A stretch of 64,000 nt of DNA, taken from assembly GCA_947034885.2 (NCBI GenBank), contig OX344758.2, forward strand, positions 19,991,067 through 20,055,066. Reading direction: 5' to 3'. Positions 1 through 64,000 of the stretch are shown here, piece by piece. The DNA comes from Thuidium tamariscinum. Lineage: Eukaryota; Streptophyta; Bryopsida; Hypnales; Thuidiaceae. The notes beneath the pieces were generated by a model. It did no database searches. It was given only the letters and a program-made list of their open reading frames with translations, and was not told the DNA's origin. Position numbers and translations under genes: made by a program. The stretch's first letter is position 1; every line of letters begins with the position of its first letter.

Positions 1-47
1 GCTGCGTCAATTCTGCTTTCTGGTGGTTGTCCATCAAACTAACTTAC

Positions 48-3000
48 CTGTATACTACCTGCATAGTTGGGGTGACAGACGTTACACAGTACGTGAAATT
101 AAAAAAAATAAAAAAATAAAAAAATCATTTGAGTAGATTATAGGTGAAAGACAAGTACCACTTTTAAACTGCAGGGGAAATTTTGTCCTTGAATCTTATC
201 ATCACCAAACTGGTTTCAGTAGTGGCTCAAACAGAGACTGCTGTACTGTACACTTGGTTCAAATTTTTTCTCACACTGCATAATTTCAATCTCAAAACTA
301 TCTCAAAAAAGCGATAACCGAACCTCCTCCCCTCAGTTACACTACGTCAGTTCTGAAGCTGGATTGATTCACCACTTGAGAGCTGATTTTCTCCTAATAC
401 AACCGCACCTGGAAATTACAAAGCAAAACACATCTCATCATTTAGCTATGGTGCTCGATTGTATCTCTTCAAGTTTTGGAGTTGAAGTGAATAAACCAGA
501 AATTTCAAATCTCAAAACCAGTTCCCTCCTTTTTGGCAGTTCTTAATGTACAGTACATATGAAGGGTTAACAGCGAGCTTACCCCGACAGTTGCAATGAG
601 AATAAGGTTGCCAAGAATTGCCATTGCAACAAGCCCGAACACCCAGTCTGTGAGTTTTGCGTAGGGATTGACCTGCAAATCATCAATTGAACCCAAATTC
701 CAGAAGCTGTCAGATACAAAACCTTTTTATTCTGTGGTCATGTATACAATGGATTTGAAAATGTGTGAGGGATGGGAGGCTTGAGAATATTATTGAACAT
801 AATGCTAAGTTATTCTCCTCAATAAATACATCCAATCAGTACTTTTGGGTTCAGTTGAACTAGGGGCTTAGAAATAAGAGAAGGATTGCTAGTTCATAAT
901 CTTCTCAAGCCTAGTCAAAGAGACAATAAACACGGGATTTAACTAGATAATGCTTGAGAATTGTAAAGCTCCACAGCGTTCTTAAATATCACGTCAACTC
1001 ATTCTCCACAATCTGTACTATTTTGGTTGATTTAAAGCCTTAGAATGAGGAGAAGGATTATTAGAAAATAAGGTAAGCGCATCAAACCCCGACCCATTTC
1101 TGAAACCAACCCTACAAATGTATGAACTCTATTCATGAGAGCCTATAGTTGAATTTGACTAAACCCATTTTCACTAATTTGAAAATTCATAGTTTATTCA
1201 AGTTTTGTTTTAAAATAATTACTAGCCAATAGAATCTAGAATCCCTTCTGCCTCCCAACAAGATTCAACTGCAAGATAGACAATTTAATAATAGGAACCG
1301 TCCTCAAATCCTTTTGGCAATTTCGGGTGCAATTACTAGAACCTTGAAAGGTCAAGACGTATCACCAAGGTAGTCAACCAAAAAATGATCCCATTTTCTG
1401 AACCTATAGGTGCATTCTTCATTTCTACAAACAGTAATCTTGAAAGCCATCCATCTACCACTTTTAGGACTCAACATCTGTTCTTATTAGTTTATCAACA
1501 AAAAAGGATTCAATTCCTTGACGAATAGGTGTTGTTCTTCACTTCTCTACGAACCTTGAAAATCTTTCATCAGACACTTGTTGTCCTCCACAATATCAAA
1601 GGATTAATCCTCTTATGTGCAGCAAAGTTGGATTGAACCCTGGACTTGGCACTACGGTGATCCATCCCGGTGATCAATTCCTAGAATTTCAAAAATTCTT
1701 TCTGCAAAAGGTGCCCCAATGAGAGGGAAAATCACCAACCTTGCTACGGTAGAAGCTGAAGAGCAGATAGGAGGCCACTGGGACAGCCAGAACTAAGGGC
1801 GCCACCCACTCTGGTGCAGTCTTGGTGGCCGCCTCAGTTATAGCTTTCGAGTCTTCGGCAGCTGTGGCATAATCCATGGGCTGGTAGCTTCCAAGCCACC
1901 CTGCCATTGCTAAACCTAGTGTCATCCCTCCCTTCTTCAAATTGTTCGCATATTCCATACCCTGTGCTTTGCAAGCAATTTGCAAGCAGTTTGCAAGCAA
2001 TATAGACTATCAGAACCGAAGTTACAGAGGAGGAGGAGATGGTATAGATTAATAAAACTGTCGTTCTAGGCTTTTGGAATCAATGTTATAGCTCATCAGA
2101 AACGACATTGAAGACTATTGAAGAATCCACGTTGTCGACAATTAGAACCGGCATTGTAGACAATCGGATCCACCCACGATATAGATTATCAGAGCCGACA
2201 TTATAGACTAGAAGAATCCACGCTACAGACTAGTAAGAAACCGAAATTATAAACTGTAAGGAGCCACATTATTTTGCTAGATTTAACGTATGAGAATATC
2301 ATTTATAAACCCTAAACTGACTTCCAATCCACAGTGGTATTGCTACCGCTAGTGTCCACCATCCCCTTTTTAAATTGTTCACATGCTCCATACACTGGGC
2401 TTGGTGTTTTAGAAAAGGCCATTTTGAGATCTAAGATCACTTCCAAGCCATCTCCTCATTCCACATCTCCCTGTCATTTTGTGTCTACAAGTCACGGAAA
2501 GGTTTAACTTCACCAAAACTTTTCTATCCAAAAGGAGGGGCACTGGTAAGAAGACTGAGAACAAACGGAGAGAAAGCAAGAACATCATTCAATAAATCAT
2601 ACCTGCAAGGAAGCTTGCCGGACCAAACCTTGCATCTCATTTTCCGAAGACATCTCCCTCTCGCCCGACTCGGCGGTAGCTGCAGGCTAGATTAGGTTTA
2701 GGATTTTTCTACAAATTTTGAGAGAAGCTAACGCAGAAATGAACAATACCCACTTCAAATGTGGATGGAAGGCTACGTGGCCAAAATTTTGAAAACGATC
2801 AAAAGAAATAACAAATTTGCCTCAATCTGGACGGAAATCTCACGACAAGTAAGTGAGTTTTGTCTTCAAATGAAAAAAATTTAGAAAATAATGTAGCCAC
2901 TAATACCAAAGAATTACCAGTAAAAGATTGATTATGTTTTGCTGGTAGGATTCGTTTCATGTGGCTAAGGTGTCGAGGCGAAGTCAACAAGCCGGTTGTT

Positions 3001-3104
3001 TGAGAGAGTGCTGTTCTCTTGATGTTGCTTGTTTTTGAACTTCCTGCTCCATGAATTAATGCTCCGTAATGATGACATAAAAGGGTGTGATTAGCAACTG
3101 CCAT
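48..3104 (-). CDS. Plastid-targeted small membrane protein, 3' end off the window
   Basis: I do not recognise the family. Five exons read in phase on the minus strand: 3104-2918, 2679-2603, 1961-1740, 672-583 and a possible 11-nt microexon 58-48, each with GT-AG borders. Exon 1 (62 residues) is rich in S, T, K, R and H with almost no acidic residues and looks like a chloroplast transit peptide. Exon 2 is acidic (ESGERE, SSENE). Exons 3 and 4 give a weak hydrophobic stretch (MTLGLAMAGWLG), then two clear membrane helices (WVAPLVLAVPVASYLLFSF and WVFGLVAMAILGNLILIATVG) joined by a short loop YRSKVNPYAKLTD. A thylakoid or envelope location is inferred. The start is the first ATG of the transit-like exon. 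The C-terminus lies beyond base 1. Confidence 0.6.
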
Positions 3105-4224
3105 CTTTCAAAAACCTGAATCTGCAAACAAAACTCATACCCTAAAAAGTAAGAATATAAGGAGGATTGGAATGTGTCTTGACTTTCTTGTGCAATTTCA
3201 ATGTTTGGTCACTGTAATATATCACATCGCATGTTAAAATGCTTACAGTAGAGGATGCAAATAGTATCCGCTACCTTCTACCTTAACTAGCTACCCCGAA
3301 TTGGAAGACAAGATAATCTTGAAGAATAGGAAGGCTCAAGAATATTACTGGACATACTGTCGTGAGTGTACTTCTAGGCTCACGAGAGAGTTCACATTCA
3401 ACACAGATTTATGAATCATAAACTCTCCCAAACAAACAAACAATCAAAAGTAGACACATTTGTATTAGCTTCTTTGTGTATTCGAAAAGTCGATGAGGGC
3501 CGGGAGACCAAGTCAGTCATTGCTCATAACCCTCTCTTCTAAACTAAACTAGAGATCAAAGTCTCAGATTTAAAAAAACTACGACTCTCTCAAAGAGTGT
3601 GTGGAGGATGATTTATTGACTCTAAACCGCAATGCAGCATGTGGCAATGCAACTGAAAGGAGGGGTTTTATGAGAACATACATATAAAACCCCCGTCTCA
3701 AAGTAAGAATTAATTACCGAATTTCCTCACATCCGAAAAGTGCTTCCCTAAGCAACACAGAAGTGATCCTCGAAACGACAGAAAAAACAACCAAAGTCAC
3801 GAACTCAAATGCAAATTCACAGAAACAAGGACATTCGTACCTTAAAAAAGGATTCCAAATATGGGTTACTTCAAAAATCTCCAAATCTCTTCACCTGTAA
3901 CAATAATGTAAAGCTGCTTCTTGCAACTTTCAAAACTCCAAAAAGTTTCGATCAGAACAGCAGGAAGTCAAATGCAATCCGAGTGAGCAAGTGGAAAGCA
4001 GACTGCTTTGTTCGGAGAGACAATCGAAAAGCTTACTGTGCAAGTCTGCAAGAAGGCTTGTGATTGCAGGGATTTGGAAGCAAAGTGGTGGCGGTATAGC
4101 AGGCCGACGAAGCAACGTGTTCAAGACTCCAAATAGGCTTATCCTGTTCTTCAAAAAAAAGTCTTGCAGCCAATATCCGTGTGAACGGGGTTCTGCTCCT
4201 TTTATGGCTGAATTTTTTTAATTA

Positions 4225-4305
4225 CTGTCTGTTTCTAAATAATACTCGTGTTTCCTTTGTGTGTGTGTTTTAGGAAACACAAGTATTATTTAGAAATAGA
4301 TGGAG
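4225..4305. mobile_element. Stowaway-type MITE, 81 bp
   Basis: A near-perfect inverted repeat. The outer ends read CTGTCTGTTTCTAAATAATA on the left and, reverse-complemented, CTCCATCTATTTCTAAATAA on the right. This matches the classic Stowaway terminus (CTCC followed by TTTCTAAATA). The element is flanked by TA on both sides (4223-4224 and 4306-4307), the Tc1/mariner target duplication. The 16-20 nt loop is GT-rich. Stowaway elements are non-autonomous and mobilised by mariner-like transposases, none of which is seen here. Confidence 0.8.
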
Positions 4306-4739
4306 TAAATTTTTAGCTTTAATAAAATTAGATAAATGTGAGTAAAGGCAATAGCAATTGGTATTATAATTCTTTGACAAAGTACGAAGTTTTTATGGCT
4401 TTTGATACTAGCTACCCAAATATTTGAAATGAGTCACTAGATTCCAAAACCAATGTAGAGTGCATCCAAAATGATCATATACTAAAACGGTTACCATCTC
4501 TTCTTACAACTATTACTAATAATGTGAAAGCTACATAAACAATCACATTTTGTAACAATTTAGACTTGAAAGGTAAAGGTTGTTTTAGTAGTCACTAATT
4601 CTTTTAATTGCTGACATTTAAAAAAATTGTAGATTTTATTTAACTCATTGTGGTCCAAACCTCAATTCTTTAAGAATGATGACTTTAAGGTAAATGTGTG
4701 ATTGTACTAAACCTAGTGTTAGCTATGTTTTTGCTTGAA

Positions 4740-4977
4740 TGAACTTTCTATCTTTGATCCATAAATGACATGGAGGCCATTTTTAATCTATGAATGAGGG
4801 AGGATTTCTTTGTATAGGACAAAAATACAACTATTCATCCTTGGAATTAGGAGTGGAGAGGGAAGATCTTCTACAATGCTTTGACTTCCAACAAGTACTT
4901 TTGGATTCTTTGGAACCAATGATTTCCATGATATCAGAATTCATGATTTCCACAATCACTGACTTGTCCTTTAAGGG
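4740..4977. mobile_element. Diverged TTAA-flanked (piggyBac-type) MITE
   Basis: Aligns by eye with the better-preserved copy at 27738-27967. Shared internal words include GGAAGATCTTCTA, TTGACTTCCAA and a CATGATTTCCA/ATGATTTTCAT stretch. The right end is CCTTTAAGGG followed by TTAA (4978-4981). The left terminus has decayed and its position is approximate. Confidence 0.5.
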
Positions 4978-6266
4978 TTAATACTACTCTTCAATGATGG
5001 CAATATGTAATGTGGCACTTAAAATTTCAGGTATTAGAATTAGTCTTAAAGTACATCAAGAGACAAAGTTTGTCAAAAATAGGGTATGTGAGATGAACAA
5101 TGTTGAAAAGTGGTCTAGTTGTCTTTGCCTTAAAATAAACATTGCACAAAAAACCTACAAGTACCAAATTGGGCATCATTTGAGCTTGGTATTGAATTTT
5201 GTTTTGCATCATGAATCAAGTCAGAGGGTTCCAAAGCTATTGGTGAGTTTTTCACTATTTCAAGTTCAACAAAGTTTGACATCTCATCTTAGTTTTCAAA
5301 AAGTGTATTCCTTTGCAATTAACTACTTCAACACAAGATACAAATTCACTCATTCAGTTAAATTCAAGAAAGCATTGCAAATAATTCTAACATTTTATAA
5401 TAATAAAGAAATGTTCCAAGAAAACAATTGAACTATAGAGAGTATCTTCCAAGGTTTATTGGGCAAATAATCACTTCAATTGTGCACTTCATTCATTTCT
5501 AGCTCTTGAATTCTTTCAATGGCCATATTTTCTGAAAATTTTAGAGTTCACAAGTAACCCAATTCATTTCAAAATCATAATGCCTAACCCTGAAAATCAA
5601 TTATTTTTTGAGCCCCTTCCTGTCTAAACCTTCACCGTCCAAACTTCTTCTAAAAAATATGTGACCCATTACTTTTTGATAATGTGCTGGAACCAATATG
5701 AAAGTGCTATATGAAAAAAAATCAACAATACTTTTGGTAACTTCGTTGAGTACTTAACAATGTCCGTCACCTTCATGGGAGCTTCATGAAAGCGAAATAT
5801 CTATGTCGAGCAAAATTTTGGCTACAAACTCACTGCCACTTTACCAAGATTTAGACTTACACCCAGAGATGTTGAATGTCAAAGTATTCTTGTCAATCGG
5901 AGTTACAAAACCAGGAAACATAGCCAAAATGGGTTCAGTTAGTACAATTGGACAATCATACAGTAGTTGTAGCACCAACAGTGGATTTACCAGAAAATTG
6001 ATAAGAGATTCAACTTCCACAGCATAAACCAGAAGTCCATGGAAAGTTGGCCTGTGAAAAGCTGGAAAATGTTGCAGTCACCATCTCTGCAGCCTACGAT
6101 CACAAACTCCGCTAATGGACAACCAAGAGCCGACGGTTCTTTCAAGGAACCGCTGTCCAAAGCTACACGGAGGTAAAGTGTTAGGAGCACTTGACACTGC
6201 TCACATGATACCAAGAAACTAAGGGGTATCAGTGAGGTAAATTACCTCTAAAAGGTCTAGCAATGA

Positions 6267-9200
6267 TTACTGTACTTTTAGTGTGACTTTGTGAACCATG
6301 GTTTCCTTGTGAATCTGGTGGCAGCTTTTCTCAACAAGGTCCAACAACTTCTCAATGTTGACAGCCCAAGAGTTTAAAACGTCATTGCTATCCATTTTGC
6401 TGGTGAAGGAGACCACACCTGCTGGTCTATCAACCTTGGCAATCAAAGCTTTTGAAACCACCATTTCTGAGAGGTGCTTCTCCGTTTCCTGTCACATAGA
6501 CCATAATATAAGAACACAACATGATAGAACCCTTCAAGTGTCTCTCCCCGATTGTCTGCACTACAAGCAGACAAAAAAACAAGTCCTGGAAGAGCCCCCA
6601 TTCTCACAGCTGGAGACTTCCAGCAGCGTGTCATGTGTAAGTAATTTGTTCCTTTCATTGTCTCATGAAAACGAATACGAAGTGAAGCCCATGATGCGAT
6701 TCAACGAAGTAGGAGACAGATAGAGCCAATAGTAAACAACCAAAAAACGAAAGCATAAGTTTCACAATTGATACCTGAGCAGTAAGGCATAAGAGCTCGG
6801 ACAGCCTCGTCAACGTGATTCTTGAGTAATATTTGGAAACCACCAAGATATTCTGCAATAAAGAGCAAATTTAGTCACGCAAACTCTTCCCTAAATAGAA
6901 CGACTAATTCAAACCAAAATTTGGTCAAAGTTCTTCCGAATCAACACAGCAGGCTTCGATCAGAACAGAATACTTACATGTTCAATGACTCGCTGGCGAA
7001 GATCTTCAGCTGCCTGATCCCCAAGGGAACCACCAGGTAGATTAGCTTCCTGTTCAAACTCAGTCTTGTAATCTTCCCAAAAGCGGTCCCACCTTATCAC
7101 TTCCATTGTTACGAACTGCTTCAGCAGAGCTCTGCAACCACGACAATATAACCGTACAGTTTTCAACGATCAAGCTAATTACTGACACGTTTTCAAGGTA
7201 GAAAGAAGATATCTGTTAATCCCAAATATTCTTGGTCAACCTACGCCAAAGAATTAGAGAAGACATAGCCAGATTGCCTGAAGGTAAAAGCCACATCCAT
7301 GTTACGACATTTCATTGAAAACCTCGCTCCAATCAACGTAGTCATATCCCACACCCAACCTTCCAAACAATGGTCCCAGTAGCAAAGTCCTATGGTAGAC
7401 TTCACTCATAACGCAATAGAAATGGATAAGAAACGTACTGAAATTTAGGGGTTTCGGACAACTTCTTGTCTTCAAGAGTGCTGTTCAGTAAGCTCGATTG
7501 CAAGGGATCATGAGGAGCCAGAACTAAGTACCAACATATCTTCCTCAAAATCTAAGACACCAAGTCAACAGGACATTAGTGCAACAATCAGAAATTTTAA
7601 TACAAGATACAAATTCTCCTTCAACTAACCTTAATGTCCAAAAATTTCATCACTTTGAAAGTAAGACGATTCCTGTACTCACCGGAACCCACTCTGGCTG
7701 CCCTTCCACGGCCATCGCGGTATCAGAAGTCTCTGCCTCACTCTTCACTAGACCTTCATATATAGCCTGATAGCTCCGGCACATCTCCAGATACTCTTGG
7801 TTGTGTGCATAGTACCTGCAGAGTCAACATCACAGTACTCACAAATATGCCATAACAAATACCCCAAATGCCTGAATTCTCTCAGAAAAACACACTCAAA
7901 TATCCGTTAAATTTTAAGATAGCTTGCCACTTTAAAAGTAGGGCAAAGCTAAATAGCCTCCTACAAAGCCTCACAATATATAGAAAGAATAGGCACCAGC
8001 CCAAACCTGATCATGTGTTCGTAGTAAATCCGCCTCAACTCAGAGAGTGTTGGCACATCGGGAGCTGGTTCCTCTATTATACTCTCCGCTTCCTTCGCCT
8101 TCTTCTTTTGTCTAGGAGTTTCAGTGAAACTCTTAGGATTGATCTTTCTAGACAATATCTGAGCCCTAATAAAATCTTTGCGATCGAGGCAAAGCCGAAC
8201 CTGTCCCACCACCATCCTGTCAGTAACACTTCAACAAAAGAATGGCACTCGAAATTACCGAAGTGAAAGCCACGATTCAAACTAGATTTAAGCTAGCTGG
8301 TGAATCAAGGCTTTGCAGACAAGAACACGTCCATACCTGCTCAAGAATGAAAGCAATCTTCTCAGTCTTAGCCATGGCACCAAAAGTCTCCACCTGCGCA
8401 AACAAATAACGAACTATCAGAACTTTCAAATCCGGTTACCAAGCTGCATAGACCACCTTCCCGACTCTGATGGCACCACAGGTCACTAACATCACATACT
8501 CCAATCCATCAAAATCAAAAGATAAAGTCACATACCGCCACTTCTTGCATGCAATCCGCAGCTTCAGCAATTTGCCCTTGCTCTTCTCTGATCTTTGCTA
8601 GCTTTTTGATTAGTCGTGCCCTTTCAATCTCAACATATATCTGTCGGTAGCATACACAATCCATTAGCATAGATACTTCTAACCGGTAAGAAATACAATA
8701 GTTCACCAAAGAGAGATAAACATGAAAAATAGACAGAGATAAAAGTAGCACCTTCCCAGCAGACACAGTGTTGAGAGTTTCAATCAGCTCAATGCGAGCT
8801 TCTACAGTCGGGGCTTCATCTATGTACTGCATAGCTTGCTGCACCATCGCAGTCACGGCCTGCACATCACCATCAGCGTCATACCATAAGCCTATTGAAA
8901 TTCGTTCTGGCAGTATCCAGGAGCTAAATGGTACAATGTCATTTGACAAAAACCTGTTCCATAAATTAAAGTAGGGACACCCAAAATCGCCATTGACCCA
9001 AAGGCGAAAGAACAGCTTCCGTCACGGGAGAAAGTCGTTTCACATCGCGTGTAGTCTTCAGTCTAGGACCCAAATTACAGCCTAGAACGATGCACAAAGG
9101 ACATTCAAACAAGATTGCGGGAGAACCTGCGTGTAGAATAATTCACCAGGACTCTCAAGAAGACATAACTAGGTCTAAGCAACGTGCCATATCTTCTCAC

Positions 9201-9808
9201 TGTCGCATGAATGGCGCTAACTCCAAATTGCACTAAAACAGGGCATTCAAATTTTCAATTTAATCGTTTCCTATCAAGGAGGACCCTCTGTATAAAACCC
9301 TAATTAAGACCTAGAAGAATACACCCGGCGATTCATGCGAGAGAAGCTGCGTGTAGAATCGCCATTACGACCCTCCAGATGACATAAAAAAATATATCCA
9401 ACTTGCCATATCTTCTAATCCGTGCAAGAGAGGCGCTAACTCCAAATTTCACCAAAATGCAGAAAGAGCTTACTTGTTTAAGTTGCGACCGTCGCTTCGA
9501 GAGAAGCAGAATTTGCTCATTCAGTGTTTTCCACGCCTTGGCTTCATAGCACAATTGGATGATTTCAATCACCACCTTCCTCGTGCCCGGGACATCCGCA
9601 GCAAGACGCATTTGCTTTTCTTCATTCAGCAACGCCTCGATCTTCGCATCGAGTTTACCGTCCTCCTACAACAAAATTTCCAATCATCAATCAATACCAA
9701 CACTATTCAAGAAACCCCAGACTGACCTAACCATGAAACCAAACTAAAATCAGTTCGTTGAAAAGCGAAGGAAAAATTCTACACCATGAAGTAGAAGGAA
9801 CGTACCAT
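6267..9808 (-). CDS. RPN5: 26S proteasome regulatory subunit RPN5 (PSMD12)
   Basis: Encodes the lid subunit RPN5 of the 19S regulatory particle, a scaffold that helps dock the RPN11 deubiquitinase on the base. Eleven exons join in phase to 452 residues: 9808-9806 (the ATG alone), 9665-9474, 8859-8752, 8640-8536, 8393-8337, 8200-8007, 7815-7683, 7551-7439, 7131-6978, 6852-6775 and 6488-6267. Landmarks match plant RPN5: [100 protein letters not shown] and the ending [13 protein letters not shown]. The C-terminal third is the PCI domain. The start is fixed by the ATG ending exon 1 directly at a GTACGT donor. An 18-residue insert ([18 protein letters not shown]) near residue 275 is unusual. No break is seen, so it should be functional. 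Confidence 0.96.
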
Positions 9809-9945
9809 GATGAAGCGTGCCGTGAGATCAAGGTGAGTGCGCAGATGCGAAGGCGACGACGGAAAAATGTAGACAATAAGTCGCAATAGGACGCTCACCG
9901 CAAGTTTGAGTGAGGGCGGAGTTGCAAGGCCAAATACTTCGTTTC

Positions 9946-9970
9946 CTGGCCGGGCCGGGCCGGGCCGGGT
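9946..9970. promoter_or_regulatory. Tandem GGGCC-containing pentamers upstream of RPN5
   Basis: Four to five head-to-tail copies of CGGGC/GGGCC lie about 140 bp upstream of the RPN5 start codon, in a locally GC-rich patch. GGGCC/TGGGCY elements are common in plant housekeeping promoters, including proteasome genes. A role here is inference from position. No TATA box is apparent. Confidence 0.35.
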
Positions 9971-11554
9971 GCCAACCAGCCGCCGGGTCGTTTCCATTCA
10001 GCCGACCCCTATCATTCGTACCATGGTGCGTCATACCTGGGGTTTATACCCGGTTGTACGTTATATCCGGAACATACGTTATATTTCCGGTACTGGGGAT
10101 TCCAGTCCCTTTTATTATTATTAATCACTGGAATTTTTCTGGTTCATCTATCCCTCAAAAAACTAAAAACTAATCACTCTCTGAATATTTTAATGCACTA
10201 TCTCATGTAAATATCTTTGATTTTTGTGTACACCATTTTCTAGGGAGAATTCTATTTTTTTTAGCATCCATATTAAAGAACAATGTTGAAATAATGCAAT
10301 TTGTCCCTATAATTACTTCAAACGACAAGGTCCCAAATGACATACTTATGAGTCTTAATGTAATTAAAAGTAATGTTCATGATTTGGTGAATTATTTTGA
10401 AGTATATTTAAATATACTTTACTCCAAAAATGATTGGATATACTAAAATTTACCTCTTAGGTCATAATATGTCAAAGATGAAACTTGTCAAAGACTACAA
10501 TGATATTGTTTGACATCAACTAAGAAGTCAAAGTCAAAGTCGAATTCAAATGACTCTTTACTACCAAATTGCATTCAAATGTATTTCAAAAATCACCATT
10601 TTATGAATAAGGTTATTGCTAGGTTGCATCCAATATCTTTGTCTAAAATACACTGTGTAAAAGGTTGTATCTAAAATCATGCTATTGTATATAACAAACT
10701 AGATAATAGGCCATTTTTTGCAATTTCCTTAATACAAAAATCTAATCTTTATTTTTTACCCTTAAAACATTAGAAAGATTTAATCTCAGTGAATTAATAA
10801 TTTAGAAATCTTTCATATGTTATTTTTGATGTTCAATAATAATATAATTTCTTCATATCATTTTGTTTGTCTTCAAGACATGCATTTATTATAAGCTTAT
10901 ATTGTATTTCAAATCACAATTGAACATGTGTTTTTTTGCATTCAAAACTTTGTTTGGATTTCCTTACAATAGTTTTGAATTTGCCCATCGCCTAGGGAGG
11001 AAGGATTCTACCCAATGAATAAATTCATTTCAAAAGTTGTTATCGACGATTTTTCAATGAAAATGAAAAAACATTAACAAAATATTTTTTGTAAGAAATT
11101 GATTGATATTTGTGGTTTAATCTAATTGGCTTGAAAATTCAAACTTAAAAATGTAAACCATTCTAAAGTACTATGTAGACCCATAATTGTAATATAATAT
11201 GAATTCATTGAAACAAAAATTTAGCCAATCAGAAAAATTTGGGTTGAACAAATAGAAATGGTATTTTTGGTGAATTAAAAAATAAAAATGATATAAGAAA
11301 ATTATAGCTTTCATAGCTTTCAAAAAGCTATCATTTAGATAATTTGATTGATGAATGAGCTCCAAAAAGTCAAGTTCCTTGGAAGCTTTTGGGTATCATA
11401 TTTGTTACACACCTTCAATTGCTAGTTTTGATTTCATATATGCACTTGTATCTATTTGGGATACTTTTGCAAAACGATCTCCTATAGGTTCTTGCTTAAG
11501 CCCTAAATCCCTAAAGCACTAAAATCTTATTAGTAATTTGTATTAAATTTTTTT

Positions 11555-12205
11555 TTGTTGAAGTTTAGTTTTAGCATTAAAAAAATTGAAAAATGAATGA
11601 TTATGATTTATTTATTCAAGATTTTGTTCAAAGGTTCCTATTGCAATTCTTGATTTTTTTTAGTGTTAAAGTATCTTCAAAATGATCTTCAAATACACTA
11701 ATTTTTGAAGCAAAAATCACATTAGAAATTCTTTAAAAAAAAATTGTAGAGTTGATTTTGAAAAGCAATAAAGTGATTGGAGTTATGTATATAATGTCAT
11801 GTAATATCATAATTTTTTTGGTGCCTAATTTTTCTAATTTGATATGTAAAAAGGGGATTGAAAGACTTCAAATTACTTTCCTAATTTTAACTTCTAAATG
11901 ATGGAGGCACCAAAATCTAGAGTTTGCAAAACTTTGAAGTTAAATAAAATCTAATCAAAATTCTATTTTTAGTAGTTTATATTTTTAGAAACTTCATTTT
12001 GAAGTCTAGTTTTAGCATCAAAAATTTGATTTTGAAATTGATTGATTTTTTTTTTTCAAGATTTTGTACAAGGATATCCATTGCAATCTTGACTTTCCAC
12101 AATGTAGAGGGTTCTTGAAAACTGAGCATCAAATACACTAGATCTTCAAGAGAAAAACACATTTAAGAAAATTATAGAGTAGATTTTAAAAAGTCATAAT
12201 TCACT
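11555..12205. repeat. Diverged direct repeat, about 430-bp period
   Basis: The stretches 11555-11775 and 11985-12205 share an ordered series of words: GAAGT(T/C)TAGTTTTAGCAT, CAAGATTTTGT(T/A)CAA, ATTGCAAT, CAAATACACTA and ATTTT(G/A)AAAA. The second copy abuts the 155-bp palindrome at 12202. The copies are too diverged to be recent. Confidence 0.45.
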
Positions 12206-12356
12206 AGAAAAAAAGTATGTTGTAGAAAACAAAAAACATCTCCTAGATTTTTGTTGACTATGTGTTTTCAAATCCAAGACTTTGCATTATCAAACACGAA
12301 GTCAACAAAATCCAAGTGATGTTTATTGATTACTACAACATACTTTTCTCCTAGTG
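12202..12356. mobile_element. 155-bp palindromic MITE with CACTAG ends
   Basis: The left end CACTAGAAAAAAAGTATGT pairs with a right end whose complement starts CACTAGGAGAAAAGTATGT. Pairing continues through TTGTAG and a second inner block (GTCAACAAAA with TTTTTGTTGAC), so nearly the whole unit folds back. The CACTA ends suggest a CACTA/EnSpm derivative. However, the flanking trinucleotides (ATT and TAA) are not a clear 3-bp duplication. Confidence 0.5.
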
Positions 12357-13302
12357 TAAATTATTTGAGATTTTGCATATTAGGCCCTTTAAGCTAATAT
12401 TTTTTGGTAACCAACTTTTTAATTTGACATGTGAAAAGAAGATTGTTGTAGTTTTATTACCCTTGTAATCATACATATAATCTTTCAATCCACAAGAAAT
12501 ATTGTTGTATTTTCTTTTTTTTTAAATTACATTTTTTTATAATGATAAAACTCATCAAAATGTTGATTTTTTGTTCAATTTAAAGCAAATTCCTAAAAGC
12601 TAAAAAAAACCCTTGGACATTTAGGAATTACATCCTCATAATCAAACATTATAATCTTTCAATCTATAAGTGATACTTGTGGGGTTTTTTTTCATCTTCT
12701 CTAATACATCTAGTTTGAATTTGAAAGGTCACAATTCATAAAAAATTGATAAAATTTACCAAAATGTTTTGTTTTTTTTTCAATTTAGAACAAATTCTAA
12801 TAAGCTCCCAAATGGCCTTGGACATTTAGGGTTTTAAATGAATACCATCATTACATGATAAACTAAAGTAAATTTAAGATAATCCTATCATCACACTTTA
12901 AAAATTCCCAATTTTTTGATTTGATGATCTGAAAATGTATGCTAAGAGATTTAAAACCCTTTTTTCAATTGCCATAGAAAACTACAAAACATGAAAGTAG
13001 AACCGGGCTCAAGTGCATATACTGTACTTGTATACCGGTGCCGGCGAGTTAGTATTAACACGCGCAGACGGCCGCGGACGGCCGCCGACGGGAGAGGTCT
13101 ACACAGGAAGAAGCTCAAATGGGAGATCTCTTAAGGTCACTAGGGTTCTCCTCACGGATCGTGATTCTCGCCATTGACATGGGTTTTAGGTTCTTCCAAG
13201 AATTTGGATAGATGCTCATTGCGCAGGGTAGCTGACAAATTTTTTGACACGACGGTATCTCAGATTCGAGGAAGTACTTCTCACATTCGAATTTTTGTAA
13301 TC

Positions 13303-15446
13303 ATGGCATCTCGAAACCAGTCCCGATTGCTGCTGCGGACTCTCCTCCAGCGTAGTAGTGAGCTCGGGAGTGGTGGTGCCAATGCGAGAGGGGTGAGCAC
13401 CCTGGAGCCTCTACTATCGGGGAAGAGTGTCGATAGTGATGCGACGAATGGGACGGAGGATTTCGCCAGCAAGATTTTGTTGGAAATGCGAGGCAGGAAG
13501 GGTGAGGAGGTGAGAGTTTGGTTGTTGTGTGTCAGAGCTCTTGTTATCGTTGCTGTTTCTGCTTAGTTTTAGAGAATTTGATCTCTAGAGTCCATCGTGG
13601 TTAGAATTTTATTTATTTAAATGCTTGAGGTTGACTTTCAGAAACAGGCTTCTAATGAGGAGAGCGCCCCCGATAGTGGCAGCAGCTACCTTTCGCAGCT
13701 CACCATGCGAGGATTAAAGGCGCGGACGGAGGATGGCGCACCTGCTGAATCGCCTCGTATGGATCCGTCCTCCTATTTCTTGTATGCAATGCGAAGAGTT
13801 CGACCGGATTTAGGGTTTAGGGTTTTAGGGTTTCAGTTGGAGATTCTTTGCAAAGAAGAATCCAATTGTTGTGGTATGATGTTATGTACAATTTTTTTGG
13901 TTGGCTGGCAAATCGTCACCGGGCTGATATGTTCGTTGAATTTCGTTGGGACGTTCGTGAGGGCAGTGCAAAAGCTAGGCCAACTCAGCAGGCTCGGAGA
14001 TATGAATCAAGGGCCTGGCTACATGTTCTTGCCTCCCAAGGAGCATCTTCTTGAGAAGGTATTATTTGGCCTACCTGACACTTCTCATGTAGATCATGTT
14101 CTGTTTAACTAATAATCGGCACTTGGATCATGTTTTTTTTGCACTTTTTCGGGGTTCGTATGGGAACTTTCTTTTGTTCAGTTTCATTTGATCAAAATCA
14201 AGTTTGGCCATTTTAAAACCATGAATGTTCTATCCTCAGGGGTTAAGTATTAGTGCTTGAGTGCTTTTCCATGGGCCACTGCTTAGCGATACCTGTGTGT
14301 GCCAGTATTACGCTGATGACCATTTATCATCAATGGAGCGCCACAAGATAGAGCTGAAGAAAGTGAGGGAGGATTACCGAATTCATGAGGGAGACTGTGG
14401 TTCTTCCCAAGTGCAAAGTAAGTTTCACAATATCAAAATCGGACAATCGACCAGGGAAGGAAGAATGCATTTGCTTTAATAATCGGATTTAATGGGAATG
14501 ACGCTGCGGACTTCAGGCTCTTGGTCTGTCACGTCCACATTTTGACTCTCATTCAGACCGTGGACTTGCATTGCTTCTTGTTGATCAGATACGGTCGGGA
14601 ACCCATTCCTATCATATCGGCTGTTTTGAGCGGTCTCTGTCAATAGAATGAAAATTTTCTTTTTCAACGTGAGACTTGTCCCCTTTTTTGAGAGTATTCC
14701 AATTCACTGAAATTTGTATTATTTTGGTAAATTATGCTTATAGGATGAGTAAACCACGGGTAGGCTTTTATTCTTCCGCTGTTATTCATTGTCAAAATTA
14801 GTAGATTTTATTTCAGTGCTTGTTAGGAATATTTTCTCCACTAATGGACTATTCATGGCTCCCCCAGGGCAATAGGGCTGCAACGAGAACAGGTTTACCA
14901 CCTTAGGTGCATTAATTTATTGATTTATGTTTGGGCTTATGTTGCCTCAGGTGCTGTCTTAAACTTTAGCACAACTTCTTTTCTTCAGATGCTAATGTGG
15001 TTATGTTTCATGCAGTTGCCCTTCTCACAGCAAAGATCAAGTTCATGGCTGAGCACATGAAGAGTCACAAGAAGGTAAAAACTGCACTTTCTATTTCACT
15101 CTCATTCCTGCTGTGAGGTTTTTTTTCATCTGTAACTGGCTTGATGAGTGTACACTAGAAATCATAACTCCGGGAGACACCTTTTGTTATTAACCTTCAT
15201 GAGCTACAGCATGTCAACGAAGAAGCATGACATTAATAAATTGCTAGATCGATTGAACACAATTTTCTTTTTGAGCTCCAATTATTTGAGTTTTTTCTGC
15301 AGGACTTGCATTCGAGGAAGGGCCTCGAAGGTATGATTGAGCAGCGGAAAAAGTTGTTGAAATATTTGCGACGAACAGATTGGGATGAATATTGTGTTCT
15401 TATCACAAGATTAGGACTTCGGGACAGGCCAAACGAAGTGCGATAG
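13303..15446 (+). CDS. Mitochondrial small-subunit ribosomal protein uS15 (nuclear gene)
   Basis: The C-terminus is an S15 domain: IALLTAKIKFMAEHMKSHKK, then DLHSRKGLEGMIEQRKKLLK, then YLRRTDWDEYCVLITRLGLR. It keeps the HxKxHKKDxHSRxGL and YLRxxD...LGLR pattern that binds 16S-type rRNA. Exons: 13303-13509, 13642 to an uncertain donor near 13800-13830, a third ending at 14058, 14306-14417, 15016-15074 and 15303-15446. The N-terminus MASRNQSRLLLRTLLQRSS is a basic amphipathic presequence, so import into mitochondria is likely. The long N-terminal extension (DPSSYFLYAMRRV, YMFLPPKEHLLEK) fits plant mitochondrial uS15. An in-frame ATG exists at 13174, but 13303 fits a presequence better. The exon 2/3 boundary lies in telomere-like repeats and is unresolved. 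Confidence 0.88.
13807..13835 (+). promoter_or_regulatory. Telo-box-like TTTAGGG repeats in uS15 intron 2
   Basis: Three consecutive TTTAGGG/TTTTAGGG units. Telo boxes are frequent in 5' regions and early introns of plant ribosomal-protein genes, often with site II elements. They fall exactly where the second exon must end, so the donor could be one of the GTTT positions. Confidence 0.4.
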
Positions 15447-18400
15447 CGCAGAAAGTGTTGTCCAGTTTGGTTATTTCTTTGAATGGCCGGAGTTTTGTTA
15501 TAAATTCATTCCTTTCTCTGTTACTTCTACACCGTCCTCTTTGTCTGTTTAACACCTACAGTGAAACCACCTTCAGCTGTGACCGATGGCATGCGTTCAC
15601 ACAAGGGACTGAATTCTTACCTCTTCAACTTTATCCCTGGAAGGACGGAGCCTATGACCATGTAATCTTCCTCAATATCCTTTGCGTTATATTGCATCTG
15701 AATATGAGTGATAGTGATTTTGAGTGATAGCGATTTTGTTTTCTTTTTCAGAGATGAAATCACATGTTTCTATAGGTCTTAAAACTTTCAGGTTTGTTGG
15801 TGATTTCAAATTATCATGAATTTTTTTGATGGAAAAGTGAAAAAAATGTGTATCAAATTCATGATCAGTCCAATAGATCTGAAAATTTCTTCAGATGTGT
15901 AAAGCATGCAGGAGGTTATGGTGTAAGCATAGTTCCAGTGCTTCTCTATAAATAGAAATGGGTGTGTAGATCATGGTAGTATTTCTATGGGTAGACCATG
16001 GTAGTAGGTCCATTGCTCATATTGCAATGAGTTTTTCAAATTCAAGAATTTTTTGAAAGTTTCAATTTGGAGTAGAAATTGGACTCAATAACCCTTGAAG
16101 GACTCCAAAAAATGGATCAATGGATGACTTCATTGTTCATTGGTCCAGTAATTAGAGTAATTTGGGTGACTACCTTAGTCATTGGGCTTGTGTCTTTCAA
16201 GGAATAAATGTCATTCAATATTTGGGTTTAAATTCCCAAAAGACCATTTTTATATTTCAAATGCAAATCAAGAACAAAGATGTATGGAGTTGGTAAAATA
16301 TATTGAAAAGACATCTTGTGTGATCTATGGCACACTTCTTCTATTTCAACAAATTCTTAGACACCTTGTGAAGCCAATTTTGTATGTATTATGATTTATT
16401 AGAAAAATCTTTGATAGCAACAAAAGAAATTGGATGAAACTTTATGTATTTACATCTTCTACCAAATTTATTTTGTCATCCAAAAGACACCAATTGAGGC
16501 TCCTCAAGCATTCTAGGGTTATGGGTATGTTTTTTATAAAACTTATTTCTTCAAATGACTATAAGTTACCTTACAAGATGAAGTCAAAATCAAAATCTTT
16601 CATTTGTTATGCCCTATTTGACAACTATATACATAAAAAAAACTAATTTTATTATATTATTCAAAGAAGAAATCACATTTTTAAGTCAATATTCTTCTAC
16701 ACTTTGAACTATAAAAAAATTTGTAGAGCTAAATCATACAATTATGAAACAACCAACTCAAGAATAAAATGTATTTGGTACAATTGTAAAATTAATTTCA
16801 GCTTCCTTGAAGGTTTCTTCCATTTAAACTTGATAGATAATATAGTGTATAACACTAAGGTATAAACCAAAGCTACCATGTCATTCTAAAATTTTAAAAA
16901 TCAACAAACTATAGCTTATTGGACCAAAGTTCATATTGTTATGTACTATTGAAATTTATGAATTTTTCAAAATTTTCTAATTGTAGTAGAAACTACTAGC
17001 TTGATAAGCTTCAATCATTTCATTAGTTGAACTCAAATTCAATAAATATCATTTTTATACCTAAAATTCACATCAAAAGTAATAGCAAGAAATTACAAAA
17101 TACACTACAAATGTGGTCTATGGATAAGTGTCTTTTTCTTTAGAAAAGTCAATAAGACTACAATCAAGGAATTTGCTAGAAATGTACTCAAGTAACTTCT
17201 AAAATTATACGGAGTATTAGATAAAAATCATTAGATGAAATTTGGGTTCACGGATTGCGGGAATGCAATTTCTGCCCTGTGAACTTGAATCCTACATGGT
17301 TGGGACACTGCCACGTAATAAAATTTTAAAAAAATTAAATTTTTTTTTGAACTTATTTTCATATTTCATGACCCCCCAATTTTTTTATTTTTTTATTTAT
17401 TTTTTGGGATAAAAGTCGGCCTGACAGTAGCCAGCGGCATTGAAAGCCGTTTTGGGAACAGATTCCGAAATGGCCCTGTAATGCCCTTAGATTGCATCTA
17501 ATGTGTGTTTTTCCATCCTACAATCTTAGGTGAAGTCATCTAAACAAATGCTTAGTGTCTAGAGTATAATAGACTTATATGCAAATGTGTTCAAACAACA
17601 TCTAAAAGATTGGATGAACTTAGTTTTTCCATCTCATAGTCTTAGGTGGTCATCCAAATGGACACTTACTGTTTGTTTCAAAGTTATAGAGTTAAACTAG
17701 TATTTGGCATACTAATTTCATTATGTAACCTCCAAAATTGAAAATTCAAGACTACGTGCCTACAAAGACTTTACAACTAACTTGCTTCAAGAAGTTTGAT
17801 GATCTAATTAAATATGCAAAAAGCCTTTCAATTTGATATTTTTGCAACCGCTCCTAACATTTGTGCAAAGTTGGTTTGTAACCTACAAGGTCACTATGCT
17901 TATGCATTTGAAATGGTCATACAATGAAAAAGAGTAGCATTTGCTCCCATCTTTTAAAATCCAATTACAAAATCATATACAAATGGATGAGTATAGATAC
18001 AAGAATTGTATAATTGTACAACTTTGTTGTAGGTTTACTTATCGACCAATTACACCCCACATCCCTAATTCCAACCCCAATCGTGCTATGTAATGAGAAT
18101 GGAGTTGTAGATAGGTTTTGAAAATACAAATTCTAAAACCAAATTCAATGTCAACCTTTAGACAATTTAAAGTTAATAAATATATACATATAGTTACAAA
18201 ATATTAATACAATATCTATATTGATGCAAACACAAGTATAGATGTTCGTACACATACATTATCCCATGTCTTTTGTTGAGCATCTTGAGTTTCAACCACT
18301 ACGTTTTCTTTAAAACATGAAAATTCTTAGAAGGGGATACTATTGTTGTTCCTATTCTTTCAAAAAAGACTATGGTTTATGAATCCAAATTTCCAAATTT

Positions 18401-20240
18401 TATCTACAATTGCATTCACACTATACAACACATTCAAGGTATATGAGTGTAAAAGAATGAGCCTATAAACTTAGAAGACTACATACCTATGGTATAAGTG
18501 CTTATAGTGTAGAAAATTTCTATAATTATAGTGCAACTATACTATAGATACCTATATTATAGTTGTTTATGTCATAATCACCATCAATGGTTGTTGTATA
18601 TCTACTAATATACATGCAGAAGGCTCACATGCTTGCATCTTCATGCTCACATACTAGCATCATTATTTCCAAAATGAATCCCTAAAGCACTAAACTATGT
18701 TTTCTTGGCAACATAGCAATTTTGGATAGTTCACTACAAATGGAGTTTTGATTTTTTTTTCTCTGAAATTTTTGCACAACATTTTTCCAAAGATTCCCTT
18801 TAAGGCTCAACAATTTCATAACTTTTGATTGCATTGTTAAAAAATTATTGTATAATATGTAGTTTTCATTGCTTGGCAAGCAATATAGGCAACAAAAAAA
18901 ACTTCATCAAACTTTTCTTTTAAAGAAATCAAAATTTGGACATTTTTACATACAAATTTTTACAGGGTTAAAGAAATAATGATTGTCAATTTAAACACTC
19001 ATATCTTACAATTTACACGGTAGAAACTTCTCAAATTTTTTTAATCTTCTCAAACCAATCAACTACAAGATCCTATGATTACATGTATCCAAAACTATTT
19101 TTTTTCCTTCTAAAAGTTGGTACTTGTACTAGAAATGGCAATTTTAGAGTGTCTTTGGTAAAAACAGAAACAGAAACCTTTAGGGACAAACAAAACCAAA
19201 AATCAAATGAGTAATCCAAGATTTAATGGAATTTGAAAAATTTGAAATTTTTTTGTTGGCAAATGATCATTCTTTATTAAACAAGAGTTGCCCACACACT
19301 TTGTAGATGCCTTTGGAAGTATCTATGCGTTCAAGTCGACAAAGAGGGACTTCAAATCCTTGGTTCCTTCTTTTGCACCTTTGAAGTCAGTAAGCCACTA
19401 TCAATTGTTGCTCATGGTATTTGACACAAGCTCCATGAAGGAGTTGCAAATTACTATCCAAAAGTGTTTCAAGCCTAATCCCATAAGGACTTGAAATCCC
19501 TTTGTGACTATATTGTATTGTGTATTGTATAGTATAAATATAGTGGTATTTGATCAGAAAAACATTGACTACATTCTTTTCAATACATGGTAAATTAATG
19601 ATCATGATAGTGTGTAAATAACAATATATCACAATTCATATATTTAATCACAATTGTAGACTTATGAAGCTAAATATGGTTCGTATAGAAGAACCCTAAG
19701 GACCATTCTAGGATTAAGCAACACATCACAATAATCGTTATGAGGGAGAAAATATCGATGATTGGTGGTTGAAAGACATTCAAGAATTTTTTAACATTAT
19801 CCTACCAATGGTTGAAGAGATGATTTGGACAGTGACTAGTACCCCAATGTGGGACAAATTTTGAAAGCATTGTTTGACCTGTAGTTGGACATTCTTAAAG
19901 ATAGAAAGAAGCTTTCCTAATATCTATTTAGGAAATGAATCATTGGTTTTTTTGTGATTTATCGTCATTTTGCACCAAGATAATGGATTCTGTACTAAGC
20001 CCATAGAATGTAAATAGTAAAATCTTTGATAAAATCACTAAAAAACTTGAAATTAAAAAAAAACATCTTAGATGAAGTCCCCAAATTGCTGATGAAAATA
20101 AAATTGTAGATACCTAATATGTGTTAATATATTATCTTCTATCCAATATATGGGTGAATGGTGAAATGAGGAGCTCCACTATAACATTTACTATCACCTC
20201 TTTGGCACTTCATAAGAAATGAAAAAAAACACTTAGAACG
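15447..20240. other. AT-rich gene desert
   Basis: About 4.8 kb after uS15 with very low GC and many stop codons in all frames. The open frames are short and low-complexity. Around 19,740-19,960 an interrupted frame reads DDWWLKDIQEFFNIILPMVE, possibly an old transposon fragment, but I cannot assign it. A diverged copy of the foldback end seen at 30.7-30.85 kb lies near 20,130-20,225. Confidence 0.45.
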
Positions 20241-20574
20241 AAGGGGTCTAAGTCACGAACATTCAGACGGACAAGTCTCCAACTGCCAGAACATCAATTG
20301 ATACCCGTTTTGGAGATACACGGTAGCATCCTCTCCCGCCACATCAATCCCGCCCCGCCATCCCCGTCGCCTTCCCCTGTTTTCTCCGTTATCGTCTTCA
20401 GTGCTCTGTCTTGCTGTCCGCAGGAACGCTTTCGAAGCACAATTGCTTGTCACTTTTGGATGTGTTTCTACATCTTGTTTGTTAAATTCATTGTTCTACA
20501 TTGTGTTCGCACACTGGTTCAAAGAATTTTCATTGATCTTGCAGCGGTACTTTTCTGCACGCAGTTCTAAGTAT

Positions 20575-21870
20575 GCCAAGTGACGAATGAAGTTGTGGGA
20601 TTTGAATTCTGACCTGAGGACCGTCCTTCTCATGCAAAGCCTTCGGTTCTTCAAATGAAGGCAGGGTGGCAGACGACTAAGTGAGTTTAAAATAGTAGGT
20701 AGAATCAGTAATTGATAAGTGCTGAAAATTCAACATTTCTTTAGAATGACTTATGCTAAAATTGTCCATTAGCTTGGCTTGTAGATCGAGTCAGTACTCA
20801 GTAGCCGAGTACCTGCAGTTGGAATTCTTTAATGTCCAGAAATTGGAGATATTCCCTAGATTTTGATTCTCTTGAATTTGAGGTCAATTTAGGACCAGTG
20901 TGCTTATCTTTAATAGCCAAGCTGACTAACCGATTTTGCATAGTTCCTCGCGCATTGTCATATTTGGTGTTATTATTATCAAATGCGATACTCTCAACTC
21001 AGTTTTTAGGGCTTCCGGATTGAATATGTCGTCCAAGGTGTTGAATACAAGAGTGTGTTACTTTAATAAAGGTTACAGTTCCCATTGTTTATTTTTATTG
21101 TTTCTTGAGCAAAGATTTTTCAGCAATTGCAAGGGGAGTCAAGTGCTCCAAAATATGTTAGGATACTGTGTGCAAAAGTTAAGGAGGCTTCAAAGCTTTA
21201 TAGCAAGATAACTTAGAACCAAAGTAATGCGCATATTCTAAATCAATTTTTACTCATCTGCAAATTTTTAGGATGTGTCGCAACGTTTCCACATCCACTA
21301 ACGGGAGTTATAAAAGGCCATCTCCTAATCATCTACTTCTGATAGTACATCACTTGGAGTTCTGACGATTTTCTCAAACCTCTCGATTGAATTTGGAGTG
21401 TTAATGCAATCGGATCTCGGCGATAACATGTCACGGGGTGCTGGAGTTCGACATTCTCACAGCCAAGCGACTAGTTTTTAAGCTTAGAGTACATTCCCCT
21501 TTCTAGGCAACGGATCATACCATTCATGAGTCTCTGAAATGCATGCAAAGCTACGGCATAGAAAGTTTAGGTTACTGGCAGAAATTGATGATTGAGTATG
21601 TTCATCTACTTACCTTGTTGATCTGCGGCACTTGCCACCTGCTTCAGGGCGTCATATGTGCAAAAAATCAGTAAATATTACTGGGCTCTTTACAGAACGT
21701 TAGTAAGCTCTGATGCTGAAGGGGCCTTCAATGAATTGCAGGTCTCCGCTTCTACTTTGAAAGGCTTGGTGGGGATAATGCAATATTGTCGACTTTTTAT
21801 TGCAGAGATGCCCATCGGAGATCCTCTCTTGCCGAAGCTTGGGAGAAGAAACATGTGACCTTTGCTACAA
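20575..21870. repeat. Duplicated block, compact copy
   Basis: This 1.3-kb block recurs in order at 26505-31250. Matched landmarks are GTGACGAATGAAGTTGTGG at the start, AGCCGAGTACCTGC, ATAGCCAAGCTGACTAACC, GCTTC(C/T)GGATTGAAT and TTTGAAAGGCT near the end. The compact copy lacks the pogo-type foldback, the TTAA MITE and the GGGTC-type nest, so it serves as an empty-site reference. A short frame at 21658-21858 (AFNELQVSASTLKGLVGIMQ) lies in a matched part but is interrupted in the other copy. No function is assigned. Confidence 0.7.
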
Positions 21871-23778
21871 ACCTGTCGATAGCTTGTTCACGGTTTCAGG
21901 TTTTCAGGGTTAGGGTTTAGAGTTCTTGGTTCACAATTGTTTTACGGTGTGTATACTATGACTTCTGTTGATAGATGCTGGCCTCTCTCCATAAAATTGT
22001 TTCCCATAGGTAGAGATCTTTTCCTATCCATAACATGAGCGTTCATAACATTAAGTAGCAAGTTATGACACTGCCTTCTCACTACAATGGAGGGTGTAGC
22101 ATATTCCACACCCAACAGCCTCTCCATCTTCCACCTGTTTAGTAGTTATTGATGAAGCACTGTTGGGTGTGGAATATTTGACACCCTCCACTGGAGAGCA
22201 TTATAGAGCACAGGCAGTGCCAGCCAATGCTTCTGAATGTTATGTTATCTTTCTGGGATACATCTGACTCTTGAGCTTGTATACTTTTACTTTATTCCTC
22301 ACATTTACATATCCATCGCTATTGCTCTGATAATGTGGATTGGTGTAAATAGGTGGACTAATGGGGTTCTGATAGTGGTCATTAATGACTTGACAAATTG
22401 CTATAATTAGTATGTGGAAAGGCCGTTCACATGGAGGGAGCTAGATTCAGCTGAACTGAGTGCCTTATCATGATCATCAGAGCCTCCACAACAAAAATTC
22501 CAATTATTTTTGGACCCTACCATATAGTACAGTACTGTAGGTATCTTGATTTTATAGGTTTGAAATTGTTTTTTATGCACAATTTTTTGCCATTCGGCTA
22601 TTTTTGGTGCAGGAGTTCTTCATTTTTTTATAAAAATGGGCTGACAATACTCTTCGTGTTCGTGTTTCACGATTGTCGGAGAAGATGGTGAGTGACTTCT
22701 TCTGGGTTTAGGGTTACCCTGTTGACACAAGCACAGTTGCTTCGATTGTGACGAGTTGTTCGAAAGTTTTTCGCGCCCTCTTGCCAAGAGGTGTTTCTTG
22801 TGCCCCAGGTCAGCAATAACAACTTACAGAATATGCAGTTATAGTTTTTGGTTCGGCTGAGGTTAGGGTAGTTATCCTTGGGGCTAGTCGAAAGATTTGA
22901 GAATTCGTGGTGACTTCTTGGATTGTTTTGTATCTAAACGATACATGTATACATACCGACAAGGGTGGTGTTCAGATCGGACAATCCAAGTCTTCCTGAT
23001 ACTTGCTGCGGGATGTTAACAGGTCGTTCTTGGCTTTCGCGCGGGGTACCGACAGAGCGATCCAAGTTTTGCTCAACATATGTTCTTACTTCACATTTGC
23101 ATGAATCTGAATGGGGGAGTACTATGTATCTATAAAACACGTCCAGTTTGGAATCATGTATGCACAGACTCAATTGCTTGATTCTGAGTTCATTTTGTGA
23201 CTGATTACTTTTTTTGAGATTTGCGAGAAGTCGAAGTACCTTGCTTGACCTGGCCATGCAGTATTGGCTTCTATCTTGCAACCGGAGCCTATGCCCGAGC
23301 CTGTGGTCATTTATACAAACCCGTTGGTGGGACGAGGAAACACTTTCTATTGTGGAACGACGCTAAATTCTGAATCCGAAACAAATCAGTAGCTTCCTTT
23401 CTAGTAGGTCTACTTGAGCTAGAGGTACGCATCACCCTTTCTTCGTCTTACTTTCCGGCTTTGCTGGTCTCCGTGTTAAATTAGAATCTGTGTTGTAATT
23501 ATGATAGATGAAATCGAGGATTTAATCACCAAAGGACTAGCTAGATCGTTCTTGAAGTATGATTTTAGGTCGATTTTAAAAACGATTTAGAACATGTTCA
23601 GGTTTGCGTAGCTTGAATGTGAGTGCACATATATATCGTGATGTTGATCGATCCAGTGCTCTAGCTAGCCAGTGGTGCAAAACATTGAATTTTGTCTTAT
23701 TTCTTCAGTTGCTAGTGACAGTGCACATCATTGGATTCTGGAGTTTCGTGTTCTCTAATTCAAGAAGATTCGACTGGA
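21871..23778. other. Upstream region of the DUF247 gene
   Basis: About 1.9 kb with no supportable coding exon. It holds a long imperfect hairpin (22086-22192) and TTTAGGG-like motifs near 21,905 and 22,700. Some of this is probably promoter and leader of the DUF247 gene at 23779. I cannot place a transcription start. Confidence 0.4.
22086..22192. ncRNA. Imperfect long stem-loop, possible miRNA precursor or MITE relic
   Basis: Two 33-nt arms (22086-22118 and 22160-22192) are complementary apart from about four mismatches clustered near one third of the stem, with a 41-nt loop. The core TATTCCACACCCAACAG pairs perfectly. The size, slightly mismatched stem and small loop resemble a plant pre-miRNA, but a decayed foldback transposon would look the same. 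No expression evidence is available. Confidence 0.3.
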
Positions 23779-26271
23779 ATGAATTCTAAGAATATGAGTA
23801 CTAAAGAAATCCACCTGATTGTCGAAGAATACGACACCCCTGGTTCTTCGCAAGTCAGCAGAACTGAACCATCACATCAAGTTCCCATTTCTGTACCGGA
23901 AGAGTATCTTGCTCCCTGCAATTATCTTTACGATCAGGTACATGCTGCGCTTGAAGAAGAGACGAAAAGGAAAGACGCTGCTGGCAAATCAAAGAGTTTG
24001 ATCTGGAACGTGCCTGCGAAGTACAAGAACAACGCAGAGCACTATCAACCTGTGAGTTGGCGATTTGGGCTCCACAACTGCCCTGACGACCCTCTTCTCA
24101 ACAGTGTGACTGAAGGGTTCAAAATCAAAGTAGCTGCGGCATTGCAACTCAGCGGAAAGCTATGGAACGAATTCTGCGAAGAGGTTGTCAAAGAGCCAAA
24201 GGAGCATTGGGATGCAGTTTATTATGGGAGTTTACATGCCAGGTCCTACTCAATTGAGGTGATTAGGTGCCTCTTATCATTGGATGCTCTTTTTTTGGTT
24301 GTATTTTTGCAAACATATGGTCTTATACAAGATCCCGCTCGCAGATGTCCTTGGTATCCAATGGGAAAAAAAGGGTCCACCCTTGGAAAATATGCCACCT
24401 TAGGAATTAAAGAAGAGACTATACGTGTGAGCCAGGCAGTGGATTTGGTTATGAAGAATCCGGACTTGGAAATCTACATGGACACATTGTGGCACGATAT
24501 TTGGTTGGTCGGAAACCAAATTCCCATCGAGTTACTGCAGAGAGTGGTCGGAATCTTAACGCCCCGTAAATTTCATGATAGTTTGGGAGACGTGGTTATG
24601 CCAACATGGGAACATGGCGACTGGCAAGCACGGAACATTCTTCATTGTGTTCCGTGGCATTTCTTCTATGGTCCCAGTATTGACACTACGACGAAAGATG
24701 ACCTTCTTCAAAAAAGGATGGAAAAAGCGTTATGCCATCCTGATTCTTGTCATGGCATCCACATTCTTGACAGCGTCTATTGCATCTTACGTGGGCAGAA
24801 GAGCATTGATTCTCATTTTTATTATTTTCGAAATGTTCCTTCAGCTACTTATTTGGAAGCATGTGGGGTGACGATACGAGGCAAGGAATTCACATGCTTT
24901 GAAGACATCTCATTTGCAAATGGAATCCTGAAAGTGCCATTTCTTCGGATTCTGCATGGCACTGAGAATTTTCTCCGCAATCTCATTGTCCATGAAAGAT
25001 TAACAGTCGAAAAAGTGAAGCCCAAAACAACTGCCAACTCAATTGAGCCCGAAGAAACTGCCACGATGGAGTGTGAAACGGCTGCCGACACAATTGAGAG
25101 CGAGGCTTCCAGGGAAGAGACTCGTCTTAAATCACCCATATTTCGTATGTTCAGAAGGTAATAAACCATCCCCTTGTATATTGGTATGTGTCAACTTAAA
25201 AGTTTTTTTTCATATGTACGTACATTTTAGTTTTTTAGTCACTGTCATCTGCAAATTTTGACTTATCCTAGAAGTCATGAAATGTTGTCCGCCATTTGGT
25301 CTTGTGTTCAATTCATTTTTTTCATTTCAATTCTTAGCCAAGCTATAAATTCTTAGAGTGACAAGTCATGTTTGCATGCAATCTAAGTGCATGGAATTGT
25401 CTACTTCCTAAATTGAGGCTCAGATATTGCTTTTGTAACCCTAAACCCCCCAGAGAGGACCAAATCATCCTATTGCTCCTCACTGTGAAGAAACATTGAA
25501 AGAGGGACCACATGGAGGGCGACTTACAAAATAGCTGTATATCATAATATCTATGAAGGATGGAAAAATCATGAATTAAAAATTCTATCAAAATTTGAGT
25601 TTTACATACAATACAATGCTTTAATTATTCATTTTCTAAGGTACAACAACTTCCTTACATGTAGATATTTTATAACAGCTTAGATCCTCAAAGAAACACT
25701 TTGGGTCTCTATATGTCTCTCTATATATCTACACACATAGCGGATACGTTTTTATCCTGAGTCAGTTATGGCTACACACACTACAAGATCCACAAAATTA
25801 ACCTTGTGTTGAGGGGACAGGGAATCGAAGGCTGGATCGGAAGCAGCCCTGAGCCTATCTACGCGGATAGATAGGAAGCAAATCAGGAACTTTTCAGTGA
25901 ACTGCTACACCAATTTCATGGAAAGTTTGATGAAAACGCCGGAGGATGTCGATCTCCTTGTCAAACAAGGAGTTTTGTCGGTGCACATTGGCTCCCACGC
26001 GATGGTGGTGGAGATGTTCAAACGCATCAACTGCAACATTCCGGAACCTCGAGTAACTACTCAGTTCTTAACAATGTTACGAAGTGTGAATGCCTATTCC
26101 AAGAAGAGAAAAAATCAATTGGGGTTCGAGTTCAAGAGAGAGTACTGTAAACCATGGGTAGTATTGTCTGTTCTCGCAGTTACGTTTGTCACTATTGCTA
26201 CAGGGATTCAAGCATATACTTCTGTCATTGGTTCAAATGGGATGAAACCCATTTTCTCAACCAAACCGTGA
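23779..26271 (+). CDS. DUF247 domain membrane protein, two exons, intact
   Basis: Exon 1 (23779-25157) and exon 2 (25821-26271) join in phase (AG|G) to 609 residues. The DUF247 signature is clear: a long conserved block with LLSLDALFLVVFLQTYGL, WHDIWLVGNQIPIELLQRVV (the DxxxxENQIP-type motif as VGNQIP), GIHILDSVYCILRG and CGVTIRGKEFTCFEDISF. In exon 2 come NCYTNFMESLMKTPEDVDLL and a C-terminal membrane helix PWVVLSVLAVTFVTIATGIQAY after a basic stretch. The first ATG in frame is 23779; the frame runs upstream without ATG. The acidic linker before the splice (PEETATMECETAADTIESE) is unusually long. DUF247 proteins are plant-specific, often membrane-anchored and of unknown biochemistry. Two broken relatives lie at 32.2-32.7 and 56.1-59.4 kb. 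Confidence 0.9.
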
Positions 26272-26504
26272 AATCTGAGTCTCCTTCATCAATGGTATCC
26301 TTCAGGATTGTTGAGTAGTAGCTAGATTTATGTGTGAAGTAGTTCTTTTTTGAAATGTTTGGTTCATTACAAAAGCTTCTCAATTGCTTCAATTGAGTGT
26401 TGTCCGGGTGGTGGTGGAAGAAGAAGATTGAAGGCCTTTTCTTCACCTGTAATATTTCGGAGCCTTCCTCAAGTGGCATGCATAACATTCTTAAGCCCCA
26501 AGGC
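26272..26504. other. 3' flank of the DUF247 gene
   Basis: Short spacer, presumably 3' UTR, before the second copy of the duplicated block begins near 26505. I see no separate gene. Confidence 0.4.
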
Positions 26505-26711
26505 ATGTGACGAATGAAGTTGTGGACTTGAATTCTGACTTGTGGACCCTCTCACGTATCCTTCGGTGCTTCAAATGAAGACAAAGTGGCAGGCGACTAA
26601 GTGAATATAAAATAGTTGGAAGAATCAGTAATTCACAAGTACTGTAACTTCAGCATTTTCTTTAGAATGATTTAATTTGCTAAAACTGTCCATCAGCTCG
26701 GCTTGTATGTA

Positions 26712-27701
26712 CAGTCGGGTACCATAAACTTACGAATTTTTGCATTCACAGTGAAAAAAAAGTTCACTGCTGCCCACTTTGACGCCCTCCCGAGGGCTGA
26801 AAAATTAATATTTTTCCACGAAATTTTTTTTACAAGATCCTCTCTATGCTAATAACATATGTGCCAAATTTCAAGTCCAAATGATTTATAAGAAAAAAGA
26901 TATTCAAACATGTACCAACATGTGTAGTTCAAAAAATATTTCACTACTACCAACTTTGACACCCTCCCAAATATCGAAAAAAAAAGTTTTGGCCATGAAA
27001 TTTTTGGTGTTAGATCACCTTAGTGTTACTAACTAATGTGCTAAAATTTCAAGTTCAAAAGAATTTCCCACAAAGAGTAGTTCAAATTCTACCAACTCAC
27101 AAATGTAGCCATGAGAAACAATTTCACTACTACCAACTTTGACACCCTCCCAAGGGCAAATAAATTGTTTATTTACCATGAAATTTTTTGCATGAAATCA
27201 CCTCTATGTTGATAATATGTGTGTCAAATTTCAAGGCCAAAAGATTTACTTAAAAAAAGATATATTCAAAATCTACCAACATGTGTTGTTATGGAAAAAA
27301 AATCCATAACTACACATGTTGGTAGAAGTTGAACTACTCTTTGTGAGAAAAAATTTTGAACTTGAAATTTGGCACATTATTTAGTAACACTAAGGTGATC
27401 TTACACCAAAAATTTCATGGCCAAAACTTTTTTTTTCGATATTTGGGAGGGTATCAAAGTTGGTAGTAGTGAAATATTTTTTTGAACTACACATGTTGGT
27501 ACATGTTTGAATATCTTTTTTTGTATAAATCATTTGGACTTGAAATTTGGCACATATATTATTAGCACAGAGAGGATCTTGTAAAAAACATTTTGCGGAA
27601 AAATATTAATTTTCAGCCCTCGGGAGGGTGTCAAAGTGGGCAGTAGTGAACTTTTTTTTCACTATGAATGCAAAAATTCGTAAGTTTATGGTACCCGACT
27701 G
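26712..27701. mobile_element. 990-bp foldback element, TA-flanked, CAGT ends (pogo/mariner-type)
   Basis: The ends CAGTCGGGTACCATAAACTT and its reverse complement are perfect and flanked by TA on both sides (26710-26711 and 27702-27703). Each arm is built from units of about 180 bp beginning TTCACTRCTRCCMACTTTGA (near 26762, 26940 and 27128 on the left arm). Two are mirrored on the right arm and one forms the loop side, with an extra small palindrome at the turn (27276-27332). CAGT termini plus TA duplication fit pogo/Tigger-like or other Tc1/mariner non-autonomous elements. There is no coding capacity. Confidence 0.8.
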
Positions 27702-27737
27702 TAGAATAGCCGAGTACCTGCGGTTGGAATTCCTTAA

Positions 27738-27967
27738 CCCTTGAATGCCACCACGGACGTTTGGTGTCCTTTGAATGACAAAGAATCTTTCTTTATAAGA
27801 CAACATTGCAACTTTTCATCCTTGGTATTAGCCTATTAGGGGTGGAAAAGGAAGATCTTCTATAGAACATTGACTTTCAATGAGTATATTTGGCTTATTC
27901 AAAGTAGATGATGTCACACGGTATCAAAATGCATGATTTTCATGGCCACCAGTCAAACCTTCAAGGG
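27738..27967. mobile_element. TTAA-flanked MITE (piggyBac-type), 230 bp
   Basis: Begins CCCTTGAATG and ends CTTCAAGGG, with TTAA on each side (27734-27737 and 27968-27971). The duplicated block at 20.8 kb has a single TTTAATG at the same point, so that copy is the empty site. CCC...GGG ends inside TTAA duplications are diagnostic of the piggyBac superfamily. Confidence 0.8.
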
Positions 27968-28563
27968 TTAATATACTAAAATTAGAAATATTCCCTTGAT
28001 TTTGAAGACAATTTAGCACCACTGAGCTTATATTTAATAGCCAAGCTGACTAACCAATTGTGCTAAGTTCCTTGTACATTGTCATATTTGGGTTTATTGT
28101 TATTGAATTAGGCCTTTTTTCATTTTTTTATGAAGATGGCAAATTTTCATTACTTTGACACTTTTTTCAATTCATTACAATTCATTACAAGATGAAGTTT
28201 AAATTTGTCATGGGTTTTTTTAAACTATGCCTATCCTAGATGTTTTAGACTATGTGGTGTGAAATCTAAAGCTCTTATAGATTTTTGAATCAATCATTAG
28301 TCTTAGATGTTTAAAATCTAAACCTAGGTGAAAGCATGAAAGACTAGTACTATCAATTTGCCTCACACTTGAAATGATGGAATTGTCATTGACTATAACT
28401 TTTAAAGTATGAACCAAATTAACTTGAAATTTTGATTAGAGATGTCTAATACAACAATAGTCAAATTCCTCATTTTTCAAAAAAATTCAAAAATCATTTT
28501 ATAATGAAATTTCAATATAGGTACTTTGTCACACTTTGCAGTTTAGGGTTTTTTAGAACCAGG

Positions 28564-29559
28564 GGGTGATTGCAAGAAACACTTATACTATTTTGCATCA
28601 CATTGCATGCTAATTTGTTTTTTGGCCATAACTTTTGTATTTTGGCTCCAATTGATTTAAAATCTATAGAGAAGGTAGTCATAATTATCATAAACTTTCT
28701 CTTGTTCCTTCATGACTTTCAAAAATAGTTTATTATCCAAAAATAGACCCCAATTGAATATCACACTAACTAGTTTGGAGGTTTTTAGTACTATTTAGTA
28801 CACCAAAAAAAAAATTTGAGCTAAAATTTGAATGAGATGGTCTTCTAATAGACTTGTAGCTCCCTATGGAAGGAATTGAAAAAAAAAATTATGTGGTGTA
28901 GATTGTAGAAGTCTATAAAGTGAGCTTCTCTCTACTTGCATTTTGAAAGATATAAAGTATTATTTTAGTAGTTTTTTTGATGAGTGACCATCTCCATAAA
29001 GTTGTTACAAATGGCCACTTTTGATTTGGTGAGTTTACTTCATTTTTCTATTTTTACCTAATTAAATCATCAAAATATGTATTTTCTTGAGTCTTAAGAC
29101 TTTTCTAGTTCTCCTACTTAGAAAAAATTTCTATGCAATTCCTTCCCTTGGTACCTTTGTCTAAATGGTGTATACATTATTTATATTTTTCAAATTTTTC
29201 AAAAATTAATTTTCTAATTTTAAAGTATTGCCAAAAAAGTTATGAAAACCCAACAAATAAGGTAGGTACACCCAAAAGTGCCATGTTCCTAAAAGTGTCA
29301 TTTACAATGCCCATACATTTTCAAAATCAGTCATGTTTGCAAAGTGTAGATGGCACTTTCATAAACAGACTTTGACTGTTAATTACTTTTGCATATTGTA
29401 TCCAAATCCAACGTTCTTTGGTATGTTGGAATATGCTTTCACTTGCCAACAAGATTGCATGAAAATTTAAACAAGCTAATGATAGTAACTAGGCACATTA
29501 TGAATAAGTGGCGCTTTTGGGTATACCCACTTTAGTACAAATGTTTCTTGCAATTACCT
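28564..29559. mobile_element. GGGTC-family TIR element, nested copy
   Basis: Left end GGGTGATTGCAAGAAACACT. The right end, reverse-complemented, is AGGTAATTGCAAGAAACATT. The internal sequence matches the members at 40657 and 56363. A 4-bp target duplication is not convincing here (CAGG versus GGGG). The element itself was later hit by a 270-bp MITE at 29261-29530 close to its right end. Confidence 0.65.
29261..29530. mobile_element. 270-bp MITE with GGTAGGTACACCC ends, copy 1
   Basis: Same family as 41721-41992 and 53598-53873. It has terminal repeats GGTAGGTACACCCAAAAG and an internal sequence with TTGACTGTTAAT, CTTTCACTTGCCAACAAGAT and GGCGCTTTTGGGT. Copies carry an inner small hairpin (ACTGTAGATGG and its complement in the less decayed members). 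It is inserted inside a GGGTC-family element. Confidence 0.75.
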
Positions 29560-30134
29560 GGGGGAGTATCCAAAATTAATGATTTAAAGATGAAATTTTT
29601 GTGGTCTATTTCCATAGTAGGTAGACATGTTTCTTCTAAAGGAAATTTATAAAATCATTATTTTTTTTCCTATACATATGTGCTAATAAGCCTCCCTTGC
29701 ACACGCACTTATGAACATTCAAGATGGTTTTGAAATCATTCTTTTGGTAAAATCTCTTTATTATAAAGTTTTCCCAAATTACGAATTTTAATTTTAAGAA
29801 AAAAAAAATTTCCTATTTTTTACAAATTGAAATGTCAAAGAACCTATCTTCATGAATTTTGCACTTTTCTAGTTCTCCTACTTATAGAAATTTTCTACAC
29901 TTTTCCTTATCCTTTGTAGAGTACATTCTTTTGAAAGGTATATACATTGAGTATTTTTTCTTAAATTATTTTTCTAATAATACAATACTCTTGAAAAAAT
30001 CATGAGTACTACAATAAATGCTACTACAAATGCATAGTATTTCATACTTTCACCCACATGTCTTAGATATCAATTTTCAATTCAAACTGTGCAGTTTAAA
30101 AAATGGCATATGGAATACCACCATTCTAATAAAA

Positions 30135-30850
30135 TTTGCCATGAAGTGTCAAAGTGGTGGTACAAAATGTTATGGTGATGCTCCAAATTTCAACATTCAT
30201 CCACATATTGAATAGAAAATATCACATTAGCACATATCACATGTTTGTATTTCTATTTTCATCCACAATCCGACTAGTGATCAGTTTCATCTAAGATTTT
30301 TTTAATTCAAAATTTTTTTGGCAAAAAAACATTATAATTTGTCTCCGTTTTTTAGCCTAATTATTTTTTTCTTGTGTGACCCTGCACTTGAAAGCCAAAA
30401 AAAGAAGCCCTTTCATTGAATGCAAAGCCAGTTCCCAACCTCGTTTTGAGAGCTTCTGGATTGAATACTAGAATATATCGTTCCACTGGTATTGGATACT
30501 AACAAGAGTGTTACTTTACCTCTGGGTATACTTCAGTTCCTATTGTTTCTTTTTATTGTTTCTTTTTATTTTTGGACAGGGCTTTTTGAAAAAAAATTCT
30601 GGTGCCAGATTGCACCAGAAGAAAATAATTTGTCTAAAACCTGGCAAATAAATCATGAAGTTTTTTGTCAGAGAACTTTGTATTAATAAAAAAATCTTTG
30701 ATGAAATCACCAATTGTAAATGAGTATAGAAGTATGTTCATGTGATATGTGATGATGTAATGTGATATTTTCTATCCAATATGTGGATGAATGTTGAAAT
30801 ATGGAGCACCACTATAATATTTTCTATTGCCACTTTGGCACTTTATAAAA
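30135..30850. mobile_element. Foldback element with about 110-bp inverted arms
   Basis: The stretch 30135-30245 is the inverted complement of about 30700-30850. Shared words are TCAACATTCATCCACATATT, AGAAAATATCACATTA and AGTG(T/C)CAAAGTGG. Single arms recur near 20,130-20,225 and 54,740-54,905. I could not fix the exact termini or a target duplication. Confidence 0.45.
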
Positions 30851-32200
30851 AATGAAAAAAAATGACTTGGTTTCAGAATACATTTTCCTTTCCTACACAT
30901 CAGACTATATTATTCATGTGAAGTGGACTTCAAAGAATTGTAGGTCTCTGCAATTAGTTTGAAAGGCTCAGTGGGGGTAATGTAGAATTCTTGACTTTTT
31001 GTTGCAAAGATGCTACTTGAACAAACCCCATTGTTTTTCATTCAAGCGATTCGAAACTATGTTGTTTCTCACTAGAAATGATCTAATATTAGTAGCCAAG
31101 TGAACCCCATGGTTCTTGACTTCTTTCACTTACCCCAAGTTTTGTAGTTTCAAGGAATGAAAAGCAATGTGTTTCACAATAGTAGGCCCATTAGTGATCC
31201 CCTCTCATCAAACCTTGGTATGTGTATTTACTACTAGGAAGCTCATGGCCTTTCATTCCTTGAGTTAATGAAAAAAATGTAAGGTGAGTGGAAATAGTTA
31301 CAAAAGACAAATTGTGGGGATGACTTTGCTACTAACAATAAAGTAGGAGGTCCTTAAATGGAGAATCTAAGGGTTAGAACTACAATTTTGGGTAGTGAAA
31401 CATCTTTAATTGAAATATTTTTCAATACATTTTCCTTGAAAGACAAGTGGAATTGACATCTAATCCAAGTCATTTCATATTTTTTGGAGCTTCATAGAAT
31501 TTGTTATAAAATTTTGAAGTTGTAGTGGGATAGGGCTCTAAAATGGAGTACTTCCTAGAATGTATACAATTTTTACATTACTAAATGCTATGAAAAAGAA
31601 ACGTGTACAAATAAAGTACATTTAATAAGGTGCACCATTCTAAAGCCCACTCCGTTTTAGAACCTCCTACCGAATTATTTTTAGTGAAAAGCTACATAGG
31701 TCTACATCTCTTGAATGAAAAATGATGGAGTTTGCACTAGTGATTGCATCTAATCTATTCTAAAGTAAATGCAAAATAGCCACATCGCACTACAGAAAAA
31801 TCTTTCGTTTTCTACAATTGGCTTTACAACTACATCTTTAGTTGTTTGGGACAAGATTGATTGCTATAATTGTCTACAAAATTATTTTTTTCTTATTTCA
31901 AAAAATGACCCTCTCAAAATTCTTGCATGAATTAGTATAAATAAAAATCTTACAATTATACAAACACCCGGCCTTGACCTATAGAATAAATAATTGTGAG
32001 GAAATTTTTTGTAAATATATATCATAGAAATGACAAAGAACTAATACAAGATAGTACTATAAGCATTAGATAAGTACAAAATCAACGATTTTGTGTGCTT
32101 GGGACATAATTATTTGCATTCATCCATCTTTCAAAATGTTAAAGCCTCTCTTCTTCATTGAGTTAACTGGCTTTGATCTTATAGCCAGGTGGCATGAAAA
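30490..32200. repeat. Segmental duplication copy flanking a DUF247 relic
   Basis: Matches 54560-56160 over most of its length at high identity, including ACCTCTGGGTATACTT, GTGCCAGATTGCACCAGAAG, GGAATGAAAAGCAATGTGTT and AGACAAGTGGAATTGACATC. A third diverged partial copy lies at about 45,100-45,430. It is followed in both main copies by DUF247 exon-2 sequence on the minus strand, so the block travelled with that gene. Confidence 0.75.
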
Positions 32201-32212
32201 AGAGACTTGAGT

Positions 32213-32689
32213 TCACAGTTGGGACGAGAACCCTGGTTCCATCCCATCCGCATCAATGACAGCAGTGTAGGTTTGAATCCTTGCAGCAATGGTGACAAAC
32301 GTAACTACGAGAACAAACAACACTATCCACGGATTACAATACTCCTTCTTGAACTCGGACCACAACTGGTTTCTTCTTCGCTTGGAAAAGCTATTCACAC
32401 TTCATAACATGGCCAAAAACTGCGCAGTCACTCAAGGTTCTGGAATGTTGTAGTTGATGCACTTGAACATCTCCACCACTATTGCGTGGGAGCCAATGTG
32501 CACCGATAAAACGCCGTGCTTGACGAGGAGATCTACATCCTTCGGCATTTTTATCAAGCTCTCCATGAAATTGGTGTAGCAGTTCACCCAGAAGTTCCTG
32601 ATCATGGACCTCCGGGCTTTCCGCGTAGACTGAAGACTCATCAGCGCTGCCACCTTCGATTCTTTGTCCGCTTGACACAAGCCAAGCAA
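32213..32689 (-). pseudogene. DUF247 exon-2 pseudogene with two CGA-to-TGA stops
   Basis: Aligns codon for codon with exon 2 of the intact gene: ESKVAALMSLQST, NCYTNFMESLIKMPKDVDLL, HGVLSVHIGSHAIVVEMFK and the membrane helix WIVLFVLVVTFVTIAARIQTY. After NIPEP the intact gene has CGA (Arg); here it is TGA. Fourteen codons later a second CGA is also TGA. Upstream (32690-32960) is intron sequence shared with the third copy at 58.2-58.33 kb, but no exon 1 follows. It is therefore a truncated, dead copy. Confidence 0.9.
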
Positions 32690-32960
32690 AGATGGTGAAT
32701 TTCATGAAAATGGCAGCATTTGTGAACCATTTTTGACATGTATACTCTCAACTGATTGACTCATGATTAAATTGAAAAGGATCCTCCAAATGGAAATTTG
32801 GACAACGTTACATGATTTTTAGGTTCAGTCTAGAAATGCAAATGGCAATTAATCAAAAATCAAACTGTATGTTCAAATGAAATAGAGTTTTTAGATTCAT
32901 ACAGTTACATACTAGTATGTATAGAAAGGGATGATTTATTAATTAAGTAAACAAATATTT

Positions 32961-33427
32961 CATTAAAATGGCAATATTACCACACCATTTTTTCATTCGT
33001 TTTCTAGGACAGGTATAGATTTTAGACTTCGAGGTCTTAAAATCTAGGAGTGGTATACATATATAGTCTTGCTTTAGTGATGTGAGTTTCATTATTCATC
33101 AGTTAATTTTTATGTTGCTAGACTTGTTTGCGTAGTCTCTCCCCCTCCTTGATCGTATGTGTAGATTCATATTCACGGACTCCAATTTGACATCCAGCGT
33201 TTTTGATGGAGTAGCTAGACTAACTAGCTAGTAATCTTCTACCTCTGGTGTAGCAAGAGTTCTCTGCATTTAATTCTAGCTTGGTGCTTTATTTCAATAG
33301 ATCTCAAAGGTGATCCGATTAAAACTTGTTCGTCAACAAGAGGGGAAATTCATAAAGTTTTTATATAAACCTGCGATTTTTAGCGCCAGGATAGGGCAAA
33401 TTCAGTCGGTTTGATACATTATTCACG
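32961..33427. other. Spacer between DUF247 relic and protease relic
   Basis: About 470 bp, AT-rich, with no domain or strong repeat recognised. The plus-strand protease relic begins near 33428. Confidence 0.35.
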
Positions 33428-35745
33428 ATGCCTGAGCAGGATTCTCCACCATCGCAATGTGTTCCTGTGGCACCTTTTGTAACTGCAGTTCCGGATCGTA
33501 GGGCTTTCCATTTCCTCCGGCGGCACCTTTGCTTCAAAGGACTAAGAAAAGGTCGATGGGACTAAGAAATCCTACACAAAGTTCATGTTACTTGAACAGT
33601 GTGCTGCAATGTTTAACATTCATACCGCCACTTGCCGAATATTGCCGACGACAAGTACATTCCACCAACTGTATGTCTCTACTACCCTTCCGAAATGTTG
33701 TGATAGCTATGGTGATTTACATAGAAATGGCCTGTCAAAAGAGTGATCACTTTCTGCACAACTTTTGATATAAATTGTAATACTAGAGGCTCTATGCACA
33801 TAGTAACTATATGCCTATGCCATGTCATTGTTTCTGTAGATAATTCATTTTTGTATTAGTGAATTTATAATTCAAATACATCTATCGATGTGTAGATGTA
33901 CTAAAACGATGAAAAAATAGAACTAGGGATAGAGAATCTTAAGTAAAAATTTTGATACTTTTATTATATTGGCTGATTATTTGGATGTATTCACAACAAA
34001 CTAAGGCCCACTTCTCAAGATGCATAGGTCCTTACTGTAGAAACTTAGATTGATACCAATCTTCATTTAAGAGCCAACTTTGTGCAATTGATCGTGATAT
34101 CAATATTAATTTTGGCCCTCTGAATGACTCAGAACTAACAAATTTGGCGGGGGGTTTCGTAATGTTAAGCATTCATTTCCAATCACCTACCAAAACTTAA
34201 TGACTTATTTATTAATGAATCAATTGTGGTAGCTACACTAAACAGAACAAATTGAGTCTGTAGCTAATTTCCATATAATTATTTAATATATTTCCACATA
34301 TATATATATATTGATTATTTGTTACATGTAAATGTGGTGCATGCAGGATTGCAGGCCCGGGCTGGTATTGCACTTTGTGCATACTCGAGAAACGAATTCG
34401 GAGGTCGCTGGAAGCACCAGAGAATGTGGATACACCCAGAAATCTGAGCGCGCACGTGATAGCTCACTTTGAATTGTTCTAGCCAGGGAGGCATAAGGAC
34501 GCGCATGAGCTTCTGAGTTTCCTGATCGAAGATTGTGGGAACGCAATTGAGGGTCCCGGGAAGCCGGTGTTGGAACACCTGTTTGGCGGGGTGTTGCAGA
34601 GCCGCATCGAATGCCAAGAGTGCAATGCCGCATCCACGAGGCATGAGGTCATGTTGGATCTCAGCCTTAATATTTGCGAATTGGGCTCCGTGGAGCAAGC
34701 GTTGGCTAGTTTCTTTCGCCCGGAGGTTCTCGATGGAGACAACAAATATCACTATGAGGGGTAAATAATCCAAATTTGAAGTTTCAGTGAGTCCTTGTTC
34801 GAAGCAAACTATAAAAATTGCAAAGTCTGAACTAGTGAGTCCTTGTTCGAAGCAGCTGTAAGAAACAGCTCTTGTGAATTTCATTTTAGGATTCCGATAC
34901 GTACTAGTCAATCTAACTGAAAAGAAGTTGTCTTCCTTGATTGTAGGTGCCAAAGCCTCTCGGTTGCTCGGAAGCGAGTTTTGATTTTAAAAATGCCGAG
35001 AATGCTCACAAGACAGTTGCAAAGGTTTGGTCCCCTCTTTGGAAACAAGTTACATCATTTCGTCCAATTTGAGGAGCAACTAAGTGTCACCAACTACGTA
35101 AGGCAGGAATTCACAGTAAGTACTAATTATGTAACATACTACTCAACATTATTTTAGACACTGTCAAATTTAGCAATGCAGAGATCGAGACTACTAACAC
35201 TTTCTAACAATATAATAAAATTATAAATTTAATAATTCAACTCCCTAAACATTTGTTTGATCCTCTCCACTATACCACTGATCGAATGATCCGAAAAATA
35301 TCAATCGTATTGACTGGATCGATCTGGTCTAATCTACAGGAGGGTCTAGCTCTTAACTGCAAGCTCTATGGAGTGATTGAACATAAAGGCAGATCTCGCC
35401 AAAGAGGATACTATGTCGCAGCTGTGAAGGTGCATTCTCTAATCAACAAACTTTATTTTTGAAGTATGCAGTTTTAGACCGTAAATTCATCACTAGAGGG
35501 AATTAATTGGAGTTTACGAGTTCAACTTGTGAGCATAGATTTTTGGAAGTATTTTAAGGTATACTTCGTTGAGTAATAAATGGAGTTGTTTGCTTGTTTG
35601 CTCATATTCGTAGGAGACAAATGGAACATGGTACCTTTGCAACGATGACGAAGTCTTCGAATTGAAAGTGGGAAAAATCCTTGAAGCCAATGCTTATCTT
35701 CTTTTCTACATTCGAAGCAACGTCACCGAAAATGAGTGTTTGTGA
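33428..35745 (+). pseudogene. Ubiquitin-specific protease (UBP/USP) pseudogene
   Basis: Five exons read in phase: one ending 33670, then 34355-34760, 34947-35115, 35340-35429 and 35614-35745. They spell the USP catalytic core: Cys box GLRNPTQSSCYLNSVLQCL, a zinc-finger-like WYCTLC, KDAHELLSFLIEDC, VLEHLFGGVLQSRIECQEC, FFRPEVLDGDNKYHYEGCQS and the C-terminal LYGVIEHKGRSRQ...NGTWYLCNDDEVFE...AYLLFYIRS. Defects: an in-frame TAG at 34480-34482 before PGRHKDAHELL; the His-box GHY reads GYY (catalytic His replaced by Tyr); and the upstream ATG at 33428 is out of frame with the Cys box. The catalytic Cys is kept. It is most like the plant UBP16-type core. It is almost certainly non-catalytic. Confidence 0.82.
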
Positions 35746-37743
35746 ACTTGGGCTTGGTCAACTAGCTGGGATTGAAGTCTCTGCGTGCAGTAGCATTCAT
35801 CCGTATTGGTAGCTAGCTTTGAGCTCATCCATGGAAGTATCAATTAGCTAGAGAACATCCGGAAGAAGGTCAATGTCTTAAAGAGCTAAGAGGATCAAAG
35901 GCATGTAGAACTGTCAGATGAAAATGAATTAGTTTAGTGACCAGTCTTGAATTGGAAGAAATCCCAACGACTCGTGACGGGACTTGTGATCAGATGCTAA
36001 GATGAAGTTTCAATTGACAAGAAGTGAAAACAATCTGAATAACTCACATATTCTACCACAACCAAATGAACCAATTTATCGCATTTTGATGGCTTCAGAG
36101 TTCAAAGTAGTAGTGGCTATGGAAATACATTCTTCAACCAATTCCTGTTTGAAATTTCTTAGGTGAAGTTGAAAATAATGTCTTCATTGAAGAATGATTT
36201 ATCAAATTTTTAACTTAGTTACAAGATGCTTTTAAAAACAACTCAACAGAAAATGCCTTCTATTCATTCTATTGGAGCAACTTGAAGTCCCTTGCTTTGT
36301 ATATGACTATTGGTCACAGAGTAATATTTTTTTGAATTGTAGCTCAATTAAAGAAATGAAGGTTATCACCTTGACACCTTTAGTTTTCCACTCTATTTTA
36401 AAAGTTTGGAAAATTCCTAAAATTGATTGATTTATCATCATTTAAGTTTTGGGTTACAAATAACCATCACCTATTCATTTTCTAATGATGAAATGATATG
36501 AAAATTTGGTTTATACCACAATGTTCTACACCATAACATCCACCTGTGATGAATATTTCACATTTTTTATGCTACAAACTTTGCATTTGATATGAATTTT
36601 CTTTATGTTTTCTTCGAATGTTCACAATAATTCTTATGACTCAAAGAGTTACAAAGACAAGGTAATTTCACCTCTAAAATGTGATAGTGAAAAGTTTCAT
36701 TTACATATATTCCCATAATCGGAGTATACAGAAAGGACTTCGGAGTTTCAAATACTCATCATTGGCCCGTCTAAACTTCTAACAGGGTTAGGACGCCAAA
36801 ATTCAAAATATTTGACACTTCCTAGACCTAGTTTTCATTTCTTTTTAGTTTTTACAATTGAACGCATGCCACATTTTTAGCAATTGCATTGAAACACGAC
36901 TGACATCTTAAACACAAAACCAGTTAAGAATGTGGATAATTATTCTCCATTATCTCCAAAGAATAAAACATTGTTGTGATCAGGATCAACTTCAGCTTCA
37001 GAAACATATGACATTGTGGCTAGCTAGCTTCACCTTAGACTGGGTAGTTTCTCTTTCAAAGATAACTAAACCCCCAGAGGTGCAGAGCTATGAAATCCGC
37101 ATGAATCTCCTGACATTTGTCACTACCTGGAGTCTATAGCAGGATTAGGTCATTGATTTCTTGCATGGCTGGCTTCCTTATCATGACCTGACAGAAGCAA
37201 ATTCTTCAATTCGCTGCTAATATAAAACTCCATGACTATCTTTATCATCAGGTTACAATACAAGTGCATAAGTGCATATGATTGTGTAGTCTTATCAAAT
37301 TCAAGAAATTAAGCCAAAGATCGAAGGAATCACAGTTGATACAATTTTGCACGACTTTTCTTACAGCAATGCATTCAGCAAATAGCAAGGGAATCATATA
37401 TTGACATGCACTAAGCTCTTTGGTTCCTTGTTTGGGAGCCCTCAAAGTTTCAAGATTGGGACCATTATTTTGATTGAAGGAGCTACATAAATTGTACATG
37501 CATCTATAAAATGCTGTCATTCCCTTGAAACACGAGTTGAACAAGAATATAAATGAAACATAGGAAAAGGATTCATTGACATATGTTCAACGTTGACCAA
37601 TCCAATACAAAAAAGGATCCTTACAAAGGAGGGATCACAAACCAAATCCAAAACACACTCTGATTTTTCCCTGGACTGCCAGAATGACATCTATAACGTT
37701 GTGCATACTATACAATACGGGTCCTTGCTCTTCCACCATCCAT
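35746..37743. other. Intergenic, no gene recognised
   Basis: About 2 kb between convergent features. It should contain the 3' flanks of the protease relic and of the S-domain gene. I see no domain, RNA gene or clear TIR element. Confidence 0.4.
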
Positions 37744-37995
37744 TCAATGTGCCCCATCTTCTGGAAGCTGTGGCGTAGATTGCACATGCTGCATCTGGAC
37801 TTGGCCTTCTGGGAACTTGAGCACAAAACTAGACCTCGTGAAGCACAACCCACAATCAGGGATCTTCTCGTTGCGCCGTAAATAATAGATCACCCCAATA
37901 AGAATAAGTAGCAGCCCTATTGGAACCCCGACAGCCAACCCTAGTGTTGGCCCCAACTTGTTGTCCTTCTTCGCCGCTCGCGATTGAGGTAATTC
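37744..37995 (-). other. Membrane segment and tail downstream of an in-frame TAG
   Basis: Directly after the TAG that ends the S-domain protein, the same frame continues for about 83 codons: ELPQSRAAKKDNK, a membrane helix LGLAVGVPIGLLLILIGVIY, a stop-transfer YLRRNEK, then a roughly 40-residue tail ending PQLPEDGAH and a stop. This is what a type-I receptor-like protein should have after its ectodomain. So either the TAG is a recent disabling mutation, or it is read through, or an unseen splice skips it. There is no kinase domain. Confidence 0.65.
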
Positions 37996-40900
37996 CTAGG
38001 TGGTTTGATTCCGCAAATACGAAGTCCGATCAGTCCCATGAAGCGCCACTGTCGGATAATTTATATTCAGCAACACCCCATTTCCCAGCCAGCACATTTG
38101 CTCATTGCGGGAGAGAACAGCTCTAGAGCAGTGGCAGTCAAGCGCGTAGGCCTCCTTGCAGCTGGCAGAGGCATTCCCTGTGAGATTCCGGTAGTCACCT
38201 GGATGATTGCAAGAAACACTTATCAACATTACGGAAGTTGTTCTATGGCATATGTATTTCACAAATGATTAAATGAACATGAAAGTTAGAAATAAACTTC
38301 CTATGGCAACAAAAAATGTACTTGAATTATTTCACTTTTTTGCAAAGCTGATCCAATAGGTAAAATTGAATTTTGTAGTCTAGTAAGAAGTACTCAAAGG
38401 CTGAAAATAAAACATGCAACAAATAAAAGTCCAATTGGAAGTGTTTCTTGCAACCGCCTACCTCCCCATGGCATATCAACCCCCGGAAGCTCAAGCATTC
38501 CAACAGGATTAGGAGTGCCAATGTAGGTCCCATTCTCGTTCGGGCAGTCAGCCCGTTGAGATGGGGGCTGACATCCTTTGGCCGTGTTGTTGACGTCGAC
38601 GGGAGTGAACCAGCCTTTGGTTGCAGGATTATCCGACCTTGGACATCGGCAAGTGACGGGCTCCAAAGAATCAAAGAGAGAGACACATTCCGAGTACGGC
38701 CCACACACCCCGAAGACCGTGCATTGGCTACGACTATCAGGCCGGTCAGACACCACCCAATTCGCCACCACTATCCAGCCTTCATTCAAAGTTTGGTTCG
38801 AGGAAACTGTACATTGCCAAATCCTCAAACCTCCATCCAAATCCATCGTGAGTTGCTTCAGCGTTGTATCGTTCACACGGTCTGGGCCCCCTGAAAGAAT
38901 GGCGGTGGGAGGATTGCTGCCGATGTAGAGGTGGCCCAAGGTCTCATGGAAGTAGACGCTATCGACACCCTGGATGGTGTGCGCTGCATACACGTCAGGG
39001 GCGGGGATGTAAGATCCTCCTTTCCAATTGGGGAAAACCTTGGGACTTGTCCAAGAGAGAGCTAGGACTCCCCTTGCGTCCCACCCGAACGAATACGTAT
39101 CATTCACATTTAAAACTGCCGGATCGCCCGTCCTCTGCATAGAAACCAATTCATGGCCTTGGCTACGGTTCATGATCTGCCCAGGAAGCAACGTGTCTGT
39201 GGGGGAACTATCAAGGAAGCTATTCCACACCTCCGTCCCATTTTGATTGTTTAGCACTAGCTTTCCCGTATCTAGCAAGACGACACTTGTGACGTCCTTC
39301 TGTAGAGTCAAATGAAAGATCGTCACACATATTGAAGAATTCATTAGACTGACCAGAGATCAATGCATTCGATCACAATGTAGACGTACAAACAGCAAGC
39401 AGGCAGGAGAATCATCAAATCAGGTAAAAATGCATTTGAAATTGGAATGCAATCATTTGTAATGCGAAATAAGTGTTGGTCCAGAGTTGATTGAGTCTCA
39501 AGTGCGTACATTATCCGTGAAAGTGTTCCAAATGTTGTCCCGTTGCGTGTTCTGGTTCTGGTCGGACAATTCAAGGGATCCATTTGAATGGAACAGCAAG
39601 ACCGCGGCGCTGGAGAGAGGGTAGCTACGATTTGACATCCAGGTGACCACTTGATCGATTCCAGGAATTGCAAATCTGATCATAAGGTAATGGCTTGGGT
39701 TGGCAACTCCTGTACAATGCGCGGGGGATTTGAGAAGAGAAAACTAGATTTAATACTTCAAATCTAATAACTTACGATCAATTACTGATAACGTTTTAAT
39801 AAAGCTTTTATAAGAGGAAGCTAAGTGGAACTTTCAAATAGATTTCAATTATACCTTCAAGTGTAGAATAGCTCAATTTTAGTAGAATGTAGTACATATA
39901 AGAAACATTCAGATCTCAACATTGAGATATTTTCTCTATTATCATCTAAATCTACTAACTTGGCAATGGCACAATATGAGTTCCAAAAAGGAGTGTCTCA
40001 CTAAAACAATGTCATTTTTGACTCATTCAATGTGTGTTAGAAATTATACATTTTGTATTTCAATGAATTTGATGGAAAATTCATGTAAAAGTTGTAATAT
40101 TCCTTCCAAAATACTATTGAATTAGAAAAATTAAAGAATTTTGATATTCCTTTTTATTCCTTCGTTGTAAAATCCGAAACTATCTCAAATTTGAGGCAAA
40201 AGGAACTATCCGGAATACCAATTCATAGAGAAATTGTTTGTAAATATGATAATGAGCTAAAATAATGTTTGAATTATATCTATGTTTAATTTGAACTCTT
40301 AATTTGATGTCTTACTATATTTCTTTATTTATGAGAACTTTTAAAAATCACAAATTTTTATACAATTTAAAATGACTATGAATTCATAACATCTTCTTCT
40401 AAAAACCATATGATATACTTAAATACAAACTTAATAAGGTGCATGCCTATTTTTTTAAATAAAAGACCTTAAATACATAGTCCTTTCACTACTATAATGT
40501 CATCACATGCTGAATATGTTAAATTAGGAAAAAATTCAATTGTTGAATTAGACCTATATAATACATGATTATAGTGTACTAACATATATGCCTTTTATAA
40601 CACCATGTAATTTTTGTAATTTTTCAATATTGTTTTCATTTCTGGAAGGACATTATGGGTCATTGCAAGAAACACCGGTCCTATAATTTTGCATCACAAC
40701 ACGAACCACTTTTTTGTTTTCCACTATACCTTTTGGAGACTAAGTTCAATGAACATGAAATTTTTATTGAACATACCTAACTTGAAGTTTATTAGATCCC
40801 TTATTTTTCAGGAATTAAAAAAAATCATTTTATATTTAAAAAAATATTTTCGTTGAGCTGTCACAAAATTACGTTTATGGTTATCATTACGTTCGCAGTG

Positions 40901-42335
40901 TCTAAATTTAATGATTTGAAGACGAAAATTTCATGGTCTATTTGCATAGGTGTAAAACCTATAAATTCCAAATAAAAATTTAAAAATATGTTTTTTTATG
41001 TCTTCCACATGAGTACAAATTTTTTCCCATGGCATGCAATTTTTGAACATTGATGATGGTTCTAAGATCGTTCTTTTGGTCAAATCTCATCAAAATCAAC
41101 TTTCCTCAAATGGCCAATTTTTAGTCTTTTTTAAAATTGATTTTCCTATTTTTTACAAATAAAAATGTGGAAGTACTAATTTTCATGAGATTTTGCATTC
41201 TGGATTTCCTACTTAGAGATTTTTCCTATGCCTTTCCTTTCTAGGGTACCTTCTTCTTAAAGGTTTATACATGAAACATATTTTCCACTTTTTTTAAAAC
41301 TTGTTTTTCTAATTTTAAAGTACTCCCAAAAACAAAAAAACTAAGTTTGAAAATGCTACGCTTTTTGCACAATGTTTCTTGCAACGACCCTTATTCAAAA
41401 GTCTAGAGAGTCTTGAAAGTGATACCCATATTGTGCCATTGCCCAATTGCCTTTTGTGATTAAGTTTCAAGTAATTTTGATGTGTTGCAAGTTTTACAAG
41501 TTTTTACTATATGATGTCATAATCAGGGTTTGCGATGTCCATATCTTTATCAATGATATTATTATTGTTATTATTGTCCAATTTCAGGCGATCATTAATC
41601 AGTGGGTTTAGCTCTTGTAATACATTCATTTGGCAACAAAAATTCCTAAACATCAATTGCTTGAATTCGCCAATGAAGTACTTAGGTGGTGAACAATCAT
41701 TAGCACTAATACACTGCTAAGGTAGGTACACCCAAAAGCGCCCTGTTCCTAAAAGCACCATCTACAGTGCACATACATTTTTGAAATCAGTCATGTTCAC
41801 AGACTGTAGATGGTGCTTTCAGAAACAGACTTTGATTGTTAATAACTTTTGCATACGGTATCCAAATCCTGCGTTCTTTGGTGAGTTGGAACATGCTTTC
41901 ACTTGCCAACAAGATTACATAAAAATTTGAACTAATTAATAGCAGGAACTAGGCTCAGTATGAATAAGTGGCGCTTTTGGGTGTACCTACCCTATGGCCT
42001 TACAACCTGCATAATCGAAAGCAAGCTTCTGTCCTGTGGTTTAGAAAACTAAGTAAAGAAAGCAACTGCCACAACACTGTGAGTTGTCTCCTGGGAGTAG
42101 AAATACCTGAATATGGATAAGAAAAGATCCCGAACTCAAAATAGGGGTTTGGGGTCGAAACCAATCTGTCTCCAACCATCAGCTGGGTTGCAGTAGCATT
42201 CAAGCTCGTGTAGTTTGCAGACCTCACTAGAGGCACACAGCTCGCCAACATTCCCAGCAATAGGAAGCCAAGCAACCCCCGGCTGTTGCCTCCGTCCGTG
42301 TCGGCCAAGCTGCAAATTAATCGGAATTCAAACAC
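37996..42335 (-). CDS. S-domain (bulb-lectin/PAN) receptor-like protein without kinase
   Basis: Four exons join in phase to 489 residues: 42335-42107, 39709-39510, 39299-38462 and 38198-37996. Order: signal peptide (LLGFLLLGMLASCVPLVRSA), B-type lectin domain (NPYFEFGIFSYPYSG, WMSNRSYPL, LLFHSNGSLEL, VVLLDTGKLVLNNQNG, WNSFLDSSPTDTLLPGQ), S-locus glycoprotein region (QCTVFGVCGPYSECVS, CRCPR), then a PAN/apple-like Cys-rich end (SCKEAYALDCHCSRAV, CWLGNGVLLN). Many N-glycosylation sites. Family members usually sense ligands at the cell surface through a cytoplasmic kinase; here a TAG stops the protein before the membrane helix. Intron 3 is an inserted transposon and intron 1 carries two more. 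A splice acceptor (TTTGCAG) near 42,310 means the true first exon may lie further upstream. Confidence 0.85.
38197..38463 (-). mobile_element. Introner: GGGTC-family MITE forming S-domain intron 3
   Basis: The element spans 38201-38459 (259 bp). Its ends, read inward, are GGATGATTGCAAGAAACACT and AGGCGGTTGCAAGAAACACT, the family terminal repeat. It is flanked by the 4-bp duplication ACCT (+ strand; AGGT on the coding strand) at 38197-38200 and 38460-38463. The intron runs from 38461 (GT of the upstream AGGT) to 38199 (AG of the downstream AGGT), 263 nt. Removing it restores ...PWG-GDYRNLTGN..., a continuous S-domain sequence with a single AGGT. Retention would end the protein after about 20 foreign residues. 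Confidence 0.92.
40657..41390. mobile_element. GGGTC-family TIR element, 734 bp, TSD TTAT
   Basis: Ends GGGTCATTGCAAGAAACACC and (reverse complement of the right end) GGGTCGTTGCAAGAAACATT. A perfect 4-bp duplication TTAT lies at 40653-40656 and 41391-41394. It is inserted in intron 1 of the S-domain gene. Its inverted twin lies at 56988-57719. There is no coding capacity. Confidence 0.9.
41721..41992. mobile_element. 272-bp MITE with GGTAGGTACACCC ends, copy 2
   Basis: Perfect terminal repeat GGTAGGTACACCCAAAAGCG. An internal hairpin comes from CACCATCTACAGT and its complement. It sits in intron 1 of the S-domain gene, within 420 bp of that gene's exon 1 junction. Flanks (CTA/CTA allowing one offset base) suggest a 3-bp duplication as in PIF/Harbinger, but this is not certain. 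Confidence 0.8.
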
Positions 42336-42479
42336 AAGAGCTAGAATCAGTCAGCAGTGATATGAAACATTCATTGCTTTGGATGCTCCATTTCTCCGTA
42401 GTTTAGAATAAAATTTATTTCATTTCGTTTTTGTTTCAAAGATGCAATCACAAGTTCTGAAAAAAACCTGAATTTTTAG

Positions 42480-42893
42480 GTTTTTTGAAAAATTTTGAAT
42501 TTTTTTGAGAATTTCTTGAAGAGAAAATGAAGAACGACCCCTCCCCAGTTTAGCCAGCACTAGGAACAGGGGGACTCGAGCGGGGAAAGGGAAAAACAAG
42601 GGAAGAAATTTTCCCTGTTGACAACACTGTACTCTATTGTGAATGGCAATCCGAGAATTGAAGCAGAGATAGATAATGCCCCTGCGTGGAGTGACGCGGA
42701 AGCTCATGCCGTTTCAAGGAGGGATGCCTTGTAAAATGAAATGGCCACAAACTGGAATTCCATGCATGTGTCATTAAGTTCCATGTAACCCTTATTTCCT
42801 CACGGCAGTAATATCAATGTAATTAATCCAGATACGAATTGAACCACCCGGAGACCATAACTAGTGTGATGCGAGGTGTGAGGCCCCCAACAA
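42480..42893. repeat. Duplicated S-domain 5' flank, compact copy
   Basis: Matches 53370-54455 in order: AGCCAGCA(C/T)TAGGAACAGG, TTTCCCTGTTGACAACACTG, GAATGGCAATCCGAGAATTG, ATTCCATGCATG, GTCATTAAGTTCC and GGGAGACCATAAC-like sequence. This copy lacks the three insertions present in the other. It lies upstream of the S-domain gene and so may include its promoter. Confidence 0.75.
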
Positions 42894-43235
42894 CTATCTG
42901 GTGAAAGGCATCATATTACTAAGCAACGTTGGGGTCACTTCGACTCCCCCAGATTTCGGGACTGCGTTCCCAGCGTTTTCTGAATTCAAAGAAGACTGCC
43001 TGATAACCCAGGTGGTGTCACTGTAGACTGGGGTTGGAAAACTTCGATCAGCCAGAAAGGTTCGGATGTAGACACCTTCCACCCAGGGATACGGACTACG
43101 GAGGGGAAGCCCGAGAGGCGGAGACTGAGGGGCAAGCTTACACAGTACACCGGGTACGTCCACAAGCTTGCCGGTTGGACTAACAAATACTGATGAAATG
43201 ACACCGTCACGCGGAATTATCGGACAGCCTTGCAT
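42894..43235 (-). CDS. Unrecognised open frame, 113 codons
   Basis: A GC-richer island with an open frame starting MQGCPIIPRDGVISS, continuing with PYPWVEGVYIRTFLADRSF and ending SNMMPFTR. A splice-acceptor-like TCCGTAG precedes the PYPWVEG part. I see no known domain. It could be an exon of an unrelated gene, a 5' exon region, or chance. Confidence 0.25.
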   Translation of the reverse strand: MQGCPIIPRDGVISSVFVSPTGKLVDVPGVLCKLAPQSPPLGLPLRSPYPWVEGVYIRTFLADRSFPTPVYSDTTWVIRQSSLNSENAGNAVPKSGGVEVTPTLLSNMMPFTR

Positions 43236-44500
43236 GCGTCCTCAAGATCCCTGATGGGGAATTTTGTTGAATTGGCAGTCATTCCACAACTTGGGCACTT
43301 CTTAAGTTCAGACCAAGTGGTCTGAAATCTATAGTAGACCTCTAGAGATGGGTTAGACCATCCAGTCTAAAAATGCCAAAATGGCGTAATTATGGAATAT
43401 CGCCATCTTAATGAAATTTGCCATCCTGCAAGTGAAAGTAACCTCCTAGACTGCCAACGCTAGCAAAATGCTCTCCGAATACGAATCACCCCGAGGCCAC
43501 TTAGCTTGTTTGTTCCTAGCTAGCTAACTAGTGTGAGCCCAGAAAATATACATGTGGGCAAGCAGTGAGACGGCCCTAAGTTTGGCGGTATTCCTAGCTA
43601 CTCGTAAGAGTGGAACGAGAATACTAGCCATGGACACTGAGGAGCAGTACGTACAGGGAGAACGTATTCCGCACAATCATTTCACTGCAAATACGAAGCA
43701 CCAATATATACCAGCTCGAAGCTAGTATAAGCACGAACTCCTGAAGAACTGACACCAAGGAGAAGCTAGACGTACGTTGGACAAACTTAATTTGCATTGT
43801 TCTCCGAATCGGTCTCTGAATTGATACCTGATCATCTTGCAGACCCTGAGCACACGTATGGCTTAATTCGACTCCCGCCTCGCTAGAGACTCCGGTCACT
43901 TTGTCGGAATCCACCAGTGCGTTCGTGAAGCTAGCAGCTTCGAATATATCTCAACGTACTTCTCCGAGCATGTGAATCTCATCACGACGGTACGAGTCGG
44001 TATCAAACTGAACTGTGAAGCACACAAAAACTTCACACAACAAGCGATCGATCGATAGCGCGTATTGAATGATAAAGACCCAAATCCGATATATAGCAAA
44101 TTGATCACAAGTTCACAATATCTGCTAGTCAGAACTCTGTGACAAGCTAGCTTCCACACGTCTAAGAAGCCCTCTCGATCGAAGTCAATGTTGTACGTTG
44201 CAAGATGTGACCATTCCCAAGGATGTTGTAAGGAATGATCGAAGACAATGATGTTTTTACAGACAGTCTTCGGAGCATAATATTCGGCTTACCGACTGAA
44301 TTTGTTCACGAAAAGTGACCGGGCACGCTCTCCACGCAGACAGAGCGGGTGAGCCAGCTGGCGTAGGTAAGTCAACCCTTGATGAAGGACATTCACTAAC
44401 CTAGCTTCCGTTACCTGCATGCCTTCAGTAGAGGCCAGTCCAAACAGGAAATCGAAAATCCAGGGTAACTTACCGTGTGGGTCCGTCTTCTCGCTTGTCG
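43236..44500. other. Spacer with a dispersed repeat
   Basis: No supportable gene. About 170 bp at 43,255-43,430 (ATTTTGTTGAATTGGCAGTC, CATTCCACAACTT, TCTTAATGAAATTTGCCAT) recur at 63,140-63,310. The rest has short open frames of no recognisable family. Confidence 0.45.
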
Positions 44501-44579
44501 AAAGTTTGTGGCAGTCAATTCACTTGTGCATGTCTTCACTGCCACAAACTTTGCACAAGTGAATTGACATGCACAAGTG
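44501..44579. repeat. Interleaved inverted repeats
   Basis: AGTTTGTGGCAGT (44503-44515) pairs with 44538-44550. CAATTCACTTGTGCA (44516-44530) pairs with 44552-44566. CACTTGTGCATGTC (44521-44534) pairs with 44566-44579. The arms alternate (A, B, A', B'), so they are interleaved rather than nested. Confidence 0.6.
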
Positions 44580-44689
44580 ATATACGAATAGATAGTGCGG
44601 CTAGACTATGGAGCCCAAATGCGGTGCTAGGCAAGCCATATCCACTGTTGATTATTGAAGCCAATGGATCGGAGCAGGTATTTTACTCT

Positions 44690-44829
44690 GGGGAATCACA
44701 GTATTTTACTCTGAAGATCTTCTACAGTACTTTGACTTCCAATGCATATATTTGGCTTTTTCAAAGTAGGTGATGTCACACGCTATCAAAATGCATGGTT
44801 TCCGCGGCCACCGGTCCGTCCTTCAAGGG
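44690..44829. mobile_element. Truncated TTAA-type MITE
   Basis: The right part matches the 27738 and 52081 copies (GAAGATCTTCTA, TTTGACTTCCAATG, GATGTCACAC, CCTTCAAGGG then TTAA at 44830-44833). The left end is missing or too diverged to place. Confidence 0.55.
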
Positions 44830-45099
44830 TTAATCACTATCCGTCAACCAAGTTGAGCAATTGGCCATTTGACTGGACGTTTTTGGGTGAAGCATTCATA
44901 TCGGCCCAGTGGCCCACTCGCCCAGGGTTCGATTGCTACAGTAGACAATCTGGATTGGCTCGTGGAAATCCCAGACTAGACTGCCGACTATCTGAACTGA
45001 TTCCGCGCTCCCAAGTTGCAAGAATACGACGCTACTGTACAGAGTAACAAATTCCGCACAACTGAAGGAGGTGAACGACCTTTCCTGGCTGGGTTTGCT

Positions 45100-45430
45100 G
45101 AGGTAGGAGGTCCATAAAAGAGCTGAAACTGACTTTTGTGAATTGGGGGAGGTGAAACTTCTTGAAATATTTTTCAGTAAATATATTCTTTCTAAGATAA
45201 GTGGAATTGGCATCCAACCCAAGTCATTTCACAATTTTTGGAGCTTTGTAGAATTAGTTATGAGTTTTTGAAGTTGAAATAGCATACGGCTCTATAATCT
45301 GCCCACATCCTCAATGTACATTGATTGTACATTGATTGTACATTGCTCATACAAATGACAAAGTAACATGTACAAACAAGGTTTTAGAGCTTGAGCAAAT
45401 TTGAGCTTCCTACCTTAAGGGAATTACATT
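45100..45430. repeat. Third, diverged copy of the 31.3/55.3-kb repeat
   Basis: Shares in order GTAGGAGGTC, TGAAATATTTTTCA, AAGTGGAATTGGCATCC, AAGTCATTTCA and TTTTTGGAGCTT with 31,345-31,690 and 55,330-55,560. It includes a short local triplication of TTGTACATTGA near 45,320-45,345. Confidence 0.6.
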
Positions 45431-45947
45431 TAAATGCATTTGTTGAGCATTCACTTATTCCTATCATCACATTGATAAATTTTTGGTTTGAGATTACTGG
45501 AGGTAAAAAAGATATTTTAGATTCTGACTTTATTCATTGATTGGACATTGAATGAATAAACTATGAATTTTCACAAAGTGCAAAGAATAGGTATTTCTAT
45601 AACTAGCTTTTGATTTGATTCTCATGAATCATAGGAGTTCATTTGTAGGAAAGAATTTGTAAGGGTCGATTTCAAAAAGGGATCACTAGTAAGTGTAATT
45701 ACCTTACATTAATTGCATTCTTGTAATTTGGAAGTACATACATAGTAAACACAAATGGGGCACATTTATCCCCTACAAGACTATGGCCTTTTATTTGTCA
45801 AAAAACACCATTTCTATTGCAAGATGCAAAAAAATAAAAATAAAAATAAATAAAAAATTGTATATTTAATTGTAGGTCTGGATGTTACAATAGGTAGAAG
45901 AAAATTTAGAAACTTTGACCTTAAAGATTGCAAGATGTTTGTGTTCA

Positions 45948-46502
45948 ACCGCTAAAGGACCAAAGGGGTTTTGTTATCGAAAACCACTCAAAACTATCAT
46001 TTGCACATCTAACCATGAGATCTATGGATTTTGATTTTTCTAATTTTTTATGCTGAAGAATCTAGTCAAGATTTTGTGAAAAAAAATCAACAAAAGAATA
46101 TTTAATTTTCACACATTAAAAAATTGTTAAGTAGGTTCAAGATTGAAGCAATACTAAATTGTTATTAAGATAGAATTGAATTACAATAATCCCAATGGTG
46201 AAATTATCATAGAAAGAAAACTAAACCTTGTCTAATTGCAAAAATTTGCATTCAAAAATGAATTCTATAAGTTGTTCTATAAGTTTCAAGAAGATGTTTA
46301 GATTGCCTGAAAAATAAAGATAATCTATAACTTTTTCATTATTGGTCCAAATAGAATGAATTAAACCTTTACATGTAGACAAAAATATAGTATTTGAAAA
46401 AAAATCTAAAAAAATCATTTTGACTTTTTATAATATTTTCTATACTATTGGCAAACCTCAATCGTTTTTTATTGTGCCATAACTTTTGCTCCTACACACC
46501 AA

Positions 46503-46553
<51 letters not shown>

Positions 46554-46689
46554 CCTCTTTAAAGCCCTTGAAATACTAAACATCTTCAAAAACTTTCAAA
46601 AAATTCACTACAAATTGAGACATTAGGAGCATGTACGGATGTACCTAAGCCCAAATTGTCTCCTAAGTGAACAAACAATCCTTTAAGGG
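45948..46689. mobile_element. Long TTAA-type element with CCTAAAGGAC-like ends, older copy
   Basis: The left end ACCGCTAAAGGACC after a mutated TTCA, and the right end CCTTTAAGGG before TTAA (46690-46693), mirror the intact relative at 47526-48446. Shared internal words include AAAACCACTCAAAACT and CCCAATGGTGA. There is no transposase frame. Confidence 0.55.
46506..46549. repeat. (ATT)n microsatellite
   Basis: About 14 uninterrupted ATT units inside the TTAA-type element. Likely length-polymorphic. Confidence 0.9.
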
Positions 46690-47525
46690 TTAAAAACTTA
46701 AAATGAAGGGAATAAATTTATTTGCACTAGGTCCTTTTGATTTAAGTCTTTTGACTTTAGACCTTGTTAACTTCAAATTTTTTCAGTATACATTTTGAAT
46801 TGAGAAAAAAATTGTATTCAAGATTGTGTTGAAGATCTAGAATCAAAATTTAATCCACCTAATCTTCACTCTTTAAAAAATTGTATTGTAAAAACAAATT
46901 AAAGATAGAAAGACAAAACAAATGAACTAAATCTTTAATACATCTCAGATGGAATTGAAATACACTAATTGCAACAGTGAAATTTTTCCTATTAAATTTT
47001 TTTGTTGCTTCATAAACTACTTTTTGGGCTTAATGTCACATAACTTGTCTTCATGGTCACTGATTGAAGCCTGAAAATTGTATTCTTACGAAGCTAATGT
47101 ATATATTTTTTTTTAATCTTCAAACATATTTCAAAAAGTCAAGTCAAAAATTGAGATCCTAAAAACCTACTTGAACCTTGCAATGTCATCTAAGGTGACA
47201 CTTCATCCTTTAAAGATTAATTTGAATTTTTTAAATAATTGTCTTAGTGCCCCATGACATTTTTGAACTTTAAAATAGGGGTCCTTTGCTCTCTATAAAT
47301 GAAGGCCCCTTTCACTATAAAAAAATCTTAATTAAGTGTAAGCTTACCACTGTACTATGGGCCATTGTAACAAAAAAATCTGAAAATTCTTCTTACAATG
47401 ACAATGAAGTTGTAGACAAAGACGAACATCTTGTCATCTTCCTATTCAAGAATTTTATGTCAAGGAAAAGAATTTAGCCAAACCAACCATTATCCATAGT
47501 TTATTATTATGAAACTTTTTTTTAA

Positions 47526-48446
47526 CCCCTAAAGGACCATGGCCGTTTTTCAACCCAAAACCACTCAAAACTGCCATTTCTGCTCCATTCATTTGTGAAA
47601 AACAAAAAAACTAATTTTTTTGAATCTAACCATAGGATCTTGTACTTTAATTAACTAAGATCATGTGGTGAAAATTTCATGAAGTTTGACCCTATAGATA
47701 GGAAGATATGAGTATTCAAAGCTGGAAAACAAAGTTTTCTTAAACTCTAGTTTGCAACTTCAAATGACTTTGTCCTCCATTTATGTAATTTTTTTGCACT
47801 ACAAACCTTGAATTTAAATTTTTTTTCTATTGAGAAATTGAGCTAAGAGCTTAGGAAAAAAAATTCACAAAATAAAGGCTTTTTTTTCATTCTTCAAAAA
47901 ATTGTCAAGTAGATGTAGGTCCAAGATTGAAAGAAAAACTAAATTGCAAATATCTCATAGATGGAATTGAAACACAATAATCCCAATGGTGAGATTGTTC
48001 TAGAAAACAAAATCAACTTTTTCCAACAATTTTTTTTGAAAAATTGTGAAAATTGCATTCATAAATGAATCCTATAAGTTATTTTTTCAAGAAGATGCTT
48101 AGATTGCCCGAAAAACAAGATTGTTCATAACTTTCACATTACTAATCCAAATGGAATGAATCAAAGCTTCACTTGTAGACAAAAATAAAATATATAAGAA
48201 AAAAAATTAATTTTTTAATTTTGACGTTTTTGTAGATTTTTTTTTCTCCCCGGCGACATGAAAATTATGTTTAAGATGGCATAACTCTTGCTCCTGGTCA
48301 CCAATTGAAAAAAAAAAAATTCCCACAGAGCTAATGAGTTTTTCTATCTTATGTGAAAATTTCAAGAAAATTCATTAATAATTGAAGTCACAAGTACTTG
48401 CCTGAATTCTTAAAGTCCCCCGAGGGTACTCTTTGTCCTTTAGGGG
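47526..48446. mobile_element. 921-bp TTAA-flanked element with CCCCTAAAGGAC ends
   Basis: Both ends read CCCCTAAAGGAC inward, flanked by TTAA (47522-47525 and 48447-48450). The structure fits a piggyBac-type non-autonomous element, and no transposase is encoded. Flanking DNA carries fragments of the same family, so this 45.9-48.5 kb interval is a cluster of them. Confidence 0.75.
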
Positions 48447-48450
48447 TTAA

Positions 48451-49577
48451 ATGATATTTTTGGGCAATTCTTTGCACTTCTACTTGGATTTTAACAAAAA
48501 TTGAAATCTGAATTAGAAACTTTCCTATAATTTTGAATCTGAACCAATATTTTGCAAAAGTGAAAAAAGATCATTACTAATTTCACTTTTGGGGAGCAAT
48601 GATATGAAGTATATTGGATTCATGAGAGAGGGGTTACAATTCAATTTGAATCCCATATAATGTTATTAACCACCATTAGGGTCCTTTTTTACTCCCTACA
48701 AATGAAAGAACTTTCAATATCGATGGCAATTTCACAACCAACCAATGACTCTATGCAATTCCTTGAGCAATTGATGGCACTAGCATTGCAACTTCCTAGC
48801 TAGCTCATGACCCTCTCAAATTAAATTCACTCCCAATAGTCCTAAGGATGGAGGGAAAATTTATCCCAATTTCTAATAGAAGTACATGCTTCAAATTGGT
48901 TAAGAGTGTTACCACAAATGGTGAATGAGAGAGGTGTAGTTTACAATTGGATTGTTTGGCATGCTCTTCAAATATGATTGGTGTATGTGGTGGTCATCTA
49001 CATTAATGAAAAATAGTAAACAAAGCACACCAAAACAGATAAATACAATGACCAAAAAATAAACCACCCCATATTGCCTCAAAAGTATTGTCAACTTGGT
49101 TTAAGTTTCTAATGAAGAAGGAAAACTCACTATATGTATAATGGGTGGTAGTAGATTGAACAACCCATATGAAGTTTATAAACTAATATTAGTAAGAGAT
49201 CCTACTAAATCTAGGTTTAGACTAGGGTGCAAGAACAAGAAATTATAGGTTTCAAGCAATCCTATTGGTTGAGAGTATGGACCCAATTGGTTGAGAGCAA
49301 CCTTATTGGTTGTGTAATTTTTTGGACCTAGTTTTGAACCCTAGTATGAATTCAGCCTAATTCTAGTTTCCAAATCCCACATAGTTGTTCTACCTCTACT
49401 ACCCTATGTATATATATAACTCTCACTTGAAAACTCAAATCTAACAGGAAGTCTTTTTTAACTTTTTCTTAGACACGAGTATAAGAGTTTATTGTCAATA
49501 GTAGAGTCAAAACCTATATTAAATTATTCTCAAGACATGGTATTTTGTAGTGCACTAATGGCCATTTTTGGCCTTAG
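48451..49577. other. AT-rich spacer
   Basis: About 1.1 kb without a gene, domain or clear repeat I can defend. Confidence 0.4.
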
Positions 49578-50173
49578 GGGTTATTGCAAGAAAGGGTGAC
49601 CACTTTGTAACACTTTCTAAAATTGGCTCTTGTCCAAAGCCATAACTTTTGATTGATAAATCCAATGCCCAAAACAAAAAAAATTGTTTTTAGAGTTTTT
49701 GGTTGCATTTATATTCTATATTTTTCAGAATTTTTTTAAAATCATTTTATATTTATAATTTGTTTTTGTATTTTTGTATTTTCTATACTATATTTCAATG
49801 TCCAAAAGAATGTCCTAGAAAATACATACACTAATGTTTTAATTTGTGAAAAATAGGAAAAGCAATTTTGAACAAAACAAAAGAATTTCCATTTGAGAAG
49901 ACTTCTTGGTGATGAGGTTCAACAAAAAAATGAGTTCAAAACCATTTTTAATGTTTCGACATTGAAATGTAGTATATAAAATACAAAAATAACTTATAAA
50001 TATATAATGATTTTTAAAAAATTCTGAAAAATGTAGAATATAAATGCAATCAAAAACTCTAGAAACAATTTTTTGTTTGGGGCATTGGATTCATCAATCA
50101 AAAGTTATGGCTTTGAACAAGAACCAATTTTGGAAAGCACTACAAAAGTGATCAGCCTTTCTTGCAATGACCC
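49578..50173. mobile_element. GGGTC-family foldback element, 596 bp
   Basis: Ends GGGTTATTGCAAGAAAGG and GGGTCATTGCAAGAAAGG. Flanking tetranucleotides are TTAG and CTAG (one mismatch). Beyond the terminal repeat the two halves are long inverted copies (GCCATAACTTTTGATTGAT pairs near the other end), so the whole unit folds into a hairpin. Confidence 0.8.
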
Positions 50174-50934
50174 CTAGCCATGCCTACCTACAATGGGGTA
50201 GTGAAGGAAGCTCCACCTAGCCAACTAGTGTGTTTAGGCCACTTAGAGAATTATTATGGGGTTGTTCCAAGGGCAAGCTTATATGTGAGCCCAGATGGAA
50301 AAGGAGGAGGAGAAGTTTCACCAATTCCAATGGACAATCTCATTGGTGGAGAAATTGCAAGCTCGAGAGAATCTAATACATGTGTTTAAGAAAAAAATTA
50401 TATCCTTTTCCACCTACTAAGTCCACGTGAGAGTTCAAAGACTATTTTCACTTGAAGCACTTCATGTGAAGTATTTTTGCCTACTAAGACATGTCAAGAG
50501 GCCCTAAGAGCATCCTCAAGCCCCAGCGAGGAAAGAAGCCTAGCTAAGGTTGGAAAAGAAAATAGCCGGACAATGTGAAGGCAAGTCACCAAACTGTGTG
50601 ACTCAACAAAATGGATGGGAGAAGAAACTAGCATGGTGTCCAAAGTGAAACATGACGTAGAGATGAGGTGGTTGGGCCCTTCTTGCTTATTGTCATTATG
50701 AAAAGGACCTCCCGTGCGTGAATTGTACTTCAGAAGTTATACCAAAGCATATACTTTGCTAGGCCGAGCATTCTGTATTTCACCATTTGCTCAGGAAATT
50801 TGGCTTTAGCCAGATATTTATTGAGCCTTATTTTGTATGTTGTGGGGAAGTACATGCAGCCCCGCCCAACCAAATACCCACTTTACACCATATCTTGTGC
50901 TCGTGTAGGGATGCTCTAACATAACAGGAGGGGA

Positions 50935-51535
50935 AGTTACCATACGTGTAGGTCAATTTTGGTAGTTCATGCCAAAATAATTTACTTTTTGTATTTCAAC
51001 AATTTGGTAGACAAATACAAAAAAATTTATTCTTGATTGTTTAAGAGGATACTCCTTAATTTGAATTGATTCTTTCTAAAATATGTTCCTTTTTCTAATT
51101 TTTTCCAAGAACAATTTTTTCAAACTTTTAGAAATAGTTGTAAATAATTTTATGAATTTTGACATTTTCCAAGTTTTCCCGATTTATTTATGAAACTAAC
51201 CTACACGTACGGTATTTGTACAATTACAAGAGGGCAAAAGCTTCAACTGGGCATTAGGGCAGCACGTTAAATCATACCATCGAAGGTGGGCCCAACAGGA
51301 TAAATCTCATTTTACTAGGGGTTGACAAGGGTTTGGGATTTATATTTGTGTTGGGTTTTTTGGTTTGTTTAGGGTCCTTGAAGCTAATTTGGGGATTCTG
51401 AATGTGAATTTTGAATTTGAAAAAAATAAGAAATGCGAAAAATAAAAAATTTCAGCATTTTTCACAGGGTAAATCCAACTTGCGGGGCCCACCTTCAATG
51501 GTATGATTTAACGCTGCGCGGCATTGGGTTCAACA
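50935..51535. mobile_element. Two adjacent probable MITEs
   Basis: First: 50,937-51,215, with ends TACCATACGTGTAGGT and ACCTACACGTACGGTA. Second: 51,243-51,535, with arms containing GTTAAATCATACCAT, GAAGGTGGGCC and complements. Target duplications are not clear. No gene is seen in the interval from 50,174. Confidence 0.5.
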
Positions 51536-51544
51536 ATGATAACT

Positions 51545-51715
51545 TTGGTTTGTTTTTTGTTTTTTTACACAAGCGTGTTGAGGAAACACACTGTGAGGGG
51601 TCCATCAGGAGGAGAGGCTGATTTCACGCTAGGTAGAGAACCTGCTGCCACCAGGAATCGAACCTGCAACCACTGCATTCGCTTTGGGTACCTCACGACC
51701 ATCATCCGCTAGTTT
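51545..51715 (-). mobile_element. Possible tRNA-derived SINE
   Basis: On the minus strand a pol III B-box, GGTTCGATTCC, lies about 50 nt after an A-box-like TAGCGGATGATGG. The unit ends in an A-rich tail (TAAAAAAACAAAAAACAAACC). The sequence does not fold into a complete tRNA (no matching acceptor stem), which argues for a SINE head rather than a tRNA gene. Confidence 0.45.
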
Positions 51716-52080
51716 AGGATCATTGCCGACCGATAACTTTGGGTTTAAGTTAACTTCTACAGATGAGTTCCCAGTTCCTCCGCCCAGGGAATTGATTGCC
51801 TCCAACCGCCAAGAATCGTAAGAAAATAATTCCATCCCCATTTCAAGGATCCAAAGAAGTTCCGTCATTTCAAAAGAAGTTCGGTGGGCGCTTCAGTTGT
51901 GAAGAACTGCACCCTCGGCAGACTGATGAGTGAGATGCCCGCCTGAATCAAGGGGAGGTTAAATTATGCTTTTGGTGGCCTTTCCCAAATTGCAGGGGCT
52001 AACCCTCAAACAACGGGCTAAACAACTGGCTGGGGACTGTGGAAATCATCAAATTTGATACCGTGGATATCATTGTTTAA

Positions 52081-52302
52081 CCCTTGAACGACGGACCGGT
52101 GACCGTGGAAATCATGCATTTTGATTCCGTGTGACATCATCTACTTTGGAAAAGCTAAATATATTCATTGGAAGTCAAAGCCCTTTAGAAGATTTCCCCT
52201 TTCCACCCCTAAAACCGAGGACCAATAGTTGCACTTCCATTGTACAAGGGAAGATTCTCTCTCATTCCGCGGACGCAAAACGTCCTCTTCGACGTTTAAG
52301 GG
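52081..52302. mobile_element. TTAA MITE (piggyBac-type), 222 bp, copy a
   Basis: CCCTTGAACGACGG to ACGTTTAAGGG, flanked by TTAA at 52077-52080 and 52303-52306. Nearly identical (about seven differences by eye) to the copy at 52960-53181, also 222 bp, so the family moved or duplicated recently. Confidence 0.85.
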
Positions 52303-52959
52303 TTAAAAAAAACTCCAAAAGCCCACAAGTGGAAGTCAAACTATTAGGGGGGTGTCACGGCACTTCCAAAGTCCTCAGAATTCCGTGAGAAAGAGTACGT
52401 GGTGCACTGGGAGCAAAAGGTGGACGTGAAATTCTCAAAGAAAACGAAGTGCCGTTTCTTCTCCTCTGCGGGTGAAGAAACGGCGTTTTGAAAAATTTCT
52501 CAAGGAATTTCTTGAAGCCCTCGACTTGGCGCACGTACCGGAGCTCCCAACCCAGCTATGTGAGCCAGAAATTCTTGCGGAATTGTTGCGAATAGTAGAC
52601 AGGGGGGTCACAGCTCCTTCATTCTATGGCAGTTTTCATTGGACAAGTGTTTCCTGCAATTGCCCATTCATGACTAATACTCAAATTAAGAACAAGGTGG
52701 TAGCTTGATAGGATTGGCCAAAATACACTTAAAAAAACATCTATTGTGATTTGTTTACTTTGGATCTTTTGACTTCATTTAGATAGAAAAGTCAATCAGT
52801 ATTACACCGGGCATGGGAGAATTTTTGCCACCATGCACTCAAAGAACACACTGAACAAACTCTCTCCAAAAATATTAGATGAAAAATTGCAGTTTTACAT
52901 CCTCTACTGCTCATTTCAAATCATGCTTTGTGGTATCGTGGTCCTTTACAGATAATTAA
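52303..52959. other. Spacer between two near-identical TTAA MITEs
   Basis: About 650 bp. A frame at 52472-52708 (FLEALDLAHVPELPTQLCEP) is short, has no known domain and is probably chance. Confidence 0.4.
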
Positions 52960-53181
52960 CCCTTGAACGACGGACCGGTGACCGTGGAAATCATGCATTT
53001 TGACTCCGTGTGACATCATCTACTTTGGAAAAGCCAATTATATTCATTGGAAGTCAAAGCCCTGTAGAAGATTTCTCCTTTCCACCCCTAAAACCGAGGA
53101 CCAATAGTTGCACTTCCATTGTACAAGGGAAGATTCTCTCTTATCCCGCGGACGCAAAACGTCCTCTTCGACGTTTAAGGG
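52960..53181. mobile_element. TTAA MITE (piggyBac-type), 222 bp, copy b
   Basis: Same length, same orientation and same ends as 52081-52302. TTAA at 52956-52959 and 53182-53185. Confidence 0.85.
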
Positions 53182-53469
53182 TTAAAGCGGTACTTTAAAT
53201 GCAACCTTGTTGAGCAGTAGCTCAGATTCATTCTGTTGGACTTATTCCATCAAAATGTTGCAAACACCACCATAGGTATCCTGCATGAGAGCTTGAAGTA
53301 TCTGAGTCCTAAAGGCAGTACAGGCATGAGTTCAAGCACCAAAACTGAAGAATTTAGGTCGTTTGAGGGTATGCAGGTGTAGCCAGCATTAGGAACAGGG
53401 GGAGTCGATTGGGGAGAGGAAAAAACAGGGGAAGAAATTTTCCCTGTTGACAACACTGTACTCTATTAA

Positions 53470-53562
53470 GGGCCGGTTCCCATGGGGGGCCTGGACGTCC
53501 AGGCCTGGACCCCTCCTGGACCTCCAGGCCTGGAGGTCCAGGTCCCCCATGGGAAACGCCCC
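53470..53562. mobile_element. 93-bp GC-rich palindromic MITE, TSD TAA
   Basis: GGGCCGGTTCCCATGGGGG through an inner CCTGGACGTCCAGG core and back to CCCCCATGGGAAACGCCCC. TAA on each side (53467-53469 and 53563-53565). The paralogous site at 42.63 kb lacks it. GGG...CCC ends and a TAA duplication fit PIF/Harbinger (Tourist-like). Its GC content is far above its surroundings. Confidence 0.8.
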
Positions 53563-53597
53563 TAAGAATGGCAATCCGAGAATTGAACCAGAGATAT

Positions 53598-53873
53598 AAG
53601 GTGGGTACACCCAAAACCGCCCTGTTCCTAAAAGCACCATCTACAGTGTACATACATTTCCGAAATCAGTCATGTTCACAAACTGTAGATGGCGCTTTCA
53701 GAAACAGACTTTGACTGTTAATAACTTTTGTATACAGTATCCAAATTCTGCATTTTTTTTGGTGCGTTGGAACATGCTTTCACTTGCCAACAAGACTACA
53801 TAAAAATTTGAACTCATTAATAGCAGGAACTAGGCTCAGTATGAATAAGTGGCGCTTTTGGGTGTACCTACTT
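53598..53873. mobile_element. MITE with GGTRGGTACACCC ends, copy 3
   Basis: Same family as 29261 and 41721. The paralogous block at 42.67 kb reads AGATAGATAATG where this one has the element between GATAT and TATAATG, so the insertion site is defined to within a few bases (TAT or TATA duplication). Confidence 0.8.
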
Positions 53874-53974
53874 TATAATGTCCCTACGTGGCGTGTTTCA
53901 AGACGGGATGCCTAGAAAAATCAAGTAAAATGGCCGTGAACTGGCATTCCATGCATGACAGCATGAGTCATTAA

Positions 53975-54354
53975 CCCTTAAACAACGCGGGCGCCGTTTT
54001 CTGGTCAATGAATGGCTTTTGGGCGCTCTGCAGAATGGAGAGAAGTCTTTTTTCATCAAATTTTTTTTGGGTAGCAGGCTCATGATCCTGCACTGTGATG
54101 CAATCTAAAAATTAAACTACATTAGTAAATTTATATTTTTAGGGAGGTCGAGGTTCTCTCAACACAAGATGTAGCTCACAATGCCCAACTCAAAATTTGA
54201 AATGCGGGCAAACTATGGCTGCATTCAACATCCTTTTCATATTCTCTGGCACTGTTCACAGCGCATATTTTTTCACACAGTTTGCGCTGAAGAACACACT
54301 GTTCACACTTCACAGCCTGTTGATGTCCACGGTGACCCACCTGTCATTTAGGAG
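53975..54354. mobile_element. TTAA MITE (piggyBac-type), diverged, 380 bp
   Basis: Starts CCCTTAAACAACG and ends GTCATTTAGGAG, between TTAA at 53971-53974 and 54355-54358. The paralogous block (42.77 kb) reads GTCATTAAGTTCC with one TTAA, which is the empty site. Confidence 0.8.
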
Positions 54355-54559
54355 TTAAGTTCCACCCATGCAACCCTGCATCACTGACGGTACTAATCAT
54401 TTATGTGGACACAAACCACTGGGAGACCATAACCAGTGATGCCCCCAATATATATAAACTCCGGCCTACTTGCAAAAAGCAATCCGGCGTGAATAAAGTG
54501 TCTGTTCATCATGACAATGAGCCAATGTCCACAAGATCAAGATGCCCCCAACATATATA

Positions 54560-56160
54560 CCACTCCTAGATTACCTCTGGGTATACTTTAGTTCCTATTG
54601 TTTTATTTTATTATTTATTTTTATTTTTGGACAGGGTTTTTAAAAAATAAATTCTAGTGCCAGATTGCACCAGAAGAAAATAATTTGTCTACAACCTGGC
54701 AAATAAATCATGAAGTTTTTTGTCAGAGAACTTTGTATTAGTAAAAAATCTTTGATGACATCACCAATTGTAAATGAGTATAGAAGTATGTTCATGTGAT
54801 ATGTGGTAATGTGATATTTTCTATCCAATATGTGGATGAATGTTGAAATTTGGAGCACTACTATAATATTTTCTATTGCCACTTTGGCACTTCATAAAAA
54901 ATAAAAATAAATGACTTCGTTTCAAAATACAATTTCCTTTCCTACACATCAGACTATATTATTCATGTGAAGTGGACTTCAAAGAATTGTAGGTTGCAAA
55001 GATGCTACTTGAACAAACCCCATTGTTTTTCATTCAAGTAATTCGGAACTATGTTGTTTCTCACTAGAAATGATCTAATATTAGTAGCCAAATGAACCCC
55101 ATGGTTCTTGGTTTCTTTCACTTACCTCAAGTTTTGTTGTTTCGAGGAATGAAAAGCAATGTGTTTCACAATAGTGGGCCTATTAGTGATCCCCTCAAAC
55201 CTTGGTATGTGTATTCCCTACTAGGAAGCCTGTGGCTTTTCATTCCTTGAATTAATGAAAAAATTTAGGGTGAGTGGAATTAGTTACAAAAGACAAATTG
55301 TAGGGCTGACTTTGCTACTAACAATAAAGTAGGAGGTCTTTAAATGGAGAATCTAAGGGTTAGAACTAAATTTTTGGGTAGTGAAACATCTTTAGTTGAA
55401 ATATTTTTCAATACATTTTCCTTGAAAGACAAGTGGAATTGACATCTAATCCAAGTCATTTCATATTTTTTGGAGCTTCATAGAATTTGTTATAAAATTT
55501 TGAAGTTGTAGTGGGATAGGGCTCTAAAATGTACATTTAATGAGGTGCACCATTATAAAGCCCACTCCACTTTAGAACCTCCTACCAAATCATTTTTAGT
55601 GAGAAGCTACATAGGTCTACATCTCTTGATTGAAAAATGATGGAGTTTGCACTAGTGATTCACCTAATCTATTTTAATAAATGCAAAATGCATACATCAC
55701 ATGACAAGAAAATCTCTCATTTTCTATAATTGGCTTTACAACTACATCTTTAGTTGTTTTGGACAAGAATGATTGCTATAATTGTGTTTAATTGTTGTCA
55801 ACAAGCTTCTCAAGACATTGCCAAAATATTAAATTCAAACTATGGCAACTTTTTAAGATTTCAAATTATACTAATTCATACAAGAATTTTGCCGTTTTGG
55901 AGAGGGTCATTTTTTGAAACAAGGAAAAAATAATTTTGAGGATAATCATACAATCGCCTATTAACCTACAGAATAAATGATTGTGAAGAATTTTTTTGTA
56001 AATATATACCATAAAAATAACAAAGAACTAAATAATACTAAGTCCTAAATCAAAATTTTTATGTGCTTGAGACACATTTGCATTTGTCCATTGTTCAAAA
56101 TGTGACCCTCTACTCTTCATTGGATTCACTTTGACCTCATAACTAGGTGACATTAAAGGT
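54560..56160. repeat. Segmental duplication, second copy
   Basis: Partner of 30490-32200. It ends by running into a truncated DUF247 exon 2 (56150-56240). Confidence 0.75.
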
Positions 56161-56362
56161 CTCCGAGCTTTTCGCATAGACTGAAGACTGATTAGAGCTG
56201 CCACCTTCGATTCCCTGTCCGCTTGACACAAGCCAAGCAAGGATGGTGAATTTCATGGAAATGGCAGCATTTGTGAACCATTTTTGACATGTACACTCTC
56301 AACTAATCGACTCAGGATTAAATTGAAAAGGATCCTCCAAATGGAAATTTGGACAACATTAC

Positions 56363-58182
56363 GGGTCACTTCAAGAAACACTTCTACTATTTTCACTTAT
56401 ACATTTTTGATGACTAGTTTTTTGGCTATAACTTTTGTGTTCTAGCTTCGAATGGCTCAAAATTTATAGAGAGCACATTCATAACTATTATACATCTTTC
56501 CTAATTTTTGAAGATTTTTCAAAAATATTTTACTATTTTTAAACAGCCCTTGATGCTTTGACACAAATTCCATTGAATGGAGTTTTTAGTACTATTTTGA
56601 ACCGAAAAAAAAGAATTTTTTAAGGTGAAATTTTGAGAGGATTGTCTTCTATTATATTTGTAGCTATCCACAAAATTAATTTTAAAAATAGTTAATTTTG
56701 TGTGGTGTAAAAGTCTACAAAGGGACGTTTTTGCTATCCCTGTGGTGTTTGCGTTTTGAAACTTATAAAACATGATTTTGGTATTCTTTTTTTTCAAATC
56801 TCATCACCAAAAAATCTTCTCAAATGTCCAATTTTCATTTATATTTAAGAAAATAATACCTATTTTTTTTATCAATTTAAACATTGAAGTATCTATTTTC
56901 TTCACCTAGTGAAGAAAAATACAACTTTGACATTTTAATTTGTAAAAAATAGGAAAATCAATTTTAATCAAATATAAAAATTGTCAAGGGTCGTTGCAAG
57001 AAACACCGTCCAAAAAGCGTAGCGTTTTGCAACGTAGTCTTTTTATTTTTGGGAGTACTTTAAAATTGGAAAAACAAGTTTTAAAAAAAGTAAAAAATAT
57101 GTTTCATGTATAAACCTTTAAGAAGAATATACCCTAGAAAGGAAAAGCATAGGAAAAATCTCTAAGTAGGAAATCCAGAAAAGTGCAAAATCTCATGAAA
57201 ATTAGTACTTTGACATTTTAATTTGTAAAAAATAGGAAAATCAATTTTAAGAAAAAATAAAAATTGGCCATTTGAGGAAAGTTGATTTTGATGAGATTTG
57301 ACCAAAAGAAGGATCTTAGAACCATCATCAATGTTCAAAAATTGCGTGCCACGGGAAAAAATTTGTACTCATGTGGAGGATATAAAAAAACATGTTTTTA
57401 GATTTTTATTTGAAATTTATAGGTTTTACACCCATGCAAATAGACCATGAAAGTTTCGTCTTGAAATCATTAAATTTAGACACTGCGAACGTAATGATAA
57501 CTATAAACGTAATTTTGTGACGCTCAATGAAAATGTTTTTTAAATATAAAATGATTTTTTTTAATTTATGAGAAATAAGGGATCTAATAAACTTAAAGTT
57601 AGGTATGTTCAATAAAAATTTCATGTTCATTGGACTTAATCTCCAAAAGTTATTGTAGACAACAAAAAAGTGGTTCTCATTGTGACATGAAATAGGACCG
57701 GTGTTTCTTGCAATGACCCTCAATTTGAGAAGACTTTTTGGTGATGAGATTTGAAGAAAAAGAAATACCAAAATCATGTTTTATAAGTTTTAAAAAGCAA
57801 ACACCATCGAGGTAGCAAAAACATCCCTTTGTGGACTTCTACACCACACAAAATTAACTATTTCTAAAATTCCATTTGTAGATAGCTACAAATATACTGG
57901 AAGACAATCCTCTCAAAATTTCACCTTAAAATTCTTTTTTTTGGATTCAAAATAGTACTAAAAACTCCATTCAATGGAATTTGTGACAAATTAATAAAAT
58001 TGAATTCTAAATATGAAATGAATTTTTTAAATATTTGAAAAATAAGAGTAACAATCTCTATCAATATATCTAGAAAAGATTTTTTTGTTTTTTGCATTGA
58101 GTTTATTATTCAAAAGTTAGAGCCTTATTAAACAAGCCAAAAAAAATGCAACAAATAGTAAAAGTGTTTCATGAATTCACCC
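56363..58182. mobile_element. GGGTC-family element, 1.8 kb with nested insertion
   Basis: Ends GGGTCACTTCAAGAAACACT and (right, reversed) GGGTGAATTCATGAAACACT. TTAC precedes it and TTAT follows, with a further TTAC 8 bp later. The related DUF247 intron at 32.81 kb reads GTTACATGA uninterrupted, so it is the empty site. The two halves are long inverted copies of each other, separated by the nested element at 56988-57719. Confidence 0.75.
56988..57719. mobile_element. GGGTC-family TIR element, 732 bp, TSD TCAA, nested
   Basis: Ends GGGTCGTTGCAAGAAACACC and GGGTCATTGCAAGAAACACC. A perfect 4-bp duplication TCAA lies at 56984-56987 and 57720-57723. The sequence is the inverted copy of 40657-41390. 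Confidence 0.9.
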
Positions 58183-59390
58183 TTATGGCCTTACATGACT
58201 TTTAGGTTCAGTCTAGAAATACAAATGGCAATTAATTGAAAATCAAATTGTATGTACAAATGAACTAGGTTTTTAGATTCATACTATTGCATACTAGTAT
58301 GTATAGAAGGGGATGATTTATTAATTAAGTACCTTCTAAACGCACGAAATATGGGTGATTTAAGTCGAGTCCATCCCTTGCAAGCAAGGCTCTCAGTTGT
58401 GTCGGCAGTCATTTCATGCTGCCTGTACGTCGTCGTAGCAGTTTTTCCGGACTTAGTTGTTTAGGGCTTCACTTTTCCAACTGTTAATCTTTCATGGACA
58501 AGATTGCGGAGAAACTTCTCAATGCCATGTTGAATTCAAAGAAATGGCACTTTGAGAACTCCATGTTGAAATGAGATGTCTTCAAAGCATGTGAATTCCT
58601 TGCCTCGTATCGTCATCCCGCATGCTTCCAAACGAGTAGCGGAACGGACATTTTGAAAATAATAGAAATGAGTATCCTGAAAGCTCTTGTGCCCACGTAA
58701 GATGCAGTAGACGCTATCAAGAATGTGGATGCCACGACAAGAATTAGGATGGCTTAACGCTTCTCCCATCCTTTTCTGAAGAAGGTCATCTTTCTTCGTA
58801 GTGTCATTACTGGCATGGGACCATAGAAGAAATTCCACGGAACACAATGAAGAATGTTCCGTGCTTGCTAGTCATCAGGTTGCTATGCTGGCTTCACCAC
58901 ATCTCCCCGACTCTCATCCCCGTTTACGAGGCGTTAAGATTCCAACCACTCTCTGCAGTAAGTCGATGGGAATTTGGTTTCCGACCAACCAAATATTGCG
59001 CCACAATGTGTCCTTGTAGATTTCCAAGACCAGATTCTTCATCACCAAATCCACTCCTTGGCTCACGCGTATAGTCTCTTCTTCGATTCCAAAGGTGGGG
59101 TTTTTTCCAGGAGTAGTGGACCTTTTTTTTTCCATTGGAAACCAGAGACACCCATGTGCAGGCTCTTCTTCTATTACATGAGCGGTCTCGTTTTCAAGAG
59201 CATACGTTTGCAGAAAGACAACCAAAAAAAGAGCATCCAACGACAAGAGGCACCTCATCTCCTCAATTGAGTAGGACTTGGCATGTAAACTCCCATCGTA
59301 CACTGCATCCCAATGCTCCTTTGGCTCTTGGACAACCTCATCGCAGAATTCGTTCCAAAGCTTTCCGTGGAGTTTCAAGTCTCACTCGAG

Positions 59391-59632
59391 GTGAACGAAC
59401 CGACAAGCTGAAGCGTGTTTGCCTTAGAGTTGCCATAGCGGAATCAAAGATTTTACGTTTCCGGCGGATGCCCTGAAAAGTGCCCGAGTCATGGAATTCC
59501 GCCATTTTAACGAAATTGAGGTTACGCGAGGTTGACGTCCGATCTGGTGTTTTTTGCAGGCGAACCTTAGCAAATGCACGAAAGCTGTCGATCCTGGGCT
59601 GCAGCCTTTGTGCCCACAAGATGAGTATTTAA
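59391..59632. other. Junction between DUF247 relic and kinase gene
   Basis: After TTTTTTGCAG (ending near 59,569) an open frame reads ANLSKCTKAVDPGLQPLCPQ, which looks like the end of a receptor ectodomain. It is out of frame with the membrane exon and stops. This suggests a damaged or unresolved ectodomain exon. Confidence 0.35.
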
Positions 59633-62521
59633 ATGAATCGCCGGAAGAGGTTTTATTACCAGAAGCTTTTGTGTTGTGATACTTGTGCCGCCAATCATGG
59701 CAAGAAGAAAAACCTTTTGCTGATCTATTTGGCCGTGATCGGAACTTGTGTAGTGGTCATCATCCTCATGCTCATCATCATAGTCCTAGCTGTAAAGTAC
59801 AGAACTGCTCGGAAGTTCGTTCGAGAGATTCAAGAAGGTACGGAGGGTTTCATCTCGACCTTCCCTTCACTTCCGCCGGTGCCATGGCTTCTTTGTTCAA
59901 GCATGTAGAGCAGTTTCACGTGCTTAGGGTCATTCAATCACGACTTGGAGGTGCTTTCTGTTTCAGATTTTGCAAAGGCGTCCATATCAACCAACCTGTT
60001 TACTTATCATGAGCTGAGGAAGGCGACTCGAAATTTTCATAAAGACAACAAGTTAGGCGAAGGTGGCTTCGGGGATGTATTCCTGGTACGCAGATTCGCT
60101 GTCCTTCATAAATGCAGTGCTTATCGTTCTGCGAGGAGGGCTGTTTTCAACATTGCTGCCGGAAGACGGAATGTTTTAGTTCTTACAGTGTTTGAATTGC
60201 GGTTTTAATTACGTTTGACTGCATTTTTTCGAATCTGTTTGTGAGGACTCTGTTCTTAAGCTGTAAGTACACGTACGAAATCGAAAGACATTAAATACAG
60301 ATGATGACCCAGAGAATGGGAAAATTTCGGGTTCTGGTTACTAGGGAGTTCTTAATGGACGCAAATATTTTGAATTTGTTTCATCGGAGGACAAATATAT
60401 CTTCGTGTTCAAACGGATTTCACAGTTAACTAAATGATTACCTACTGTTTTGGTCGGCACCGAGCAGGGGAAAATCAGGGATGGCACGCAGGTGGCAGTG
60501 AAGAGGCTCTCTGACGACTCCAAGCAAGGGAAGCCTCAATTTTTGGCGGAGGTGACGATTATCAGCAAAGTGCAGCACAGAAACCTCGTCAAGCTGCGCG
60601 GTTGTTGTGTGGAAGGGCAGCACAGGCTGCTTGTTTACGAGTATATGCCGAACAGAAGTCTTCGCGAAAGTTTGCTGGGTAACAAACTCTTTCGATTGAA
60701 GCTTCATTTTGGAATCATTCTCTTTCTGCCGCATCAATGGAGATTTCATTTTCGAGTGTTCACGAGTAGTCTCTTAATCATTCCTGGCATGCCTCAATCA
60801 TCCACTTAATCAAACATGGTTTGAGATTGCAGGGACTCGGGAGCAGTTGATTAACATGGATTGGCCAACGCGCTTCAACATTGCCGTAGGAACTGCTCGA
60901 GGTCTTGCATATCTGCACGACGAAGTCGCACCCCGCATCATTCACAGGGACATAAAAGCCAGCAACATCCTTCTTGACGAAAACCTCGAAGCCAAGATCT
61001 CGGACTTCGGCCTCGCCAAGCTCTGCCCAGACGAACAGACTCATCTTACCACGGCCATCGCAGGCACACTGTAAGCGTCGGCTCTAAACCGCATATTAGG
61101 ACATTCGCATGTCTCCCGAACGAAATGGCAGACTTGAAAATTACAAACTGTGTTTCTAAGAACTTAGCTCTGTTGATTTTGAGATAGAAAAGTTATTAAT
61201 CTTCTATAGTTATATTCATAATTGAGTTTTCAAAGTCATACGTTGTAGTAAATAACGAAACTATTGATAATAAAATCACTGAAAAGGAATTATTTTGCAA
61301 GGAGTTTAACAGGTTTATAAGAAAATCATAAGAAAATAATTTTCAGCTCTACAAGTGGCTTATAATATTGTGTCCCCCGGATGGTACGTACAGTGGTAGT
61401 TGTCTCTCCATGAGAAATGTGGTATGCATTCTTCTGCTGTGCCTCTGCATCTTGTTGTAACTGGAGCACCTAAACCTTTGAGGAAACTAAGTGCAATTTG
61501 GGTTGTGGAATGGGATGAAGAGGCTACATGGCACCGGAAATGACGCGCGGGCAGCTTTCAGAGAAGGTGGACGTGTTTGCCTACGGCATCCTCCTCATGG
61601 AAATCGTTTCAGGGAGGGTTACAATGAACACCGAACACGGAGTTCCATCCTGCCTAATTGACGAGGTAAACCATCGCTAACCTCGTATTCATCAGCTTGA
61701 GGTCCTCGATATCTTTGATCTAGATTTATACTTCAGTTGACTGATTTTAGGTCTTAGTTGGGCAACTGAAACTATTTGTCATTCTCTTTTAATGGTGAAA
61801 TTTCAAAATATTGCCTCTGCCTCTCAAATATTGATCCAGAACTTCAAATTCATACTCTCCGTAGATTTTAGACCAGTGTGAAATAGAATGTCACACATTT
61901 TGGCCCTCTGAAGTCGATTCCTTTAACAATTATGACCCTAAATTGTGCTGGTTCCTTGTTATAGCCTTTCCTACGGTTGTCAAATTTGTTGAATTCGTCC
62001 AATTATTAACCCTCTATCACTTTTCTTCCAATTAGTCATGCCACCATCTTGAAGATTCAAAAAACCTTAATGCCTCGCATTGTATGCAGATGCGAGACCT
62101 CTACAGAAAAGCTCAAGAATCAGGCAAGGATGAGTACCTCCTCCGCCTCGTGGACCGAAACCTTCGTCAGAACTACGACCAAGAAGAGGTTCTAAGAGTG
62201 TTGAAGATCAGCCTTCTGTGTTCGAACGATAACCCCAATTCTCGTCCTTCCATCTCCCAAGTGGTGTCGATCCTTTTAGGAACGCAGGACGTTCCTGAGT
62301 ATTTGCCCAAGTCGCTCCTGCAGAGTTTGCAGTCGACGTCTCCGTCCCTCGCTCTTGCCAATATCGACATTTGGGATGACACGGATCATGAGTTTTCCAA
62401 CATCTTGCCCATGAATGGTCGTGACAGTCATTTATCGCAGCAGGAATCATCGAACACTACCGGGAGTGCGAGTCGAGTGGAGACGGGGCGTATCAGCCCA
62501 GTGGATTTGGAGGGACGGTAG
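59633..62521 (+). CDS. Receptor-like serine/threonine kinase, ectodomain not found
   Basis: Six exons join in phase to 462 residues: 59633-59837, 59928-60085, 60468-60678, 60833-61070, 61521-61665 and 62090-62521. A membrane helix ([20 protein letters not shown]) is followed by a full kinase domain: glycine loop [16 protein letters not shown] lysine (TQVAVKRL), [23 protein letters not shown] loop [17 protein letters not shown] in ISDFGLAKL, then GYMAPE and [17 protein letters not shown]. The tail (about 65 residues) is Ser/Thr-rich. It is a plant RLK/Pelle kinase, inferred active since all catalytic residues are present. The ATG at 59633 is preceded in frame by TAA. The real protein may start in an upstream exon lost or broken by the adjacent DUF247 duplication. 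Confidence 0.85.
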
Positions 62522-62597
62522 GGACACAGGGTGCCGTTTTCGTCACACACCCAACGGACCCATTCGGACTTCAAGGGACAAGATCGATGTGCGCGCT

Positions 62598-62864
62598 GCG
62601 CTCGAAGGAAGGACCTGCGGCACCGTCGGTTGAAGCGCACTGATGTTTGAAAAATTCTTTGCGCTCGTAGCCTTGCAGCGCCGTTTCCTGTGAAACGACT
62701 GACCCTTGAATTGTCAGAATTGGCCAGGTTGCGCTCGATGGAAGGACCTGCGGCACCATCGTTTGAAGCGCGCTGATATTCTGAAAAATTCTTCGCGCTC
62801 GTAGCCTTGCAGCGCCGTTTCCTGTGAAACCACTGACCCTTGAATTGTCAGAATTGGCCAGGTT
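62598..62864. repeat. Two tandem 133-bp units after the kinase
   Basis: Units 62598-62730 and 62731-62864 are about 95% identical by eye (GCGCTCGAAGGAAGGACCTG versus GCGCTCGATGGAAGGACCTG, both ending CAGAATTGGCCAGGTT). They lie about 80 bp past the kinase stop codon, probably in its 3' UTR or terminator region. Confidence 0.85.
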
Positions 62865-64000
62865 GAAGCCATTGGTTTGTACAATTACTCCGAGATTTAG
62901 CGTAGCCTTCATTCTTTAGATGAATTTCTTCATGGAGAACCCATTGTAAGAATTTTTTTGGAATACCTGAGAGAGCTGATTAGCTTCAGTGTTGTAACCA
63001 ACAAGTGGTCCAGATTGTAAAGATCTTTCGTCATATGCCAAGTTGGGCTTCGTGCCAGTGAGGCAAGAAGAGTGATCACCATTCTACTGTTCGTTGCCAT
63101 TGTACCCTGTTTCGTGTTTTCTTTGGATAGTAGGGTTGTATAGAGAATTTTGTTGAAATGGTAGTCATTCCACAACTTTGGCACTTTTACAGTTTAGATT
63201 GTGTGGTTTGAAATGTATACCTATTTTAGATGATGTAGATTGCATAGTTTGAAAATGGCATATTGAATATTGTCATTTTAATGAAATTTGTCATTTGTGG
63301 TCTTCAAGGAAGGCTATTTTTGCATGTGGAGGTGCATTGAATGAAACCCGTTCAATGGTGGAGATTTACTGATAAAACGCCAATTGGCTAGAAATAATCC
63401 CCGAAGGCTGAGTATTGAGGTACATTGAGCAAAGACTACTAACTATTGAAATGATCATTTTAGACAAAACTTCAAGGGACATACTATTGAAGTGATCATT
63501 TTGAACAAAACTTTTAACGGTATGTTTGCACTTAGTGTTAGGGGTGGTGTTATAGCCACTATTTCTTAAGTTGTTATAATCCTAAATCCACATTGCAGTT
63601 CAGATTGGCCTCATTCTTGATCAAACTTGTAAGGGTATCAATTCTCTAAAGACGTCCGCTTTGGTCCATTTGCAAATTCATTACCAAACTCTACCCACTA
63701 TTGAAAAAGTCACAAATCAACTACAAAGTCATCAACCAAACCTTAATGGGTTAAAGCAAGAGGCTCAAACTTTGACTAGTCAATAATAGTGAAAATGAGT
63801 CCCAATACATTTTTCTTTCTTTAATGCACCAACTCTATAGATTTTAGAAGGTAGTCACTTTTAATGACTACTTGTAACTTCTTTATTTCAACTTCAAGAA
63901 TTTGTAACTTATTCTACAAAGGTCCAAAAAATATGAAACGACTTGGTTAAGATACCAATTACATTTTCCTTCCTATGAAAATTTATTGAAAATTGTTTTG
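62865..64000. other. Right-edge intergenic DNA
   Basis: AT-rich, with no gene. It contains the second copy of the dispersed repeat at 63,140-63,310 (see 43,255-43,430). Confidence 0.45.

Follow-up and report, generated by a model that had tools for sequence, protein, structure and literature searches.

How does a moss gene come to carry an intron whose borders coincide, base for base, with a transposon and the duplication of its target site? This question is raised by a gene on the minus strand of the window, by which we mean the whole stretch of 64,000 nucleotides that was analyzed. Its recognizable exons are exon 2, which holds the B-lectin part (39510-39709, minus strand), exon 3 (38462-39299, minus strand, 838 bp), and exon 4 (37996-38198, minus strand), which runs to an in-frame TAG at 37996-37998; beyond this TAG lies homologous but diverging tail sequence with a likely membrane span. 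Intron 2 (39300-39509, minus strand) separates exons 2 and 3, and intron 3 (38199-38461, minus strand), a GT...AG intron of 263 bp, separates exons 3 and 4. Intron 1 (39710-42106, minus strand, about 2.4 kb) had its left boundary placed by comparing the sequence with P0001, the closest protein relative (77%). The number given to intron 3 is valid for these recognizable exons, and one more exon upstream is possible.

The window protein has a single Pfam match, which identifies it as a B-lectin protein (PF01453, E 1.6e-12). PF00954, the basis of the S-domain label, is matched by P0003 from Ceratodon purpureus, the nearest named relative (44%, followed by P0004 from Physcomitrium with 41%; both are mosses, which marks the host as a moss), and six of the eight relatives have a precomputed match to it; the window protein and P0001 have none. 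A domain search found no kinase domain in P0001 or P0003, and the match of P0001 to two solved S-receptor kinase chains is confined to its residues 74-231. With respect to the origin of intron 3, we consider it very probable that a transposon insertion with duplication of AGGT made this intron, and that it did so before the gene duplicated into the copies called here C10 (the window copy) and C6.

The borders of intron 3

Read on the plus strand, the locus consists of ACCT (38197-38200), a 259-bp element (38201-38459, strand unassigned), and ACCT again (38460-38463). The coding (minus) strand has GGGGAG at the end of exon 3 and GTGACTACC at the start of exon 4. The AGGT copy at the 5' end of the intron (38460-38463, minus strand) contributes AG as the last two bases of exon 3 and GT as the donor, and the copy at the 3' end (38197-38200, minus strand) contributes AG as the acceptor and GT as the first two bases of exon 4. 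Intron 3 is made up of the element and one AGGT copy, divided between the two intron ends, an arrangement that the AGGT model of intron gain calls for. The terminal inverted repeat (TIR) arms of the element lie at 38201-38221 (plus strand) and, on the donor side, at 38439-38459 (minus strand); their inner 15 bp (38207-38221 and 38439-38453) are 100% complementary, and over the outermost 6 bp the match between the ends is partial. On the coding strand, the former arm reads AAGTGTTTCTTGCAATCATCC immediately 5' of the acceptor AG.

These coordinates agree with the first-pass annotation, which had equated the intron, base for base, with a TIR element of 259 bp and a single copy of its 4-bp duplication. 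Its claim that joining at AG/GT of both AGGT copies restores the frame of PWGGDYRN was reproduced by in silico excision of 38199-38461, which fuses exon 3 (38462-39299) with exon 4 (from 38198) and yields this peptide. Retention, as had also been claimed, would truncate the protein, since 263 is not divisible by 3 and the element has stops in all three frames.

The junction peptide PWGGDY occurs in a paralog, L041, and in five of the six protein relatives examined (P0001, P0002, P0003, P0005, and P0006), the sixth, P0004, having PWGGGY; this comparison covered P0001 to P0006 of the eight relatives, with P0007 and P0008 outside it. P0001, a single frame of 604 residues from contigs of at most 2517 bases, probably comes from a transcript assembly and is therefore uninformative on introns. 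P0006 passes the junction within one frame on a 3116-base contig, and its sequence may be genomic.

In composition, the element (GC 0.32) stands apart from the adjoining exons (0.56 and 0.53). Since its inverted repeat reads TGTTTCTTGCAATCATCC just 5' of the AG, the pyrimidine-rich stretch at this position is brought by the element itself. TTGAT, which we take to be a candidate branch site, lies within the element with its A 25 nt from the intron end, and the donor sequences are GTAGGC in the window copy and GTGGGT in the C6 copy. The predicted fold of the intron RNA pairs its inverted repeats (-58.1 kcal/mol, z -3.23); such a fold follows from the TIRs and carries no weight as evidence for splicing.

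In the mechanism that we propose, a nonautonomous TIR transposon, from a family that makes 4-bp target site duplications (TSDs), would have landed in an AGGT of a coding exon of this moss B-lectin/S-domain-like gene. Duplication of AGGT would have placed AG/GT at both borders, the first copy giving the donor and the second the acceptor, and splicing would take out the element together with one AGGT, exactly restoring the original reading frame. The insertion would have preceded the duplication into C6 and C10 and been retained in both copies. Another origin considered for the insert, a tandemly duplicated piece of exon holding AGGT, is ruled out, the insert being a member of a transposon family and not exon sequence.

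Paralogs and the state of the two copies

The paralog L041 on contig 6 (14499615-14500628; 68% amino acid identity) allows the gain to be compared with an empty site in the same genome. Its single frame of 452 codons runs uninterrupted through the insertion point, where it has TGGGGAGGTGACTAC in place of the window's TGGGGAGGT-element-AGGTGACTAC, so that AGGT stands there once and undivided. A duplicate of the gene, the C6 copy (contig 6, 14458413-14458679; 90% identical), carries the same 263-bp insertion with 26 differences and no gaps; it has AGGT at both insertion borders, and its donor-side end, GGGTGG, is near the family form. The insertion therefore predates the C6/C10 duplication, and if L041 has kept the ancestral state, it would postdate the split from L041. 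Both paralogs fit the earlier proposal that donor GT and acceptor AG come from the duplicated AGGT. Relatives with an unrelated intron at this position would speak for another origin; among the same-genome paralogs, to which this comparison was confined, L041 is without an intron there.

The same empty site would be expected if the transposon had replaced or filled an older intron that L041 subsequently lost. Intron 1 is missing from L041 as well, the exon 2 frame running upstream into YFEFGIF, which means that L041 may have lost introns, and L041 is the sole paralog close enough for a base-level comparison. However, L041 keeps intron 2 (207 bp in this paralog), which lies between the two missing introns, together with an intact exon 2, and is therefore not a retrocopy. 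Its AGGT is exact and undivided, and both borders of the window intron equal the TSD base for base, neither of which suits an older intron. Four further paralogs (L046, L048, L050, and L051; 30% to 34% identity) are matched across the region in single open frames, albeit in weak and gapped local alignments. Taken with the points in its favor, an older intron at this site seems to us most improbable, and we retain the reading in which the insertion itself made intron 3.

As for intron 1, its absence from L041 reflects either a second gain or a loss. Its borders are without the AGGT design, and it holds another copy of the transposon family (40657-41390, 734 bp, TSD TTAT). Over its last 600 bases, C10 and C6 align at 561 bases and with 80 gap columns, and 34% of the aligned bases differ. 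In intron 2 the two copies differ at 16 of 210 positions and in intron 3 at 26 of 263 (8-10%), yet dS is about 0.335.

Were the insertion not spliced, both genes would be transposon-disrupted pseudogenes. The window copy offers some grounds for this reading, with the in-frame TAG after exon 4 and a tail whose dN/dS of 0.57 (p 0.11) is indistinguishable from 1, the neutral value. Against it stands the comparison of the two insertion-sharing copies, in which exons 2-3 have a dN/dS of 0.107 between C10 and C6 and exon 4 has one of 0.333; in exon 4, synonymous and nonsynonymous changes differ significantly (Fisher p 0.005, or 0.007 with other rounding of fractional counts). As both copies carry the insertion, exon 4 has been constrained since their duplication, and from this purifying selection we infer that intron 3 is probably spliced, and spliced in frame. 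In addition, joining the C6 copy at the intron sites gives a frame that is open for 319 codons before the junction and for 160 codons after it. It is thus very unlikely that both genes are pseudogenes left behind by an unspliced insertion.

The constraint is unevenly shared: in exon 4 it comes mainly from C6, and the window copy may be decaying. At 67 sites of exon 4 polarized with P0001 as the outgroup, five of six amino acid changes fall on C10 and one of six on C6; with L041 as the outgroup, the numbers are four and one. In exons 2-3, the polarized changes in C10 and C6 stand at 11 to 5 (P0001 as the outgroup) and 7 to 6 (L041). A conserved cysteine of exon 4 is lost in C10, and the TAG at 37996-37998 stops the C10 frame ahead of the tail, whereas C6 has no stop there. 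For these reasons, function is best supported for the C6 copy; the window copy, with its cysteine lost, may be secreted or decaying.

The transposon family and its other insertions

The 15-bp core of the TIR, TTGCAAGAAACACTT, has 6946 exact copies (3452 + 3494) in the 363-Mb genome, compared with none for the same pattern read backwards, so that its abundance exceeds chance. The family TIR is GGGTGATTGCAAGAAACACTT, with copy ends such as GGGTGATTGCAAGAAACACTTGTCC, and the TSD is 4 bp long. Among 13 full copies sampled on contig 1, from the loci of the first places listed there, 9 have perfect TSDs, 2 have one difference, and 2 have two or three; copies with more than five differences to the 25-base end were excluded, among them one with an exact TSD and another with one difference. 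Eleven of the 13 are 676-745 bp long. In the window, perfect 4-bp TSDs also flank the copy inside intron 1 and one at 56988-57719 (TCAA), and more TIR-like ends occur at 28570, 29553, 52659, and 56369.

The 259-bp element is a member of this dispersed family and has the traits of a miniature inverted-repeat transposable element (MITE), namely, inverted ends, a TSD of constant length, and high copy number. Because it aligns in two parts to longer subfamily copies (to L004, positions 27-175 of the element with 80% and positions 181-225 with 85%), it appears to derive by internal deletion from a subfamily whose copies measure about 830-850 bp, such as L007 and L005 with 831 and 853 bp, respectively, between their TIRs. 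Open frames of at least 130 codons at 66 loci (L003-L038 and L054-L083) lie mostly in the flanks, and inspection by eye revealed no recognizable transposase among them. Plant MITEs are, like this element, short, high-copy, nonautonomous TIR elements, but a TSD of 4 bp is not known to suit any of the five superfamilies with which its length was compared. These five are named, alongside the mention of one special group, in the cited section of PMC12550479.

Does the family make introns elsewhere? Our survey listed every TTGCAAGAAACAC end with AGGT (62) or ACCT (44) at the expected distance, which gave 83 distinct elements, 23 of them with both flanks. A variant pattern added 8 to reach 91, a few having gap bases unlike the family end and thus possibly due to chance, and without the window copy and its duplicate the survey set numbers 89. 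Both flanks were joined and read for 23 of these and one flank for the other 66. None of the 89 AGGT-flanked TIR ends or pairs has coding flanks on the splicing strand; this test covers pattern-matching ends and the AGGT design only and could miss a short exon. Across a joined site, no frame exceeds 82 codons (L123/L145, GC 0.25 and 0.34), the next having 75 (L079), and one-sided runs reach at most 70 codons (L123), followed by 67 (L092/L093) and 57 (L149), compared with 299 + 67 codons and GC values of 0.56 and 0.53 for the window gene; GC in the 200 bp adjoining AGGT is 0.20-0.49 throughout the survey. On the opposite strand, which cannot use AGGT, the longest crossing frame has 99 codons (L094/L095), among the sites joined in one batch of 10.

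One surveyed copy deserves mention for its position. The copy L149/L156 (C5:23404300-23407200, 1234-1769) has AGGT on both sides and lies 207 bp past a probable stop, which ends an open frame of 107 codons with a subthreshold cupin match (E 0.018). It may represent a second transposon-made intron, in this case in a 3' untranslated region (UTR).

This survey bears directly on the suggestion, made in the first-pass annotation, that the element family can create introns de novo in this lineage. That it does so repeatedly we reject for those AGGT-flanked copies that the patterns could list: besides the window copy and its duplicate, the genome-wide search for AGGT/ACCT-flanked TIRs in coding exons found none among the 89 others. 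What speaks for the family as an Introner, the source of many introns in this genome, is that its 4-bp TSD, AT-rich body, and pyrimidine-rich inverted repeat suit such a role, and that the L156 copy sits past a probable stop with AGGT on either side. An Introner family, however, would place many introns in different genes, and with coding flanks at 0 of the 89 surveyed sites we hold this reading to be very improbable. It is also unlikely that a moss family with 4-bp TSDs was preadapted to intron formation and made introns repeatedly, UTRs included (as in L156), and would so constitute the first Introner-like family of land plants; if this were true, the preadaptation would consist of the AGGT-sized duplication, the pyrimidine-rich inverted repeat, and the AT-rich body. 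Since none of the 89 others surveyed has coding flanks, we favor one event followed by gene duplication.

Comparison with known intron gains

Flowering plants also reportedly provide single transposon-derived introns, namely, the Ds intron of maize attributed to Giroux et al. 1994, said to involve a hAT element with an 8-bp TSD, and the rice catalase intron attributed to Iwamoto et al. 1998, said to involve a SINE-like element; like the moss intron these are single land-plant cases, from different elements.

The route that we propose is not itself new. Insertion into AGGT as a proto-splice site, with its duplication, splicing at AG/GT, and an unchanged coding sequence, is set out in the text and Figure 1b of PMC3443670, and intron 3 matches this description. 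The table of that paper gives 35 transposon-insertion events, which come from Oryza, Drosophila, Oikopleura, and Zea, and for none of them does it list an in vivo demonstration. Whereas the cited parts of PMC3443670 present a model, the moss case adds an empty site and a postinsertion duplicate in one genome, with splicing likewise a prediction.

Introners share the nonautonomous design with TIRs and TSDs. According to the cited sections of PMC9860276, some introners are nonautonomous elements with TIRs and TSDs, 4-bp TSDs occur in Chrysochromulina, and in Florenciella both splice sites are co-opted from the insertion site. Introner families yield many introns, in contrast to the one event and its duplicate seen here. 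The same sections of this large survey report no introners in land plants, which accords with one part of the earlier statement that few or no land-plant cases of this design are known; the Zea and Oryza cases tabulated in PMC3443670 tell against the other part. Among the open-access moss matches listed, none has a title that points to a transposon-derived moss intron.

In conclusion, we place intron 3 among the single introns that transposons make by way of AGGT, and not in an Introner family, and what is new here is a polarized moss case with a 4-bp-TSD element, the AGGT mechanism itself having been published already. Recent intron gains of known source are few in land plants, and the AGGT-duplication route has mostly been argued from sequence. 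Here, the gain can be polarized because the element, the duplicated target, the empty site, and the later gene duplicate share one genome. A family this abundant, its TIR copies numbering in the thousands, is equipped to make introns; among its listable AGGT-flanked copies, this insertion alone, shared with its duplicate, lies in coding sequence. Such rarity in coding sequence bears on the absence of introner bursts in land plants.
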